A stretch of DNA of 64,000 bases, taken from assembly GCF_024437735.1 (NCBI RefSeq), contig NZ_JANFQO010000004.1, positions 1 through 64,000 on the forward strand. The letters run 5' to 3'. Each line of letters opens with the position of its first letter. The stretch's first letter is position 1. Shown here piece after piece: positions 1-64,000 of this stretch. Position numbers and translations under genes: made by a program. This DNA comes from Tahibacter harae. Its GTDB lineage: Bacteria; Pseudomonadota; Gammaproteobacteria; Xanthomonadales; Rhodanobacteraceae. The notes under the pieces were generated by a model. The model ran no database searches. It was not told the DNA's origin and worked only from the letters and a program-made list of their open reading frames with translations.

Positions 1-1
1 G

Positions 2-82
2 CTGGTGGCCTGCATGCGAAAGCTATTGATCATTCTCAATGCGCGTGTGCGCGACGAGCTATCTGCGCTGGCGGCCGTCTAA
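2..82 (+). CDS. C-terminal tail of an IS110-family transposase (cut by window edge)
   Basis: The window opens inside a reading frame that encodes LVACMRKLLIILNARVRD and stops with TAA at 80-82. The pattern ACMRKLL-x3-LNA is the usual C-terminal end of IS110-family DEDD transposases, whose C-terminal domain carries the catalytic serine. Only 26 codons are visible, so the element's integrity cannot be judged. It lies 80 bp from the end of the convergent kinase gene. IS110 elements usually lack terminal inverted repeats, and none was seen here. Confidence 0.7.
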   Translation: MVACMRKLLIILNARVRDELSALAAV

Positions 83-163
83 ACGCTTGTTTCGGCGTGA
101 GGGGCAAGACAGTTGCTCTCCCCCAAGCAAGCCTGGAGAAGAGGGAGCACGGCGTGGATGGGT

Positions 164-2914
164 TTACTTTTGGCCCTGCCTGGGCGCGTCGGATCCGGGC
201 TGGTCCGATTGCGGTGACCCGGACTTGCCCTGATCCTGCCGCGCCGCTGCAGGCTTGCCCTGGTCTGACGGCGCCGGTTGCTTGCCCTGGGCCTGGCCGG
301 CCGGCGGCTTGCCTTGAGCCTGCGCCACCGCTTCCGGCTTGCCCTGCACCGCCGCAGTTGCCTGCTGCGCTTCAACCGGCTTTGCCGGTGCGGGCTCGAC
401 GCCTAGCCTGCCCACCACCTCGGTCAGCATCTGCGTCGCCTCGCGCGTGGAGCGGGCCATGGCGTTGTCCGCCGAATCGCGCAGCGCCTTGGCCAGGGCT
501 TCGCGCCGGGCCGGCGTGGGGTTGGCGTGGTAGTCGCCCAGCGCGTCGACGGCCAAGGCGAAGGGATGGATGTCCTTTTCCTTGAGCTGCGGATAGCGCT
601 CGGCATCGGCCAGCGACAGGCGAACCAGGGCCTGGGCTTCGGCGTACTTGCCCTGCTCGGCCAGAAACAGCGCATGGCCGGCGCGGAACAGAAACACGTT
701 CAGATGCAGCGGCGGCCATACCTTGGCGGCGGTATCGGTGGCCAGGCGGTAATAGCCTGCAGATTCCTCCACCTTGCCGATCTTGTCCGCGCACAGGGCC
801 AGATTCAGGTAGACCTTCGCCGCCGCCGGCGTGGTTTCCCCCGACTGTGCCTTGACGATTTCCAGTTCCTCCCGGTGCAGCTCGTAGGCGCGGGCGAAAT
901 TGCCGCGGGCGCGCTCGATCATCGCAGCGGTGGACAGGGCCGCGCCGAAACGCAGCGAATTGCGGCCGAACACGGTTTCGGCAATGCGCATCTGCACATT
1001 GCCCAGTTGCTCGGCCTGATCGACCTTGCTCGCCCGCACCTGCTGCAGGATCAGCAGGTTCATGGTGTCGAGCACGGCCGGCGCGTTCTCGCCCAGGCGC
1101 GCCTTCTGCGCCGCGATCAATGCGCTCAGCGCCGGTATCGCCTCGGCGCGCAGCGCGGCGTCGCCGGAACTCATCAGCATCAGGACGCGCTGGCTGGCGC
1201 GGGCTTCCTGGTCCGCGGGCGAGAGCAGCGCGGGATCGATCGCCTCGATCATGGCCAGGGATTCGCCTTCCCTTCCCTGCGAAGCTTCCCACTCGGCTTC
1301 GTGCAGCTTCCAGCGCGCTGCGGCGGCGGGATCGGCGCTCTCCGCAAGACCACGGCGGATCAGCGCCTGGGCCTCGTCGTGCCGTCCCGTATCCAGCAGC
1401 GCCCGCGTCCGGTTGAGCAGCACTTCGTTGCGCTGTTCCGGCGCAAGCAGGCCCGGGTCGATGTCGGCAAGCAGCCGTTCCGCCTGCTGCGGCTGGCCCA
1501 GGTCGAGATTGATCGCGGCGATGGCCGCGAGCACGCGCGCGCGCGAATCAGGTTCCAGGCGCGGACTGGCCTTGGCCTGGGCGGCGACGCGCTCGAACAC
1601 TTCGCGCGCGCTGAGATCCAGCTTGCTGCTGTTGGGATCCAGCGAAGCCACCGCGTCGGTAATCAGGCTGGTCATCTCGTCGGCGCGGCTGCGCTGTGCG
1701 GCGGTGGCCAGCTGCTGGCGCCACAGCAGCGCGGCGCCGGTGCCGGCCACGGCCAGGGCCACGCCGGCCAGGCTCACAGCCAGACGATGGCGTGCGGCGA
1801 AGCGGCTGGCGCGGTACCAGGCGTTGCCGCGGCGCGCCTGCACCGGACGGCCCTGCAGATGATTGCGCACGTCTTCGGCCAGGTGTTCCACCGAGCTGTA
1901 GCGGTCGGCCGGCTGCTTGCGCAGGCAGCGCAGGGTAATCAGATCCAGGTCACGGTCCACGCCCAGGCGCCGGGCCTGCTCGCTGCGCCGGCTGGGCGCG
2001 GGCGGATCGACTTCGAGAATCTCGTGCTGCAGTTCGGCCAGGCTGCGCTCGCCCAGCGCGAACGGCGGCAGGCCGGTCAGCAATTCGTACAGCAGGGTGC
2101 CCAGGCCATAGACATCGCAGGCGGCGCCGACGCGGCCGTCGCGCAGCTGTTCCGGCGCCGCGTGCGCCGGGGAAAGAAAACGCTGCGCAGCGCTGGTTTC
2201 CTCCACCTCGACCGCGCCCAGGCGCGACTGCAGCGGTTTGGCGATGCCGAAATCCAGCAGCCGCGGCCGGCCGCCGCGGTCCACCAGCACGTTGCCGGGC
2301 TTGAGGTCGCGGTGCACGACCATGTTGGCGTGCGCATAGGCGACGGCATCGCAGACCTGCAGGAACAGCTGCAGGCGCTGGCGCAGATCCAGCTGCCGTT
2401 CGCGCACATGGACGTGGATGGGCGCGCCATCGACGTATTCCATGACCGCGTAGGGACTGCCGTCGTCCAGCTCGCCCAGGTCCAGCATGCCGGCGATGTT
2501 GGGATGCTGCAGCACGGCCAGCACCTGGCGTTCCAGGCGGAAGCGCGCGAGGGTGTTGGTATCAAGCATGTCCGGGCGGACGATCTTGATGGCGACCTGC
2601 TGCGCCACGCCGCCGTCGACGCGGCTGCCCAGGAATACGCTGCCCATGCCGCCGCGGCCCAGTTCGCGCACGATCTCGTACGGTCCTATGCGCCGGCCTA
2701 TCCAGTTGCGCGGATCGGCGGGGCTGCGGCCCAGCGCCGGCCGGCTGGTGAGATCGGCGACGCGGGCGTCCGCGGCGAGCAGGCCCTGCAAGTGGCGGCG
2801 GGTTTCCTGGTCCAGGTCCGCCTGGGCGTCCAGCCAGCCGTCGCGCTGCTCCAGCGGCAGCTCCACCAGTTGGTCGAACAGCTGCTTGATGCGGTCTATC
2901 GAAGACGAAGTCAT
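164..2914 (-). CDS. Membrane-anchored serine/threonine protein kinase with TPR-like C-terminal region
   Basis: This is a Hanks-type kinase of 916 residues. The glycine loop GRGGMGSV is near 87-94, the ATP-binding Lys at about 110, HRDLKPGN at 201-208 and DFG at 221-223. A hydrophobic segment (AVSLAGVALAVAGTGAALLW) follows the kinase domain, so the helical TPR-like part is probably extracytoplasmic. The last ~65 residues are low-complexity with repeated QGK units. The start MTSSSID was chosen because the kinase-associated N-terminal helices begin there; a longer frame upstream looks non-coding. The ECF sigma gene lies 260 bp upstream on the same strand, a common pairing in which the kinase is thought to act with the sigma factor. 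That functional link is inferred. Confidence 0.93.
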   Translation of the reverse strand: MTSSSIDRIKQLFDQLVELPLEQRDGWLDAQADLDQETRRHLQGLLAADARVADLTSRPALGRSPADPRNWIGRRIGPYEIVRELGRGGMGSVFLGSRVDGGVAQQVAIKIVRPDMLDTNTLARFRLERQVLAVLQHPNIAGMLDLGELDDGSPYAVMEYVDGAPIHVHVRERQLDLRQRLQLFLQVCDAVAYAHANMVVHRDLKPGNVLVDRGGRPRLLDFGIAKPLQSRLGAVEVEETSAAQRFLSPAHAAPEQLRDGRVGAACDVYGLGTLLYELLTGLPPFALGERSLAELQHEILEVDPPAPSRRSEQARRLGVDRDLDLITLRCLRKQPADRYSSVEHLAEDVRNHLQGRPVQARRGNAWYRASRFAARHRLAVSLAGVALAVAGTGAALLWRQQLATAAQRSRADEMTSLITDAVASLDPNSSKLDLSAREVFERVAAQAKASPRLEPDSRARVLAAIAAINLDLGQPQQAERLLADIDPGLLAPEQRNEVLLNRTRALLDTGRHDEAQALIRRGLAESADPAAAARWKLHEAEWEASQGREGESLAMIEAIDPALLSPADQEARASQRVLMLMSSGDAALRAEAIPALSALIAAQKARLGENAPAVLDTMNLLILQQVRASKVDQAEQLGNVQMRIAETVFGRNSLRFGAALSTAAMIERARGNFARAYELHREELEIVKAQSGETTPAAAKVYLNLALCADKIGKVEESAGYYRLATDTAAKVWPPLHLNVFLFRAGHALFLAEQGKYAEAQALVRLSLADAERYPQLKEKDIHPFALAVDALGDYHANPTPARREALAKALRDSADNAMARSTREATQMLTEVVGRLGVEPAPAKPVEAQQATAAVQGKPEAVAQAQGKPPAGQAQGKQPAPSDQGKPAAARQDQGKSGSPQSDQPGSDAPRQGQK

Positions 2915-3137
2915 GCAGAACGATTCCGGAATTGCCGGGCAAATGTGAACAGAGGTAGCCCGCCCCCTGTCCCGGCCATGCGGTACGCCAGCCCTGCCGC
3001 CAGGGCCCCTGCTGCGGCGGTGGACTGGTTGTTTGTGCGCGATTGGCGCTTCAGAAGTGGTGATGCGGGATTCACACAAGCTGGTGCGGCACCTCCATCC
3101 GTCTCCGCGGATCATCACGACCCGCTGGAACCAGCTC

Positions 3138-3172
3138 CCATCAATCCGAATTCCGATTCACCAATCCCGGGC
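3138..3172. repeat. GATTCGGG-type dispersed intergenic repeat
   Basis: Short imperfect copies of the GAATCCCG/GATTCGGG word (CCGATTCACCAATCCCGGG and neighbours) lie directly beyond the stop codon of the ECF sigma gene. The same word recurs near 8.3, 10.4, 11.2, 45.2 and 60.3-60.6 kb, always intergenic or at gene edges. Confidence 0.5.
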
Positions 3173-3174
3173 TT

Positions 3175-3762
3175 TCACGCCAGCGCCTGCAACTGATCCG
3201 CCAGCCAGGCCTTGGCGAAGCGCCAGTTGCGTACCACGCTGGCGCGGGAAATGCCGGTCGCCTCGGCAATTTCGTCCAGAGTCAGGCCGGAAAAGAATTT
3301 CAGCTCCACGATCTGCGCGCAGCCGTGGTCTATGCGTTCCAGCGCATCCAGCGCGGCGTGCACGGCCAGCCAGTCCACGCGCAGGTCTATGCCGTCGCTG
3401 CCGCCGGGCTCGTCCGCGCCCAGTTCGTGCAGCGGTACGAAGGGCAGCTGGCCGCCGCGCTTCTCGCTGCCGCGGGCGCGCACATGGTCGATGACGTAGT
3501 AGCGGATGGCCCGCGCCGCCATGGCGAAGAAGTGGGTGCGGTCGCGGTATTCGATGTTTTTCTTGCCGGCCAGGCGGGCATAGGTCTCGTTGGCCAGTTC
3601 GGTCGCGCTCAGGGTGAAATCCCCCGGCGTACGCAGCAGGCGGGCGCGGGCGATGTCGCGCAGAACCGGATAGACGGCCCGCAACAGGGCGTCCTCGGCC
3701 GGTTTCTCCCCGTTGCGCCAGCGCTCCAGCAGGGCGGTGATGTCTGCGTCGGTGGAATTCAT
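3175..3762 (-). CDS. ECF-subfamily RNA polymerase sigma factor
   Basis: The 195-residue product has a sigma-70 region 2 (about 30-100, with FFAMAARAIRYYVIDHVRAR resembling the region 2.3/2.4 helix) and a region 4 helix-turn-helix near the C-terminus (LTLDEIAEATGISRASV). The size and the FxxMAARxMR-type signature fit the ECF group usually found beside Hanks-type kinases, rather than anti-sigma-controlled RpoE types. No anti-sigma factor gene is adjacent. Start MNSTDAD gives the normal family length. The kinase gene 260 bp downstream is its likely partner (inference). Confidence 0.92.
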   Translation of the reverse strand: MNSTDADITALLERWRNGEKPAEDALLRAVYPVLRDIARARLLRTPGDFTLSATELANETYARLAGKKNIEYRDRTHFFAMAARAIRYYVIDHVRARGSEKRGGQLPFVPLHELGADEPGGSDGIDLRVDWLAVHAALDALERIDHGCAQIVELKFFSGLTLDEIAEATGISRASVVRNWRFAKAWLADQLQALA

Positions 3763-4036
3763 GCCATTCGTCGGGTCGGGGCTGTCTGCGGCGCTGCAGG
3801 ATGGCGGGCCGCCGGCGTGGCGGGACTCTGCGGCAAATCGTCCGCAGACGGACTGGATTGTGCGGCGATTGTTCCGCGACGCGGCCGGAGTTCTGCGGCA
3901 TCGGTCCATGGCGGTGCCGCAGCAGCCCCCGGAACCGCGTCAGCGGCGCGCCGACGCGAATCTGGCGCGATGGTATACGAACCCCGCCGTAGCCGCTGCC
4001 CGGCCCGGCCGGAGCCGGGAAAGAACGCGGCCGCGG

Positions 4037-4528
4037 CTAGGTTTTCTTCGGCCGCGGCTTGGGCTTGGCCGCGGATTTTCCGCCCGTCTTCTTCGCTGCG
4101 GCCCCCTTGCCGCGCACGGCGGCCGGAGCCTGCTGCAGCGCGGCCAGGACGGCGCGGGCCTGGGCGCGCTGGTTGGTATCCAGCTTGCGGTAGCTGTCGA
4201 GCATCTCGATCTCGTCCGGCGTGGACGCCGGCGGCACGCGGTACAGCGCGCCGTCCTCGTGCACCCAGCTGCGCACGTCGCGCAGGTTGGCGCTGCGCAC
4301 GCCGCTGCAGATGTATTGCACATCGAAGCCCTGCCGCACCAGCGCGGCGATGGCATCGAGGGGAGCGGGTATGTACTGTTCCCAGCGTCCTACGGTCTTG
4401 GCGCTGCGGCCGGCGAATTCGGCCACCTGCTGCTGGGTCAGATCCAGACGGCTGCGTTCCTCCAGCAGCCGCGCAAAGCATTCCGATGCCAAATCTTCCG
4501 AGACTGAGTCCTGCGTTCTCGTGCCCAT
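4037..4528 (-). CDS. XRE-like helix-turn-helix regulator with basic C-terminal tail (HTH-A)
   Basis: The 163-residue protein has an HTH at about 20-60 (LTQQQVAEFAGRSAKTVGRW), then QYICSGVRS, and ends in a Lys/Ala/Pro-rich tail. It is a clear paralogue of the product at 5226-5687: the same LTQQQVA HTH, a matching QYxxSGxRS segment and a similar basic tail. Start MGTRTQD was chosen because the domain begins shortly after it. A pair of TTGC-centred palindromes sits about 50-75 bp upstream and may be its operator. The regulated genes are unknown. The tail could add non-specific DNA binding. Confidence 0.8.
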   Translation of the reverse strand: MGTRTQDSVSEDLASECFARLLEERSRLDLTQQQVAEFAGRSAKTVGRWEQYIPAPLDAIAALVRQGFDVQYICSGVRSANLRDVRSWVHEDGALYRVPPASTPDEIEMLDSYRKLDTNQRAQARAVLAALQQAPAAVRGKGAAAKKTGGKSAAKPKPRPKKT

Positions 4529-5225
4529 GGGACGTTCCTGTCCGGCCTTCACGGCGGTAATTTCAACCGTTGCAACCGATTTGCGCAATAGCAAATTGCA
4601 ATCGCGGCGGCGGAACCGGCGTGAAGGCGTCGTCGCTGCCCCGGCGCCACCGCGGGCCGGCGCGCCGGATCGCGGCAATGCCCCGGCGTATGGGCAGGTT
4701 CGACCCGACCGGGTCGAAAAACCCGGCGACGGGCGAATGCCGCTGCTCCGGCGATCCGGCACCCGCCACAGGGATACAGCGGGTGGACCCCGCCAGCACG
4801 AAGCAGCCGATCCGGTCCTGCGGGCCGGCAACAGCGCCGCGGCCGGCAGCAATCCGGCAGCGCTGTTGCGCGCCGTGCGGGCGAAGACTGCCCTGGGGAA
4901 AGCGCGCGCTGGCTGCGGCGGCGCAGGAAAACGTGCAGCAGCTGCATCGCCGCACCGCGGCGGCCACGCCAGCGGCAGCGTTCTCCGCATCGGCAGCGCT
5001 GCTTTTGCACAAACCGGCAAACGCCCATTGCGCGGCTCCGACAACAGCGGTTTCCCACCGCAGTGTCGCGCCATCCGAGCGCCGCCTGCCGTCGCAGAAA
5101 AACATCTCTACAAAACCACAAAACAAAATCGCAACGCCATTGCCGCCGCAACGCATCGCACGATGCCATCTCATTCCGCCGCACAAACCATCCGGCAGCG
5201 GCACGCGGCAGGAAACCGGCTGCGC
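4529..5225. other. Intergenic region between the two paralogous HTH genes
   Basis: No convincing gene was found: frames here change composition randomly and match nothing recognisable. It contains the palindrome pair at 4580-4602 and a perfect 8-bp stem (TTCGACCC-GACC-GGGTCGAA, 4699-4718). A locally AT-rich patch at about 5095-5135 may be a promoter zone. Confidence 0.5.
4580..4602. promoter_or_regulatory. Candidate operator (TTGCGCAA / TTGCAA palindromes)
   Basis: TTGCGCAA at 4581-4588 and TTGCAA at 4596-4601 are two small palindromes with centres 14 bp apart, 53-75 bp upstream of HTH-A. A closely similar arrangement, ATTGCGCAATAGG then ATTGCGCAAA, occurs upstream of the paralogue at 5967-5992. 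The shared word TTGCGCAATAG suggests a common regulator site. Confidence 0.4.
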
Positions 5226-5687
5226 TCAGCCACGCCCCTTGCGCGTACGCGGCTTGGCCGCTGCGGAAGCCCGCGATGGCGACTTGGTCTTGCGCGCACC
5301 GCGCGGCGGCGGTTGGCGGATTTCGCGTGCGGCGGACGTCTTCAGCGCCAGCACATTCAGCATGGCCCGGGCCTGTTCGCGCTGGGTCGCGCCCAACGCG
5401 CGGTAAACCCGCAGCAGTTCCACTTCCTCGCGCGTGGTGCCGGGCATGACTTCGTAATCGACGCCCTTCTCGCGCACTTCGGCCACATTCTTGCTGCGTA
5501 TGCCGCTGGCCACGTACTGCACGTCATAGCCAATGCCCAGCAGCGGCACCAGCGCGTCCAGCGGAATCGCGACCTGGGACTCCCAGCGCCGCACCGTCTT
5601 CACATGCACATTCACCACATCCGCAACCTGCTGCTGGGTGAGGCCCAGACGTGCGCGTTCTTCCCTCAGCCGATCATAGAAATCCAT
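5226..5687 (-). CDS. XRE-like helix-turn-helix regulator with basic C-terminal tail (HTH-B)
   Basis: The 153-residue product has an N-terminal HTH (LTQQQVADVVNVHVKTVRRW, about 15-35), a central segment with QYVASGIRS, and a Lys/Arg/Ala-rich tail ending RTRKGRG. It is a paralogue of HTH-A, transcribed in the same direction 700 bp away. The start MDFYDRL is chosen because the HTH starts within 15 residues. An inverted repeat GGACA-N4-TGTCC lies 50-63 bp upstream. The divergent neighbour is another small DNA-binding protein, so the block 4.0-6.8 kb looks like a small regulatory islet, possibly phage-derived (inference). Confidence 0.8.
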   Translation of the reverse strand: MDFYDRLREERARLGLTQQQVADVVNVHVKTVRRWESQVAIPLDALVPLLGIGYDVQYVASGIRSKNVAEVREKGVDYEVMPGTTREEVELLRVYRALGATQREQARAMLNVLALKTSAAREIRQPPPRGARKTKSPSRASAAAKPRTRKGRG

Positions 5688-5736
5688 GTATGCACCGCTT
5701 GACTTTGGGCCACTTCTGACCCAGCATTTCCAATAG

Positions 5737-5750
5737 GGACAATTCTGTCC
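5737..5750. promoter_or_regulatory. Inverted repeat GGACAATTCTGTCC upstream of HTH-B
   Basis: Five-base arms (GGACA/TGTCC) around a 4-bp centre lie 50-63 bp upstream of the HTH-B start. Size and position fit an operator for autoregulation, but no binding data exist and no second copy was noticed elsewhere. Confidence 0.35.
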
Positions 5751-5966
5751 GATACGTTTCGACGCGCTGCGTCTGGCGTCGCCGGCTCTGCTTCGAGCCG
5801 GCTGTCGCTGCCGCGCAGCCATCCCCTGGACCGACACGGCTCACGCCCGGACAACCTTCGCGACTCGTCTTGAAACCGTCGACTTCCCGCCACGCGCGAC
5901 GAAGCACCACTGCCAGACGGCGACAACGAATCAGCAAACGCAGTGCATTTCACCTGCTGCAAGATC

Positions 5967-5992
5967 ATTGCGCAATAGGAAAATTGCGCAAA
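5967..5992. promoter_or_regulatory. Candidate tandem operator (two TTGCGCAA palindromes)
   Basis: Perfect palindromes TTGCGCAA at 5968-5975 and 5984-5991 have centres 16 bp apart, about one and a half helical turns. The flanking word matches the site upstream of HTH-A at 4580-4602. A further ATTGCAAT palindrome is at 6133-6140. Confidence 0.4.
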
Positions 5993-6262
5993 CGCAAATC
6001 CGAGCTTTCGCAAACCCGCGCCGTCGACGCAGCGCCTGCGCCCGCGGCCGCGTGTGCGCAGGCTGGAATGCACACGTATGGAATTGTTTTTTCTCGCGCC
6101 CCCGTTCATCCGCAACGGCGTGCGTACGTGCAATTGCAATAGTTACAAACCTCGACCCATGGGATGGCCGAGGCCACGGAAAGGGAACCAGTACGCGCGC
6201 GTGGCGTTCGTCCCCGAACGGCACCTGCGCGGCAATCCACGGACGATGCACAGGGACAGGCC

Positions 6263-6562
6263 ATGAGCGAGAAGTACACCAACGCAGCCCAGCAACGCAT
6301 TCTGCGCACCTTGCTGATACTTGCCGAACACGCGCTGGACGGCGCCGCACCAGGCGAGATCGCCCGCCAGCTGAGCACCCTGCCCAGCAACACCACGCGC
6401 GATCTCGCCAATCTGCGTCTGGCCGGACTGGCCGAGGTGACGCCCAACGGCCGCTGGCGCATCGCGCCGCGTCTGGTCGAACTGGCCCTGGCCCTGCAGC
6501 GCAGCCTGGACAGCGCCCAGCGCCGCCTGGAGGAAACCCGCCGGCGCTATTCGCATGAATGA
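6263..6562 (+). CDS. Small IclR-like winged-helix DNA-binding protein
   Basis: The 99-residue product looks like an isolated IclR-type N-terminal winged helix: helices QQRILRTLLILAEH and GEIARQLSTLPSNTTRDLANLRLAGL, then a wing and an amphipathic C-terminal helix. No ligand-binding domain follows, so it is far shorter than IclR regulators (about 250 residues). Start MSEKYTN was chosen because the fold begins there and a purine-rich stretch (AGGGACAGG) precedes it; a longer upstream frame is Arg/Pro-rich and unlikely. It overlaps the next gene by 8 bp. Such stand-alone domains occur in Mu-like phages, so a phage remnant is possible. Confidence 0.72.
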   Translation: MSEKYTNAAQQRILRTLLILAEHALDGAAPGEIARQLSTLPSNTTRDLANLRLAGLAEVTPNGRWRIAPRLVELALALQRSLDSAQRRLEETRRRYSHE

Positions 6563-6803
6563 GCCGGGACTGGTGCAGGTGGCTGCCGCGATGCCGACTG
6601 TGTTCGCGCTGGCCGTGCTGACCTTGCTGCACGCGCTGATCGCCTGCTGGGCGGTACGCTCGCTGTGGCCGCGCGCGCGCGCGAAGCGGCTGTCCGCGGG
6701 CCCAAGGCGCGCGTCAACGAGGCTGCCGCACTGCAGCACGGAGCCGGTCGGCAAAGCCGCGGCCGGGCGCGAGCCGCTGCGCGCGGACGGCCGTCCGCGC
6801 TAG
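6555..6803 (+). CDS. Small single-span membrane protein, hypothetical
   Basis: The 82-residue frame begins with an ATG overlapping the end of the upstream wHTH gene by 8 bp, suggesting translational coupling. It has one hydrophobic segment at about 9-31 (AAAMPTVFALAVLTLLHALI) followed by a basic, Arg-rich tail. No family was recognised. The low-complexity tail leaves open that only the overlap and one TM-like stretch make it look real. Confidence 0.4.
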   Translation: MNEPGLVQVAAAMPTVFALAVLTLLHALIACWAVRSLWPRARAKRLSAGPRRASTRLPHCSTEPVGKAAAGREPLRADGRPR

Positions 6804-6902
6804 ACGACGCGGACGGTACCGGCGCCCGGCACTGCGCCGCCGCCTTCATCTGCGCTAGGCTAGCCCGGCCCTGCCGCACGCGCGGCATTGCCGGAGTGGC
6901 GC

Positions 6903-7193
6903 ATGCCCGATGTCGTGCTCGCCTCTGCCCTGGCCCGCTGGCTGGGTCCGCTGCCCGCCGCAGCGCGCGAGCCGCGCATCCGCGTGGACGGCGGCGACCT
7001 GCGCACGGTGCTGGACAACCTGTTCCGTCAATACCCGCACCTGCGCGGCTACGTGCTGGACGAACAGGGCCGCGTGCGCCATCACGTCGCGATCTTCGTC
7101 GACGGCGCCACCCTGCGCGACAAGTCCGATCTGAGCCAGGCGCTCGCGCCGCAGAGCGAGATCTATCTGCTGCAGGCACTTTCCGGAGGTTGA
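6903..7193 (+). CDS. MoaD/ThiS-family small sulfur-carrier-like protein
   Basis: The 96-residue product has the beta-grasp pattern of MoaD-type proteins: a central segment resembling LRTVLDNLFRQYPHLRGYVLD, then VAIFVDGATLRD, and a C-terminal stretch ending in ALSGG. The terminal Gly-Gly is the residue pair normally adenylated and thiocarboxylated. No other molybdopterin or thiamine genes are near. It ends 1 bp before the BNR-repeat gene, so the two are surely co-transcribed. This MoaD-BNR pairing recurs in bacteria, but its role is unknown to me. Start MPDVV avoids a short unlikely extension. Confidence 0.82.
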   Translation: MPDVVLASALARWLGPLPAAAREPRIRVDGGDLRTVLDNLFRQYPHLRGYVLDEQGRVRHHVAIFVDGATLRDKSDLSQALAPQSEIYLLQALSGG

Positions 7194-7194
7194 A

Positions 7195-8295
7195 ATGAAG
7201 CGGCACCTGCTGCTGTCCACCCGCAAGGGACTGTTCGCGCTGCAACGCCAGGGCGACGGCGACTGGGTGCTGCGCAATCATTCCTTCCGCGGCGACAACG
7301 TCAGCCTGGCCCTGGCCGATGCGCGCGACGGCAGCTGGTATGCGGCGCTGAACCTGGGCCATTTCGGCGTCAAGCTGCAACGTTCCACGGACGAGGGTGC
7401 AAGCTGGACTGAATTGGCCGTGCCGGCTTATCCCGCCGGCGAGCTGCTGGCCACGGGCGACGGCAAGGAACCGGTGCCGGCCACGTTGAAACTGCTCTGG
7501 TCGCTGGAAACCGGCGGCCGCGACCAGCCCGGCCGGCTCTGGGCCGGCACCATTCCCGGCGGCCTGTTCCGTTCCGACGACGCCGGACAATCCTGGCAGC
7601 TGGTGCGCGCGCTGTGGGACGCGCCCGGCCGCGCGCAGTGGTTCGGCGGCGGCTATGACCAGCCCGGCATCCATTCGATCTGCGTGGACCCGCGCGATCC
7701 GCGCGTGCTGCGCGTGGCCATATCCTGCGGCGGCGTATGGCAGAGCGACGACGGCGGCGAATCCTGGAACCTGGCCGCGCGCGGCATGTTCGCCGCCTAC
7801 ATGCCGCCGGAGCTGCGCGAGGATCCCAACATCCAGGATCCGCACCGCATGGTGCAATGTCCCGCGGCGCCGGACACCTTGTGGGTGCAGCACCACAACG
7901 GCGTCTTCCTCAGCCGCGACGGCGCGCGCAACTGGAGCGAGGTAGCGGCGGTGACGCCCTCGGTGTTCGGCTTCGCGGTGGCCGTACATCCGCAGGATCC
8001 GGACACCGCCTGGTTCGTGCCCGCGGTCAAAGATGAATGCCGCATACCCGTCGATGCGCGCCTGGTCGTCGCCCGCACCCGCGACGGAGGCCGCAGTTTC
8101 CAGGCCCTGGCCCAGGGCCTGCCGCACCCCGCCTACGACCTGGTCTACCGTCACGGCCTGGCCATCAGCCGCGACGGCGCCGTGCTGGCCATGGCCTCCA
8201 CCACAGGCGGGCTGTGGCTGAGCGAGGACCAGGGCGACAGCTGGCAGGCGGTTTCGGTGAATCTGCCGCCGGTCTATGCGGTGACGTTTGCTTGA
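7195..8295 (+). CDS. BNR/Asp-box repeat beta-propeller protein (sialidase-like fold)
   Basis: The 366-residue protein carries several Asp-box-like motifs: STDEGASW, SDDAGQSW, SDDGGESW, SRDGARNW, TRDGGRSF and SEDQGDSW. These define a BNR-repeat propeller such as that of sialidases and the photosystem II assembly factor family. No signal peptide is visible (MKRHLLLSTRKGLFAL), so it is probably cytoplasmic. Sialidase catalytic residues are not evident, and glycosidase activity should not be assumed. It is coupled to the MoaD-like gene with 1 bp between them. Confidence 0.88.
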   Translation: MKRHLLLSTRKGLFALQRQGDGDWVLRNHSFRGDNVSLALADARDGSWYAALNLGHFGVKLQRSTDEGASWTELAVPAYPAGELLATGDGKEPVPATLKLLWSLETGGRDQPGRLWAGTIPGGLFRSDDAGQSWQLVRALWDAPGRAQWFGGGYDQPGIHSICVDPRDPRVLRVAISCGGVWQSDDGGESWNLAARGMFAAYMPPELREDPNIQDPHRMVQCPAAPDTLWVQHHNGVFLSRDGARNWSEVAAVTPSVFGFAVAVHPQDPDTAWFVPAVKDECRIPVDARLVVARTRDGGRSFQALAQGLPHPAYDLVYRHGLAISRDGAVLAMASTTGGLWLSEDQGDSWQAVSVNLPPVYAVTFA

Positions 8296-8300
8296 GCGAA

Positions 8301-8425
8301 GCGATTCGGCGAGTGATTTGGGACAGGTGATTCGGAAGCACCGCACCTGCATCGCTTTTGCGAACCGTCCCACCCAAACCGGCTTTGCATCTCCGGCCCG
8401 GCCTTCAGGTCCCGAATCGCCAGTC
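8301..8425. repeat. Inverted pair of GATTCGG-type intergenic repeats
   Basis: GATTCGGCGAGTGATTTGGG and GTGATTCGG just after the BNR gene face CCCGAATCGCCAGTCCCC just before the end of benE. The copies are inverted with respect to each other between convergent genes, so the transcript could fold across them. Related words recur through the window. Confidence 0.5.
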
Positions 8426-8431
8426 CCCGCT

Positions 8432-9631
8432 TCAGGCAACCCGTTTCTTGCGCAGCAACAGCGCGATCACGCCAGCCACCAGCCCCCAGAATGCCGACTT
8501 GATGCCGAACAGGCTGATGCCCGACGCGGTGACCAGGAAGGTCAGCAGGGCGGGTTCGCGTTCGTGTTCGTCGGCCAGCGCGGCGGCGAGACCATTGCCG
8601 ATGGTGCCCAGCAGCGCCAGGCCGGCGATCACCACGATCAGCGCCTTGGGGAAGGCATCGAACACCGCAGCGACGGTGGCGCCGAAGATGCCGACGATGA
8701 GATAGAACACGCCGGCCGCGACCGCGGCCACATAGCGCCGCGCGGGGTCTTCATGTGCCTCGCGGCCCATGCAGATGGCCGCGGTGATCGCGGCCAGGTT
8801 CAGCGCGAACGCACCGAACGGCGCGAGTACCAGGTTGGCCAGGCCGGTCCAGCCCACCACCGGCGACACCGGCAGCGTATAACCCGAACCGCGCGCCACC
8901 GCGATGCCAGGCACGTTCTGCGAGGCCATGGTGACGATGAACAACGGAATCGCCACGCTGACCACGGCGTTGACGCTGAACGCCGGCATGATCCACACCG
9001 GCTGTGCCAGCTGCACGCGCACGCCGGCCAGATCGAGCTGGCCCTGGGCCAGGGCCAGCAGCGCGCCCAGCAACAGGGTGACGACCACGGCGTAGCGCGG
9101 CCACCAGCGCCGCATGACCAGATAGGCGGCGATCATGCTCAGGGCCAGGCCGAACTGGGTCTCCAGCGCCGCGAATGCGTCGATGCCGAAACGCAGCAGC
9201 ACGCCGGCCAGCATGCCCGAGGCGATGGATACGGGAATACGGCCGATCACACGCTCGAACAGGCCGGAAAAACCCGCCACGCAGATCAGCACGGCGCTGA
9301 TAACGAAGGCGCCTATGGCCTGGTCCAGCGGCAGGCCGGCGGCACTGGCGGTAAGCATGGCCGCGCCGGGCGTGGACCAGGCTGTGACCACCGGCATGCG
9401 ATAGCGCAGCGACAGCAGTATGCAGGTCAGGCCCATGCCCAGTCCCAGCGCCCACATCCACGAAGCCGTCTGCGCCGCATCGGCACCTGCGGCCTGGGCG
9501 GCCTGAAACACGATAGCGGCCGAACTGGTGAAGCCGACCAGCACAGTGACAAAGCCGGCGACGACGGCTGGCAGGGACAGGTCGCGCAACAATGAGGCGC
9601 GCGGCGGTGCGATGGTTTCGGGCGTGGACAT
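8432..9631 (-). CDS. benE: BenE-family benzoate/H+ symporter
   Basis: The 399-residue protein is strongly hydrophobic throughout, with about 12 predicted spans. The opening LPAVVAGFVTVLVGFTSSAA and the later segment WSTPGAAML are typical of the BenE family, which imports benzoate with protons into the cytoplasm. Length fits the family (about 390-400). Start MSTPETI places a short cytoplasmic leader before the first span. No benzoate catabolic genes are adjacent, so the true substrate is uncertain. The upstream leader contains unusual tandem repeats. Confidence 0.9.
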   Translation of the reverse strand: MSTPETIAPPRASLLRDLSLPAVVAGFVTVLVGFTSSAAIVFQAAQAAGADAAQTASWMWALGLGMGLTCILLSLRYRMPVVTAWSTPGAAMLTASAAGLPLDQAIGAFVISAVLICVAGFSGLFERVIGRIPVSIASGMLAGVLLRFGIDAFAALETQFGLALSMIAAYLVMRRWWPRYAVVVTLLLGALLALAQGQLDLAGVRVQLAQPVWIMPAFSVNAVVSVAIPLFIVTMASQNVPGIAVARGSGYTLPVSPVVGWTGLANLVLAPFGAFALNLAAITAAICMGREAHEDPARRYVAAVAAGVFYLIVGIFGATVAAVFDAFPKALIVVIAGLALLGTIGNGLAAALADEHEREPALLTFLVTASGISLFGIKSAFWGLVAGVIALLLRKKRVA

Positions 9632-9730
9632 GGGCGGCAGCGCGGCGGAAAACCCCGAGCATAGCGCCTGCGGCAGGCCTGCGTGACGCATGTCCGGGAT
9701 GGAGCCGGGAGCGGCTGCCGCAGGGGCGGC

Positions 9731-9835
9731 GCTGCTGGGGAAGCGGAGCTGCTGGGGAAGCGGAGCTGCTGGGGAAGCGGAGCTGCCCGGGGGAGCGGCG
9801 CTGTCCGGGGAGCGGCACTGTTGGGAAGGAGCACT
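9731..9835. repeat. 17-bp tandem repeat array upstream of benE
   Basis: Three exact tandem copies of GCTGCTGGGGAAGCGGA occupy 9731-9781, followed by two or three decayed copies to about 9835. The 17-bp period is not a multiple of three, so it is not coding. A second zone at about 9925-9990 repeats TGCCTGGTTTTGCC and TGCCTGGCCGTGCC words. Both lie 100-360 bp upstream of the benE start. Confidence 0.7.
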
Positions 9836-10004
9836 GCCCGCATGCAGCCTCCTCTGTCGGCGGCGCGGGGGTTGCGCACGGCGTTGTGCGCCGTGCTGGC
9901 TTGCTTGGTCGTGTAAGGCCGTCCCCTCTTGCCTGGCCGTGCCTGGTTTTGCCTGGCCGTGCCTCGTTGGCTTGGTCCTGCCTGGTTTTGCCAAGCAGAG
10001 GCCG

Positions 10005-10460
10005 AAAGCTCCCTCTCCCCCGAGCTTGCCCGGGGGAGAGGGCCGGGGTGAGGGGGCGACGACCAACACGCCTATTCGTTGGATTTTCGCAGCAATATTC
10101 AACACACAGCCGGCCGGGGAAAGCCAGAATTTTTTGCAATGCTTGAATCGGCCGAAAATCCTGAATTCTTCGCGCCGGATTCAGCACACTGGCGGGCTGT
10201 CCCGAAATCCTGGGGCTGATGCTCACAGAAATGCCGGCTTTTTCCGACTCTTCGTGCGTTGAATTTTCCGGCCAAAATCCAACGAATAGGCGTGTTGGTC
10301 GTCGCCCCCTCACCCAACCCTCTCCCCGGGCAAGCCCGTGGGAGAGGGAGCCTTCCGCTTTTATTTGATGCAGTCCGGCACTTTTCACCGGCCAGAAAAC
10401 AGGTTTCCGCCGCACAATCCTTGCGATTCCGGAATCCCGGCTCCCGAATCCCGATTCCCC
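10005..10460. repeat. Long dispersed intergenic repeat, copy 1
   Basis: Two inverted arms of about 90 bp each flank a spacer. Each arm holds a CCCTCTCCCC/GGGGAGAGGG hairpin, followed by a shared stretch (CCAACACGCCTATTCGTTGG on the left, its complement on the right). The right arm continues into TCCGGCACTTTTCACCGGCC and GATTCCGGAATCCCGG-type words. Copy 2 at 60365-60660 has the same order of parts. Most of 9632-10546 is filled by this and the tandem repeats; no gene is seen in it. Confidence 0.7.
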
Positions 10461-10546
10461 CAAACCCACCCACCAACCCCGGCCCCAAGGAACTCCACCC
10501 CATTCCCCGTTTTCCAAGCCGCCCGGCCCAACCAGGGAAACTCCGC

Positions 10547-11200
10547 ATGTCCGGCAAGATCCGCAACCTGCTGCGCGAAAATCGCGGCTTCCTCACCTTC
10601 GTGGTCCTGATGGTGGTATTCCGCAGTTCGCTGGCCGACTGGAACTCGGTGCCCACCGGCTCCATGAACCCCACCATCGTCGAAGGCGACCGCATCCTGG
10701 TCAACAAGCTGGCCTACGACATCAGCTTTCCCCTCACCCATACCCGCCTGCTGCGCCTGGGCGAGCCGCAGCGCGGCGACGTGGTCACCTTTGAATCGGC
10801 CGCCGCCAGGACCCGCCTGGTCAAGCGCGTCATCGGCCTGCCCGGCGAGACCGTGCAGCTGGTCGACAACCATCTCATCGTCAACGGCGTCGCTGCCGAC
10901 TACGCCGACGTGACGCAGACCCCGCGCGGCTTCGAGGCGACCGAGAGCCTGCTCGGCATGAAGCACAAGATCCGCGTCGGCAACGGCTACGGCGCACTGG
11001 CCAACTACGGCCCGGTGACGGTACCGGAAGGCCACTACCTGATGCTGGGCGACAACCGCGACAACAGCTCGGACAGCCGCGTCATAGGCCCGGTGCCGCG
11101 CGCGGAGATCAGCGGCCGCAGCCAGCGCGTGGTCATGTCGCTGAACTACGACAATTACTACTTGCCGCGCGCGGACCGCTTCCTGCATAGCCTTGATTGA
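10547..11200 (+). CDS. lepB: Signal peptidase I
   Basis: The 217-residue membrane peptidase removes signal peptides from exported proteins. It has one N-terminal hydrophobic segment (about 14-30), the Ser box PTGSMNPT with the nucleophile near Ser39, the Lys box RLVKRVIGLPGE with the general base near Lys93, and the conserved GDNRDNSSDSR box near the C-terminus. It is shorter than E. coli LepB (324) because it has only one anchor. Start MSGKIRN was chosen by a purine-rich stretch (AGGGAAA) upstream and because the upstream extension is repeat sequence. It may be an additional copy beside a housekeeping lepB with lepA, which is not seen here. Confidence 0.93.
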   Translation: MSGKIRNLLRENRGFLTFVVLMVVFRSSLADWNSVPTGSMNPTIVEGDRILVNKLAYDISFPLTHTRLLRLGEPQRGDVVTFESAAARTRLVKRVIGLPGETVQLVDNHLIVNGVAADYADVTQTPRGFEATESLLGMKHKIRVGNGYGALANYGPVTVPEGHYLMLGDNRDNSSDSRVIGPVPRAEISGRSQRVVMSLNYDNYYLPRADRFLHSLD

Positions 11201-11204
11201 GCTG

Positions 11205-11292
11205 GGGCTGGGGATTCGGCTCGGAAAGCCTGTGCCGCCCCCGGCCCGCTCCCTCAGTGCCGGATCCCCGATCCCGAATCCCCAATATCTCC
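11205..11292. repeat. GATTCGGG-type inverted pair downstream of lepB
   Basis: GGGGATTCGGCTCGG just past the lepB stop and CCCGATCCCGAATCCCC at about 11268-11285 form an imperfect inverted pair, like those near 8.3 and 45.2 kb. Confidence 0.5.
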
Positions 11293-11460
11293 GCTTATCC
11301 GCCAGACGCGACACCGCATCCGGTAGCGCAGTTGCGGTAGCCGGTGCAGGGGTGACAATGCGGCGGTCTGCCGTGCCGCCAACCTGTCCGGGCGCGGCCG
11401 GCCGAATACAGCGTTTCCCTGCGGCCGGCGACGGCCGCGGCCAGACCCGAGGATCGAATC

Positions 11461-11739
11461 ATGCGTCTACTCCTGAGCGCACTGCTGTTCTGCCTGTCGG
11501 CCAGCGCCTTTGCCGGCTGCGATGAATGCCTGGCCCAGCTGGGCTGCGACCAGCCCTACAAGGCCTGCATGAGCAAATGCGGCAAGGACGAACTCTGCGG
11601 CGAGAAATGCCAGGAAGCCAAGGATCAATGCTTCGCCCAGGCCAAGTCGCGCTGCTCGCTGCAGTGCGAACAGGTACTCAGCTCCGCCGGCAGCCGCGTG
11701 CAGCCGATCTGGCAGCAGGCCGAGGCCGGCCCGCGCTGA
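11461..11739 (+). CDS. Small cysteine-rich secreted protein
   Basis: The 92-residue precursor has a clear signal peptide (MRLLLSALLFCLSASAFA, cleavage after AFA). The mature part of about 74 residues has ten cysteines, mostly in CxxC or Cx3C spacing (CDEC, CMSKC, CGEKC, CSLQC), suggesting disulfide-rich helical hairpins or metal binding. No family was recognised. It is monocistronic and followed at once by a strong terminator, which supports it as a real transcription unit. Confidence 0.8.
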   Translation: MRLLLSALLFCLSASAFAGCDECLAQLGCDQPYKACMSKCGKDELCGEKCQEAKDQCFAQAKSRCSLQCEQVLSSAGSRVQPIWQQAEAGPR

Positions 11740-11820
11740 ACCAACCGCCCCGGCGCCCCTCTGCAGCGGCCCGCAAGGCCGCTCGGCACCGGATGGCGGC
11801 CTGACGGCATCCGCACCTGA

Positions 11821-11846
11821 AAAGAGCGCAATTGCGCTCTTTTTTG
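11821..11846 (+). terminator. Rho-independent terminator
   Basis: A perfect palindrome AAGAGCGCAATTGCGCTCTT (11823-11842) runs into a T tract and is preceded by A residues, so it could work in both directions. It lies 80 bp after the Cys-rich protein gene. Confidence 0.85.
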
Positions 11847-12852
11847 CGTGTCTGATCCGGCCCTGGCAATTGCCTGACTGCGCCGCGCCGGCGATCACCG
11901 CACCGCCGCCTTCGTTCTTCCGCCGTACAGGCCGTTTTTCCCGTGCGTTTGCGCGGTCGCGGACACTTACCGCATTTGCCGCCACCCACAGCCAGTTTGT
12001 CCGGCAGCATGAAACCACCGCACATGCGTTTGTGGACACCCACAAACCGGGCCGCCCGGCAGCCACGAAGCCGCCGCGGGAAATCCCCGGCAGAGCCAGC
12101 CGGCCAGCCCTGCGCCGCTGCGTCCGCAGCGGCCGTACAGCGATCAGTCCACCCCGTTGCCGGCCATGTCCGCCACAGCCGCGTTACGCGGTGCAACAAA
12201 GCTTGCACCCCGCCGGAGCGACTACGCTCCGCTTTCCGCGAAAGCCGCGTTTTAGCCACAAAACCGTAGTGAGCCGGCCGGTTCGGGCAAATTGCAGGCT
12301 TTTCCACCATCCGTCTTTATGCGGATGAAAGTCAGCCCCGAGGCTGGTTTCGTGAAAACGTGGTGCGTCGCAGCGTGCCATGGCAGAACCGTAGGGCTAG
12401 CATCCCTGCGCCTTCGAAGGGGAGATTCGAAGGGTCGAAGGGGGTTTTGCCGGGGACGATCGTGCTGAAGCCTGCACGCTGCGGTCTTTGACCGCATTGC
12501 CAGCAGTTCGCGCGACCGTAGTCATCCGTAGTGCGTTACCGGCAGCCGGCCCCGATCCGGCTCCGGGCCTGGACAACTGTCGCGCATAGGCCGCAGCGGG
12601 GGCTGCGGTCTGTGTTCCGGGGGTCAGTCATGCCGCCTGCATGCCAGGCGCCGTGCTGCCGCCTCCGCGCCAGGTTCCGGCGCAGCGCCGATGGCCGCAA
12701 CGGTTCCGTCAACATCATGCCCGCACCCGTGCGGCGGCGCCCGAAGCGCCGCAGGCGGCGGCCTGTGCGGCAAACCCGGCGACTCCGCGCTCCCGCCCGA
12801 GGGATTCCAACAGCCGCAGGCTGCGTCCATCGCGAGACAGGAGCTGTTCCTC
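11847..12852. other. About 1 kb without recognisable genes, upstream of the first subtilase
   Basis: Frames here are short, Arg/Pro-rich and unlike proteins. Several small hairpins are visible: GGTGCAA-N5-TTGCACC region near 12191-12211, GGAGCG-ACTA-CGCTCC at 12214-12229, CATCCG-N8-CGGATG near 12308-12327 and CAGCC-CCGA-GGCTG near 12332. The 3' part must hold the subtilase promoter, but no consensus hexamers stand out. It may contain a decayed element or an untranslated RNA; neither could be shown. Confidence 0.4.
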
Positions 12853-15800
12853 ATGCGTACATCGTTGTTCATCGGTATAGGTATTGCGTTGTCGTTCTCG
12901 GCTCATGCCGCGGACGAAAGCTGCCTGGTTTCGTTCTCCAGCGCCCAGCACGACGTGTGCAGCGGCAAGGTGTCGCTGGTCAACCCGGATCTGGAAGCGC
13001 TGGCCAAGCCCGAATCCTTCAAGGATTCGACCCTGCGCCTGATCAAGTTCGATGGTCCCATCGACGCCGCGCGCCGCGCCGCGGTCGAGGCCATCGGCGC
13101 CGAAATCGTCGGCTATGCCCCGCACTACGCCTACATCGTGCGCATGGCGCCGGGTCAGGATGCCGCGGCACGCGCGATCTCCGGCGTGCGCTGGTCCGGC
13201 CCCTTCCTGCCGGCGTTCAAGGTCGATGCCAACGTCGCCAACGAAATCAAGCACGGCAACATCGCGGCCCGCGCCGGCGTGCAGGAACTCAGCATCAGCC
13301 TGCACAACAGCGCTGACCGCAACGCGGTGCAGAACGCCCTGTCCAACGTACCCGGCCTGACCTTCAGCCAGGTCGTCACCGCCGGCGAGGACACCCGCCT
13401 GCTGGCCCGCTTCGACCGCGCCCAGCTGCGCAGCTCCGTGGAAGCGCTGGCGGCCAATCCGTCGGTGTCCGCCATCGGCTTCCAGTGGCCGATGCACCTG
13501 ATGAACTCGCAGGCCGACTGGCTGCACCAGAGCAACGTGAACACGCCGACGCCGCTGCGTCCGGTGTTCGACAAGGGCCTGTACGGCTGCGGCCAGATCA
13601 TCGGCGCGCTGGACAGTGGCCTGTACATCGGCAACTGCGCGTTCAATGATGCCAACCAGACGCCGCCGATGAGCGCCTGCACCACCGGCGCCAGCTGCCC
13701 GACCATCCCCACGCCGAACATGAATCACCGCAAGGTGATCTCGTACTACAAGTGGTCCGGCCTGTCGGGCAGCGGCCCGGAAGACAACCACGGCCACGGC
13801 ACCCACGTCGCCGGCTCCATCCTCGGCCAGAACCCGGCCACGCCGGTGGACTGCGCCAACTTCACCACGCCGGGCGGCAACACCGACCTGGACGGCACCG
13901 CGCCCGGCGCCAAGCTGGTGATGCAGGAATCCGGCGCCAACCTGGCCTACCTCAACACCGCCGGCGGCAACCCGTACCACGCCGCCAGCACCGCCTATGC
14001 CAACGGCGCGCGCCTGCACAGCAATTCCTGGGGCGGCGGCTGTACCGACCAGTTCGGCGCCTGCATTTCCGGCTGTACCGTCACCTATGACGCCCAGGCC
14101 CGCGACGCCGACAACGTGACCCGCGACAACCAGGATCTGGTCGTCCTGTTCGCCGCCGGCAACGACGCCACTGCCTGCCCGGCCGGCAACAACGTCGGCA
14201 GCCCCGGCAACGCCAAGAACGTCATCACCGTCGGCGCCACCCTGCGCGGCACGTCGGCCAACGGCATGGCCAGCTTCTCCTCGCGCGGCCCGACCGACGA
14301 CGCCCGCACCAAGCCCGACATCACCGCCCAGGGCAACAGCATCGTCTCCGCCGGCCGCAACGCCTGCGGCACCGCCACCATGAGCGGCACCTCGATGGCC
14401 ACGCCGACCGCGGCCGGCCTCGCCGCCCTGGTGCGCGAATACCTCCAGCGCGGTTTCTACCCGACCGGCCAGAAGGTGCAGGCCAACGAAATCCCCAACC
14501 CCTCGGGCGCGCTGATCAAGGCCATCATGATCGCCGGCGCCGCCACCATGACCGGCACCGGCGCGGGCAGCCTGCCCGGCCAGAGCCAGGGCTGGGGCCG
14601 CGTGCTGCTGGACAATTCGCTGTTCTTCAACGGCGACACCAGCCGCCTTTACATCCATGACGCCCCGACCGGCCTGCAGACCGGCGGCCAGGACATCCAT
14701 ACCCTGACCGTCGCCGCCGGCACCCCGCTCAGCATCGCGCTGACCTGGACCGACGTCGCCGCCGCCGTCAACGCCAACCCGGCCCTGGTCAACAGCCTGC
14801 GCCTGGAAGTGCTGGCACCGGACGGCCAGGTCTATACGCAGAAGCTGCCCGCCGGCGTCAGCGTGACCAACCCGAATCCGACCCAGGATTCGACCACCAG
14901 CAATTACGACAATCGCAACAACGTGCACCGCATCCAGTTCGCAGCGCCGACGGCGGGTGCGTACCAGGTGCGCGTGCGCGGCATCAACGTGCCCAGCGGC
15001 CCGCAGAAGTACGCCCTGGCCGCGACCGGCAACCTGACGGTGAACACCGGCCCGGACTTCGCCCTGCTGGCCACGCCTAGCACTGCCAACATCTGCGCCG
15101 GCTCGCCGGCCGCGTTCAGCACGGGCGTACTCAGCCTGAGCGGTTTCACCGCACCGGTGGCCCTGTCCGTTACCGGCGTTCCCGCCGGCGCCAACGGCGC
15201 GTTCACGGTGACCCCGGTCACGCCGGCCGATCCGGCCGCGACCAGCACCTTGAACGTGACCAACACCAGCGGCGTGCCCAGCGGCAGCTACAACCTCGTG
15301 ATCGCCGGCCAGTCCACCTCGCCGGCCGTGAATCACACCGCCAGCGTCGCGCTGAACGTCACGGCCGCCGCGCCGGTCGCGGGCAGCCTCACCGCCCCGG
15401 CCAACGCCGCAACCAACGTGACGACCACGCCGGCCTTCAGCTGGAACGCCATCGCCGAAGCCGCCAGCTACCGCGTCCAGGTGGCCACCGACGCCGGCTT
15501 CAGCAACCTGGTGATCAACGAAGTCGTCACCGCGACGAACTACACGCCGACCACCGCGCTGAATCCGAACACCGTCTATCACTGGCGCGTCATCGGCATC
15601 AACGCCTGCGGCCCGGGCACGGCTTCGGCGTCCAACAGCTTCACCACCGCGAATGAAATCTGCCGCAACCCGGCCGTCGCCATTCCGGACAACAACACCA
15701 CCGGCGTCACCGACAGCGTCACCGTCGCCAGCACCGGCGCCCTGACCGGCCTGCGCCTGGCCGTGGACATCACCCACACCTACGTGGGCGACCTGAGCCT

Positions 15801-16158
15801 GACCCTGACCAAGGGCGCGACCTCGGTCGTGCTGGTGCAGCGTCCGGGCAATGCCGCCAATACCGGCGTCACCGGCTGCAGCGGCCACGACATGGACATC
15901 ATCCTCGACGATGCCGCCGTGCCGACGGTCGAGACCAACTGCCTGGCCAGCCCGAACGTGGCCTATACCGTCGGCGGCTCCTACAAGCCGAACAACCCGC
16001 TCGCGGGCTTCGCCGGCCAGGAACTGTCGGGTCAGTGGAGCCTGAAGGCGACCGACGCGGCCGGCCAGGATACGGGCGTGCTGAACAGCTGGTGCCTGCT
16101 GCCGGCGGTGGATGCCGGCCCGGTCGACGAGATCTTCGTGGACGGCTTCGAGCAGTAA
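12853..16158 (+). CDS. Secreted S8 (subtilisin-like) peptidase with Fn3-like and P-domains, IFVDGFE tail (subtilase 1)
   Basis: The 1101-residue precursor has a signal peptide (1-20, ending SAHAA), an N-terminal prodomain-like region to about 230, and an S8 catalytic domain. The catalytic triad is Asp254 (GALDSGLY), His315 (GHGTHVAG) and Ser514 (SGTSMATP). A beta-sandwich region and an Fn3-like segment (about 845-934) follow, then a proprotein-convertase P-domain (about 935-1085) and a final DEIFVDGFEQ tail. Start MRTSLFI has an AGGAG box 9 nt upstream. It is probably exported and autoprocessed. The paralogue at 33839-37144 has the same length and triad positions. A strong terminator follows. 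Confidence 0.95.
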   Translation: MRTSLFIGIGIALSFSAHAADESCLVSFSSAQHDVCSGKVSLVNPDLEALAKPESFKDSTLRLIKFDGPIDAARRAAVEAIGAEIVGYAPHYAYIVRMAPGQDAAARAISGVRWSGPFLPAFKVDANVANEIKHGNIAARAGVQELSISLHNSADRNAVQNALSNVPGLTFSQVVTAGEDTRLLARFDRAQLRSSVEALAANPSVSAIGFQWPMHLMNSQADWLHQSNVNTPTPLRPVFDKGLYGCGQIIGALDSGLYIGNCAFNDANQTPPMSACTTGASCPTIPTPNMNHRKVISYYKWSGLSGSGPEDNHGHGTHVAGSILGQNPATPVDCANFTTPGGNTDLDGTAPGAKLVMQESGANLAYLNTAGGNPYHAASTAYANGARLHSNSWGGGCTDQFGACISGCTVTYDAQARDADNVTRDNQDLVVLFAAGNDATACPAGNNVGSPGNAKNVITVGATLRGTSANGMASFSSRGPTDDARTKPDITAQGNSIVSAGRNACGTATMSGTSMATPTAAGLAALVREYLQRGFYPTGQKVQANEIPNPSGALIKAIMIAGAATMTGTGAGSLPGQSQGWGRVLLDNSLFFNGDTSRLYIHDAPTGLQTGGQDIHTLTVAAGTPLSIALTWTDVAAAVNANPALVNSLRLEVLAPDGQVYTQKLPAGVSVTNPNPTQDSTTSNYDNRNNVHRIQFAAPTAGAYQVRVRGINVPSGPQKYALAATGNLTVNTGPDFALLATPSTANICAGSPAAFSTGVLSLSGFTAPVALSVTGVPAGANGAFTVTPVTPADPAATSTLNVTNTSGVPSGSYNLVIAGQSTSPAVNHTASVALNVTAAAPVAGSLTAPANAATNVTTTPAFSWNAIAEAASYRVQVATDAGFSNLVINEVVTATNYTPTTALNPNTVYHWRVIGINACGPGTASASNSFTTANEICRNPAVAIPDNNTTGVTDSVTVASTGALTGLRLAVDITHTYVGDLSLTLTKGATSVVLVQRPGNAANTGVTGCSGHDMDIILDDAAVPTVETNCLASPNVAYTVGGSYKPNNPLAGFAGQELSGQWSLKATDAAGQDTGVLNSWCLLPAVDAGPVDEIFVDGFEQ

Positions 16159-16192
16159 GAAACCGCGCGCTATTTCCGCAAGCGCTGTAATG

Positions 16193-16224
16193 CCGGGGGC
16201 GCCGCAGGGCGCCCCCGGTTTTTT
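16193..16224 (+). terminator. Rho-independent terminator of subtilase 1
   Basis: An 11-bp G/C stem (CCGGGGGCGCC / GGCGCCCCCGG) with a 4-nt loop is followed by six T residues, 35 bp after the stop codon. Confidence 0.92.
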
Positions 16225-16281
16225 CGAGGCGGGGAAAACGCTGCGCCGCGCCCGCCTGCGGCGCAATGCCGCGAACGCCGT

Positions 16282-17580
16282 TCAGGCCGCGCCGGCTCCC
16301 AGCAGTTCGCCCAGCCACGGCGTCGCCGTTCCCAGGCGCAGCGGCAGACCCGGCGCGCCCACGTCGACCACGACCACATGCAGCCGCACAGGGGCGCCCG
16401 GCGTGGACGGCAGTTCCAGCACGGTCTCGCGCGCCGCAGCCAGCCCCGCGTGCCAGGGATAGATCAGCGCGACATCGCTGCAGCGGTACGCCGCCGCATA
16501 GGCCAGCAGCTGATGCACGTCCTGTACCGCGGGCTCGATATGGCCACCGCGGCCAGGTTCCGCACATTTCCACTTGGTGTCGGCGACGAGGCGCAGTGCG
16601 CCGTCCTCGCGCAGCAGCAGATCCGGCTGTACCGGCACCGCCGGATGCGCACGCGGTGCGGTGGCGATATGCGCCAGGAAGGTGCCGCGGTCCTGACGCA
16701 GCAGCTCCAGCCGCGCCGGATGCCGCGCGCAGCGTGTCCGCAGATGGCCGGCCACGGCGCGCTCGAACAGCCGGTTGGCGTCGAACAGCAGGCCCGGCGC
16801 CACGGCCGCGCCGGCGCGCAGCACGGGCGCGCACGAGGCCACGATCCAGCGCGCCCAGCGCACGGCCGAGGCATAGCGCGCGACCTGCCGGTCCGGCGAC
16901 AGCCGCGCGAATACGCCGGCGGCATCGGGCAGGTCGGCGACTTCATCAAACGCCGGCCACAGCTCGCTCCAGCGCCGCCGCAGGCGCGGCGAAACCAGCC
17001 AGGGACGCAGCACCGCAAGGCCGGCCTTGAGCACGCGGTTCCAGTCATTGTCCGCGCTCAGTTCATCGTAGCGGCAGGCCAGGCGATCCTGGCGCAGCGC
17101 GTGGCGGCGCAGCTGCTGCGCAATCAACAGACGCCCGCGCAGCAGCGGCAGGTCGCCGCTTTCCTCGCGGTAGCGCCGCAGCAGCCCGCCGCGCAGCAGC
17201 AGGCCGAGTTCATCGAAGAAGGCGGCGATGAAGACGTCCAGCAAGGTCGCCTCGCGCGCGGCCTGGCCCAGCTCGTCCAGCGCGGTCAGCGGCAGGTCGC
17301 CGGCCAGCGCCAGCAGGCGCAGGAAGGTGCCGCGGCACTGCGAGGCCGACTGCGTGCGCTGTTCCACCTTGGGCAGGATTTCCAGCGCGCGCCCGGCCAG
17401 ATGGACCACGCCGCCGTACTGGCTGAAGCGCAGCGAACGGTAGCCGCGCTGGCAGAAACCGGGCCGCTGCAGCGCGATGCGCGCGGCTTCCTCGGCCTCC
17501 TGCTCGGACAGCCGCCGCGGCCCGGGCGTCGCGGCGACCGGCACGGCTTCGTGTTCCAGCACGGTCAGCGCCGGCCTCAT
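16282..17580 (-). CDS. mcrC: McrC-family component of a Type IV-like restriction system
   Basis: The 432-residue protein matches McrC: an N-terminal beta-rich part (EILPKVEQRT), a central helical region, and a C-terminal PD-(D/E)xK nuclease seen as PDLLLREDG, then LVADTKWK, then a Gln-rich helix (QDVHQLLAYAAAY). McrC supplies the cleavage subunit and stimulates the McrB GTPase. Its start overlaps the mcrB stop by 4 bp (17577-17580), a typical coupled McrBC order. No methyltransferase is adjacent, in line with a modification-dependent system. The strand ends 57 bp from the convergent subtilase terminator. Confidence 0.9.
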   Translation of the reverse strand: MRPALTVLEHEAVPVAATPGPRRLSEQEAEEAARIALQRPGFCQRGYRSLRFSQYGGVVHLAGRALEILPKVEQRTQSASQCRGTFLRLLALAGDLPLTALDELGQAAREATLLDVFIAAFFDELGLLLRGGLLRRYREESGDLPLLRGRLLIAQQLRRHALRQDRLACRYDELSADNDWNRVLKAGLAVLRPWLVSPRLRRRWSELWPAFDEVADLPDAAGVFARLSPDRQVARYASAVRWARWIVASCAPVLRAGAAVAPGLLFDANRLFERAVAGHLRTRCARHPARLELLRQDRGTFLAHIATAPRAHPAVPVQPDLLLREDGALRLVADTKWKCAEPGRGGHIEPAVQDVHQLLAYAAAYRCSDVALIYPWHAGLAAARETVLELPSTPGAPVRLHVVVVDVGAPGLPLRLGTATPWLGELLGAGAA

Positions 17581-19802
17581 GCGATATCGGCCTCGTCCTC
17601 GCCGGCCACGCCTTCGTACACGCCGCGGAACACCTCCGCGCTCCAGTCCTGCGGCGGCGTCAGCCGGTAGCAGCGCCGTTCGGGTTCCAGTTCCGCGACG
17701 CGGCCGAACAGGCTGCGCGCGGCAACGCGCTCTTCGCGCAGGAAGGCGCAGGCGCCGTCCGCATCCGACAGCACGGCAGCGACCCGGCTCCAGTCGTCGA
17801 AGAAATATTCCTGCAGCAGCGGCAGGATCTGGCGCGCGAACACTGCCTGCAATTCTTCCAGGCTGGAAACATTCCACAAATAGCCGTGGCCAATGCAGTG
17901 ATCGCGGTCCAGCAGGTATTCCAGGCGCCGGTTTATCACCTGCAGCAGCCGGCCCAGGTGTACCGCCGCGACCGCACGGTCCAGCGGCTCGTAGCGCGGT
18001 GCGAGTTCCTCGAAGGTGAAGCGCCGCCGCAGCGCGATGTCGAGCAAGGCGATGGAGCGGTCCGCCGTGTTCATGCTGCCGTAGATATCCAGATTGGCCG
18101 GCACGCCGAACAGCAGCTCGCCCGCGCCGGGCAGCTGCACTTCCAGGCCGCCGGTCAGGCGGCCGTCCGCGTCGTAGCGGGCGCGCTTGTCCGCCTCGAC
18201 CAGGGTGATCAGCTCGCCGAACACCTTGGCGATATTGGCGCGGTTGATCTCGTCGATGAACAGCGCGTAGCGCCGCGCCGGATTGGCGCGCGCCTGCTGG
18301 CAGATCTGCTTGAACACGCCGTCGACCAGGGCGAAGCGCGGCGCGGCGGATTCGGCGTCATCGTCGGTCACCGGGCGCAGGCCGATGACGAAATCCTCGT
18401 AGCTGTAGGATGGATGGAAGGTGACCACGCGGTAGCGCCGCACCGGTTCGCGCCCGGCGCCGGGGCCCTGTTCCCAGGCGTGCAGCAGGCGGGCGGCTTC
18501 CGGGTCGCGCTCGCGCCATTGCGGCAGCAGGCGCCATTGCGCGTTGGCGTCCTTGTCGAACAGGAAGGGCTCGCGGCGGTTGCTGTAGGCGATCGTGGCC
18601 GAGTCAGGATCGGAATGGCTTTGCAGATAACCCCACAACGTCGCCAGCAAATTGCCGCTGCGCCGCCGCTCGGCCGCCTTGGCCAGGATCAGGCCATGCT
18701 CGGCGATGTCGCCAACCCGCGCCGTGCCGCCGAGCTGCGCCAGCGCCACCGCGATCACCGCGCGCCAGCCCTGTTCGGCCACCAGGGCGACTTCCCAGGA
18801 GCGCCGGTCGATATCGGCTACGGGATCGGTGTATTCGTTGAAAAGCTCCCGCAGTTTTTCAGTCTTGCCCGTGCCGGGCGGACCGTAGTAGATCACGTTG
18901 CGCGCCGGCCTGGCGGTGGCGGCCGGCGGCGGCGCGGGTTCGCGCACGCCGGTGTAGACGAAAGACGTCACCGTAGCCGGCGTGGTCTTGTCCTCTTCCT
19001 CCTCGTCCGGCTTCCAGCGCGCCCGCAGCGGCGGCGCGTAGAAATCCAGCTTGTCAGTCTGATGCTCGGCTTCCAGCTGCCGGCGCAGGGAAAGCAGCGC
19101 CTCGTCGAGCTGGCGGTCGCTCCAGTTCCTGCTGGTCCTCGCATCGGCAACGGCGTAGGCCGCCAGTACGCTGCGCCGGTCGCGGTTGGATGACATGCGC
19201 TCCACCTGATCCGGAAACAGGAAGTAGCGCAGCATATGGCGGAACTGGCGCTCGCCTTCCTGCGGCACCGTGGCCAGCCATTCGGTGAAGCTGTCGTACG
19301 AGGCGAACACGGCCTCGCGCTGCGCCGGCGGCAGGGCCTTGAGCTTCTGCCCCAGGCCGACCAGGTAGTTCACCTCGCGCCAGCGATTGGTATTCATGCC
19401 CATGCCGGCCGAACCGATACCGCGCAGCACCGCGTCGGCCAGCAGCGGATGCTGCGGATCCAGCGCCGCGCCGGACCAGCTCCACACCTCGATGCAGTTC
19501 TCGCGCTTGGTATCGGCGGAAATATTCGACGGAAACAACAGCAGCAGCCACAGCGCCTCGGCCATCAGCCGCACCGCCTCCGGCGGCGCCGGCGCCAGCT
19601 GGCCGCGCAGCTTTTCGTAGAAGGTGCCCTGGCCTTCGTCGGGCTGCTGGACGAAATAGCGGTCCAGCGCCGCGAAACCCTGCGCCGTCCACAGCGATTG
19701 CCCGGAGAACACGCTGCCGTCGCCGATCAGGCAGCGCCGGACGCACGACTGCGCCGCCTCGATGACGGGACTGAGGTTCTTGTCGAAGCCGTAGCGTGCC
19801 AT
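17577..19802 (-). CDS. mcrB: McrB-like AAA+ GTPase with atypical N-terminal domain
   Basis: The 741-residue protein has a non-standard N-terminal region of about 300 residues, then a McrB-type AAA+ domain. Walker A is GPPGTGKT at 307-314, Walker B LFIDEIN at 514-520, and the McrB hallmark MNTADRS at 578-583. Between Walker A and the FHPSYSYEDF segment (462-471) there is an insert of about 130 residues, with a helical stretch (WRAVIAVALAQLGGTARVGD) that could be a winged helix. The N-terminal part does not look like the DUF3578 5mC-binding domain of E. coli McrB, so the recognised modification may differ. Start MARYGFD was chosen because conserved-looking sequence begins there; upstream frame composition degrades. 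Confidence 0.88.
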   Translation of the reverse strand: MARYGFDKNLSPVIEAAQSCVRRCLIGDGSVFSGQSLWTAQGFAALDRYFVQQPDEGQGTFYEKLRGQLAPAPPEAVRLMAEALWLLLLFPSNISADTKRENCIEVWSWSGAALDPQHPLLADAVLRGIGSAGMGMNTNRWREVNYLVGLGQKLKALPPAQREAVFASYDSFTEWLATVPQEGERQFRHMLRYFLFPDQVERMSSNRDRRSVLAAYAVADARTSRNWSDRQLDEALLSLRRQLEAEHQTDKLDFYAPPLRARWKPDEEEEDKTTPATVTSFVYTGVREPAPPPAATARPARNVIYYGPPGTGKTEKLRELFNEYTDPVADIDRRSWEVALVAEQGWRAVIAVALAQLGGTARVGDIAEHGLILAKAAERRRSGNLLATLWGYLQSHSDPDSATIAYSNRREPFLFDKDANAQWRLLPQWRERDPEAARLLHAWEQGPGAGREPVRRYRVVTFHPSYSYEDFVIGLRPVTDDDAESAAPRFALVDGVFKQICQQARANPARRYALFIDEINRANIAKVFGELITLVEADKRARYDADGRLTGGLEVQLPGAGELLFGVPANLDIYGSMNTADRSIALLDIALRRRFTFEELAPRYEPLDRAVAAVHLGRLLQVINRRLEYLLDRDHCIGHGYLWNVSSLEELQAVFARQILPLLQEYFFDDWSRVAAVLSDADGACAFLREERVAARSLFGRVAELEPERRCYRLTPPQDWSAEVFRGVYEGVAGEDEADIA

Positions 19803-20280
19803 GCGATCTCCGCCTGTCGATTGCCGGCCACGGCGCAACTGCCGCGGCCGGAGGCGAATGTATACGACCTCGGCCGTGCGCGTCCGCTGGCATAGACGCG
19901 GTGGTCTCCGCTGCGGGCTCAGGCACCGGTTCTGCGCGCGCGACGAGGAGCAGTACGATGGATGTACGGAGCGGCTGCAGCGTTCGCGAGTCCGCCGAAG
20001 CTGCGGCTGCAGGAAAATCCCAGACTGGGCATTCCTGCCCTTGCGTCCTCCGGCCCCGACCGCGCGACAGCGGCGGTCGCTGCACAGCGCCGCAGAGCCC
20101 CGCTTCCATCGCCTGCCGTTCACCTTCGGTCGCGCTTCGCCATTCTGCACGACGCTATTGCGGCATCGGTCTTTCTGCGCCGCATTTCTGGCAAATGTCG
20201 TCATTTATACGCAGCCATCGTGTGGCACACCAATTGCCGTGTCTTCCGGCGCAGCTCGCGCAACACAGTGGAGAGACAAC
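19803..20280. other. Divergent spacer between mcrB and the KGG gene
   Basis: The stretch stays open in several frames but gives no recognisable protein. It must contain divergent promoters. A locally AT-rich patch (about 20185-20215, including ATTTATAC) is the best promoter candidate for the KGG gene. Nothing else is visible. Confidence 0.4.
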
Positions 20281-20712
20281 GTGGCAAACAACCAGAACAA
20301 CCAGGGCGGCAAGAGCGGCCAGGGCCAGGGCGGCCAAAGTGGCCAGGGTAGCCAGGGTGGCCAGGGCAGTCAGGGTGGTGGACGCGGCCAGGACAAGGAC
20401 AGCGACCGCGGCCAAGGCGAAAGCGGCGGCCGCAGCCAGGAAGAAAGCAGCAGCCAGAGCCGCTCCGGCCAGGGCGGCAGCGAAGGCCGTGGCTTTGCCA
20501 GCATGGACGAGGACAAGCAGCGCGAGATCGCCAGCAAGGGCGGCCGCGCCGCGCATGAAAGCGGCAACGCGCACGAGTTCACCTCCGAGGAAGCGCGCGA
20601 AGCCGGCCGCAAGGGCGGCGAGTCCGTCAGCCAGGATCGCGAGCACATGGCCGAGATCGGCCGCAAGGGCGGCGAAGCCAGCGGCGGCAACCGGCGCGGC
20701 GGCAACGAGTAA
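20281..20712 (+). CDS. KGG-repeat stress-induced hydrophilic protein (YciG/GsiB-like)
   Basis: The 143-residue, very hydrophilic protein starts at GTG with GGAGAG about 9 nt upstream. Residues 1-75 are Gly/Gln/Ser-rich repeats (GQGGQSGQGSQGGQG). The C-terminal half has the stress-induced KGG motifs: REIASKGGRAAH, REAGRKGGESV and AEIGRKGGEAS. Such proteins accumulate in starvation, acid or desiccation stress and are probably intrinsically disordered. The reading frame continues after the TAA for 14 more GQGG-type codons to a TGA at 20755-20757, suggesting a recent stop mutation. Confidence 0.9.
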   Translation: MANNQNNQGGKSGQGQGGQSGQGSQGGQGSQGGGRGQDKDSDRGQGESGGRSQEESSSQSRSGQGGSEGRGFASMDEDKQREIASKGGRAAHESGNAHEFTSEEAREAGRKGGESVSQDREHMAEIGRKGGEASGGNRRGGNE

Positions 20713-20961
20713 GACAGCGGCCAGGGCGGACGCGGTGGCCAGGGCGGCAGCCGCTGACGCTGTGACGTGAACGGCTGATCGCGCGGTCTGGCAGCGCGCC
20801 TATGCATCCTGTCGCCGGACCGCGCCTTCGGTTTCACCGTTTCCGCTTTATCCGCACCGCTTTCCGTGCCGAGGTGCCGTGCGTGATCGGCCGCGACGGG
20901 TTGCAGCACTTCGCGCCGCGCACGCCGCAGCCATGCGGCCCAGGAGCAAGGGAGAAACACC

Positions 20962-22125
20962 ATGCAAGCACTGGCCTACCACGGCACCAGGGACGTGCGC
21001 GTCGAAACCATGCCGGACCCGATACTGCAGCAGGACGACGACATCATCCTGCGCGTGACCGCGACGGCGATCTGCGGTTCGGATCTGCATCTGTACCGCG
21101 GCAAGATCCCGGACATGAAGGCCGGCGACATTCTCGGCCATGAATTCATGGGCATCGTCGAAGAAGCCGGCCCGGCGGTGACGCGGGTGCGCAAGGGCGA
21201 CCGCGTCGTGATCCCGTTCGTGATCGCCTGCGGCCAGTGCTTCTTCTGCGAACGCAGCCAGTTCGCCTGCTGCGAGGCCAGCGGCGACAATCCGGGCTCC
21301 GCCCTCAACCGCAAGAACATCTCGCCACCGCCGGCGCTGTTCGGCTACAGCCATCTGTTCGGCGGTGTGCCGGGCGGGCAGGCGGAATTCGTACGCGTGC
21401 CCAAGGCCAATGTCGGTCCCTTCGCGGTTCCCGGCAGTCTCGCCGACGAGCAGGTGCTGTTTCTCAGCGACATATTGCCCACCGGCTACCAGGCCGTGCT
21501 CAACGCCGAAATCAGCCCGGGCTCGTCGCTGGCGATCTTCGGCGCCGGCCCGGTCGGGCTGATGACAGCGGCCTGCGCGCGGCTGCGCGGCGCGGAAAAG
21601 ATCTTCATGATCGACCACCATCCCTACCGGCTGGCATTCGCCCAGACCACCTACGGCATCATTCCGCTTAATTTCGACGAAATCAACGATCCGGCCGAAA
21701 CCATCATCGCCCGGACCCATCAGCGCGGCGTCGACGCAAGCATCGACGCTGTCGGCTTCGAGGCCAAGGGCAGCACTACCGAGACCATCCTGGCCACGCT
21801 CAAGATCGAGGCCGGCAGCGGGTTCGTGCTGCGGCAGTGCATCGCGGCTACGCGGCGCGGCGGCATCGTCAGCATTCCCGGCGTCTACGCCGGATGGCTG
21901 CACGGATTCCTGCTCGGCGACGCCTTCGACAAGGGGCTCACCTTCCGCATGGGCCAGACCCACGTGCAGCGGCTGCTGCCCGAACTGCTGGCGCATATCG
22001 AGAACGGCGACCTCGAACCCCACGCCATCATCACCCACCGCCTGCCCCTGGCGGAGGCGGCGCGCGGCTATGAGATCTTCAACGGGAAACAGGAAGAGTG
22101 CCGCAAGGTCGTGCTGGTGCCGTAG
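20962..22125 (+). CDS. Zinc-dependent alcohol dehydrogenase (MDR family, formaldehyde-dehydrogenase-like)
   Basis: The 387-residue enzyme has catalytic zinc ligands Cys38 (ICGSDLH) and His60-Glu61 (GHEFMG), structural-zinc cysteines at 90, 93, 96 and 104 region ([15 protein letters not shown]), and a Rossmann nucleotide motif GAGPVG at 194-199. It most resembles the glutathione-independent formaldehyde dehydrogenase-like group, which oxidises alcohols or aldehydes with NAD(P). The substrate cannot be read from the sequence. A GGGAGA box precedes the ATG by about 8 nt. It stands alone between the KGG gene and convergent DUF2243/katE, in a stress-type neighbourhood. Confidence 0.92.
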
Positions 22126-22314
22126 CACGGTACACACTGTCCCGGGCGCGCCATTTTCTGCGGTGCGGCTCGGCGTTGCAGCAGCGGCCGACGGTGCGCA
22201 CCCGCGCGGAGCCATCAAGACCCGGAGTTTGCGGATCCATGCCGTGGATACGGCGATCCCCGGCTCATGATGCGCCCATGTCCCCTGCGAGCCGTTGCCG
22301 TCGGCGATGGCGCG

Positions 22315-23061
22315 TTACGCGCCCCGCGGCCTCCGCAACGCAAGCGGCGCACTGAGCGCGCCCAGCACCAGACTGACCGCAAGAAAACCCAGATCCCACG
22401 GAAGCCGGCGGGAAACGAAATCGCGCACATGGTGCAGATCGAGCAGGTGGTGATCGACCACGCCTTCGATACCGTTGAACAGCGCCCAGCCCAGCACCGC
22501 GGCAGCCACCAGGCGCCGCCCCTCGCCGGCCAGCGGCGCCCGGCGTGTAGCGCGCCACAGCAGCAGCACGCCAGCGCCGGCGAAAGCCCACATGCCGGCG
22601 TGGAAGATACCGTCCCAGAACATGTTGACCTTGGCCGCGATCAGATCGGCCGGTGTCAGGGCGGAGGACACCATGCCGTGCCATTGCAGGATCTGGTGCA
22701 GCACGATGCCGTCGACGAAGCCGCCGAAGCCGATACCCAGCAGCAATCCGGCCTGGACCAGCGCGCGCAATCCGCCATCCGCAAAACGGCGGCCTGCCGC
22801 CGCGACCAGCAGCACGCAGGCGGCCGCCGTCGCAGCCAGACCGGACAATGGCCGCACTGCACCGAAATCGCCCAGCGCGGCGCGGAATTCGGCACTGCAC
22901 GAAGGACAGGCACCTGCCGTCGCCGGCAGCAACGCCAGCAGCAGGACCAGAGCGGAGGCACGGCGAAGATCCGCCCGTTTCCGCAGTGCCCGCAATGGCT
23001 GCGCAGACGCTTGCCGCGGCCCCGCTGCACTCGCGCCCTGCTTCGCGCCGGAAGAAGACAT
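22315..23061 (-). CDS. DUF2243-family integral membrane protein
   Basis: The 248-residue protein has a basic N-terminus, a hydrophobic segment ending at ACPSC, and about five more predicted spans. The stretch GFGGFVDGIVLHQILQWHGM, followed by FWDGIFHAGMW, and later GIEGVVDHHLLDLHHVR, is characteristic of DUF2243 proteins. The many conserved His and Asp residues suggest metal or haem handling in the membrane, but the function is unknown. It starts 8 bp after katE ends and is certainly in its operon, so a link to oxidative stress is inferred. It may be longer than typical members because of its N-terminal leader. Confidence 0.85.
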   Translation of the reverse strand: MSSSGAKQGASAAGPRQASAQPLRALRKRADLRRASALVLLLALLPATAGACPSCSAEFRAALGDFGAVRPLSGLAATAAACVLLVAAAGRRFADGGLRALVQAGLLLGIGFGGFVDGIVLHQILQWHGMVSSALTPADLIAAKVNMFWDGIFHAGMWAFAGAGVLLLWRATRRAPLAGEGRRLVAAAVLGWALFNGIEGVVDHHLLDLHHVRDFVSRRLPWDLGFLAVSLVLGALSAPLALRRPRGA

Positions 23062-23069
23062 GCGGCGCG

Positions 23070-25448
<2,379 letters not shown>

Positions 25449-25792
25449 GAGACGCTCCCGAAGCGGCCGGCACGCCGGAAACGGCGCCTGGCCTGGATGG
25501 CGGAGAAGAAACTCCCGTTGCGCAAGCACCGTGCCAGTGCGCAGACGGCGGCAAGCGCCCGATCCGTTCCTGTGGTGATGCGCGAAAGGCCGCGGGCAGC
25601 GCAGTCCACCCATGCCGCCGCCAGGGCAATGTGCCCTTGGCTGTCCAAACGTTCTTGCAAAACGCATCTTCCACATTGCCGCGGAAGTCACGGGCAGGAT
25701 GATTTCTGGCGGGGGCGGCAGCTGGCGCGCAGGACGACCGGAATGCACAGACAGGCTCGTCGGCGGCGGATGTGGCGCGCTGCGCCGACGCA
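25449..25792. other. katE upstream region
   Basis: This 344-bp spacer separates katE from the flavoprotein gene, both on the minus strand. No gene or clear promoter hexamers were found. The katE promoter is expected here. Confidence 0.4.
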
Positions 25793-26707
25793 TCATGCTG
25801 GCTGGATCAGGTCCCGCTCGGTACGCGGCAATCCGGCATGGAGATGACAGGCGGCGACCGCCGCGTGGCCGAAGGCCACGGCGATCTGGTTCAGGCCACT
25901 GACGATATCGCCGATGGCATAGACGCCGTCGACGGCGGTCATCTGATAGCGGTCGACCTCGATCTCGCCGGCTTCGCTCACGCGCGCGCCGATCGCGGTC
26001 ACCAGTTCGGCCGCGGTGTTGGAACCCAGGCAGGCATAGACCGCGTCCAGCACGGTGCGGGCGCCCGCGCGTGCGCGGTGCGCGATGCGCCGGCCGTCGA
26101 ATTCCAGTTCGCCCGGCGGCAGGATCGGCAATCCCGCGGCCGCGGCGGCCTGCCTGTCCTGCTCGTCACCGGCGTCGGTGGGCAGCAGCAGGACCTGTGC
26201 GGAAAAGGTGCGCAGAAAGCGCGCGTGGGAAATGAGCTTGTCCAGGCGGCCGTAGACGCCGATGCGCAGGTCCGTGGCCTCGTAGGCGTCGCAGACTGCG
26301 CACAGGCGCAGCGCGCGCTGGGCGATGGCCTGTTCCACCCAGGCATACGGCGGCAGCTGATCCTTGATGCCGCTGGCGAGAATGACCGTGCGTGCGCGCC
26401 AGGAACGCGCGCCGGCGCAGACCACGAACTCGCCGCCGTCGACGCTGACACGATCAACCAGGCCTTTCTCCAGGGTCACGCCATAGGACCCGGCGTGCTG
26501 GTGCAGACGCTGCAGCAGCCGGGGACCGCGGATGCCGTCGGGAAATCCCGGGCAGTTGTTGCTTTCCGGTATCCAGCGCGCGCGGCTTTCGCCCGCATCC
26601 ACCACCAGACAGCTGCGGTGAAACCGGCACAGGTACGTCGCGGCGGTCAGTCCGGCGGGCCCGCCGCCGATGATGAGGCAATCCCAGCAGTGTTCTGTCG
26701 CGGCCAT
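25793..26707 (-). CDS. Thioredoxin-reductase-like FAD/NAD(P) oxidoreductase
   Basis: The 304-residue protein has an N-terminal FAD motif (IIGGGPAGL, 12-20), the redox pair CAVC at 136-139 in the position of the thioredoxin reductase disulfide, and a C-terminal FAD motif (DGVYAIGDIV). The second nucleotide-binding site is atypical (GVYGRLDKLISHA instead of GGGxSA), so NADPH use is uncertain, as in some ferredoxin-dependent or diverged TrxR-like enzymes. Start MAATEHC gives family length; a 60-residue upstream extension is Arg/Ala-rich and unlikely. It lies upstream of katE on the same strand, consistent with redox defence. Confidence 0.85.
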   Translation of the reverse strand: MAATEHCWDCLIIGGGPAGLTAATYLCRFHRSCLVVDAGESRARWIPESNNCPGFPDGIRGPRLLQRLHQHAGSYGVTLEKGLVDRVSVDGGEFVVCAGARSWRARTVILASGIKDQLPPYAWVEQAIAQRALRLCAVCDAYEATDLRIGVYGRLDKLISHARFLRTFSAQVLLLPTDAGDEQDRQAAAAAGLPILPPGELEFDGRRIAHRARAGARTVLDAVYACLGSNTAAELVTAIGARVSEAGEIEVDRYQMTAVDGVYAIGDIVSGLNQIAVAFGHAAVAACHLHAGLPRTERDLIQPA

Positions 26708-26959
26708 GTCCGGTACCCGTCGCCGATCCGGCTTTCCACACAGCAAATAGCCGGCCAGGCCGGGCGGCGCCCGTCGCATCCGGTTCAGCCAGCGCGCCGC
26801 CGGGGTTTCCGCAACCGCAGCGGTTTCACGTGCAGCGCCCGGTGCAATACCGAATCGCGCGTGCATCCCCGCGCACCGCGCCAGCCAGGCCATTCGATAC
26901 GTGGCGGGCTGCGCCGCGCGGCCGTATGCGAGGACCAGCGCCGCGGACGCTGTCCACCG

Positions 26960-27514
26960 TCACCAGATCAGATCGTCCGGCACCTTGAACTGGGCGTAAT
27001 ACGCATCGTCTTCGGAAGTACCGGCGGCCGGCTCGGCGCCGGTGCTCTGGCCGTGATCGAGCACGATCATGGACGCATCGCGTTCGCGCACCTTGTCGGC
27101 GGCCGCGCGCGGCAGCAGCTCGAAGCGATCATCCACGCGCACGATCACCAGCGCGCCGCTGGACAGCTTGCCGCGCAGATCCGCGTTCACCAGCAGCGTG
27201 CGGATGGCGCCGTCGACGCTGAAGCGGTATTCGCTCTCGCCGGAGCGCGGCACCTTGCGGTCCTGGATGATCTGGCGCGCCTGGGCGCGCAGTTCGGCGA
27301 TGCGCGCCTGGGCCTTGCTCTCGGCGGCGAGCACGCGGTCGCGCTCGACCTTCTCCGCCCTGGCCCGCTCGGCCTCGATCTGGATTTCGCTGGGCCCGGC
27401 CGGCGCCTTGGCATGCCGCGCCTTGTTCTGTTCGCGCGCCACCTCGGCCACTTTGGACTTCTTGACCAGGCCGGCCTTGAGCAGCTGTTCCTGGAGCGGA
27501 TTCGCCTTCGCCAT
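26960..27514 (-). CDS. DUF2058 family protein (YaiL-like)
   Basis: The 184-residue protein begins MAKANPLQEQLLKAGLVKKSK, has a charged coiled-coil-like middle (about 40-85), and a C-terminal region ending in YYAQFKVPDDLIW. The N- and C-terminal signatures are those of DUF2058 nucleoprotein-associated proteins such as E. coli YaiL, for which no biochemical function is settled. Length is normal. It is divergent from the metallopeptidase gene, with 71 bp between start codons. Confidence 0.9.
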   Translation of the reverse strand: MAKANPLQEQLLKAGLVKKSKVAEVAREQNKARHAKAPAGPSEIQIEAERARAEKVERDRVLAAESKAQARIAELRAQARQIIQDRKVPRSGESEYRFSVDGAIRTLLVNADLRGKLSSGALVIVRVDDRFELLPRAAADKVRERDASMIVLDHGQSTGAEPAAGTSEDDAYYAQFKVPDDLIW

Positions 27515-27585
27515 GTCACGGTTTCATGTTGAGGATTTCCGTCCCATCATACCTGCCGTTCCCGCCGCCCGCGCCCCTGCCGAAC

Positions 27586-28110
27586 ATGAGTCCTCTGAAA
27601 TACCTCGCCGGCTACTCGCCGCATCTGCAGATGCGGGTGCAGGAGCTGATCGCACAGGGCCGGCTGGGCACGCTGCTGGCCGAAAAGTACGGCCAGCCCC
27701 ACGGCGTGCGCAACGACGGCCAGCTCTACGACTACGTGCAGGCGCTCAAGGAGCGGCACCTGAAAAAGTCGGCGCCGCTGGGCAAGGTGATCTACGACGC
27801 CAGGCTGCAGGTGATGAAGCACGCGCTGGGCACGCATACCACCATCTCCCGCGTACAGGGCAGCCGGCTCAAGGCCAGCCGCGAAATCCGTATCGCCAGC
27901 GTCTTCCGCGAGGCGCCCGCCGAATTTCTCCGCACCATCGTGGTACACGAACTGGCGCATCTGAAGGAGGCCGAGCACAACAAGGCCTTCTACCAGCTGT
28001 GTACGCATATCGAGCCGGACTACCACCAGCTGGAATTCGATCTGCGGCTGTATCTGACGCAGCTCGAACTGGAACAGGCGGAGCAGGCACGGCCCGGCGG
28101 CATACGCTGA
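27586..28110 (+). CDS. YgjP-type (M48/DUF45) metallopeptidase-like protein
   Basis: The 174-residue protein has the zinc signature HELAH (His121, Glu122, His125) followed by His131 in AEHNKAFY, typical of YgjP/SprT-like proteins. The surrounding sequence (RTIVVHELAHLKEAEHNKAF) is near-canonical. No signal peptide or membrane span, so it is cytoplasmic. Start MSPLKYL was chosen because the preceding residues (PFPPPAPLP) look like untranslated leader. Substrates are unknown. Confidence 0.88.
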   Translation: MSPLKYLAGYSPHLQMRVQELIAQGRLGTLLAEKYGQPHGVRNDGQLYDYVQALKERHLKKSAPLGKVIYDARLQVMKHALGTHTTISRVQGSRLKASREIRIASVFREAPAEFLRTIVVHELAHLKEAEHNKAFYQLCTHIEPDYHQLEFDLRLYLTQLELEQAEQARPGGIR

Positions 28111-28149
28111 GGCCGGAGAATGGCCGGCCGCCGCGGCCCGCACCTGGAT

Positions 28150-28791
28150 TCAAGCCTGCGGTATCACCGCCGCAGCAAACGGCGCAAGCACCATCCAGCC
28201 GAGATTCGCATACAGGCCGCGGCCGTCTTCTGTCGCGACCAGGAGCTGCGGCGTGGCCGCCGAGTTTCTCGCCGCGCCGAGCGCGGCCATCACCGCGGCC
28301 CCGAGTCCCTTGCGCCGATGATCCGGCGAGGTTTCGATGCGGTCGTAAATGAACACCGCCGCCGTCTCCGCGGCGCATCCGCTTGCTGCCAGCCCGCCAT
28401 CCGGCGCGACGACGCAAGCCCGGACGACGGGCCCGGCCTGCGCGACGTCCATCCTGTACCCATCCGGCAGCGGCTTCGTACCAGGCATTGCCGCCGTCGC
28501 GACCATGAAATAGTTCGCCGGCTGAATCGTCCAGCGATCCGGCAGCACACTGCGCAATTCCTCGTCGGTGCCGCACAGCTTCAGGAAATGCCGCGGTGCC
28601 GCGATTTCCTGCGCGATTTCGCGCAGGCCCGCACACAGCTGCGGAAACACCCAGCGCTTCACTTCTTTTTCCGAACCGGTATCGACGCGATAGCCGCCGC
28701 GGTCATGCACGGGAAGCGGCGCGCCGCGGGCCATGGAATGGGCGGTTTGCCAGGCAAGAACGAGCTGCGGATCGATGCGGGATGGCGTCAT
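28150..28791 (-). CDS. GNAT-family N-acetyltransferase
   Basis: The 213-residue protein has a C-terminal GNAT fold. The acetyl-CoA-binding segment is IETSPDHRRKGLGAAVM (motif A, R-x-x-G-x-G/A), followed by a motif B-like GLYANLGW. The N-terminal 90 residues are helical and not recognised. Substrate unknown. The gene converges on the metallopeptidase gene, and its upstream side faces the start of the restriction-modification island, so it marks the island's left border. Confidence 0.85.
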   Translation of the reverse strand: MTPSRIDPQLVLAWQTAHSMARGAPLPVHDRGGYRVDTGSEKEVKRWVFPQLCAGLREIAQEIAAPRHFLKLCGTDEELRSVLPDRWTIQPANYFMVATAAMPGTKPLPDGYRMDVAQAGPVVRACVVAPDGGLAASGCAAETAAVFIYDRIETSPDHRRKGLGAAVMAALGAARNSAATPQLLVATEDGRGLYANLGWMVLAPFAAAVIPQA

Positions 28792-28877
28792 GGGCGGTTG
28801 CAGATGTGGGACGGGATGCGATGCATTCCTGCGGGATTGCGCGTACCAGCCCGGGCGTCGTACGCAAAGTCCGAGGA

Positions 28878-28905
28878 CTCATTGTAATCATTCGGGTCCT
28901 ATGAG
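28878..28905. promoter_or_regulatory. Candidate operator upstream of the controller-like HTH gene
   Basis: An interrupted inverted repeat, CTCAT (28878-28882) and ATGAG (28901-28905), is locally AT-rich and sits 23-50 bp before the HTH start. Controller (C) proteins of restriction systems bind short palindromes in this position. The match is weak. Confidence 0.3.
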
Positions 28906-28927
28906 CATCATGGCGAGGAGCACCGAA

Positions 28928-29130
28928 ATGAAGAACAAGACCGACTTCGGCAACCGTTGCGCGCGCTCCGCGCCGAACGTGGCTACTCGCAGGAACAGCG
29001 CGCCCGTATCTGCGGCCTCGGTCGCAGCTACGTCGGCGGCGCTGAGCGGGTTGCGCGGAATGTCAGCCTTGTCAACATCCGCAAGCTGGCGAACGCTCTC
29101 ATGCTATCGCCCGGGGAGTTCTTCGAGTGA
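28928..29130 (+). pseudogene. Frameshifted XRE-type controller (C-protein-like) gene of the R-M locus
   Basis: ATG at 28928 has a strong GAGGAG box 8 nt upstream and encodes MKNKTDFGNR. The frame is then wrong: the next frame encodes LRALRAERGYSQEQRARICG, then SYVGG, and ends with SLVNIRKLANALMLSPGEFFE before TGA at 29128-29130. Restoring one base near 28970 (CCGT-TGCGCG to CCGTTTGCGCG) would give a continuous 67-residue HTH protein of the size of C regulators. So either a real 1-bp deletion or an assembly error exists. A TTG in the second frame could be an alternative start, giving a shorter protein. The stop overlaps the nuclease start (GTGA). Confidence 0.75.
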
Positions 29131-30068
29131 ACCGATCTGCCGATGCCGTAGCAATCCTGCACGCTGATGCGCCAAAGGTGATGGACGCAATCAACGCGTT
29201 CACAGCACAGACATTCCGGACGCGCGGCGGCCGCCTGGGCAGCGGCATGGGCAGCTTGCTTGAGGCACTGTGGGTGTACCACATGAACAATGTGCTGGCG
29301 AATGAAGGCGGACTTGCGCGCAAGTGCGAGCTGGCGTGGCTGCCGGATCACGAGCCCGCAGATTTCGCCTGCCTGTACCGGGGCGCCGAATGGGAACCGC
29401 AAGGCCGCCACGGCGAGCTGTTCCGGATCGAAGCCAAATCAATGAATGTCGGCGTGGACGAAGCCAAAGGCCACTTCACGAACCTCGCAAAGGAGACGGC
29501 CGGACACGACCAGCTTCTTGTGCTGATCTGGTCGTGGGAAAACCTGGAAAACGGATATTCGTGGCCGAGAATTCACGACTACTTCCTGGGCCCCTCTCTG
29601 CCCATCATCGAGGTGCGCGACCAGCTTCACCTGGCGCGGGGCGGTACTTTCGTAACCGGATCGGCCTGCCCGGACGGCTGCACCCGGAAGGCATGCACGC
29701 ATGATGGAGAACCGCTGAACGCCGCCGGCAAACGGGAGCGGAGATCCGGCCCCAAGTCGTGCAAGCCCGCGAACGTCGAATACGCGGCGAATTTCGGCGG
29801 CCTGGTGCGGATGCTGAAGACCGACAACGGCGCAGCCCGCGCCATCTTCCGCGGGCTGCGGAAAAAGGACGACATCATTCATGCCTACATATCATTCATT
29901 CACAGACACTTTCCTTCCGAAGAAGTCAACCAGTTCAAAAAGATCGAATGGCAAGCCGCGCTGAAGGCGCTGGGAATCAATGCCGTGAACCCGACCGCCG
30001 CAGCAGCAAACGAACTGCTGCGTAAGCATGTATCCGACTACCAGGACCGCTTGCGAAGCCTGTTCTAG
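29127..30068 (+). CDS. PD-(D/E)xK-type restriction endonuclease candidate
   Basis: The 313-residue product starts at GTG, overlapping the controller-like gene by 4 bp. The likely nuclease core is Glu46, Asp79 (EPADFACLYRG) and the Glu102-Ala-Lys104 strand (FRIEAKSM), a standard PD-(D/E)xK spacing. A Cys cluster (C181, C185, C190, C212, with His192) may bind zinc. The N-terminal TFRTRGGRLGSGMGSLLEAL resembles some Type II enzymes. I do not recognise a named enzyme. Neighbours make restriction the best role: a controller-like gene upstream, and converging methylase and specificity genes ending 5 bp away. Less GC-biased codons than flanking genes suggest transfer. Confidence 0.75.
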   Translation: MNRSADAVAILHADAPKVMDAINAFTAQTFRTRGGRLGSGMGSLLEALWVYHMNNVLANEGGLARKCELAWLPDHEPADFACLYRGAEWEPQGRHGELFRIEAKSMNVGVDEAKGHFTNLAKETAGHDQLLVLIWSWENLENGYSWPRIHDYFLGPSLPIIEVRDQLHLARGGTFVTGSACPDGCTRKACTHDGEPLNAAGKRERRSGPKSCKPANVEYAANFGGLVRMLKTDNGAARAIFRGLRKKDDIIHAYISFIHRHFPSEEVNQFKKIEWQAALKALGINAVNPTAAAANELLRKHVSDYQDRLRSLF

Positions 30069-30072
30069 GGCA

Positions 30073-30771
30073 TCAATCCGCCGCGGCAGTCCGGATGACA
30101 GGCTTTCCCGTTGAAAGCGCTTCCAGAAGCCCTTCGGCCTGCTGCAATGGCAGCGCTTCCAGGCGCGCGCGCAGCGCGATGATCTCCTGATCGATTTCCA
30201 GAAGCTGTTCGACCAGCCTGGATTGCACATCAAGAGGCGGCACCGGAACTTCTATGCTGAACAAGTCCTCCGCAGCCATGCGCGGAAGCGAGGCGCCGAC
30301 CGTGAACTTTCCCGCAAGCTGCGTGACGAAGGGCGAGGCCAGAATGTGCCGCAGATAACGCGGCAGCACCCTGTCCTGGCGCGCGGTCAGGACAATGAAT
30401 TCGCCGGAACAGACGCCCTCCGATGCGGGCGGCTGTGCCAAATAGACCTTGTTCAATTCCGGGCGCAGGCGCCCGTACAGGACGTCATTTTCCCGGAATG
30501 TCTTCGATCGGGATTTGATCGACGACGCCCGGCGCGGCGCGAATTCCACCAGCTCTCCGGTCGTCGACCTGATGTTTTCCAGACCAAGATAGACGATGCG
30601 CGTGTCGCCGTAGTGCTGGGGGTCGAGCGTGGTTCGGCGCTCGTCGGCCAGTTCCCGCAAGGGAAGATGGCGATACGCGGAAACGCCGGGAGCCTCAGCC
30701 TCGGCAAAGTAGGAAACCGTCCACCGATTTGCCTTCAGCAGCCTCGTGCTCTCGACAACATCCACCCACAT
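30073..30771 (-). CDS. Half-size Type I-like specificity subunit (single TRD)
   Basis: The 232-residue protein resembles one half of HsdS: a target-recognition domain (about 35-170, with HLPLRELADERR, DVLYGRLRPELNK and GASLPRMAAEDL) followed by a helical conserved region (PVPPLDVQSRLVEQLLEIDQ). Full HsdS proteins have two such units (about 400 residues), so this one would have to dimerise and would give a palindromic-type bipartite target (inference). The ATG at 30771 overlaps the methylase stop by one base (TGATG); a GTG at 30774 is the alternative. It converges on the nuclease gene. Confidence 0.85.
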   Translation of the reverse strand: MWVDVVESTRLLKANRWTVSYFAEAEAPGVSAYRHLPLRELADERRTTLDPQHYGDTRIVYLGLENIRSTTGELVEFAPRRASSIKSRSKTFRENDVLYGRLRPELNKVYLAQPPASEGVCSGEFIVLTARQDRVLPRYLRHILASPFVTQLAGKFTVGASLPRMAAEDLFSIEVPVPPLDVQSRLVEQLLEIDQEIIALRARLEALPLQQAEGLLEALSTGKPVIRTAAAD

Positions 30772-32387
30772 CACCAGCCCTCCTTGTCAAGAAACGCTCT
30801 GAAGCGATTGGCTGCCGCCTCGAGGTCGCTGTCGCCGGAAGGCCGGCCGCTGGCGTCGTACCCTATGGAGCCGAGATCAGCGAGAAATATGTTGTAGCCG
30901 CCTGGATCCGCCTCCCCAGGCTCGCATTTTCGCAGGACGAGAATGCTGGTCTTGATATTGGCCCCGAACGGCGAGAAGGTTTCGACGGGCAGGCTGAAAA
31001 TGGCACGCACGCGCGCCTGGCCTGCAATCCAATGGCGCACGCCGGCGGTGCTGCGGTTGCCGAGCACGCTGTCCGGAAGAACAATCGCAAGACGGCCGCC
31101 GGGACGCAAAAGCTGAAGACACCGCTCAAGCGCGACGATTTCCAGCGAGACTGCCGAGCGGCGATCTGCCGCCAGCTCAAAAGGACCCAGTTGCGAAAGA
31201 CTGTCTTGCGGCAAGTCCACACCAAACGGCGGATTGGTCATTACCAGGTCGAAAGTACCGCGGTACAGGTCAGGATAATTGGAGAACGGAAGAAGCGAGT
31301 CGATACATCGGATATTGCTGTGTCCATCGCCGTGAAGCCGCATATCGGTCATCGCAATCCTGACCATGCGGTCGCTCTTCTCGATGCCATGCAGCCGCGT
31401 GAAGGCAAACTCGTGGAACAGCTTGCCTGCCTTGGCGTGGGTTTTGCGGACGTAGTCGATGGCCGAGGTCAGAAAATGACCGGAACCGCAAAAAGGGTCG
31501 ATGATGAGTTCGCGAACATTCGGCTGCATCACGCGCACGATGAAGTCGATGACTTCCTTAGGCGTGAAATATTGCCCCATGCCGGCGCGGACAGCGGGAA
31601 GCAGGACGTTCTGGAACGCCCGGCCCTTGATGTCCACCGGCGAATTGCTGAGATCGTAGTACTGGAGCAGTTCGACCGCGCGAACGATGGCAGGACTCGA
31701 CAGAAGCAACTGGCCGCGGAATACGCCGCGCGAACGCTCATAGGCGGGGATCCTGTTGGAGAATATCGCCTTGTCGTCGTCTATCGCCTTGAGATAGAGC
31801 CGCCTGATTTCAGCGGCACACTCCTCCACCGCGGTATAGCGGGAACGCTGAAAGAGAAGCTCGCCCGTCTTGATGCTCTGCTCTTCATCGTAGAGCTTGG
31901 CGTAGATCAGCTTGCAGATCTCGTCCAGCGCATCCGGCGCATGCAGACCATCGATATCCCGCAACGCGCTATGCACCTCGAACAGGACATTCTCCAGCTT
32001 GCCTGTAAGCGGCTTGAGGGACTTGGGTTCGAGGCGGTGAGCGGAGGCAGGGATGCTGGGCTTCTCAAAGGAAGCGACATAGTCGAAATCACCGGTCCGC
32101 AAGCTGTGCCGGATGATCTTCCTGACCTGCCCCTTGGCATCGAGCTGGAGCGCCATGCTGACGGGCGGCAAGGCCAGCAGGCACTTGCGCAGGTGTGCGT
32201 CATCGCCGGACGTCGACCCTTTTTTTGCAATCGCGCAGATTACGTAGTTCGTACCTCGTTCGTTGGAGACGACGTACACCTCGCTGCCGGCCTCTTGTGC
32301 GTAGCGGTCGATGGAATGGCCGCCGGTAGCGGGAAGCGCGAGGGCTTCTGCTATGAGCAGCCGGGCATTCGTGACCAAGGGAACCAC
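30771..32387 (-). CDS. Type I-like N6-adenine DNA methyltransferase (HsdM-like)
   Basis: The 538-residue protein has an HsdM-type helical lead (MGQYFTPKEVIDFIV, 270-284), SAM motif I DPFCGSGHF at 297-305, and catalytic motif IV NPPFG at 385-389, giving N6-adenine methylation. The N-terminal 240 residues precede the MTase domain and do not look like the usual HsdM N-terminus; a seven-T/A run near 32220 lies inside this part, but the frame appears continuous. The start is GTG at 32387, and no better in-frame ATG is seen. It overlaps the S-like gene and has no HsdR partner in the window. Composition is less GC-rich than neighbours. Confidence 0.88.
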   Translation of the reverse strand: MVPLVTNARLLIAEALALPATGGHSIDRYAQEAGSEVYVVSNERGTNYVICAIAKKGSTSGDDAHLRKCLLALPPVSMALQLDAKGQVRKIIRHSLRTGDFDYVASFEKPSIPASAHRLEPKSLKPLTGKLENVLFEVHSALRDIDGLHAPDALDEICKLIYAKLYDEEQSIKTGELLFQRSRYTAVEECAAEIRRLYLKAIDDDKAIFSNRIPAYERSRGVFRGQLLLSSPAIVRAVELLQYYDLSNSPVDIKGRAFQNVLLPAVRAGMGQYFTPKEVIDFIVRVMQPNVRELIIDPFCGSGHFLTSAIDYVRKTHAKAGKLFHEFAFTRLHGIEKSDRMVRIAMTDMRLHGDGHSNIRCIDSLLPFSNYPDLYRGTFDLVMTNPPFGVDLPQDSLSQLGPFELAADRRSAVSLEIVALERCLQLLRPGGRLAIVLPDSVLGNRSTAGVRHWIAGQARVRAIFSLPVETFSPFGANIKTSILVLRKCEPGEADPGGYNIFLADLGSIGYDASGRPSGDSDLEAAANRFRAFLDKEGW

Positions 32388-32392
32388 ACTCC

Positions 32393-32430
32393 ATGACAGG
32401 ACGCCGCGCCGTATTATGACAGAAGGTCAT
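32393..32430 (-). promoter_or_regulatory. Candidate methylase promoter with overlapping operator
   Basis: On the minus strand TGTCATAAT (32413-32421) is a possible extended -10 box. It is overlapped by the palindrome ATGAC-AGAAG-GTCAT (32416-32430), and a third ATGAC copy lies at 32393-32397. Such overlap fits repression of the methylase by a controller protein or by itself. No clear -35 was found. Confidence 0.4.
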
Positions 32431-32996
32431 GCAGGGCATTCCAGATCCTGCGCCGGCATTGGCTTGGGGTTTCTTCGGCCCGCGTCCAGGACGGGAAAAC
32501 AAGGCTTGAGAGGGATGCCATCCGCACTCCAGCGAAATTGCGCTGGCGCTATCGGCGACATCAATCGCCTGCGGCATCCGTTTCCGCCCGGTCCATTTCC
32601 AGGACATATCGGCCCGCTTTACGCGCACTTCGGGCGAAGCACCGCGTGAGCCGGGCTGACTTGGCGTGCAGTAACGCCGCGTCTGGCTCGCGGCAACGGG
32701 CTTTCGCGCCTATCAGCCGATGGCAGGCACGAAGCCCACGGATAATCTGTTCAACAGCCGATCCAAGTCGGCCGACCTCGCCAGCAAGCGAAGCCGCTGC
32801 CTGAACTGGACCGCGCCCAGGACACGCGGCAAGTCCGGGTTCCACGCCGATCACCGCATCCAGTACTCCGGCGCACGCTCATCTGCAGGATCGGAGCCTT
32901 GCCCGAGGCATGCGCCCGCGAGGCGGATGCGGGGCAGCGCCGAGGCCGGATGCTTCTCCGGTCTGAAAGACGGATTGATCCAACGTCTGACGGAAG
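32431..32996. other. Spacer between methylase and tRNA, no gene seen
   Basis: Frames here are short and unlike known proteins, and no terminators or repeats stand out. It probably contains the right edge of the island, as composition returns to GC-rich within it. Confidence 0.4.
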
Positions 32997-33072
32997 TGGT
33001 GGGCCCACCAGGATTCGAACCTGGAACCAAAGGATTATGAGTCCTCTGCTCTAACCGTTGAGCTATAGGCCC
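32997..33072 (-). tRNA. tRNA with CAT anticodon (probably tRNA-Ile2, possibly tRNA-Met)
   Basis: The minus strand folds as a cloverleaf of 76 nt with an encoded CCA. The acceptor pairs GGGCCTA with TGGGCCC, the D-arm is GCTC-AACGGTTA-GAGC, the anticodon stem is GAGGA/TCCTT with loop CTCATAA, and the T-arm is CCAGG-TTCGAAT-CCTGG. The body resembles the minor tRNA-Ile2, whose C34 is converted to lysidine by TilS, more than elongator or initiator Met tRNA, but the distinction is not certain by eye. It lies between the R-M island and an integrase remnant. Confidence 0.93.
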
Positions 33073-33143
33073 GTCAATGACTTGGCAGCGCTTTCCGGAA
33101 ACCCGGTGTAATTTCTGTGTAACCGTGCCGGACAATCTGCCCC

Positions 33144-33305
33144 CAGCGCATCCATTGCCACGCCGAGGTTGGCCGCGTGCGTGTAGCGATCGGCCATGGC
33201 CCGGGTTTTCCAGCCGCCAAGACCCTGGATTGTAGCTGAGTCCAGGCCAGCTTGGGCAGCACCGGTCGCAACGCCGTGCCGCGGGTGTGCGAGGCGCAGG
33301 ATGCG
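33144..33305 (-). pseudogene. C-terminal remnant of a tyrosine-recombinase integrase
   Basis: A 54-residue stretch reads ILRLAHPRHGVATGAAQAG and then IQGLGGWKTRAMADRYTHAA. This matches the box II region of tyrosine recombinases: the HxxRHxxAT segment, the LGGWKT turn and the nucleophilic Tyr in RYTHA. The His-Arg spacing is one residue short of the canonical HxLRH, and nothing upstream in the frame looks like the rest of an integrase. The frame ends in the adjacent tRNA. It is a decayed scar of an element that used this tRNA. Confidence 0.7.
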
Positions 33306-33838
33306 GCAGCTCGCCGCTTCGTTCGCCCCTTTTCTGGGTGCCTGCCAGCCGACCCGGACGAGGATGCCTGGTTGTTTCCAAAAGCAATTCCCGCTACGTC
33401 GCCTGCACGATGCCCACACCGGTCGCCGCTGGCGAACCGCCTGTACGGGGCTCCGGTATCGGAGCGGTGTCAACAGCCGTCGACCTGCGTTCCCCGTGCA
33501 TCCGTCGCGCCCGGAGAACTGCCGTTCTCGCGCAGCGACATGCCAGATGGAACACTCCAACTCGCCGCACCCGACGCCGGCAGCGGCCGCGTCACGCATT
33601 TGTCATTATTTCCACAGGTATATCAGGTCCGGTTCCGCCGTCTGCCAGGCACAACAGTATCCCGATACGCGAACGGATGGCCCGGCCGTTCCACACCGCC
33701 GAAGGCTGTGCTATCTGATAGGGACTTGCTCGACGCCGTCGCCAGGGGACTCTGCCGTATTCGCAACGACTACGGCCGTGGCGCGGCTGCGCAGTGCGGG
33801 TGACCATCATCGCTATACACGCGCCATGGGGATATCGC
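33306..33838. other. Upstream region of the second subtilase
   Basis: No gene is recognisable. The part nearest the integrase remnant may be further decayed mobile DNA. A less GC-rich patch at about 33600-33660 (TTATTTCCACAGGTATATCAG) is the best place for the subtilase promoter, but no hexamers are convincing. Confidence 0.4.
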
Positions 33839-36800
33839 ATGCGAAAGTATTTGTTTGTCTGTGTAAGTCTGTCCTTGTCTTTCTCGGCCTACGCCGCGGG
33901 CGGCGAGCGTTGTGCCGTGTCGTTCGCCGGAGCGCAGATGGATGTCTGCAGCGGCAAGGTGTCGGCGCCGGAGCCGTTTGCGCAGCTGGCGCAGGTCGAG
34001 GCGTTCAAGGATTCCAGCCTGCGCCTGATCAAGTTCGACGGCCCCATCGATGACGCGCGGCGCGCGGCGGTGGAGGCGATCGGGGCAAAGATCGTCGACT
34101 ACGCGCCGTACTACGCCTACGTGGTGCAGATGCCGTCCACGCTGGACGGCCGCGCCCGCGCCATTCCCGGCGTGGTGTGGAGCGGTCCGTTCCTGCCGGC
34201 GTTCAAGATCGATCCGAACATCGCCGCGGAACTGCGCGGCGGCACGCTGCTGCGGGATGCGGGCATCACCGAGCTTTCCATCAGCCTGCACGCGGGCGCC
34301 GACCGCGCCGCGATGCAGCAGCTGGCGGCCCGCGCGCCGGGGCTGAGCGTGGTCAACACGGTCGCGGCCGGCGGCGATACGCAGCTGATTGCGCGCTTCG
34401 AGCGCGCCCAGCTGCGCGCGGCGGTGGAGCAGCTGGCGGCGGATCCGCGGGTTTCGGCGATCGGCTTCCGCCTGCCCAAGCGCCTGCTCAATTCCCAGGC
34501 GGACTGGCTGCACCAGAGCAATGTCAACTCGCCCAGCCCGCTGCGCCCGGTATTCGCCAAGGGCCTGTACGGCTGCGGACAGACGGTAGGCGTGCTGGAT
34601 TCGGGCCTGTTCATCGGCAACTGCGCCTTCAACGACGCGGCGCAGACGCCGGCCATCAGCGACTGCAACACCGGCGCGAGCTGTCCGCCGGTGACCACGC
34701 CCAATCTCGCCCACCGCAAGGTGACGGCCTACTACAAATGGTCCGGCGATGCCGGCGGCGCACCGGCCGACGAACACGGCCACGGCACGCATGTGACCGG
34801 CTCGATCGCCGGCAACAATCCGGCCAATGCGGTGGACTGCACCAACTTCACCACCGAAGGCGGCAATACCGATCTGGACGGCACCGCGCCCGGCGCCAAG
34901 ATCGTGATGCAGGAGATGGGCGGCGATCTGGCCTATCTGAGCAACACCGGCAATCCGTATCACGCCGCGGACATGGCCTATACCAGCGGCGCGCGCCTGC
35001 ACAGCAATTCCTGGGGCGGCGGTTGCACCAACATCTTCGGCGGCTGCGTCAGCGGCTGTACCGTCACCTACGATGCCGAGGCACGCCATGCCGACAACAT
35101 CATGCACGACCGGCCGGAGATGCTGGTGCTGTTTGCCGCCGGCAACGACGCCTCGGCCTGCCCGGCCGGCAACAACGTCGGCAGCCCGGGCAATGCCAAG
35201 AGCGTGATGACCATTGGCGCCAGCCTGCGCGGCACCGCCGCCAACGGCATGGCCAGCTTTTCCTCGCGCGGCCCCACGCTGGATGTGCGCACCAAGCCGG
35301 ATCTCACCGCCCAGGGCGACAGCATAGTGTCGGCCCAGCGCGACGCCTGCGGTACGCGCACCTCCAGCGGCACCTCGATGGCCACGCCCACCGCCGCCGG
35401 CCTGGCCGCGCTGGTGCGCGACTATCTCGCGCGCGGCTTCTATCCCAGCGGCCAGCGCAATCCGGCCGACGCCATCACCAATCCATCCGGCGCCCTGATC
35501 AAGGCCATCATGATTTCCGGCGCCTTCAGCATGAGCGGCAGCGGCGCCGGCAGCGCGCCCGGCCAGTCGCAGGGCTGGGGCCGGATACTTCTGGATAATT
35601 CCCTTTATTTCAACGGCGACACCAGCCGGCTCTACATCCACGATTCGCCCAACGGCCTGTCCACCGGCGGGCAGGATACGCATACCGTGGTGATCACCGC
35701 CGGTCAGCCCTTCAACGCCACCCTGGCCTGGACCGACGCCGCCGCCGCCATCGGCGCCAGCCCGGCCCTGGTCAACAGCCTGCGCCTGGAAGTGGTCGCG
35801 CCCAACGGCGATGTGTGGACGCAGAAGCTGCCGGCCGCCGCCACGCCGTCCAATCCCAATCCGACCCAGGACACGACCACGGCCAACTACGACGACCGCA
35901 ACACGGTGCAGCGCATCAGCTTCACCGCACCGGCCACCGGCCCGTATCAGCTGCGCGTGCGCGGCATCAACGTGCCCAGCGGACCGCAGAAATACGCCCT
36001 GGCCGCCACCGGCTCCCTGGTCGTGGGCACCGATCCGGACTTTGCCCTGCAGGTCAATCCGCAGACCGCCAATATCTGCGCCGGCTCGCCAGCCAGCTAC
36101 GACGTCGGCGTGCAGAGCCTGAACGGCTTCACCAGTCCGGTCACCCTCAGCGTCACCGGCCTGCCGGGCAGCGCGACGGGCACGTTCACACCCAACCCGG
36201 TGACGCCGGCCCAGCCGGCGGCGATCTCGCAGCTGGCCGTGGCCAATACCGCCGGCGTGGCGAGCGGCAGCTACACCCTGTCCCTGGCCGGCAATTCGGC
36301 CTCGCCGCCGCTGCAGCACACGGCCAGTGCGACGCTGAACGTGGTCGCCGCCGCCCCCGCCGCGGGCAGCCTGACCGCACCGGCCAACAACGCCACCGGC
36401 CAGGCGACCTCGCCGGTCTTCAGCTGGGCGCCGATCGCCGATGCGGCGTCGTATCGCATCCAGGTCGCCACCGACGCGGGCTTCACCACCCTGGTAGAGA
36501 ACCAGGTCGTCACCACCACCAGCTATACGCCCAGCGTGGCGCTGAGCCCGGACACGGCGTATTTCTGGCGCGTCTACGGCATCAATGCCTGCGGCCAGGG
36601 CACGGTGTCGGCGGTGTTCCAGTTCCGCACGGCGAATGAGATCTGCCGCGCACCCAATGCCGCGATTCCGGACAACAACGCCACCGGCGTCACCGACAGC
36701 CAGACCGTGGCGACCACGGGCACGCTGAACGGCCTGCGCCTGGGTCTGCAGATCACCCATACCTACGTGGGCGACCTCACCCTGACCCTGAGCAAGGGCG

Positions 36801-37144
36801 CCACCTCGGTCGTGTTCCTGCAGCGCCCGCCCAACGGCAACGGCGGCTGCAGCGGCAACAACATGGACCTGACCGTCGACGACGCGGCCACCCTGGCCCT
36901 GCACGCCAACTGCACCAGCGGCACCGAGCCCGCGCCGGCCTACATCACCGGCAGCAGCTACAAGCCCAACAGTCCGCTGGCGGCCTTCGCCGGACACGAT
37001 CTGAGCGGCAGCTGGAGCCTGAAGGCAGTCGACAGCGCCGGCCAGGACACGGGCACCATCGTGCGCTGGTGCCTGCTGCCGGATGTGGCGCCGCCGCAGC
37101 CGGACCAGATCTTCAAGGACGGCTTCGAAGCGCCGGCACGCTGA
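33839..37144 (+). CDS. Secreted S8 (subtilisin-like) peptidase with Fn3-like and P-domains, IFKDGFE tail (subtilase 2)
   Basis: The 1101-residue precursor has a signal peptide (1-20, ending SAYAA), a prodomain-like region, an S8 domain with Asp254 (GVLDSGLF), His315 (GHGTHVTG) and Ser at about 513 (SGTSMATP), an Fn3-like part and a P-domain, and ends DQIFKDGFEAPAR. It is a close paralogue of subtilase 1 in every domain, with identical length. Start MRKYLFV was chosen for the signal peptide. It stands alone, flanked by the tRNA/integrase scar and a strong terminator. It is probably exported and matured outside the cell; substrates are unknown. Confidence 0.95.
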   Translation: MRKYLFVCVSLSLSFSAYAAGGERCAVSFAGAQMDVCSGKVSAPEPFAQLAQVEAFKDSSLRLIKFDGPIDDARRAAVEAIGAKIVDYAPYYAYVVQMPSTLDGRARAIPGVVWSGPFLPAFKIDPNIAAELRGGTLLRDAGITELSISLHAGADRAAMQQLAARAPGLSVVNTVAAGGDTQLIARFERAQLRAAVEQLAADPRVSAIGFRLPKRLLNSQADWLHQSNVNSPSPLRPVFAKGLYGCGQTVGVLDSGLFIGNCAFNDAAQTPAISDCNTGASCPPVTTPNLAHRKVTAYYKWSGDAGGAPADEHGHGTHVTGSIAGNNPANAVDCTNFTTEGGNTDLDGTAPGAKIVMQEMGGDLAYLSNTGNPYHAADMAYTSGARLHSNSWGGGCTNIFGGCVSGCTVTYDAEARHADNIMHDRPEMLVLFAAGNDASACPAGNNVGSPGNAKSVMTIGASLRGTAANGMASFSSRGPTLDVRTKPDLTAQGDSIVSAQRDACGTRTSSGTSMATPTAAGLAALVRDYLARGFYPSGQRNPADAITNPSGALIKAIMISGAFSMSGSGAGSAPGQSQGWGRILLDNSLYFNGDTSRLYIHDSPNGLSTGGQDTHTVVITAGQPFNATLAWTDAAAAIGASPALVNSLRLEVVAPNGDVWTQKLPAAATPSNPNPTQDTTTANYDDRNTVQRISFTAPATGPYQLRVRGINVPSGPQKYALAATGSLVVGTDPDFALQVNPQTANICAGSPASYDVGVQSLNGFTSPVTLSVTGLPGSATGTFTPNPVTPAQPAAISQLAVANTAGVASGSYTLSLAGNSASPPLQHTASATLNVVAAAPAAGSLTAPANNATGQATSPVFSWAPIADAASYRIQVATDAGFTTLVENQVVTTTSYTPSVALSPDTAYFWRVYGINACGQGTVSAVFQFRTANEICRAPNAAIPDNNATGVTDSQTVATTGTLNGLRLGLQITHTYVGDLTLTLSKGATSVVFLQRPPNGNGGCSGNNMDLTVDDAATLALHANCTSGTEPAPAYITGSSYKPNSPLAAFAGHDLSGSWSLKAVDSAGQDTGTIVRWCLLPDVAPPQPDQIFKDGFEAPAR

Positions 37145-37162
37145 ACCCAGCGCGGCACGCAC

Positions 37163-37194
37163 AAGCCGGGGGCGGCGACGTCCCCGGCTTTTTT
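37163..37194 (+). terminator. Rho-independent terminator of subtilase 2
   Basis: AAGCCGGGG pairs with CCCCGGCTT around a 10-nt loop and is followed by a T tract, 19 bp after the stop codon. Confidence 0.9.
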
Positions 37195-37528
37195 CTTGTC
37201 GGCGGTGTGACCGGACGCCGCAGCTAGTCGCGGCGCCTGGGGCTTCCGTCGCCATGCGCTCAGGCATTGGCCGCGCCCCGCCCGGGCCGCCCGCAATTTT
37301 CGGCGGCGCCGGAGGCCGCGCAGCGGCGCGTTTGTGCAGTCCGCGACGAACCAGCTCATCCCCGCTGCAACCTGCGGCGCGCGCCCGGCACTTGAGCCCC
37401 GCGCGCCAACCCGCGATTCTTACGGGCTGGAACGGGCCGCCGCAGCGGCCCGGCACAGGACGCCCGGGGGCCGCGGCTGTATCGACGCCGCGCGGGCACT
37501 GGCAGGGACAACTCGGGGGGAATTGCTG
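37195..37528. other. Spacer upstream of plsC-like gene
   Basis: A very GC-rich stretch without recognisable coding content. A G-run (GGGGGG, about 37514-37520) shortly before the ATG may act as ribosome binding site. No promoter could be picked. Confidence 0.4.
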
Positions 37529-38257
37529 ATGTCGATTTCGCGCATGGCCTGGGCCGTGCTGAATGCGTTGCAGCTGGTGTTCACGCTGCTGTGGACGGCG
37601 GGCTGGATCTGCCTGGCCCTGCTGGTGCTGCTGGTCACGCGCAGCCGCCGCCTGCCGCTGCGCATGGCCGCGCGCTGCTGGGCGCCGGGGCTGCTGCGCG
37701 GTTCAGGCGCACGCCTGGTGGTGCGCGGGGCCGAGCAGGTGGACTGGTCCAGGCCGCATGTGGTGGTGGCCAACCACCAGTCCATGATCGACATTTGCGC
37801 CCTGTTCCGCGCCGTGCCGGTACCGCTGCAGTTCCTGCTCAAGCAGGAGCTGGCGCGGGTGCCGTTCGTGGGGCGCTACGCCCGCGCCATGGGCATGATC
37901 TTCGTCGAGCGTTCCAGCGCGCGCGAGGCGGCGCGGCGCACGCGCGAGGCGACCGACCTGGTCGCCGCCGGCGCCACGCTGTGCGTATTCCCCGAAGGCA
38001 CGCGCAGCCGCGACGGCGAGGTGCAGGCATTCAAGAGCGGCGCCTTCCAGATCGCGCTGGACGCCGGCGCCGAAGTGGTGCCCATCGCCATCCACGGTTC
38101 GGGCAAGGTGCTGAGCCTGCAGGGCCTCTTCCACGTGCGGCCGGGCACCATCGTGGTGAATATCGGCCGGCCCATCTCCGCCGCCGAGCTGGCCGACCGC
38201 CAGGCGCTGGCGCAGCGCGCGCGCGAGGATGTGATTGCGCTGCTGCGGGCGGCTTGA
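37529..38257 (+). CDS. plsC: 1-acyl-sn-glycerol-3-phosphate acyltransferase (PlsC family)
   Basis: The 242-residue membrane protein has an N-terminal span (about 10-37) and the acyltransferase signatures NHQSMID (82-88, H-x4-D) and FPEGTRS (154-160). It acylates lysophosphatidic acid or a related lysophospholipid in phospholipid synthesis, at the inner membrane. Length fits PlsC (about 240-250). Start MSISRMA was chosen because the upstream frame extension is GC-rich leader. Several PlsC paralogues are usual in these bacteria, so the exact substrate is open. Confidence 0.9.
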   Translation: MSISRMAWAVLNALQLVFTLLWTAGWICLALLVLLVTRSRRLPLRMAARCWAPGLLRGSGARLVVRGAEQVDWSRPHVVVANHQSMIDICALFRAVPVPLQFLLKQELARVPFVGRYARAMGMIFVERSSAREAARRTREATDLVAAGATLCVFPEGTRSRDGEVQAFKSGAFQIALDAGAEVVPIAIHGSGKVLSLQGLFHVRPGTIVVNIGRPISAAELADRQALAQRAREDVIALLRAA

Positions 38258-38258
38258 G

Positions 38259-38292
38259 CGGCTGTGCGAATTTGAACGGTTGCACACAGCCG
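38259..38292 (+). terminator. Possible hairpin terminator after plsC
   Basis: CGGCTGTG (38259-38266) pairs with CACAGCCG (38285-38292) directly after the stop codon. There is no T tract, so intrinsic termination is doubtful. Confidence 0.35.
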
Positions 38293-38549
38293 GGAAGCGC
38301 GGCTCGCAAGCCCTGGCGCCGTACGTAATTCCCGCGCCATAGCGGCGGCGACCGGACACGGCCGCAACCGGGCTGCCGGCCAGGGGCGCAGTCCTTGCCA
38401 GTCACGGATGCCGTTCCATGCGGCGCCGGCGCTGCGTTCGCCGGCAGTTCCGCACTCGCGCCGCAACACCGATCGCACCGCCTGCAGAGATGGCCGCAAC
38501 CGCCGGCTCTCTCACCGCTGCGCGCCGCGAAACCCGCAGCGCGCAGTGC

Positions 38550-41384
38550 TCAAGGCCGCGTATTCAGCGCCGTGCGCTCGCCGCGCGCGGCCGGGTTCAT
38601 CCAGATATCCGAAGCGCCGCGCATGCCGCTCTGCGCGACCAGGCGCGCGCGGCGCTCGTCCGGGCAGCCGGCGGCGGCGATATTGGCATCCATCAGGCTG
38701 TGCACCAGCAGTTCGCCGAGCACATCGCCGCGCTCGCGCGCGTCGGCGTGCAGGGCGTCGATCTGGCGCGCCGCAGCGGCAAGCTGGCCGCGCGACTGGC
38801 TGAGCAGGGCCTGCACCGTGCGCAGGCGGCGGCGCTCGTACCAGTAGTCGGCCGGCAGCAGGGCGGCGCCGGCGGCAGCTTCGCGTTCCGCATCGGCGGG
38901 ACGGTCCTCGGCCAGGGCGATCTCCGCCAGCGTGATGCGCAGGTCGGCCTCGATCAGGCGGTAGCCCGATTCGACCACCGCCGGCAGCACTTCCTCGACC
39001 AGCTCGCGCGCGCCGCGCAGGTCGCCGCTGCGGGCCAGCAGCGGGGCCAGGTCCATGCTCAGGCCCCAGCGGTCCGGCTGCGCGCTCACCGCGGCCAGGC
39101 GCGCACGCACGGGCGCGAGCAGGCGGCGCGCCTCGGCCAGGTCGCCGGCCTGGATGGCGAGTTCCGCGTCGCCCAGGTCGGCCAGCTGGTTGAACGCGGG
39201 CAGGCCGGAGGCGCGGCAGTCGCGGTAGTCGTTGCGCGCGCTGGTCGTCTGGCCCAGCAAGGTGTGCACGATGGCGCGGTAGCAGCCTACAGTGACAGCG
39301 ATCTGCGGCAGCACGCCGTCGCCGGCTTCGCGCAGCAGATCGTCGGTCTGCTGCAGCACGGCCAGCGCGGCCGGGTACTGGCCGCGCAGGTAGTGCAGGC
39401 GCGCCTGGGCCACGCCGACCGCGTAGGCCAGCGCGCCCTGCAGCGGCTGCGCGCGCAGCACGGCGATGCGGTTTTCCAGCGCGGCGAAATCCAGCCGCAG
39501 CGCGTCCTCGCGCAGCAGTTCCATGTCGGTGCGGCGGCGTTCGTAGCGGTTGCCGGTGGATTCGGCCACGGCGGCGGCCTGGTCCAGGCGCGCGCGCACA
39601 TCGCGTGCGTCGCCGCGGCGGTAGCTCCACTGCGCGGCGCGGCGCAGGGCGTCGATCTCGACCGCGGCATTGCCGGCCGAGCGCGCCTGGGCCAGCAGTT
39701 CGTCCAGATGCGCCAGGGCAGCCGCGGCCGGCGCCTGGGCGAGTTCCGCATACAGCCGCGCGCGCAGCGCGCCGAGGCGGTCGCCGGCGGCTTCGAAGCC
39801 GGCCGCCGCCTGTGCGAACAGATCCTGTTCCACCGCCTGGCCGCGGCTGACCTGGATATCGGCCAGCAGCAGCGCGGCCCGCGCCTGCTCGTGGGTGGAA
39901 CCCTGGCGGCGGGCCAGCTCCAGCGCCCGCGCCGCGGTTTCGCCGGCGCGCGCCAGGTCGCGGTTGGCCAGTTCGATCTGGCTTTGCTCCAGCAGCCAGC
40001 GCAGGGCCAGTTCCGGCGCCGCCGGCAGTTCGCCGGCGAGGCGGCGCGCGGCGTCCAGGCTGCGTCCGCCCAGGCTCAGGCTGGCGGCTTCGGCCAGGCG
40101 GTAGGCGGGGTTGTCGCCGCCGCTCTTGAGCAGGCCGGCGTAGATCTGCGCGGCGCCGTCGTAGTCGCGCCGGATCAGCGCCTGCTCGGCCTGTATCGGC
40201 AGGCGCAGATTGGCCGGCAACGCATCGGTCCAGGGCTGGGCGCGGGACAGTTCGACCTGCGCCGCGGCCTGCTGGCCCAGCTCAGCCAGACTCTGCGCCA
40301 GGCGCAGGCGGGCAAAGCCCAGACCCGGGGATTTTTCCACGACGCCGGTCAGTATCCGCACCGCCTCGGCCCAGCGCCGCTGCCGCTGCGCGTCCAGGCC
40401 GTCGACCAGTTCCGCCGCGGTGAGCTGATCCAGCGCCAGCGGCGGTGCCTGCGCCGCGTCCAGGCGCGCCGACAACGCGGCCAGGGTGCGCCGGCTGACC
40501 TGGTCCAGGGTCGCGACCAGGCGCTCGCTGCTGCTGAATTGCACGATGTCGGCCGGCGCCGCGCTGCCGCGGAAACGTGCCGCGACCTGCCATTCGCCGT
40601 CGCGCTGGGCGCTCATGTCCACGCTGAGCAGCACGGCCAGTTCGTGGCCCTGGGCCGCGCCGCGGCCGGCGTCGCCCACGACCAGATCCGGCGCGCTGTG
40701 CAGCTGCCAGTCCAGCCAGGCGTGCAGCAGCCGGGCCGGCCAGCGCGTGGGCGCGGCCGCGGCGGAATCGGAGGCGTCGACCAGCAGCACGCGCATGGGC
40801 AGGGCCGGGCCGCCATCCTTGTGCAGCAGCGCCGCGGCCAGCAGGAACAGGGCCAGGCAGGCGGCCAGGGCCAGCAGTGCGGCGCGGCTGCGGCTGAGCA
40901 GCGGCTCGCGCGGCGGCGGCGGCTGCAGCGGTGCGGCCTGCGGCGTGGGTTCTTCGATCGCGGCGTAGTGCTCGCCGTCGTGCAGGGCCTGGGCCGGTGC
41001 GGCCGCGGCGGGCTGCGGCTCGGGGTCGCAGACTTCCAGCTGCACCGAGGCCGGCGGATCGAAAATGTAACCTTGTTTGGATACTGTACGTATCCACTGT
41101 TTGGCCAGGCCGCCCAGCGCGCGGCGCAGCATCCAGATGCCGGTGGTGAGGTTGGCGTCCTCCACCACCACGCCGGGCCAGACCTTGCGGAAGATGGCCT
41201 CACGCGTCTGCAGCATGCGCGGCTCGCGCAGGAACAGCAGCAGCAGTTCAAAGCAGCGCGGATTCAGCTCGTAGGCGACTCCGCCCCTGTGCACGCTGCG
41301 GTAGCGCAGGTCGATCTCGACTTCGCCCAGGCGCAGCCGTTGGGCGCCGCATTCCGGCCAGCGCAGCCCCGTGACCTCTTCCAT
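38550..41384 (-). CDS. Membrane-bound winged-helix regulator with TPR-like C-terminal domain (CadC-like)
   Basis: The 944-residue protein has an OmpR/PhoB-type winged helix at about 15-110 (LNPRCFELLLLFLREP, then LTTGIWMLRRAL and TVSKQGYIF), a Pro/Ala-rich linker, a single transmembrane span at about 167-187, and a long helical, Ala/Leu-rich region of TPR-like repeats to the end. This is the CadC/ToxR-like topology, with the DNA-binding domain in the cytoplasm and a sensor outside. No receiver domain is present. Its regulon is unknown. It stands alone, in the same direction as rpoD, which ends 355 bp upstream. Confidence 0.88.
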   Translation of the reverse strand: MEEVTGLRWPECGAQRLRLGEVEIDLRYRSVHRGGVAYELNPRCFELLLLFLREPRMLQTREAIFRKVWPGVVVEDANLTTGIWMLRRALGGLAKQWIRTVSKQGYIFDPPASVQLEVCDPEPQPAAAAPAQALHDGEHYAAIEEPTPQAAPLQPPPPREPLLSRSRAALLALAACLALFLLAAALLHKDGGPALPMRVLLVDASDSAAAAPTRWPARLLHAWLDWQLHSAPDLVVGDAGRGAAQGHELAVLLSVDMSAQRDGEWQVAARFRGSAAPADIVQFSSSERLVATLDQVSRRTLAALSARLDAAQAPPLALDQLTAAELVDGLDAQRQRRWAEAVRILTGVVEKSPGLGFARLRLAQSLAELGQQAAAQVELSRAQPWTDALPANLRLPIQAEQALIRRDYDGAAQIYAGLLKSGGDNPAYRLAEAASLSLGGRSLDAARRLAGELPAAPELALRWLLEQSQIELANRDLARAGETAARALELARRQGSTHEQARAALLLADIQVSRGQAVEQDLFAQAAAGFEAAGDRLGALRARLYAELAQAPAAAALAHLDELLAQARSAGNAAVEIDALRRAAQWSYRRGDARDVRARLDQAAAVAESTGNRYERRRTDMELLREDALRLDFAALENRIAVLRAQPLQGALAYAVGVAQARLHYLRGQYPAALAVLQQTDDLLREAGDGVLPQIAVTVGCYRAIVHTLLGQTTSARNDYRDCRASGLPAFNQLADLGDAELAIQAGDLAEARRLLAPVRARLAAVSAQPDRWGLSMDLAPLLARSGDLRGARELVEEVLPAVVESGYRLIEADLRITLAEIALAEDRPADAEREAAAGAALLPADYWYERRRLRTVQALLSQSRGQLAAAARQIDALHADARERGDVLGELLVHSLMDANIAAAGCPDERRARLVAQSGMRGASDIWMNPAARGERTALNTRP

Positions 41385-41738
41385 TGTCCCCTCCCCGATG
41401 ACGCCGTTGCCGCCAGCCCCGGGAATCCCCGGTCTGGCCGCAGGAAGCGCGTAGCCGTCCCCCGACCACTACGCGCGCGTGTCAACTCGGCCGTGTAACC
41501 GATCCGCCGGTAATACTCAAGCGTATAAGCCCGCCGGCGCGACGCAGTAATCAATCGGGGCCGGCTGGGGCCGGCAGTGCAGGCGCGCTACGGCAGCGTA
41601 TGGAAAGCGCGCGGCCGTCGCGCCGGCCGCGTGCCTGGAAACCGGCAGCGCAGGTACGCGGCGGATGCGTACGGAAGGCACAAACGACTGCGGCGCCGGA
41701 GGGCATCCGGCGCCGCAGTCGGGTACAAGCGGATTGGC
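41385..41738. other. Spacer between the winged-helix regulator and rpoD
   Basis: This 354-bp region contains the rpoD terminator (41686-41720) and, nearer the regulator, a minus-strand TTGACA (about 41478-41483) that might be a -35 element without a good -10. No gene is seen. Confidence 0.4.
41686..41720 (-). terminator. Terminator downstream of rpoD
   Basis: A perfect 15-bp inverted repeat (GACTGCGGCGCCGGA / TCCGGCGCCGCAGTC) with a 5-nt loop starts about 19 bp past the rpoD stop. On the minus strand it is followed by GTTTG, a short T run. Confidence 0.8.
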
Positions 41739-43613
<1,875 letters not shown>

Positions 43614-43642
43614 GTGGGCTCGGCTGGGGGCAAAGACTGGAA

Positions 43643-43661
43643 ATTATAGGAAGCCTGTCAA
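43643..43661 (-). promoter_or_regulatory. Possible rpoD promoter elements
   Basis: On the minus strand a perfect TATAAT (43643-43648) lies 30 bp before the rpoD start. A perfect TTGACA (43656-43661) is only 7 bp upstream of it, too close to form one promoter with it. The TATAAT alone could act as -10 with a poor -35. Confidence 0.35.
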
Positions 43662-43716
43662 GGGCGCCCCGCGGGCGGACTCGAACGGGCATAGCGTGCT
43701 CTGGCGTATCAACTCA

Positions 43717-44157
43717 TCAACGGACTTCCAGACGGAAGGTGACAGGCCCGTCGTTGACCAGATGGACCTGCATATGGGCACCGAAACGCCCGGTTTCCAC
43801 CCCCGGATGGGCCGCCCGGGCCAGTTCGACCAGGCGGTTGAACCAGCGTTCGGCTTCGGCCGGGGCCGCCGCCGTGGTGAAACTGGGCCGCATGCCCGAA
43901 TCCGTGTCCGCGGCCAGGGTGAACTGGGATACCAGCAGCAGCCCGCCGCCGGTATCGGCCAGGGAGCGGTTCATGCGCCCGGATTCGTCGCCGAACACGC
44001 GGTAGCCCAGCAGGCGCTGCAGCATGCGCGCCGTCTGCGCCTCGCCGTCGCCGGGCTGCACCGCGACCAGGGCGAGCAGGCCCGCGCCTATGGCGCCGAC
44101 CGGGATCTGGTCCACCTCGACACGGGCGCTGCTGACGCGCTGGATCAGGGCGATCAT
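43717..44157 (-). CDS. dtd: D-aminoacyl-tRNA deacylase
   Basis: The 146-residue cytoplasmic enzyme removes D-amino acids (and glycine mischarged on tRNA-Ala) from tRNA. It starts [13 protein letters not shown], carries the catalytic SQFTLAADT motif (about 78-86) and the Gly-cisPro motif in NDGPVTF near the C-terminus. Length equals E. coli Dtd (145). It is upstream of rpoD on the same strand and divergent from the LpxL-like gene, with 83 bp between start codons. Confidence 0.97.
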
Positions 44158-44240
44158 CGCCTTCCTCGGATTCCGGGGGGACGCGATGGTGCGCAAGCAT
44201 GGCCAGCGGGTCAATCCGGCCGGTACCATCCGCGGTTCGC

Positions 44241-45164
44241 ATGCGCCTACCTGTCGCCATCGTCTATTTCCTGCTGCGCCTGACCGGGCTGCTGCCTTTG
44301 CGCCTGCTGCACGGGCTGGGCGCGCTGGCGGGCCGCCTGATGTGGTGGTCCGGCGGCAAGGTGCGCCGCCACACCGAGATCAATCTGCGTCTGGTTCTTA
44401 CGCAATACGGCGAACAGGAGCGTCAACGGACAGCCCGCCGCGTGCTGGCCGAAACCGGCCGCTCCATCACCGAGATCGCGCGGATCTGGGGCGGCGGGCC
44501 ATACCGGGCGCTGCGCCTGGTGCGCGAAGTCGACGGTGAAGAACTGTTTCAGGAGGCGCTGACCTCCCGCCGCGGCCTGATCGTGGCGGCGCCGCACCTG
44601 GGCTGCTGGGAGTTGCTGAACTTCTGGCTGTGCAGCCGCACCGAGCTGGCCATCGTCTACCGCCCGCCGCGCCACGCCTGGGTGGAACCGCTGCTGCTCA
44701 AGGCCCGCGGCGCGCTGCGTCCGGAACAGGTGCGGGCCGAGGGCGCCGGCGTGCGCACCTTGTACAAGCGCCTGCAGGCCGGCGGCGTTGTCGGCATCCT
44801 GCCCGACCAGCAGCCCAAGCAGGGCGACGGCGAATTCGCCCCGTTCTTTGGCGTGCAGGCCCTGACCATGGTGCTGGTCTCGCGCCTGGCCCAGCGCACC
44901 GGTGCGACCGTGCTGTTCGCCTTCGCCGAACGCCTGCCCCGGGGCCAGGGCTTCCGCATCCGCTTCCGCCCGGCCCCGGCCGGCATCGCCGACGCCGACC
45001 TGCCGCGCGCCGTGGCGGCGCTGAACCGGGGCGTGGAAGACTGCGTCAATCTGGCGTTCGAGCAATACCAATGGCATTACAAGCGGTTCCAGTATCGGCC
45101 TGGACCGGACGAGCCGAATCCGTACTGGGTCGAGAAGAGCCGGGATCAGGGATTCAGGATTTGA
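44241..45164 (+). CDS. LpxL/HtrB-family lipid A (or lysophospholipid) acyltransferase
   Basis: The 307-residue membrane-associated enzyme has an N-terminal hydrophobic segment, the HLGCWE catalytic motif (His119-Glu124, H-x4-E) and the C-terminal WHYKRF signature. Proteins of this family add secondary acyl chains to lipid A from acyl-ACP. Start MRLPVAI avoids a short unlikely extension. The last residues (SRDQGFRI) are encoded by a GATTCAGGATT-type intergenic repeat, so the repeat seems to have extended the gene's 3' end. Gene-level function as LpxL versus LpxM cannot be decided. Confidence 0.9.
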
Positions 45165-45313
45165 AGAGCGGGCAGCGGCGGCAGGTTGCCGTTTGCCGGG
45201 TTCGTCCGATCCTCCCTGCCGCGTTATCCCGGTTTACCTCGGCCCGCAGATTCCGCACCCAGGCCCCAGCTCGACGTCCGGCCCCGAATCCCCATTCCCG
45301 AATCCCCAATTCC
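45144..45313. repeat. GATTCGGG-type inverted pair around the LpxL/MoxR spacer
   Basis: GGGATCAGGGATTCAGGATT overlaps the end of the acyltransferase gene. CCCGAATCCCCATTCCCGAATCCCC lies just before the MoxR start, inverted relative to the first. The pair brackets the 149-bp spacer, the same geometry as at 8.3 and 11.2 kb. Confidence 0.55.
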
Positions 45314-46411
45314 ATGCATCAATCCCCTGCCGCGCGCCTGCGCGAACTCACCCAGACCGCCAGCGCCGGCCTGGTCGGCCGCGAACCGCTGGCCGAGCTG
45401 ATCGTGCTGGCCGCCGTCGCGCAGGAACACCTGCTGGTGATAGGCCCGCCGGGCACCGCCAAGAGCATCGTGGTACGCCGGGTGGCCCAGGCCCTGGGCG
45501 GGCGCTATTTCGAATACCTGCTGGGGCGCTTCACCGAGCCCAGCGAGCTGTTCGGCGCGGTCGACCTGCGCAAGCTGCGCGAGGGCACGGTGGAAACCGA
45601 CACCAGCGGCATGCTGCCCGAGGCCGAAGTCGCCTTCCTGGACGAGGTCTTCCTTGGCTCCACCGCTATCCTCAACACCTTGCTCGGCATCCTCAACGAG
45701 CGCCGCTTCCGCCGCGGCCATACCCAGCAGAGCTGTCCGCTGCGGGTCTGCGTGGGTGCATCCAATGCCCTGCCCGAGGACGAATCCCTCGCCGCCTTCG
45801 CCGACCGCTTCCTGCTGCATGTCTTCATCGACGCCGTGCCCGACCACCAGCTCGAAGCCCTGCTCGCCGGCGGCTGGCAGGCCGAGCGCAGCAGCACCGG
45901 CCATGTCGCCGACATCGGCGATATCGACCAGCTCAGCCGGCGCGTGCTGGCCGCGGACCTGGACGGCGTGCGCGGCCTGCTTGCCGCCGCCGTGCGCCGC
46001 CTGCGCGCGGCGGGGCTGGCCCTGTCGGACCGGCGCATCGTCAAGGCGCAGCGCCTGATCGCCGCCGCCGCGGTGCTGGCCGGCCGCGATACAGCCGAGG
46101 CGGCCGACCTGTGGCCGCTGTTCTACGTGCTGCCCACGCGCGAAGCGCAGTCCGCGGCCCAGGACGTGCTGCGCGAGCACCTGGGCGCGGCGGCCAACCC
46201 GACCCTGCGGGCGGCGGTGGAAGCCGCTTCGCTGCAACCGCCGGCGCGCGCGGCACGGCTGATCGACGCCGCGCGGCAATGCCTGGCCGACGACACCGCC
46301 CACGGCGAAGCCGTGCTGCGCGAGATCGACGCGAATTTCTCCGCCGCCAGCCTGCCGCCGGAACTGGCCGCGCTGCGCCAGGAACTGGCCCGGCGCAGCG
46401 CGGACGCATGA
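45314..46411 (+). CDS. MoxR-family AAA+ ATPase of a MoxR-vWA-beta-propeller system
   Basis: The 365-residue ATPase has Walker A GPPGTAKS (44-51), Walker B VAFLDEVFLG (106-115), sensor 1-type ASNALPEDE and a C-terminal lid. MoxR proteins act as chaperone-like ATPases, usually with a vWA-domain partner. Start MHQSPAARL follows the spacer repeat. Its stop overlaps the next start (ATGA), and the three genes downstream encode proteins of the ternary-system type, so I assign it to that system rather than RavA or YehL. It is probably the motor or remodelling subunit (inference). Confidence 0.92.
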   Translation: MHQSPAARLRELTQTASAGLVGREPLAELIVLAAVAQEHLLVIGPPGTAKSIVVRRVAQALGGRYFEYLLGRFTEPSELFGAVDLRKLREGTVETDTSGMLPEAEVAFLDEVFLGSTAILNTLLGILNERRFRRGHTQQSCPLRVCVGASNALPEDESLAAFADRFLLHVFIDAVPDHQLEALLAGGWQAERSSTGHVADIGDIDQLSRRVLAADLDGVRGLLAAAVRRLRAAGLALSDRRIVKAQRLIAAAAVLAGRDTAEAADLWPLFYVLPTREAQSAAQDVLREHLGAAANPTLRAAVEAASLQPPARAARLIDAARQCLADDTAHGEAVLREIDANFSAASLPPELAALRQELARRSADA

Positions 46412-46827
46412 ACTGGCACTGGCAGGACGAAGCCGCGCCGCCCGAACCCGCCGGCGTGCTGGGCACCGGCGCGGCCGCACGCCGGCTGTGGCGGCGCGCC
46501 CAGGCCCGGCTGGAGTCCGGCCCGGACGGCGCCGGCTGGCAAGTGCTGGCCCATGGCGACTTGCTGCTGCTCTGCGGCGCCGCCGCCGGCCTGCCCTGGG
46601 TAGAAGGCGCCGTCTACTGCGCCCCGCGCAGCGAGGCTGCAGGCCTGTGGCTGGACACCGCGCGCCGCCCCGGCGCGCCGCTGGACCTGCTGCACAACGC
46701 GATCCAGCAGCGCCACGGCGTCGGTTCCTACCTGCTGCTGGCCGAACCGGCCCAGCTGGTCCCACTGGCGCGGCTGCGTCCGGCCAGCGCCGCAACCCTG
46801 GCCGCGATCGCGGCGCGCTGGCGCTGA
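46408..46827 (+). CDS. bpX0-like domain protein of the ternary system
   Basis: The 139-residue protein overlaps the MoxR stop by 4 bp. Its middle part, LPWVEGAVYCAP, then LWLDTARRP and LVPLARLRP, resembles my recollection of the bpX0 domain, a small component of MoxR-vWA-beta-propeller ternary systems. No catalytic motifs, signal peptide or TM segments are visible. It is likely an adaptor binding MoxR or the vWA protein (inference). The family label needs a profile search. Confidence 0.7.
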   Translation: MNWHWQDEAAPPEPAGVLGTGAAARRLWRRAQARLESGPDGAGWQVLAHGDLLLLCGAAAGLPWVEGAVYCAPRSEAAGLWLDTARRPGAPLDLLHNAIQQRHGVGSYLLLAEPAQLVPLARLRPASAATLAAIAARWR

Positions 46828-46828
46828 A

Positions 46829-48637
46829 ATGGAGCTGCCGCCGCCCCTGGCGCCCTGGCGCGCGCACCTGAGCGGGTTCGACCCCGCCGTCGCCGGCGTG
46901 CTGGTCGACCTGCTGCGCCGGCTGCAACCGCTGCTGGGGCCGGCCAACGCGCATCGGCGCCACGGCCAGCTCCACTACGACGGCGTGGACGGCCTGCAGC
47001 GCAACGGCAGCTATGACCGGCTGCTGCCCAGCGAATGGGTGCTGGCCGAGGTTGAACCGGAGGAATTCCTGCGCCGCGCCGCCGTCGGCGAACACCTGTT
47101 CCTGGCGCCGCGGCGGGTGCAGCCGCGCTCGCGCCCGCTGCTCGTGGCCGTGTTCGACAGCGGCCCGAACCAGCTCGGCGCGCCGCGCCTGGTCCATATC
47201 GCCCTGGCCCTGCTGCTGGCCCAGCGCGCCGCCGCCCTGGGCGCGCAATTCGTCTGGGCCTGCCTGCAGGAACGCGGCGAAGCGGCAGAACTGAGCCAGC
47301 CGGAACATCTGCAGCGCCTGCTGCGCAGCCGCAGCCTGCGGCCAGCCGACGCCGCGGACGCGGCCTACTGGAACAGTCGCCTGGCCGTCCCCGCCCCGGC
47401 CGAATGCTGGCTGATCGGCGCCGGCGCCGCGCCGGGACTGGCCCACAACCACGCGGTCGACGTGCAGCGCCGCCTGGACGGCCAGCTGGACGTAGAGGTA
47501 CGCAGCGGCAACCGCCAGCGCGGACTGCTGCTGCAGCCGCCGCCGGACAAGGCCGCCGTGCGCCTGCTGCGCGGCGAATTCGCCGGCCTGGCCGCGCCGC
47601 CGGCCAGCACGGCGACGCAACTCAAGCAACGCCTGAGCCTGGCCCATGCGCCGCTGCTGGACTGGCGCGGCCAGCGCCTGGGCCTGGCCCTGCTCGACCG
47701 TACCACCCTGCTCTACGTGCGCCTGCAGCCCGGCGGGCGGGTATCGCGCACGCCGCTGCACTGGCGCCGCGGTGCCAGCCTGCTCGGCGCAGTGCTGGGC
47801 AACAGCAACCTGGGCGGCGTGCTGTTCGCCGGCGACGCTCTGCGCGGCTGGAACCTGCGCGAATTCAAGCGCTGGCCGCGGCCGCCGGCGCAGGAACTGG
47901 CCTGCGTGCCGGGCCAGGCCCACTGGCTGCGCGGCGTGCTGTTGGACGAGGGCGCGCCGCCGCTGTCGCTGTTGCTGCTGGACCACGGCGGCAACCTGGT
48001 GGAATGGGTCTGGGATCTGAAAGACCCGCCGCCGGCGGGTTACGAGTCACGCCACGGCATACGCCTGCAGCAGAACTGGCGCCGGGTGCTGGCCCTGCAC
48101 CAGGCCAGTCCCCGGGATGTGCTGATCGCCCGGGTCGCCGGCGACAAGCTGGAGCTGGTCAGGATCTTCCAGAACCAGAAGCGCCTGTCCCTGCTCTCCC
48201 TGGCTACCGTGCCGGTGCCGGATACCGTCTTTCTCGCCGGCAAGGCGGCCGGCGCCGGCTGGCAGGGTTGCTGCGCCCATGCGGTTGCCACGGGCCGCGG
48301 CAACGCCACGATCCTGTGGCAGCTGCTGCATCTGGAGACGGACCGCAGCCAGCACACCAGCCTGCTGCCGCTGCCGGCGCAATGCCAGGCACTGGGCTTG
48401 GTGCGCGCGCCGGAAACGCCGCAGCAGTACGGCCTGCTGGTGCTGGACGAATCGCGCCGCCGCCTGCGCGTGTTCGCGCCCGCGCCGCAGGCGCTGTACC
48501 TGGCCGATGCGCCCATCGTGCATGCGACGGTTTCCGACGACGGCGAGCGCGTCGCCCTGCTGACCGAGCGGCGCGAAGTGCTGCTGCTGGAAGCGGCGAC
48601 CCGGCGCGTGCTGCTGCACCTGGGCAGCGCGGCATGA
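46829..48637 (+). CDS. vWA-type domain plus beta-propeller protein (ternary system, bpX1-like)
   Basis: The 602-residue product begins one base after the bpX0-like gene. Residues about 105-160 resemble a von Willebrand A fold (LLVAVFDSGPNQ, then a long amphipathic helix and FVWACLQERG), but the MIDAS DxSxS motif is degenerate (DSGPN). The remaining part consists of beta-rich repeats (for example LLLLDHGGNLVEWVWD and YGLLVLDESRRRLRVFAP) compatible with a beta-propeller. Proteins of this kind bridge MoxR and effectors in ternary systems. Overlap of its stop with the next ATG (ATGA) supports a single operon. Confidence 0.75.
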   Translation: MELPPPLAPWRAHLSGFDPAVAGVLVDLLRRLQPLLGPANAHRRHGQLHYDGVDGLQRNGSYDRLLPSEWVLAEVEPEEFLRRAAVGEHLFLAPRRVQPRSRPLLVAVFDSGPNQLGAPRLVHIALALLLAQRAAALGAQFVWACLQERGEAAELSQPEHLQRLLRSRSLRPADAADAAYWNSRLAVPAPAECWLIGAGAAPGLAHNHAVDVQRRLDGQLDVEVRSGNRQRGLLLQPPPDKAAVRLLRGEFAGLAAPPASTATQLKQRLSLAHAPLLDWRGQRLGLALLDRTTLLYVRLQPGGRVSRTPLHWRRGASLLGAVLGNSNLGGVLFAGDALRGWNLREFKRWPRPPAQELACVPGQAHWLRGVLLDEGAPPLSLLLLDHGGNLVEWVWDLKDPPPAGYESRHGIRLQQNWRRVLALHQASPRDVLIARVAGDKLELVRIFQNQKRLSLLSLATVPVPDTVFLAGKAAGAGWQGCCAHAVATGRGNATILWQLLHLETDRSQHTSLLPLPAQCQALGLVRAPETPQQYGLLVLDESRRRLRVFAPAPQALYLADAPIVHATVSDDGERVALLTERREVLLLEAATRRVLLHLGSAA

Positions 48638-51312
48638 ACGCGCCGGTGCGCCAGCCGCTGTGGCAGGGCTGCCAGCCGGTAGCCGCGCTGTGGTTCGCCG
48701 CGGCGCTGCGCGATGAGTCCGCGCGCGAACGCTGCCTGCTGCGCGAATGGCAGCCCGGCGCGCGGGCACTGCGCTTCGACGAAGGCGACCTGCTCTGTTT
48801 CGCCGCGCCCGTCTGGCGCGACTGCAACCAGGGCCTGGGCCTGCCGCTGTGCCGCCACGACGGCGTGCTGTGCAGCGGCCCGCTGCAGGGCGGGGAAGGC
48901 GCCAGCCTGGGCGAAGGCGAGATCGGCCTGATCGGCGGCGCGCAGCTGCACACGCTGGCGCTGCAGCTGGGCCAGCCGCTGGACCTGAGCCGGCATCTGT
49001 CGCTGGCCGACTACGCCCTGCGCTTGCCCTTCGACCTCGACGAAACCGGCGCCGCCGCGCCGCTGACGGGGAAGAATCCGCGCGAAGTGCTGGGCGCCAA
49101 GGCACCGCCGGCCAGCGCGGCGGCGCGGCAGTTCCAGCAGCTGCTGCAGCGCCGTGCCGCGGAACGGAGGAAACAAGGCGGGATGCCGCAGCGCGGGCCT
49201 TTTGCACGCTGGCTGGACCGGCTGGCGGGAAAGAAACCGGCCTCGGCGTCCGCCACCGGCGATGGCAGCGGCAAGCCCGCCCCCGGCGGCATCGCGGCGC
49301 GGCGCCCGCCGGCCAGGCCGCAGCGCTGGCGCACCTGGCTCAGCCGCGCGATCGACCTGACCCGCACCGGCGCCCTGCTCGGCTGGCAGCAGGCCGCCTA
49401 TCTGCGCAAGCTGCTGGGCCAGTTCGAGAACAACAATCTGGACGAAGCGCTGCGCAACGCACTGCCGCTGGGCGGTGGCGGCGAAAGTGCCGGCGAGGCT
49501 TTCGGCACGCCAGGCCGGCGCAGCAATCTGAGCCTGAGCAGCCAGCGCGACAGCGGCATAGCCATCAACCTGCCCGAAGCGATCCACCACCAGTTGCGCA
49601 AGCTCTATCGCCAGGCCTTTGAACGGCTGGACCGCGCCGGGCGCGTGGACGAAGCCTTGTTCGTGCTGGCCGAGTTGCTCGGCGCGCGCCAGGAAGCGCT
49701 GGACTACCTGGTCAAGCACCAGCGCGCGGCCGAGGCGGCCGAACTCGCCCTGGGCTGGGACATGCCCGCGCCCAGCATCGTGCGCCTGTTGCTGCTGGCC
49801 GGCGACACCGCGCGCGCGCTGCTGGTGGCGCGGCGCGACGACGCCTTCGCCGCAACCGTGGGCCTGCTCGAAGGCCAGCATCCGGAACTCGCCGCGCAGT
49901 TGCGCCTGGAATGGGGCCGCAGCCTGGTCGCCCGCGGCGACTGGCTGGCCGCGGTGGAAACCGTCTGGCCGCTGCCGTCGCAGCGCGAGCTGGCCACGCA
50001 GTGGCTGCTGGCGGCGGAAAAAGCCGGCGCCGAGCTGGGCGCCCGCGCCCTGGTGCAGCGCGCGGTGCTGCTGCCGGACTCGCTGCCGCAGCAGGCGCGG
50101 CGCCTGCGCGCATTGCACGATTCGGCCGCGCTGAGCAGCGAACGCGCCGCACTGGCCCAGGCCCTGCTGGCCGCACCGCAACGGACCACGGCACTGGGCC
50201 GGCTCAGCGCCCTGCTGCTGCCCGCCATCGCCGCCGACCGCGCTCTGGGCCGCAACACGCTCAGCGGCAAGGAACTCGACCGCCTCGCCCGGCACGCCGG
50301 CGATCCGCTGCTGCTGGCCGACCTGCCGCCCTGGCTGACGCCGGCGGCACAGGGCGAACCGCTACTGCGCGGCAATACCCTGCTGCAACTGGCCGCGCCG
50401 GCCGCCGGCCTGCACGGGGTCTGCGACATCGCCGCGCTGGGCCGGGACCGCTGGCTGGTGGCGCTGGGCGAGACCGGCGTGGCCGTCGTCGATGCCGGCG
50501 GCCGCAGCGTGCAGCGCTATGCCCTGCCGGCGCAGGACCTGGTCGTGGCCGACAGCGGCCTGGTTGCACTGGCGCTGGCGCGGCGCGAAGGCGTTATCCA
50601 GGTCAGCCGCATCGACCTGGTCGGCCAGCGCATCAGCGATCTGGGCAGCCTGCCGCTGGCGGATCCAGGGCTGGTGTTCAACCGGCGCTACGACGGCCTG
50701 TGCTGGAGCGTGGCCGGGTCGCGGCATATCCGCGTGCTGGATACGGCAGCGCCGGGTCTGGCAGTACTGTGGCAGGTGGAGACGCCCGGCTGCATCGTGC
50801 AGGCGCGCTACTGCGCCGCCGGCGAGGACTATCTGGTGAAGGCGCCGGACGGCTTCGAGCGCTGGGTCTACCGCGGCCGCGAGCGCCGCCTGGCGCGGCG
50901 CGAGGAAGTGGTGCTGGATTCCGCCCGCCCTGTGCTGCTGGAAGAAAACGGCACGCTGCAATTGCAGCTGGTCCATACCGCCGACGACAGCCACAAACTG
51001 CTGTTCAACCCGGCAGGCAGCGAGCAGCAGGAGGTGCTGGAGCTGGATCCGGCCGCCGCTGCACCCACCTGCCATCACTGCCTGGCCGTCGACGGCTGCG
51101 GCCTGCTGGCGGCGCTGCAATACGGCAGGAATCTGCGTTATCTGCTTTTCCACACGTACAGGAAGCAGCGCGTGCTGGAACTGGACTGGCCGGCGGAGTC
51201 GCCGGCGCAGGTCTTCGTGCGCGGCGACAGCCTGCTGTTCGCCGACGCCCGCGGCCGCGTCGTGCAGGTCCATCTGGACAGCAGCCGTACGCAGACCTTC
51301 GCGCTGATCTGA
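48634..51312 (+). CDS. Large bpX6-like beta-propeller protein of the ternary system
   Basis: The 892-residue product overlaps the previous gene by 4 bp. Its N-terminal part (PLWQGCQPVAALWF, then REWQPGARALRF and GLPLCRHDGVL) resembles my recollection of bpX6 domains. A helical middle (about 240-560) contains armadillo/TPR-like Leu/Ala-rich repeats, and the C-terminal third (about 580-890) has propeller-like blades (DRWLVALGETGVAVVD, GLCWSVAGSRHIRVLD). No enzymatic motif was seen, so it may be the sensor or scaffold. The operon ends with it; the next gene is 115 bp away and looks independent. Confidence 0.72.
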   Translation: MNAPVRQPLWQGCQPVAALWFAAALRDESARERCLLREWQPGARALRFDEGDLLCFAAPVWRDCNQGLGLPLCRHDGVLCSGPLQGGEGASLGEGEIGLIGGAQLHTLALQLGQPLDLSRHLSLADYALRLPFDLDETGAAAPLTGKNPREVLGAKAPPASAAARQFQQLLQRRAAERRKQGGMPQRGPFARWLDRLAGKKPASASATGDGSGKPAPGGIAARRPPARPQRWRTWLSRAIDLTRTGALLGWQQAAYLRKLLGQFENNNLDEALRNALPLGGGGESAGEAFGTPGRRSNLSLSSQRDSGIAINLPEAIHHQLRKLYRQAFERLDRAGRVDEALFVLAELLGARQEALDYLVKHQRAAEAAELALGWDMPAPSIVRLLLLAGDTARALLVARRDDAFAATVGLLEGQHPELAAQLRLEWGRSLVARGDWLAAVETVWPLPSQRELATQWLLAAEKAGAELGARALVQRAVLLPDSLPQQARRLRALHDSAALSSERAALAQALLAAPQRTTALGRLSALLLPAIAADRALGRNTLSGKELDRLARHAGDPLLLADLPPWLTPAAQGEPLLRGNTLLQLAAPAAGLHGVCDIAALGRDRWLVALGETGVAVVDAGGRSVQRYALPAQDLVVADSGLVALALARREGVIQVSRIDLVGQRISDLGSLPLADPGLVFNRRYDGLCWSVAGSRHIRVLDTAAPGLAVLWQVETPGCIVQARYCAAGEDYLVKAPDGFERWVYRGRERRLARREEVVLDSARPVLLEENGTLQLQLVHTADDSHKLLFNPAGSEQQEVLELDPAAAAPTCHHCLAVDGCGLLAALQYGRNLRYLLFHTYRKQRVLELDWPAESPAQVFVRGDSLLFADARGRVVQVHLDSSRTQTFALI

Positions 51313-51427
51313 GCCGCGCCGCCCCTACCCCCTGAACGCGGGGTAGGTAAGCCCGTGACGGATTTTTACCATTGCCGGCGTACGGCCGCGGCATGTCCCG
51401 CGCGGCCTTCGCCACAGGGGAAAATCC

Positions 51428-51883
51428 ATGCTTGTGCCCGTTGCACTGCCGCCGTCGCGGCCGGCGCGCGCCGCTGCGCGCCGGCTCTGGCGCGGACTGG
51501 CCCTGGTCCTGCTCGCCGCCGCCTCCGTGCTGATCGCGCTGGCCTGGCGCGGCAGCGCCGAAAACGGCGAGGGCCAGATCGGACCGGCGACGCGCTTTGA
51601 CTATGTCGCCGTGTTCCCGCCCGGCGCCAGCCCGGGCCAGGTCGAGGACTGGCGCAGCCAGGTGCTGCGCGTGCACGAAAGCGCCTGTTTCCGCGGTTTT
51701 CCCTGCATCGCGCGCAGCCTGCGCGGCGCCGAACTGGGCCGCGCGCGGCAGTACGCCATCGGTTTTGACCTGATGCGCGAAATCAGTCCGAACGAACGCA
51801 GCGCCCTGCTCGCCGCGGCGCAGCAGCGCCTGCCCGGCCTGCGCCTGGTCGCCGCCAGCAGCCTGCAGCAGGCCGTCGAATAA
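51428..51883 (+). CDS. Small membrane-anchored protein, hypothetical
   Basis: The 151-residue protein has a basic N-terminus followed by one hydrophobic segment (about 23-42, WRGLALVLLAAASVLIALAW). The rest would lie outside the inner membrane and has two Cys residues (CFRGFPC) that could form a disulfide. The start is supported by an AGGGGAAAA stretch 6-13 nt upstream. No family recognised. It is followed 34 bp later by the IPTL-CTERM protein, so the two may be co-expressed. Confidence 0.75.
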   Translation: MLVPVALPPSRPARAAARRLWRGLALVLLAAASVLIALAWRGSAENGEGQIGPATRFDYVAVFPPGASPGQVEDWRSQVLRVHESACFRGFPCIARSLRGAELGRARQYAIGFDLMREISPNERSALLAAAQQRLPGLRLVAASSLQQAVE

Positions 51884-51917
51884 CCCCGTCCGCCACCCAT
51901 CCGCCACTGGAGAAGTC

Positions 51918-52730
51918 ATGCGCCACCGTTTCCGTCTGATCACCGCCGCCGTCCTGCTCTGCTGCGCCGGCGCCAGCCAGGCCGTTTTCACCAACGGCGG
52001 CTTCGAGCAGAACAACCTGACCGGCTGGACGCTGGGCGGCGGCAGCAATCCCGGCCTGTCCGGCAGCGCGCCCTTCACCGGCGCCAGCGTGCAGATCACG
52101 CCGGGGGCGCCGGGCCCGGCCAGCGTGGTCGGCGCCATGACCGATCCGCGCGCGCCCGGGATCGTGCTGCCGCGCGTGGGCAACTTCACCGGCAAGATCA
52201 ACGACGAGGCCACCGGCGCCCTGCTCACCACGCTGAGCCAGACCGACACCATCACCGCCGCCGACGTCGATCCCGCCGACGGCCTGCCGCATGTGCGCTT
52301 CGCCTTTGCGCCGGTGCTGGACGATCCCGCTCACGCGCCGCAGGAGCAGCCGTATTTCTACGTAGTCGTGCGCAATGTCGCCGACAACAGCGTGCTGTTC
52401 GAGCAGTTCGCCTATTCCGGCCAGCCCGGCGTGACCTTCCAGCAGGGCACCGGCAGCTGGAAATACCTGCCGTTCCAGAACGTGGACGCAGTGCTGCCGG
52501 CCAGCGCGGTAGGCCAGCAGATCAGCCTGACCGTGATCGGCGCGGACTGCTCGCTCAGCGGCCATGCGGGTTATGTCTATGTCGACGGCTTCGGCTCCGG
52601 CCAGGTCGGCAACGGCGGCGGTGTCGCCGTCACCCAGCGCCCGGTGCCGGGCCTGGACCGCTACGGCATGACCCTGCTCGCGCTGCTGCTGGCCAGTGCG
52701 GGAATGCTGGCGTGGCGCCGTTCGGCCTGA
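51918..52730 (+). CDS. Secreted protein with IPTL-CTERM-type sorting tail
   Basis: The 270-residue precursor has a signal peptide (about 1-22, ending ASQA), a beta-rich body starting VFTNGGFEQNNLTGW (carbohydrate-binding or NPCBM-like opening seen in many surface proteins), and a C-terminal VPGLDRYGMTLLALLLASAG-type segment ending with AWRRSA. The Pro-x-Leu-x-x-(W/Y)-Gly block, hydrophobic helix and basic end match the IPTL-CTERM class of exosortase-type signals, although the lead motif is altered. No exosortase gene is in the window. An ACTGGAGAAG box precedes the start. Confidence 0.85.
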   Translation: MRHRFRLITAAVLLCCAGASQAVFTNGGFEQNNLTGWTLGGGSNPGLSGSAPFTGASVQITPGAPGPASVVGAMTDPRAPGIVLPRVGNFTGKINDEATGALLTTLSQTDTITAADVDPADGLPHVRFAFAPVLDDPAHAPQEQPYFYVVVRNVADNSVLFEQFAYSGQPGVTFQQGTGSWKYLPFQNVDAVLPASAVGQQISLTVIGADCSLSGHAGYVYVDGFGSGQVGNGGGVAVTQRPVPGLDRYGMTLLALLLASAGMLAWRRSA

Positions 52731-52747
52731 CCGGTGCCGCGCCGACC

Positions 52748-52779
52748 GAACCCGCGCTGGTCCAGGCCGGCGCGGGTTC
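52748..52779. terminator. Hairpin between convergent genes
   Basis: GAACCCGCGC (52748-52757) pairs with GCGCGGGTTC (52770-52779). It lies between the IPTL-CTERM gene and the convergent response-regulator gene. No T tract follows, so a bidirectional terminator is only suggested. Confidence 0.45.
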
Positions 52780-52841
52780 CAAGTGGACTTCTGGATCCAA
52801 ACCCGACCGGATCGTCACCGGCGTGAACAACGCCGGCGCGA

Positions 52842-53489
52842 TCAGAAATTGTTCACAAGGCCGCGCCGCGTCGCTTCCAGCGCGGCCTCCGCGCGGGAGT
52901 TCACGCTGAGCTTGCGGTAGATGGCCTTGAGATAGCCGGCCACGGTGTGGCGCGACAGATCCAGCACGCCGGCCGATTCGGCCACGGTCAGGCCCTTGGC
53001 GATCAGGCGCAGCACGTCGGTCTCGCGCGCGGTCAGCGCCTCGGTTTCCTGCGCCGGCGCCGGCTCGGGCTGGAAATGGCGCAGCAGGCGCCGCGCGATC
53101 GACGGCGACAGCGGCGGCTGGCCGGCGGCGATGCCGCGCAGCATCTCGGCCAGGTGTTCCGGCGACTGGTCCTTGAGCACGTAGCCTTCGGCGCCGGCGC
53201 GCAGGGCCGGGAACAGGTGCGCGTCGTCATCGAACACGGTGGCGACGATGCACAAGGTAGGACCGGGCAGGCTGCGCAGCGCCTCGATCAGGCGCAGGCC
53301 GCTGCCGTCGGGCAGGCCCAGGTCGATCAGCGCCAGCGGCGGCGGCGGTTCCAGGCAGGCCAGGCCTTCGGCCAGGCTGGCCGCCTGCTGCACGGCGATG
53401 CCCGGAAACGCCAGTGCCAGCGCCCGTGCCAGCCAGTCGCGGCTGCCGGCGAGATCGTCTACCACCAAGGCCCGCTGTGGCGTATCCAT
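52842..53489 (-). CDS. NarL/FixJ-type response regulator
   Basis: The 215-residue protein has a receiver domain with acidic pocket VVDD (9-12), phosphoacceptor Asp56 (LIDLGLPDGSG) and Lys in YVLKDQ, then a LuxR-type HTH (LTARETDVLRLIAKGLTVAE, about 148-205). It is a DNA-binding output of a two-component system. It lies 8 bp after the histidine kinase gene and is the last gene of a four-gene signalling operon. The HisKA_3 kinase is the obvious partner. Confidence 0.93.
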   Translation of the reverse strand: MDTPQRALVVDDLAGSRDWLARALALAFPGIAVQQAASLAEGLACLEPPPPLALIDLGLPDGSGLRLIEALRSLPGPTLCIVATVFDDDAHLFPALRAGAEGYVLKDQSPEHLAEMLRGIAAGQPPLSPSIARRLLRHFQPEPAPAQETEALTARETDVLRLIAKGLTVAESAGVLDLSRHTVAGYLKAIYRKLSVNSRAEAALEATRRGLVNNF

Positions 53490-53497
53490 GCGCCTTT

Positions 53498-54205
53498 TTA
53501 TCCTGCGCCGGCCGGCAAGGGAAATACCAACACCACCTTGGTGCCGCCGGCGGTGCCTTCGGTCCAGCGTATGTCGCCGGCCAGCTCCTGCGCGCGCTGG
53601 CGCATGCCGCGCGTGCCGCGGCCGTCGCCGGGGCTGCGGTGGCCATCGTCGGTAAGTTCCAGCAGCAGCTCGCCGCCGCGCCGGGCCACGCGCACGCGCA
53701 AGCTGCCGGCCTCGGCATGGCGGATGGTGTTGCTGATCGCTTCGCGCACGATGCGGTGCAAGTGCAGCGACTGCTCGCTGCGCAGCGGCGGATCGGGCAG
53801 GTTGTCGGCCTCGTTCCAGTGCAGCGTGATTGACGCCGCGGCCAGGCGCTGGCGCGCCTCGTTGCGGATATCGGCGAGTACGTCGCTCAGGTTCCCCGGC
53901 GTGCCGCGCGAACGGCTCACCGTGTCGCGCAGATCCTGCAGCACCGCGCGCGCCTGGTCGGCCTGCTGCGGCGTGCTGGCGCCGTGGATCAGGCCCAGCA
54001 GCTTGGCGCCCAGATCATCGTGCAGATCGTGGTAGATGCGTTCGCGTTCCTGCGCGGCGGCCTGTTCGCCGATGACGCGCTCGCGCTCGGCACGTTCGGC
54101 CTGCAGCGCGGCGACCGCGGCGCGATGGGCGCGGCGCTCGCGCTGCCAGCACACGGCGAAACCCAGCAGCAGCACGCCCAGCAGGGCCAGCAGCAGCGGC
54201 ATCAT
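53498..54205 (-). CDS. Histidine kinase of the HisKA_3 (NarX-like) class, minimal sensor
   Basis: The 235-residue protein has a single N-terminal hydrophobic segment (1-20), a coiled coil, the HisKA_3 dimer/phosphoacceptor helix with His62 (YHDLHDDLGAK), and an ATPase domain with the N-box REAISNTIRHA and a G-box region (DDGHRSPGDGRGTRGM). No periplasmic sensor domain is present, so it may take its signal from the Ser/Thr kinase whose gene overlaps it by 4 bp (54202-54205), an inference from gene order. The response regulator follows after 8 bp. Confidence 0.92.
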   Translation of the reverse strand: MMPLLLALLGVLLLGFAVCWQRERRAHRAAVAALQAERAERERVIGEQAAAQERERIYHDLHDDLGAKLLGLIHGASTPQQADQARAVLQDLRDTVSRSRGTPGNLSDVLADIRNEARQRLAAASITLHWNEADNLPDPPLRSEQSLHLHRIVREAISNTIRHAEAGSLRVRVARRGGELLLELTDDGHRSPGDGRGTRGMRQRAQELAGDIRWTEGTAGGTKVVLVFPLPAGAG

Positions 54206-56655
54206 GGCGTGGCCGCCTTTTCCAGCGCCGCGGCGCGGGCGGCGTCGCCCTGATGGCGGTAGACCGCGGCCAGGCGCGTCGCCGCGGTGCGGCTGCGCTC
54301 GTGGCCGGGGCCGAACTTGGCGACCAGGCCCGCATGTGCGCCTTCGAGTACCTGGCGCGCCTCGTCCCAGCGTCCCAGCCGCGCCAGGCATTCGCCGCGG
54401 TTGCTGGCGAAGATGGCGAAATATGGATGGCCGGCGGGCAGGTTGGCCTGCATCCATTTATCCAATGCGTCGAATTCCAGCAGCGCGTCGGCCGGACGCT
54501 GCTGTTTCAGCAGCAGCATGGCGAGGTTGTTGCGCGGGCCTATGGCCTCGGCGTTGGCCGGGCCGCCGTCGCGGCTCTGCGCGGCGATCACCTTGCGCAG
54601 TTCCGCCTCGGCCTCGGCCAGGCGGCCCTGGTCCTCCAGCGCATAGGCCAGCACATTGCGCGCGAGCAGGTTGTTGGGCGCATCGTCCTCGCCGCGCAGG
54701 CGGCGCGCCGCGATCACGTCGCGGATCAGCGCGATGCCCGCGTCGGCCTGGCCGCGCCGCACCAGGAACGAGGCCAGCGCCTGTTGTGCGTTTAAGGTGG
54801 CCGGATGGGCCGCGCCGAGCACGCGCGCACGCACCTCGATCACGCCGCGGAATTCGGCCTCGGCCGCGGCGTTGTCCTCCTTCAGTTCGTACAGGGCGCC
54901 CAGCAGGCTGCGCAGGTTCAGTGTCTGAGGATGATCCGGGCCGAAGCGCTGCAGATGCGCCGCGAGCGTGCCGCGGGCCAGCGCGATGGCCTCGTCATAG
55001 CGCCCGGCCAGGCGCAGCACCGAGCCCAGGTTCTGCGCCGTGGCCAAGCTCAGCGCGTGCTGCTCGCCCAGTTCGCGGCGCATGTCCTCCAGCAGCGGGC
55101 GCAGTTTTTCCTCCGCGGCGGCGGATTTGCCCTGGGCACCCAGGCCCTCGGCTTCGGCCAGGCGGGCGTCGAGCTGGGTCTCGGCCTCGATCTGGCCGGC
55201 CGGCCGCGCGATCAGCGGCGCGAGCACAGCCTCGGCCGCGGCGTATTTCTTCTGCGCGTACAGCGCCCGCGCCTGGCCGACCAGCAGCTGGTCGCGCAGC
55301 GCCGGCGGCGCGGCGGCGTCGAGCTGGGCCAGCGCCTGTGCGTACAGCGCCTCGGCGCGGGCGCCTTCGCCGAGCTTGTTGAAACTGCCGGCGAGCGTGA
55401 GGTTGACGCGCGCGGCGACCAGCGGCGGCAGGGCGGCCTGGGCCAGCTCGGCCTGGGCCGCGTCGAGCACGCTGCGCACGGTGAGATCGCCGCCCTGGCT
55501 GCGCTCCGGATCGGCCGAGACCAGCATGCGTTGGAGGAAGCCGTTGACCGCGCCGGCCTCGGCCGCGCGTGCCTCGGCCTCGCGCCGCGCCGCCGCCTCG
55601 GACCAGGCCAGGCGCAGCGAGACTACGCTGGCGACGACCAGAGCCAGCACGCTCAGCGCCGCCGCCGCACTGGCCAGGCGGTGCCGGCGCACGAAGCGGG
55701 CGATGAGGTAGCCGACCGTCGGCGGCCGCGCCTCGACCGGGCGGTGCTCGCGCACGCGCTGCAGGTCGGCGGCGAATTCGGCGGCCGAGGCATAGCGCCG
55801 CTCCGGCTCGGCCGCCAGGGCCTTCATCACCACGGTCTCCAGATCGCCGCGCGCGGCCGCGGCGACCTTGCCCAGCGGCGGCGGCGACTGGTGCCGCACG
55901 ATGTCGATGGCCTCGAACAGTGTAGAGGCGGACAACTGCGGATGCGGCAGCCGTCCGCTGAGCAGTTCGTAGGCGATGCAGCCCAGCGCATAGACGTCGC
56001 TGCGCGCATCCACCGCGGCGCTGTTGCCGGACAGCTGCTCCGGACTCATGTACGGCACGGTGCCCAGCACCTGGCCGAGCTGGGTCATGTCGCGCGCAAG
56101 CCCGTCGGCGAGGCGGGCGATGCCGAAATCCAGCACCTTGGGCTGGCCGTCGGCATCGACCAGGATGTTGCCGGGCTTGAGGTCGCGATGGATCACGCCG
56201 CGGCCGTGGGCGTACTGCACTGCGCGGCAAATCGCGATCAGCCGGACCAGGCGCGCATCCAGGTCCAGGCCGCGTTCGTGCGCATCGCTGATCAGGTCGC
56301 GGCCGCGCACGTATTCCAGCGCCAGCCAGGGCGGCCCGGTGCTTTCCGCGGCGGCATCGCTGGCGGCGTAGAGGCGGGCTATGCCCGGATGTTCCAGCTG
56401 CGCCAGCAGTTCCACCTCGCGCCGGAAGCGCGCCAGCGCGCTGCGTCCCAGCGCGTGCATGACCTTGAGCGCGACTTCGCGCGGCGGCTGGCTTTCGCGG
56501 GCGCGGTAGACCCGGCCCATGGCGCCTTCGCCGAGCAGGCCGAGGATCTGGTACGGCCCGATCTGCGCCGGCAGTTCCGCATCCGCCGCAGCGGACGGGC
56601 CGGCGTCGGCCAGTGTGGTCAGATGGCGGGGGTCTTGCGGATCGGACGGCTGCAT
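54202..56655 (-). CDS. Membrane-anchored Ser/Thr protein kinase with TPR-like region
   Basis: The 817-residue kinase has the glycine loop LGEGAMGRVY (41-50), Lys64, HRDLKPGN (156-163) and DFG (176-178). A transmembrane span (about 327-350) separates it from a TPR-rich C-terminal half (repeats such as ALEDQGRLAEAEAELRKVI). It is unrelated in close sequence to the kinase at 164-2914 but has the same layout. It starts 4 bp after the upstream NtrC-like gene ends and overlaps the histidine kinase gene, so Ser/Thr and His signalling are genetically linked here. Phosphorylation of the two-component partners is possible but unproven. Confidence 0.93.
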   Translation of the reverse strand: MQPSDPQDPRHLTTLADAGPSAAADAELPAQIGPYQILGLLGEGAMGRVYRARESQPPREVALKVMHALGRSALARFRREVELLAQLEHPGIARLYAASDAAAESTGPPWLALEYVRGRDLISDAHERGLDLDARLVRLIAICRAVQYAHGRGVIHRDLKPGNILVDADGQPKVLDFGIARLADGLARDMTQLGQVLGTVPYMSPEQLSGNSAAVDARSDVYALGCIAYELLSGRLPHPQLSASTLFEAIDIVRHQSPPPLGKVAAAARGDLETVVMKALAAEPERRYASAAEFAADLQRVREHRPVEARPPTVGYLIARFVRRHRLASAAAALSVLALVVASVVSLRLAWSEAAARREAEARAAEAGAVNGFLQRMLVSADPERSQGGDLTVRSVLDAAQAELAQAALPPLVAARVNLTLAGSFNKLGEGARAEALYAQALAQLDAAAPPALRDQLLVGQARALYAQKKYAAAEAVLAPLIARPAGQIEAETQLDARLAEAEGLGAQGKSAAAEEKLRPLLEDMRRELGEQHALSLATAQNLGSVLRLAGRYDEAIALARGTLAAHLQRFGPDHPQTLNLRSLLGALYELKEDNAAAEAEFRGVIEVRARVLGAAHPATLNAQQALASFLVRRGQADAGIALIRDVIAARRLRGEDDAPNNLLARNVLAYALEDQGRLAEAEAELRKVIAAQSRDGGPANAEAIGPRNNLAMLLLKQQRPADALLEFDALDKWMQANLPAGHPYFAIFASNRGECLARLGRWDEARQVLEGAHAGLVAKFGPGHERSRTAATRLAAVYRHQGDAARAAALEKAATP

Positions 56656-56659
56656 CGCC

Positions 56660-58045
56660 TCAGTCTTCCCGCGCCCCGGCCTTCACATCCACGCCCAGGT
56701 CGCGCAGCTTGCGGTAGAGATGGGTGCGCTCCATGCCGACCAGCTTGGCCAGCTTGCCCACGCTGCCGCCGGTCTCCTGCAGCTGGCGCAGCAGGTAGAC
56801 GCGCTCGAACTGCTCGCGCGCCTCGCGCAGCGGCAGGCCGTAGTCGATGTCGAAGCCATCGCCGCGCAGCGGCTGGCGCGGCGGCGGTGCGCCGCCGCCC
56901 AGGGCCTGCTCGACCTCGTTGAGTTCCACTTCCGGCGCCGCGCCCAGGATCAGCAGGCGCTGCACCAGATTGCGCAGCTCGCGCAGGTTGCCCGGCCAGG
57001 GGTAGTTGCGCAGGCGGTTCTGCACCGCCACCGGGAAAATGCGATAAGGCAACTTGTCGCGATTGGAGAAAAAGTCGGCGTAGTACTGCAGCAGCTCGGG
57101 CACGTCCTCGATGCGCTCGCGCAGCGCGGGCACCGCCAGCGGCACGACCTTGAGCTGGTAGTACAGCTCCTCGCGGAAGCGGCCGGCCGCGACCAGCGCG
57201 TCCAGGTCCTGCGCCGAGGCGGCGATCACGCGCACATCCAGGCCCACCGGCTCGCGCCCGCCGCAGCGGATCAGCGCACGCCGCTCCAGGGTCGAGGACA
57301 GGCGCAGCTGCAGTTCCGGATCCAGCTCCGCCACCTCGTCCAGATACAGGCTGCCGCCGTTGGCCTGTTCCAGCAGGCCCAGCTGCACCGCGCCGCTTTC
57401 CTCCGAACCGAACAGGGTCTGCGCAGCGTGGTCGCGGGCGATGGAACCCGGCGCGACGGTGACGAAGGGGCCGCCGCGGCGCGCGCTTTTCTCGTGCAGC
57501 CAGCGCGCCAGCGATTCCTTGCCGCTGCCGGCCTCGCCGCTGAGCAGCAGCCAAGTGTCGTGGCCGGCCAGGCGTTCCAGCTGGGCGCGCAGCGCCTGCA
57601 TCGCGCGCGAGGATCCAATCGGCTCCAGCGGCACCGGCAGCTGGCGCTTGAGGCCCTCGTTCTCGCGCTTGAGCCGGCTGGCTTCCAGCGCGCGCTCCAC
57701 CGTCAGCAGCAGCTTGGCCAGGGACAGCGGTTTCTCTACGAAATCGTAGGCGCCCAGGCGGGTGGCCTCGACCGCGGTTTCCACCGTGCCGTGGCCGGAA
57801 ATCATGATGACCGGGCAGCTCAGGCCGCCGCGCTCGGACCATTCGCGCAGCAGGCTGATGCCGTCGGTATCGGGCATCCAGATATCCAGCAGGATGGCGT
57901 CCGGACGGATCTGCCGGCGCAGCTCCCGCGCCGCCGCGGCGTTCTCGGCCACGCTGACCTGATAGCCCTCGTCCTGCAGGATGTCCTGCACCAGACTGCG
58001 GATATCCGGCTCGTCGTCGACGACCAGGATGTGACCGGATGCCAT
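56660..58045 (-). CDS. NtrC/NtrX-type response regulator lacking the GAFTGA loop
   Basis: The 461-residue protein has a receiver domain with Asp54 (LLDIWMPDTDG), an AAA+ domain with Walker A GEAGSGKE (170-177) and Walker B LYLDE (233-237), and a C-terminal Fis-type HTH (GKLAKLVGMERTHLYRKLRD). The N-terminal QDILQDEGYQVSVAEN is NtrX-like. Where sigma-54 activators have GAFTGA, it has GAVQLG near 218-223, so it is unlikely to activate sigma-54 RNA polymerase and may repress or act with sigma-70. No NtrY-like kinase is adjacent; the kinases downstream in the operon are candidates. Start MASGHIL. Confidence 0.92.
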   Translation of the reverse strand: MASGHILVVDDEPDIRSLVQDILQDEGYQVSVAENAAAARELRRQIRPDAILLDIWMPDTDGISLLREWSERGGLSCPVIMISGHGTVETAVEATRLGAYDFVEKPLSLAKLLLTVERALEASRLKRENEGLKRQLPVPLEPIGSSRAMQALRAQLERLAGHDTWLLLSGEAGSGKESLARWLHEKSARRGGPFVTVAPGSIARDHAAQTLFGSEESGAVQLGLLEQANGGSLYLDEVAELDPELQLRLSSTLERRALIRCGGREPVGLDVRVIAASAQDLDALVAAGRFREELYYQLKVVPLAVPALRERIEDVPELLQYYADFFSNRDKLPYRIFPVAVQNRLRNYPWPGNLRELRNLVQRLLILGAAPEVELNEVEQALGGGAPPPRQPLRGDGFDIDYGLPLREAREQFERVYLLRQLQETGGSVGKLAKLVGMERTHLYRKLRDLGVDVKAGARED

Positions 58046-58164
58046 GTTCGCTCCCCTGTTGCGAAAATGCGACGGCGCAGCATACTCCAACTGGGTGTTC
58101 ATTCCGCTAGGTGTCTGATCGAGCCCGCGCAGCACCTGTGCCATTGCGCGTGCGCGGTGTGCTG

Positions 58165-58656
58165 CTACATTGCGGAGCCTGCGACAGGGCCGCTGCCGCG
58201 GCCGACCTGCCGCAGGACCAGCGCGACGAAACAGGCCCAGCCGGCGACGAAAATCCAGCTCAAATCCAGGTGAAAGAGCAGCTCGCAGCTGCTGCCCTGC
58301 TGCATTGCGCAGATGACCATGTCCGCGCCGCACAATACGGCGATCGTGGTGGTTGCAAGTGCCAGGATCGGGGCGAAGCAACGGAAGCGCGACCACAGGC
58401 CCAGGGCCGACACGATCATCGCCGTGAGCAGCAACGCGCCGAACACAGTCCATGCCATCTCCGATCCGGTCAGCGGACCGTAGGTCGGGCCATCGAGGAC
58501 GAGATGAGCGGGCGGTGGCGATGGCGGGTAGTAGCTCTGATACGTGCTTATGGTTAGGCCGAACAGGAGCAAAGCCGGCAACGCCACGCTGACCAGCGTG
58601 ATCAACCCCAGGGCGCTGCGTAGGCCGAGGCCGCTGCGCCGCACCTGCATGTCCAT
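58165..58656 (-). CDS. Four-span membrane protein, hypothetical
   Basis: The 163-residue protein has about four hydrophobic segments (near 12-36, 66-86, 92-115 and 130-150) joined by short loops, with a Tyr/Pro-rich outer loop (YQSYYPPSPPPAH) and three Cys residues in the second half. No family recognised. It precedes the NtrX-like gene by 119 bp on the same strand and may be in its transcript, but the gap leaves that open. Confidence 0.7.
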   Translation of the reverse strand: MDMQVRRSGLGLRSALGLITLVSVALPALLLFGLTISTYQSYYPPSPPPAHLVLDGPTYGPLTGSEMAWTVFGALLLTAMIVSALGLWSRFRCFAPILALATTTIAVLCGADMVICAMQQGSSCELLFHLDLSWIFVAGWACFVALVLRQVGRGSGPVAGSAM

Positions 58657-58893
58657 GGCTCCCCCGTGCCATCACCGCGAATGGCTACGACTGTAACCGC
58701 AGGGCCCGGCATCACGACAGCGGCCGACCGGCAAAGCAGCGGCGGGCAACCGGCGCTGCCCTCGATAGGCGGCATCGATGGAATTCATCGACAGCAGCAA
58801 TTGGCATACATCTGCACACAGGACCATGCTCAACCAGGCCGCGGTGACGCGGCTTCAGGGGACTTCCGCTTTTCACCACTCGGGAGCACCACC

Positions 58894-60303
58894 ATGAACA
58901 GGTCCGCGCAATTCCACCGGATAGCCAGTCTGACCCTGTTTTTAGCCCTGGGCAGCAGCGCCCAGGCGCAATCCACCGAAGATGCCAGGCCCGCGAGCAG
59001 GCCCAGCAGCTACATGCCCGTGGTCGAGGAAGATTTCGCCACCGTCATGAACCGCATGCGTGCGCAGAAGCCGGGTATACAGCAGCGCCACGCCAACCTG
59101 CTGCGCGAACGCTACGACCTCGCCGACCGTCCCGCCGCCGGCGTGACCATGAGCCGCGGCAAGCCGGTGCAGGAAGGCGTGCGCGTGAAGCTCAGGAACG
59201 GCAGCAGCTGGGACAGCCTGGCCGCGCTGAGTCCAGAGGAAATCAAGAACCGCAACCTCTGGCCGGAAGGCTTTTTCCCGCTGCCGCATCCCAACCAGGC
59301 CGAAGGCGGCATGCTGTTCCCGCAGTTCCAGATCAACGAGGTCAAGCAGCAGACCCTGCGCGATCTGACACGCTTCGATCTGGACTTCGATTTTCCCGAT
59401 CACCTGCTGCCCGAGTTCCCCGCGCCGATCTACCTGACCACGCGGCCGGATCTGGGCGACGTGTCGCGCGGCAAGCTGGTCACCTCGGACAATTTCTATG
59501 AACTGTTCAACGGCATCCTCAACCCCAAGCAGCTCGAAGGCCTGCGCCTGCTGGTGGTGCCGTTCCCGCAGCAGCAGTTCAACCTCACGGCGGACCGCCG
59601 CTCGGCCAAGGCCAGCTTCGGCGTCGCCTGTTTCGACTGCCATGCCAACGGCCATACCAACGCCGCCACCCATCTCGTCGGCGACATAAGGCCGCAGGAG
59701 CACCGCCACCGCATAGACACACCCAGCCTGCGCGGGGTGAACGTGCAGCGCCTGTTCGGCTCGCAGCGCGCGCTCAAGACCGTCGAGGATTTCACCGAAT
59801 TCGAGCAGCGCGCCGCCTATTTCGACGGCGATCCGGTGATCGCGACCAAGAAAGGCGTGAACATCCTCGAACGCGGCAGCCAGGTGCATTTCATGGCCGA
59901 ATTCCAGGCCCTGCTCGACTTCCCGCCCGCGCCCAAGCTCGCGGTCGACGGAAAACTCGACCCGAAGAAAGCCAGCGAAGCCGAGCTGCGCGGACAGGAG
60001 GTATTTTTCGGCAAAGGCAAATGTTCCACCTGCCACACGCCGCCGTACTACACCGACAACCTGATGCACAACCTGCAAGTGGAACGCTTCTTCAAGGAGA
60101 AGACCATCAACGGCCGCCTCGCCAGCGCCGACGGCCCGATCAAGACCTTCCCGCTGCGCGGCATCAAGGATTCACCGCCCTACCTGCACGACGACCGGCT
60201 GCTGACGCTGGATGACACCGTGGAGTTCTTCAACCTGGTGCTGGAGACCAGGCTCAGCGGGGAAGAGAAGAAGGATCTGGTGAGTTTTCTGCGGGCGTTG
60301 TAA
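58894..60303 (+). CDS. Periplasmic di-haem cytochrome c (peroxidase/MauG-like)
   Basis: The 469-residue precursor has a signal peptide (about 1-25, ending AQA) and two c-type haem sites, CFDCH at 246-250 and CSTCH at 377-381. The second is followed by PYYTDNLMHN, and later by DSPPYLHDDRLLTLDD, typical of the bacterial cytochrome c peroxidase/MauG superfamily. The first 230 residues are not a standard part of that family and may be a substrate or partner domain. It is monocistronic, with repeats downstream. Peroxidase activity is plausible but not proven by these motifs. Confidence 0.88.
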   Translation: MNRSAQFHRIASLTLFLALGSSAQAQSTEDARPASRPSSYMPVVEEDFATVMNRMRAQKPGIQQRHANLLRERYDLADRPAAGVTMSRGKPVQEGVRVKLRNGSSWDSLAALSPEEIKNRNLWPEGFFPLPHPNQAEGGMLFPQFQINEVKQQTLRDLTRFDLDFDFPDHLLPEFPAPIYLTTRPDLGDVSRGKLVTSDNFYELFNGILNPKQLEGLRLLVVPFPQQQFNLTADRRSAKASFGVACFDCHANGHTNAATHLVGDIRPQEHRHRIDTPSLRGVNVQRLFGSQRALKTVEDFTEFEQRAAYFDGDPVIATKKGVNILERGSQVHFMAEFQALLDFPPAPKLAVDGKLDPKKASEAELRGQEVFFGKGKCSTCHTPPYYTDNLMHNLQVERFFKEKTINGRLASADGPIKTFPLRGIKDSPPYLHDDRLLTLDDTVEFFNLVLETRLSGEEKKDLVSFLRAL

Positions 60304-60660
60304 TTCGGGGATTCGAGGATTCGGGGTTGGTCTTGGCTCGTTGGCGGCGCGGGTGCGCCGCATGAAGCAAAAGCCCTCTCCCCAAGCGCGTTTACGCGCT
60401 TGGGGAGAGGGTTGGGCGAGGGGCGACGCTTCCGTCGCGAGGGACTCCGGGTTTCGCCGGCGCTTCGCGTGTTGAAGGTTTTGGCGAAAATCCAACGGGC
60501 GAGGCGCGTTGATCGTTGCCCCCAGCCCTCTCCCCAAACGCTGCTGGGGAGAGGGAGCTTCCGCTTCTTCTCGAAGAAATCCGGCAAATTTCACGTGCCA
60601 GAAACCTCGGATTCCGCCGCGCACTCCCTGCGAATCCCGAATCCTGAGATCCCAGCTCAA
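60301..60660. repeat. Long dispersed intergenic repeat, copy 2, with GATTCGGG words
   Basis: From left to right: TTCGGGGATTCGAGGATTCG words at the gene end, a hairpin CTCTCCCCAAGCGCG / CGCGCTTGGGGAGAG, the spacer with GGCGAAAATCCAACGGGCG, a second GGGGAGAGGG hairpin, then TCCGGCAAATTTCACGTGCC and GAATCCCGAATCC words. The order and several stretches match copy 1 at 10005-10460. It fills nearly all of the interval between the cytochrome gene and the GT39 gene. Confidence 0.7.
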
Positions 60661-62348
60661 TCCCCATCCCTCTCCACCGGCTCCCCATACCGCCAGTAAT
60701 CCGGCGGATACAAGGCCGTCCGCTGCGCCGGCTCCGCCGGCGTCTGGCCGGCCTCGACGGCGGCCACGGTGGTCGCGTCCCATACTTCCAGCCAGCGCGA
60801 GCGGAACGGCTGGATCAGCAGGGCGAAGCGCCGGGCGCGCGGGTCCAGCCTGGCCGGATAGCGCACCACTACGCCATCGGGATGGGCCTTGGCCCAGGCG
60901 CCGATGTCGTCGTTGCGGATTTCCGCGATGCTGCCGCTGAGCCGCGCGTGGTAGTGGAACTGGCCTTCGTAGGCGCCGACATTGGCGATGGGCCGGCCCG
61001 CCGCCTGCAGGCGCTGCAGCAGGTCGGCAGTCGGGGTCAGGTCGTAGTTGTGGAACAGGGCCTGGGCGAACAGCGAATGCGCCAGCGCGACGCCGAGCAG
61101 GCTGGCACCGGCGATGCGGTGCAGTTCCTTTTCGCCTTCGCCGGGCAACAGCAGCAACAGGCCCAGGGCGACGAAGCCGACCGCGAACCAGGGACTCAAC
61201 GCGGCCGCGTCGTGCAGCCAGTGCGAATGCATGCGGCCGCTGGCTTGCCACACCGGCAGCAGGAACAGGACCGCGGCGAAGGCCAGCGCGGCCAGGGCCA
61301 GCGGCCAGGCTCCCCAGCGCCAGCCCTTGCCGCTGCCGGCGGCCTGCTGCCGCGCGATCAGGCAGGCCAGGGCCATGGCGGCACCGGGCAACAGGGGCAG
61401 CAGGTAGTACACCTGCTTGCCGGAAATCAGGGAGAAAACGGCGAAGGTCGGCACCAGCCAGGCAATCAGGAAGCGCTCGCCGTCGCCCAGCGGGCGGCGC
61501 AGGGTGAAACCCGCATGCCACAGGCGCAGCCAGCCTATCCACGGGAACAGCAGCACGCCGAGCATGGGCAGGTACCACAGCAGCGGACGCGCATGGTCGA
61601 AGCTGTCGACCACGCGGCCGGCGGTCTGCATGAACAGCAGTTCGTGGCGGTATTCCTCGCCGCCGACGATCGCCGCCGGGATCACCCACGCCAGCAATAT
61701 GGCCAGGCCGCCAAGCACGGCCAGCAGGCCGCGGCGGTACCAGCCGGCACGGTCGGCGCGGGCGTATTCGCTCCACCAGGGGCCCAGCAGCAGCGGAAAG
61801 GCCACGTGCAGCAGCATCACCGGGCCCTTGGTCATCAGGCCCGCGCCCACGGCCACGGCGAACCAGCCCCAGCGCGGCCGTCCCGCCAGCGCGGCCAGGG
61901 CCAGCGCGACCCACAGCGCCAGCAGTACCTCGTACATGATCTGCAGGCCGAACAGGAAGGAATACGCCAGCGCGATCAGGAACCACGGCGTGAACCGCGC
62001 CACCGCCGGGCGCAGCGCATAGACGCGGCGCGCCAGCGCCGTCGCGGCGAGCAGCCAGGCCGCGCCGATCAGCACCTGCAGCACGCGCGGCCAGACATCG
62101 TTGACGCCGGCCACCGCCCAGCCGGCGTGGATCAGCCAGAACAGCAGCGGCACCTTGTGGCTGTAGGCATGGCCGTTGATGTGGGGAACCAGGAAACCGT
62201 GCTGATTCCACATTTCCCAGGCCACGCCCAGGGTACGGGTGGAATACAGCGGCAGCGGGCCATGCTGGAAAATCGCAAACAGGGCGACGGCGAACCAAAG
62301 CAACAACCAGGCCGGCGGAACCAGGTTCGGACGCATCGTTGGCGGCAT
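60657..62348 (-). CDS. GT39-family (ArnT-like) membrane glycosyltransferase
   Basis: The 563-residue protein has about 11 predicted spans and a first periplasmic loop with the acidic motif region (GVAWEMWNQHGFLVPHINGH) typical of GT39/PMT-like enzymes, followed by SHKVPLLFWL. It resembles ArnT-type transferases that move sugars from polyprenyl-phosphate donors to lipid A or proteins in the periplasm. The start is ambiguous: ATG at 62348 or 62336, neither with a good Shine-Dalgarno. It is divergent from a GT2 gene that probably acts in the same envelope pathway. The acceptor is unknown. Confidence 0.88.
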   Translation of the reverse strand: MPPTMRPNLVPPAWLLLWFAVALFAIFQHGPLPLYSTRTLGVAWEMWNQHGFLVPHINGHAYSHKVPLLFWLIHAGWAVAGVNDVWPRVLQVLIGAAWLLAATALARRVYALRPAVARFTPWFLIALAYSFLFGLQIMYEVLLALWVALALAALAGRPRWGWFAVAVGAGLMTKGPVMLLHVAFPLLLGPWWSEYARADRAGWYRRGLLAVLGGLAILLAWVIPAAIVGGEEYRHELLFMQTAGRVVDSFDHARPLLWYLPMLGVLLFPWIGWLRLWHAGFTLRRPLGDGERFLIAWLVPTFAVFSLISGKQVYYLLPLLPGAAMALACLIARQQAAGSGKGWRWGAWPLALAALAFAAVLFLLPVWQASGRMHSHWLHDAAALSPWFAVGFVALGLLLLLPGEGEKELHRIAGASLLGVALAHSLFAQALFHNYDLTPTADLLQRLQAAGRPIANVGAYEGQFHYHARLSGSIAEIRNDDIGAWAKAHPDGVVVRYPARLDPRARRFALLIQPFRSRWLEVWDATTVAAVEAGQTPAEPAQRTALYPPDYWRYGEPVERDGD

Positions 62349-62476
62349 GTGCAAGCGGCTGGGAGAAATTCGCCGCATTCTAGCAGCGCCCTCCATGACC
62401 GTCCGTTAGGCGCGCCTGAGATTCCCCGCACCGACAGGTTTGGGCCGGCGCCGCGCGGCTGCTACTCTCGCCCGCC

Positions 62477-63253
62477 ATGTCCGATCTCGCCCGCCCCGGC
62501 CTCACGGCCTGCATCATCACCTTCAACGAAGCCGACCGCATCGAGGCCTGCCTGGCTTCGCTGGATTTCTGCGACGAGATTGTCGTGGTGGATTCCGGCT
62601 CCAGCGACGGCACGGCCGAACGCGCCGCGGCGCTGGGCGCGCGCGTACTCACGCGCGCCTTCGACGGCTACCGCCGGCAGAAGGATTTCGCCGTGCAGCA
62701 GGCCGCCCACGACTGGGTGCTGTGCCTGGACGCGGACGAGCGCGTGACACCGGAACTGCGCGCCGCGATCCTGGCCGCGCGCGCCGCGGGCTTTGCCGCC
62801 GCCGGCTACCGCTTCGCCCGCTGCACCGAATATTTCGGCGCCTTCCTGCGCCACGGCAACGCCTATCCCGACCGCGTGCTGCGCCTGTTCGACCGCCGCC
62901 GCGGCGGCTGGCGCGGCGAGCGCGAGATCCATGAACACGTCAGCGTGGACGGCCCGGTCGAACGCCTGGCCGGCGATCTGGAACACCGCGCCTACCGTTC
63001 CCTGGCCGACCAGCTGCGCCGGCTGGAACGCTACGCCCAGCTCATGGCCGAACACGACCAGGCGCGCGGCCGGCGCGCGCGGCTGCTCAACCTTGTCGTG
63101 AATCCGGGCTGGCGCTTCGTGCGCGGCTTCGTGCTGCGCGCGGGCTTTCTCGACGGCTGGCGCGGGCTGATCTACGCCTGGGTCGAGGCCAACTACGTGC
63201 GCCAGAAATTCATCAAGCTGTGGCTGCTCAACCGCGGCCAGCGCATCGCCTGA
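62477..63253 (+). CDS. GT2-family glycosyltransferase (WaaE/KdtX-like)
   Basis: The 258-residue cytoplasmic enzyme has the GT2 opening CIITFNEADRIEACL, the nucleotide-binding VVVDSGSSDGT, the DXD-like LDADER, and a C-terminal region with VNPGWRFVRGFVLR. Length and motifs match the WaaE/KdtX group, which adds a hexose to the lipopolysaccharide core from a nucleotide sugar. Regular length, ATG start with no alternative. The divergent GT39 gene suggests a lipopolysaccharide-modification locus. Confidence 0.92.
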   Translation: MSDLARPGLTACIITFNEADRIEACLASLDFCDEIVVVDSGSSDGTAERAAALGARVLTRAFDGYRRQKDFAVQQAAHDWVLCLDADERVTPELRAAILAARAAGFAAAGYRFARCTEYFGAFLRHGNAYPDRVLRLFDRRRGGWRGEREIHEHVSVDGPVERLAGDLEHRAYRSLADQLRRLERYAQLMAEHDQARGRRARLLNLVVNPGWRFVRGFVLRAGFLDGWRGLIYAWVEANYVRQKFIKLWLLNRGQRIA

Positions 63254-63374
63254 GCGCGATTTCCCCGGCCGCGCCGCGCGGCCAATCCGGCGTGCAGTCC
63301 GGACGCGCGCCCCACTCGCGCCGCCCGGCGCGCACGAGCCGGCGCGCCAGGTCCGCCGTATGCCGCCGCGACGC

Positions 63375-63848
63375 TCAGGCCCGCGCCAGGATGCGCTGCG
63401 CCCGCGCCGTCATGCCGGCGGCGAATTCCTCGCCCTTGGCCTTGGCCAGCACACGCTGGTATTCGGGCAGAAGTTCGGTGAGTTCGGCCTTGGTATAGCA
63501 GCGCTCGAGCTTCAGCGTGAAGAGGAAGGCGCGCAAGCCCAGCGCGGCGACTGCGGTTTCGTTGATGAAGGCGCGCGCCAGCTGCAGCGGCGGCAGTTCG
63601 GCCTCGGCCGGCGCCGCGGCAGCGGCGGCGGACTGGGCCTGCAGCGTAATCAGGTTCAGCCCGGTCAGTTCGGCCAGGATGCCGCCCACGTCGCCCAGCG
63701 CGGCGAACTGGCGCTTGAGATCGGCCACGCTGTGCTCACCGTTCACCGCGATCAGCAGCGAACGCGAGCGTGCATGCAGCTTGTGCTGACGATCAACGAG
63801 TTCGCGCTGACCCTGCGGGGTCTTGCGCGGAATTGCCTGGTCCTGCAT
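63375..63848 (-). CDS. Unidentified cytoplasmic protein with a winged-helix-like N-terminus
   Basis: The 157-residue product has an N-terminal segment (LLIAVNGEHSVADLKRQFAA, then ILAELTGLNLI) whose pattern suggests a small winged-helix-type domain, an Ala-rich linker at about 70-85, and a helical C-terminal half (AFINETAVAALGLRAFLFTL). No family recognised. Start MQDQAIP was chosen because the frame upstream becomes Arg/Pro-rich. It is convergent with the GT2 gene. Conserved-looking codon bias supports it as a real gene. Confidence 0.75.
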   Translation of the reverse strand: MQDQAIPRKTPQGQRELVDRQHKLHARSRSLLIAVNGEHSVADLKRQFAALGDVGGILAELTGLNLITLQAQSAAAAAAPAEAELPPLQLARAFINETAVAALGLRAFLFTLKLERCYTKAELTELLPEYQRVLAKAKGEEFAAGMTARAQRILARA

Positions 63849-64000
63849 GGCCCTGCTCCCGAGGTCCGCAACGTAGGCCTGAGCATAATTCGGCGCGGCC
63901 GGAATTGACCAACCAGCCGCCGCGCGACGCCGCGGATTGCAAAACGCGGGAGAGCCACGATCGCCGCTCGGCCGCCTCCGCGGCTGCAAGGGGCGATTGC

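Follow-up and report, generated by a model that had tools for sequence, protein, structure and literature searches.

The locus at positions 28928 to 32430 of the window (the whole 64-kb stretch of DNA analyzed) is, with a probability of about 0.92, a Type IIH (“Type 1 1/2,” AhdI-like) restriction-modification cassette. Its gene content and order are directly observed: the remnant of a controller (C) gene and a separate restriction endonuclease (R), probably of the PD-(D/E)xK type, on the plus strand face a specificity subunit (S) and a gamma-class N6-adenine methyltransferase (M) on the minus strand. An earlier note on this DNA considered such an architecture unusual, but the combination of a separate REase, a gamma-class M, and a single-TRD S is an organization already published for AhdI and is not a new design. 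AhdI comprises a Type IIP-like REase and separate M and S subunits working as 2M+2S (PMC4081073 and PMC3874165), and M.PshAI and M.BsaBI appear in Table 3 of PMC3874165 with the same composition as AhdI, i.e., two gamma-M and two S subunits. The window system resembles the PshAI and BsaBI systems in methyltransferase composition, as described in that table. The convergent arrangement of C-R versus M has AhdI as its representative (PMC5333194).

The cassette shares with AhdI of Aeromonas hydrophila a separate REase and convergent R and M units, and the sizes of its S (26.1 kDa) and M (59.4 kDa) are close to the 25 and 60 kDa stated for AhdI, a likeness in make-up and size. In addition, a relative from another order (locus L004 of genome G480) carries a C gene upstream of R that is intact and identical to C.AhdI at 58 of 71 residues. 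Unlike that of AhdI, the controller of the window is broken.

The nuclease gene (positions 29127 to 30068, plus strand) begins with a GTG start codon that overlaps the controller stop (GTGA) and encodes 313 amino acids, as first noted. R is a separate protein, neither fused to the methylase nor an HsdR. PADLOC Type II models match R, S, and M over nearly their whole length and far beyond chance; the model for R is REase_II (PDLC03408; E value of 6.9e-159). R matches no Pfam family, and nothing useful came from sequence searches of Pfam, NCBIfam, and PDB. Residue D79 and the motif E102-x-K104 are invariant in all 13 aligned proteins, and the structure model (pLDDT of 84.4) has Type II REases as its best fold matches, with weak E values; a search of a viral fold library gave no match below an E value of 0.001. 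Beyond the REase-like core, R contains helices at residues 235 to 312 and a cysteine cluster at residues 181 to 190, of which C181, C185, and C190 are conserved in the 12 aligned bacterial members.

The reading of the minus strand as an HsdM-like methylase and a single-TRD S-like protein convergent with the nuclease is borne out by the open reading frames, the PADLOC models, and the S structure model. The stop codons of R and S are separated by 4 bp (positions 30069 to 30072) rather than the 5 bp reported previously. S (30073 to 30774, minus strand; 233 aa) matches PADLOC Specificity_II (PDLC03590; 5.6e-80) and approaches Pfam Methylase_S (0.00054) at 20.6 bits, under the cut-off of 22. Its model shows one globular domain, which forms the single TRD, followed by a long C-terminal helix (residues 181 to 222), and matches part (about half) of the HsdS chains 5ybb and 3okg (E values of 3.6e-12 and 5.5e-12). 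The start of S overlaps the stop of M by 4 bp. M (30771 to 32387, minus strand; 538 aa) matches PADLOC MTase_II (PDLC03218; 2.8e-240) and Pfam N6_Mtase (2.8e-30) and has the motifs DPFCGSGHFL and NPPF (residue 385), the latter conserved without exception across the 11 M proteins. Models of the methylation-associated defence system MADS were also considered and rejected, as M and S match MAD2 and MAD5 far under the cut-offs (202 bits where 720 are required and 18.6 bits where 400 are required, respectively).

R, S, and M are conserved as a set, as the earlier note had surmised from their adjacency and shared composition. At each of the 11 further bacterial loci recovered for R, S lies convergent beside it, and M follows S in 10; the contig of the remaining locus ends within S. 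These loci span Proteobacteria, Bacteroidetes, Acidobacteria, Cyanobacteria, Planctomycetes, and one candidate phylum. Of 398 genomes of the same phylum, the two that contain R, the genome of the window and G480, are also the two with a high-scoring M; some M-family match is present in 179 of the 398, but the next score drops from 796 to 161 bits. R was found in its own genome only among 99 genomes and in G480 alone among 369 genomes of the class of G480. Across the 11 loci holding R, S, and M, window included, divergence is congruent (r of 0.81 for R-S, 0.77 for R-M, and 0.91 for S-M; permutation p of about 2e-4). The earlier note would have treated the locus as two unrelated fragments if R homologues usually occurred without the M/S pair or if a co-varying hsdR lay elsewhere; both were looked for, and the grouping survived.

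Searches with the single R sequence confirmed none of 19 pattern stretches in genome contigs and none of 3 in viral contigs, found no relative in plasmids, and recovered 3 cyanophage records among phage records. A scan with a three-sequence alignment retained 10 of 37 candidate stretches in genome contigs and 5 of 168 in viral contigs; such scans are seeded by a pair of short peptide patterns and miss relatives that lack them. At one locus (L015) R matches in two frames, which indicates that the gene or the assembly is broken there, and only the second frame of this R entered the alignment. Locus L009 was omitted from the S and M alignments, and L016 to L020 were omitted from all alignments. 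The M scan of plasmids returned 1,832 records, all of <60% identity, with the best of those listed near 30%, and there is thus no close plasmid copy of M.

Homology of M and S to HsdM and HsdS would also fit a Type I system that was stripped of hsdR and happens to adjoin an unrelated nuclease. Type I systems such as EcoKI and EcoR124I do resemble the window in their M and in the TRD of their S, but their S has two TRDs, whereas the window S is modeled with one, and they have an HsdR. In agreement with the earlier note, the HsdR N-terminal families HSDR_N (PF04313) and HSDR_N_2 (PF13588) had no match in the genome of the window (99.47% complete), while PF04313 was positive in 9 and PF13588 in 4 of 14 control genomes. 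Together with the synteny of R and its divergence congruent with that of S and M across phyla, this leaves the stripped Type I system with a negligible chance of being correct. A Methylase_S search of the same genome missed even the window S, which is itself below the Pfam cut-off, and may therefore overlook other divergent S genes. BcgI-type (Type IIB) systems also have Type I-like M and S elements, but their nuclease is fused to M and their S has two TRDs, according to PMC3874165 and PMC4081073, whereas R and M of the window are separate convergent genes and S has a single TRD.

A new architecture would have the nuclease docking on the M-S complex to borrow its specificity (M-S-R), unlike AhdI, in which R acts alone. 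The constant company of S at the 11 other bacterial loci is consistent with such docking, and the C-terminal helices and cysteine cluster of R could be docking surfaces. Nevertheless, any toxic REase is expected to co-occur constantly, AhdI-type systems already explain the layout, and the R homologues of cyanophages, which are lone genes beside psbD, are surrounded by 10 kb in which neither M nor S is matched (L005 and L020), so that the core can exist alone. We therefore regard docking as highly improbable. A further reading builds on the lack of a Pfam match, the conserved cysteines, and these lone homologues: R may differ in specificity from AhdI and may share its origin with free-standing phage nucleases, which would link Type IIH REases to phage homing-type endonucleases. 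This is speculative, and we consider it unlikely.

The controller, which the earlier note listed as an HTH gene, does not form a single open reading frame. The ATG at 28928 belongs to one frame and the HTH core to the following one, where it sits within an open stretch (28888 to 29130, plus strand) whose first start codon is a TTG at 28957. Compared with its intact counterpart in L004, the gene is frameshifted. Its HTH core remains readable, matching Pfam HTH_3 (1.1e-8) and, as best solved structure, C.AhdI (1y7y; 5.4e-15), with 36 of 62 aligned residues identical, but it has substitutions at positions common to C.AhdI and the L004 controller. Immediately upstream, a possible but degenerate C-box (controller operator) was recognized by eye at 28861 to 28886 (plus strand; core AGTC-CGAG-GACT at 28868 to 28879), using the C-box form given in PMC4824078. 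The pattern AGTCCNNGGACT is exact at 28868 to 28879, its sole match in the 64 kb, where chance expectation is about 0.8 at ≤1 mismatch. A like stretch in L004 (8812 to 8837) sits upstream of the intact controller; the pattern is not above chance in that locus (9 found versus 6.75 expected at ≤2 mismatches), and an inverted-repeat search listed neither stretch.

The frame break, the substitutions, and the degenerate half-sites together suggest that the cassette may be decaying, with methylation persisting and restriction switched off. R, S, and M are nevertheless full length with intact catalytic motifs, and no HTH gene of the controller kind occurs within 12.9 kb in the nearest relative (L006), whose R is 80% identical, so that this branch may normally do without C. 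Decay is a minority reading that we think somewhat doubtful; it is compatible with Type IIH identity, and the sole difference is present activity.

As a Type IIH system, the cassette is predicted from its sequence to work as follows. A pair of M subunits and a pair of single-TRD S subunits would form an M2S2 methyltransferase that reads one half-site twice in opposite orientations. It would place N6-methyladenine on each strand of an interrupted palindrome, a sequence that the separate nuclease, probably a homodimer, would cut if unmethylated. In the G480 relative, the C.AhdI-like controller upstream of R would hold back the nuclease until the DNA has been methylated; in the window, R may be expressed free of C control, or only poorly. 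The half-site could be GAC as in AhdI, to which we give slightly less than even odds, the sole ground being how closely the controller of the G480 relative resembles C.AhdI.

A broken controller beside full-length R, S, and M would permit a simple test of C-independence, and cassettes with a nuclease unmatched in Pfam are candidates for specificity work. For annotation, it is useful that such M/S pairs are easily mislabeled as “Type I without HsdR.” AhdI-type hybrid systems are spread over several phyla, with mobile neighbors in the copies examined (a tRNA site and phage or conjugation genes).

The cassette has apparently been inserted next to a tRNA gene. GC content is about 60% for R and for S plus M versus 69% for the window, and in G007, of the same genus, the GNAT gene and tRNA-Met are about 175 bp apart. 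The probable inserted segment would extend from the GNAT gene to tRNA-Met (28792 to 32996, edges inferred), with tRNA-Met (CAT; 32997 to 33072, minus strand) at one edge; Rfam at gathering score gave only this tRNA between 28000 and 34000. An open reading frame at 33063 to 33599 (minus strand) is possibly an integrase remnant, with a partial tyrosine-recombinase match (Phage_integrase; 1.3e-4; 22.2 bits versus a cut-off of 27.1) covering only profile positions 133 to 169 of 172. In two relatives, phage genes or conjugation genes lie beside the cassette.

Type II models of PADLOC, a library of defence proteins, cover three genes of the set almost end to end: the nuclease R (313 amino acids; 29127-30068, plus strand; REase_II, 6.9e-159), the half-size specificity subunit S (233 amino acids; 30073-30774, minus strand; Specificity_II, 5.6e-80) and the HsdM-like methylase M (538 amino acids; 30771-32387, minus strand; MTase_II, 2.8e-240; Pfam N6_Mtase, 2.8e-30), which carries the motifs DPFCGSGHFL and NPPF. 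The stop codons of R and S are separated by 4 bp, and the S and M open reading frames overlap by 4 bp. In Pfam searches, R matched no family and S matched Methylase_S under the family cut-off. All 12 bacterial nucleases in the alignment keep a cysteine cluster at residues 181 to 190 of R (C181, C185, and C190), which is missing from the aligned cyanophage nuclease; the cluster may bind metal.

Several lines of evidence favor the proposal of the earlier note that these parts form one system. First, gene order is conserved: an alignment search of genome contigs yielded 10 more loci from 37 candidate stretches, and S is convergent with and immediately follows R in 11/11 bacterial loci, with M next in 10 (the remaining locus, L009, ends within S at a contig edge). 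Four IMG/VR contigs identical to the Vulcaniibacterium copy over 3,244 bp were excluded from the independent loci. Second, the genes co-occur: R is present in 2 of 398 genomes of the phylum, the Tahibacter harae genome itself and that of a relative from another order (G480), which shares all four genes and their arrangement (identities of 69% for R, 64% for M, and 53% for S). Some match to the M family is found in 179 of the 398 genomes, with high scores (796 and 1032 bits) solely in the two R-bearing genomes and the next match at 161 bits. Third, pairwise divergences across the 11 loci with R, S, and M all present, the window among them, are congruent (r of 0.81 for R-S, 0.77 for R-M, and 0.91 for S-M; permutation p ∼2e-4). 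Both refutation tests set by the earlier note are thereby answered in favor of a single system. In a Planctomycetaceae MAG (L015, 836-1772), the nuclease copy matches in two frames, indicating that either the gene is broken or the assembly is faulty.

No HsdR was detected: HSDR_N and HSDR_N_2 had zero matches in the T. harae genome (99.47% complete, 79 contigs), while the same searches were positive in 9/14 and 4/14 control genomes, respectively. A Methylase_S search of the same genome also gave no match, which is weak evidence because it missed the window's own S, this being under the Pfam cut-off.

The architecture had been considered unusual, but two reviews, including PMC4081073, describe the organization seen here. 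According to PMC4081073, AhdI combines a Type IIP-like REase with an MTase whose M and S are distinct subunits working as 2M+2S, an organization named Type 1 1/2 and later Type IIH. The window S (26.1 kDa) and M (59.4 kDa) resemble the 25- and 60-kDa subunits reported for M.AhdI (PMC2878638), and AhdI is given as the representative of a convergent layout in which C and R share one unit (PMC5333194). The controller of G480, an unbroken open reading frame of 85 codons, is identical to C.AhdI at 58/71 residues (116 bits, against 51 bits for C.BclI, which ranks second among solved controllers). The architecture is therefore known, and by its organization the locus is a member of this kind.

The putative controller gene of the window was upheld in its HTH core but not as a single open reading frame. 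ATG 28928 lies in one frame and the core in the next; this second frame is uninterrupted over 28888-29130, and the first start codon within it is TTG 28957. The core by itself matches HTH_3 (1.1e-8); among solved structures it matches C.AhdI best (1y7y; 5.4e-15; 36/62 aligned residues identical). The frame break is either real or an assembly error. The stop of the remnant overlaps the R start as GTGA, with an equivalent overlap, TTGA, at the G480 locus (L004).

Upstream of the remnant, at 28868-28879, lies AGTC-CGAG-GACT; its L004 counterpart, AGCC-CGTG-GACTCATTGTC, closely resembles GACT-N3-AGTC, the C-box form described in PMC4824078, and the window copy looks the more degenerate. From position and likeness we infer no more than a candidate C-box, because pattern counts were not clearly above chance at either locus and the repeat finder listed neither stretch. 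An HTH gene precedes R in 3/12 bacterial loci (window, L004, and L008) by a six-frame search of locus DNA and window positions 26001-35000 with a profile built from those same three; the L008 gene is not C.AhdI-like, and one additional match, in L012, lies ∼5 kb off. The same search found no HTH gene in the Vulcaniibacterium locus (L006), the nearest relative. C control is therefore an optional component of these R-S-M loci, and controller loss in the window need not imply a silent R.

The stand-alone relative of the nuclease in cyanophages is the finding least accounted for. Homologues of ∼30% identity occur in Synechococcus phages WH25-B, S-M1, and QB2 and in one IMG/VR contig (cyanophage loci L005, 4974-5675; L037, 2974-3675; L020, 3358-4110). 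The WH25-B copy keeps the catalytic residues and is followed by the major head protein gene, and in WH25-B and S-M1 the homologue comes after psbA and psbD. No M or S match was found in the locus DNA searched for L005 and L020. The phage protein is possibly a free-standing homing-type endonuclease.

GC content is ∼60% in R and S+M versus 69% in the window. R was found in 0/7 other same-genus genomes, and the insertion spot was compared in these genomes with the cassette flanks as markers. The GNAT gene and tRNA-Met are ∼175 bp apart in G007; in G002, ∼92 bp lie between the tRNA and the point where the match to the YgjP-like gene ends, and in G001, ∼0.5 kb lie between the tRNA and a partial match; gaps are ∼2 and ∼15 kb in G004 and G005, and G006 and G003 were uninformative. 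The spot between the flank genes and tRNA-Met therefore varies and lacks the cassette in the other genomes. Among G007, G002, G001, G004, and G005, the interval from the YgjP-like/GNAT genes to tRNA-Met (window 28792-33072) differs in length, as would an integration hotspot. A weak integrase-like Pfam match lies beyond the tRNA, on the side away from the cassette.

Elsewhere, the cassette is probably prophage cargo (L006 and L016-L019). In the IMG/VR contig L018 it lies downstream of phage tail and endolysin genes, and the stretch from before the endolysin gene to past M is 99.6-100% identical between L018 and L006, L016, L017, and L019; further out, tail gene included, L006 and L019 stop aligning with L018. 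In all five, the cassette sits directly behind the endolysin gene, the tail gene being farther upstream in L018. In G480, the cassette is flanked by tRNA-Arg and TrwB/TrwC-like conjugation genes.
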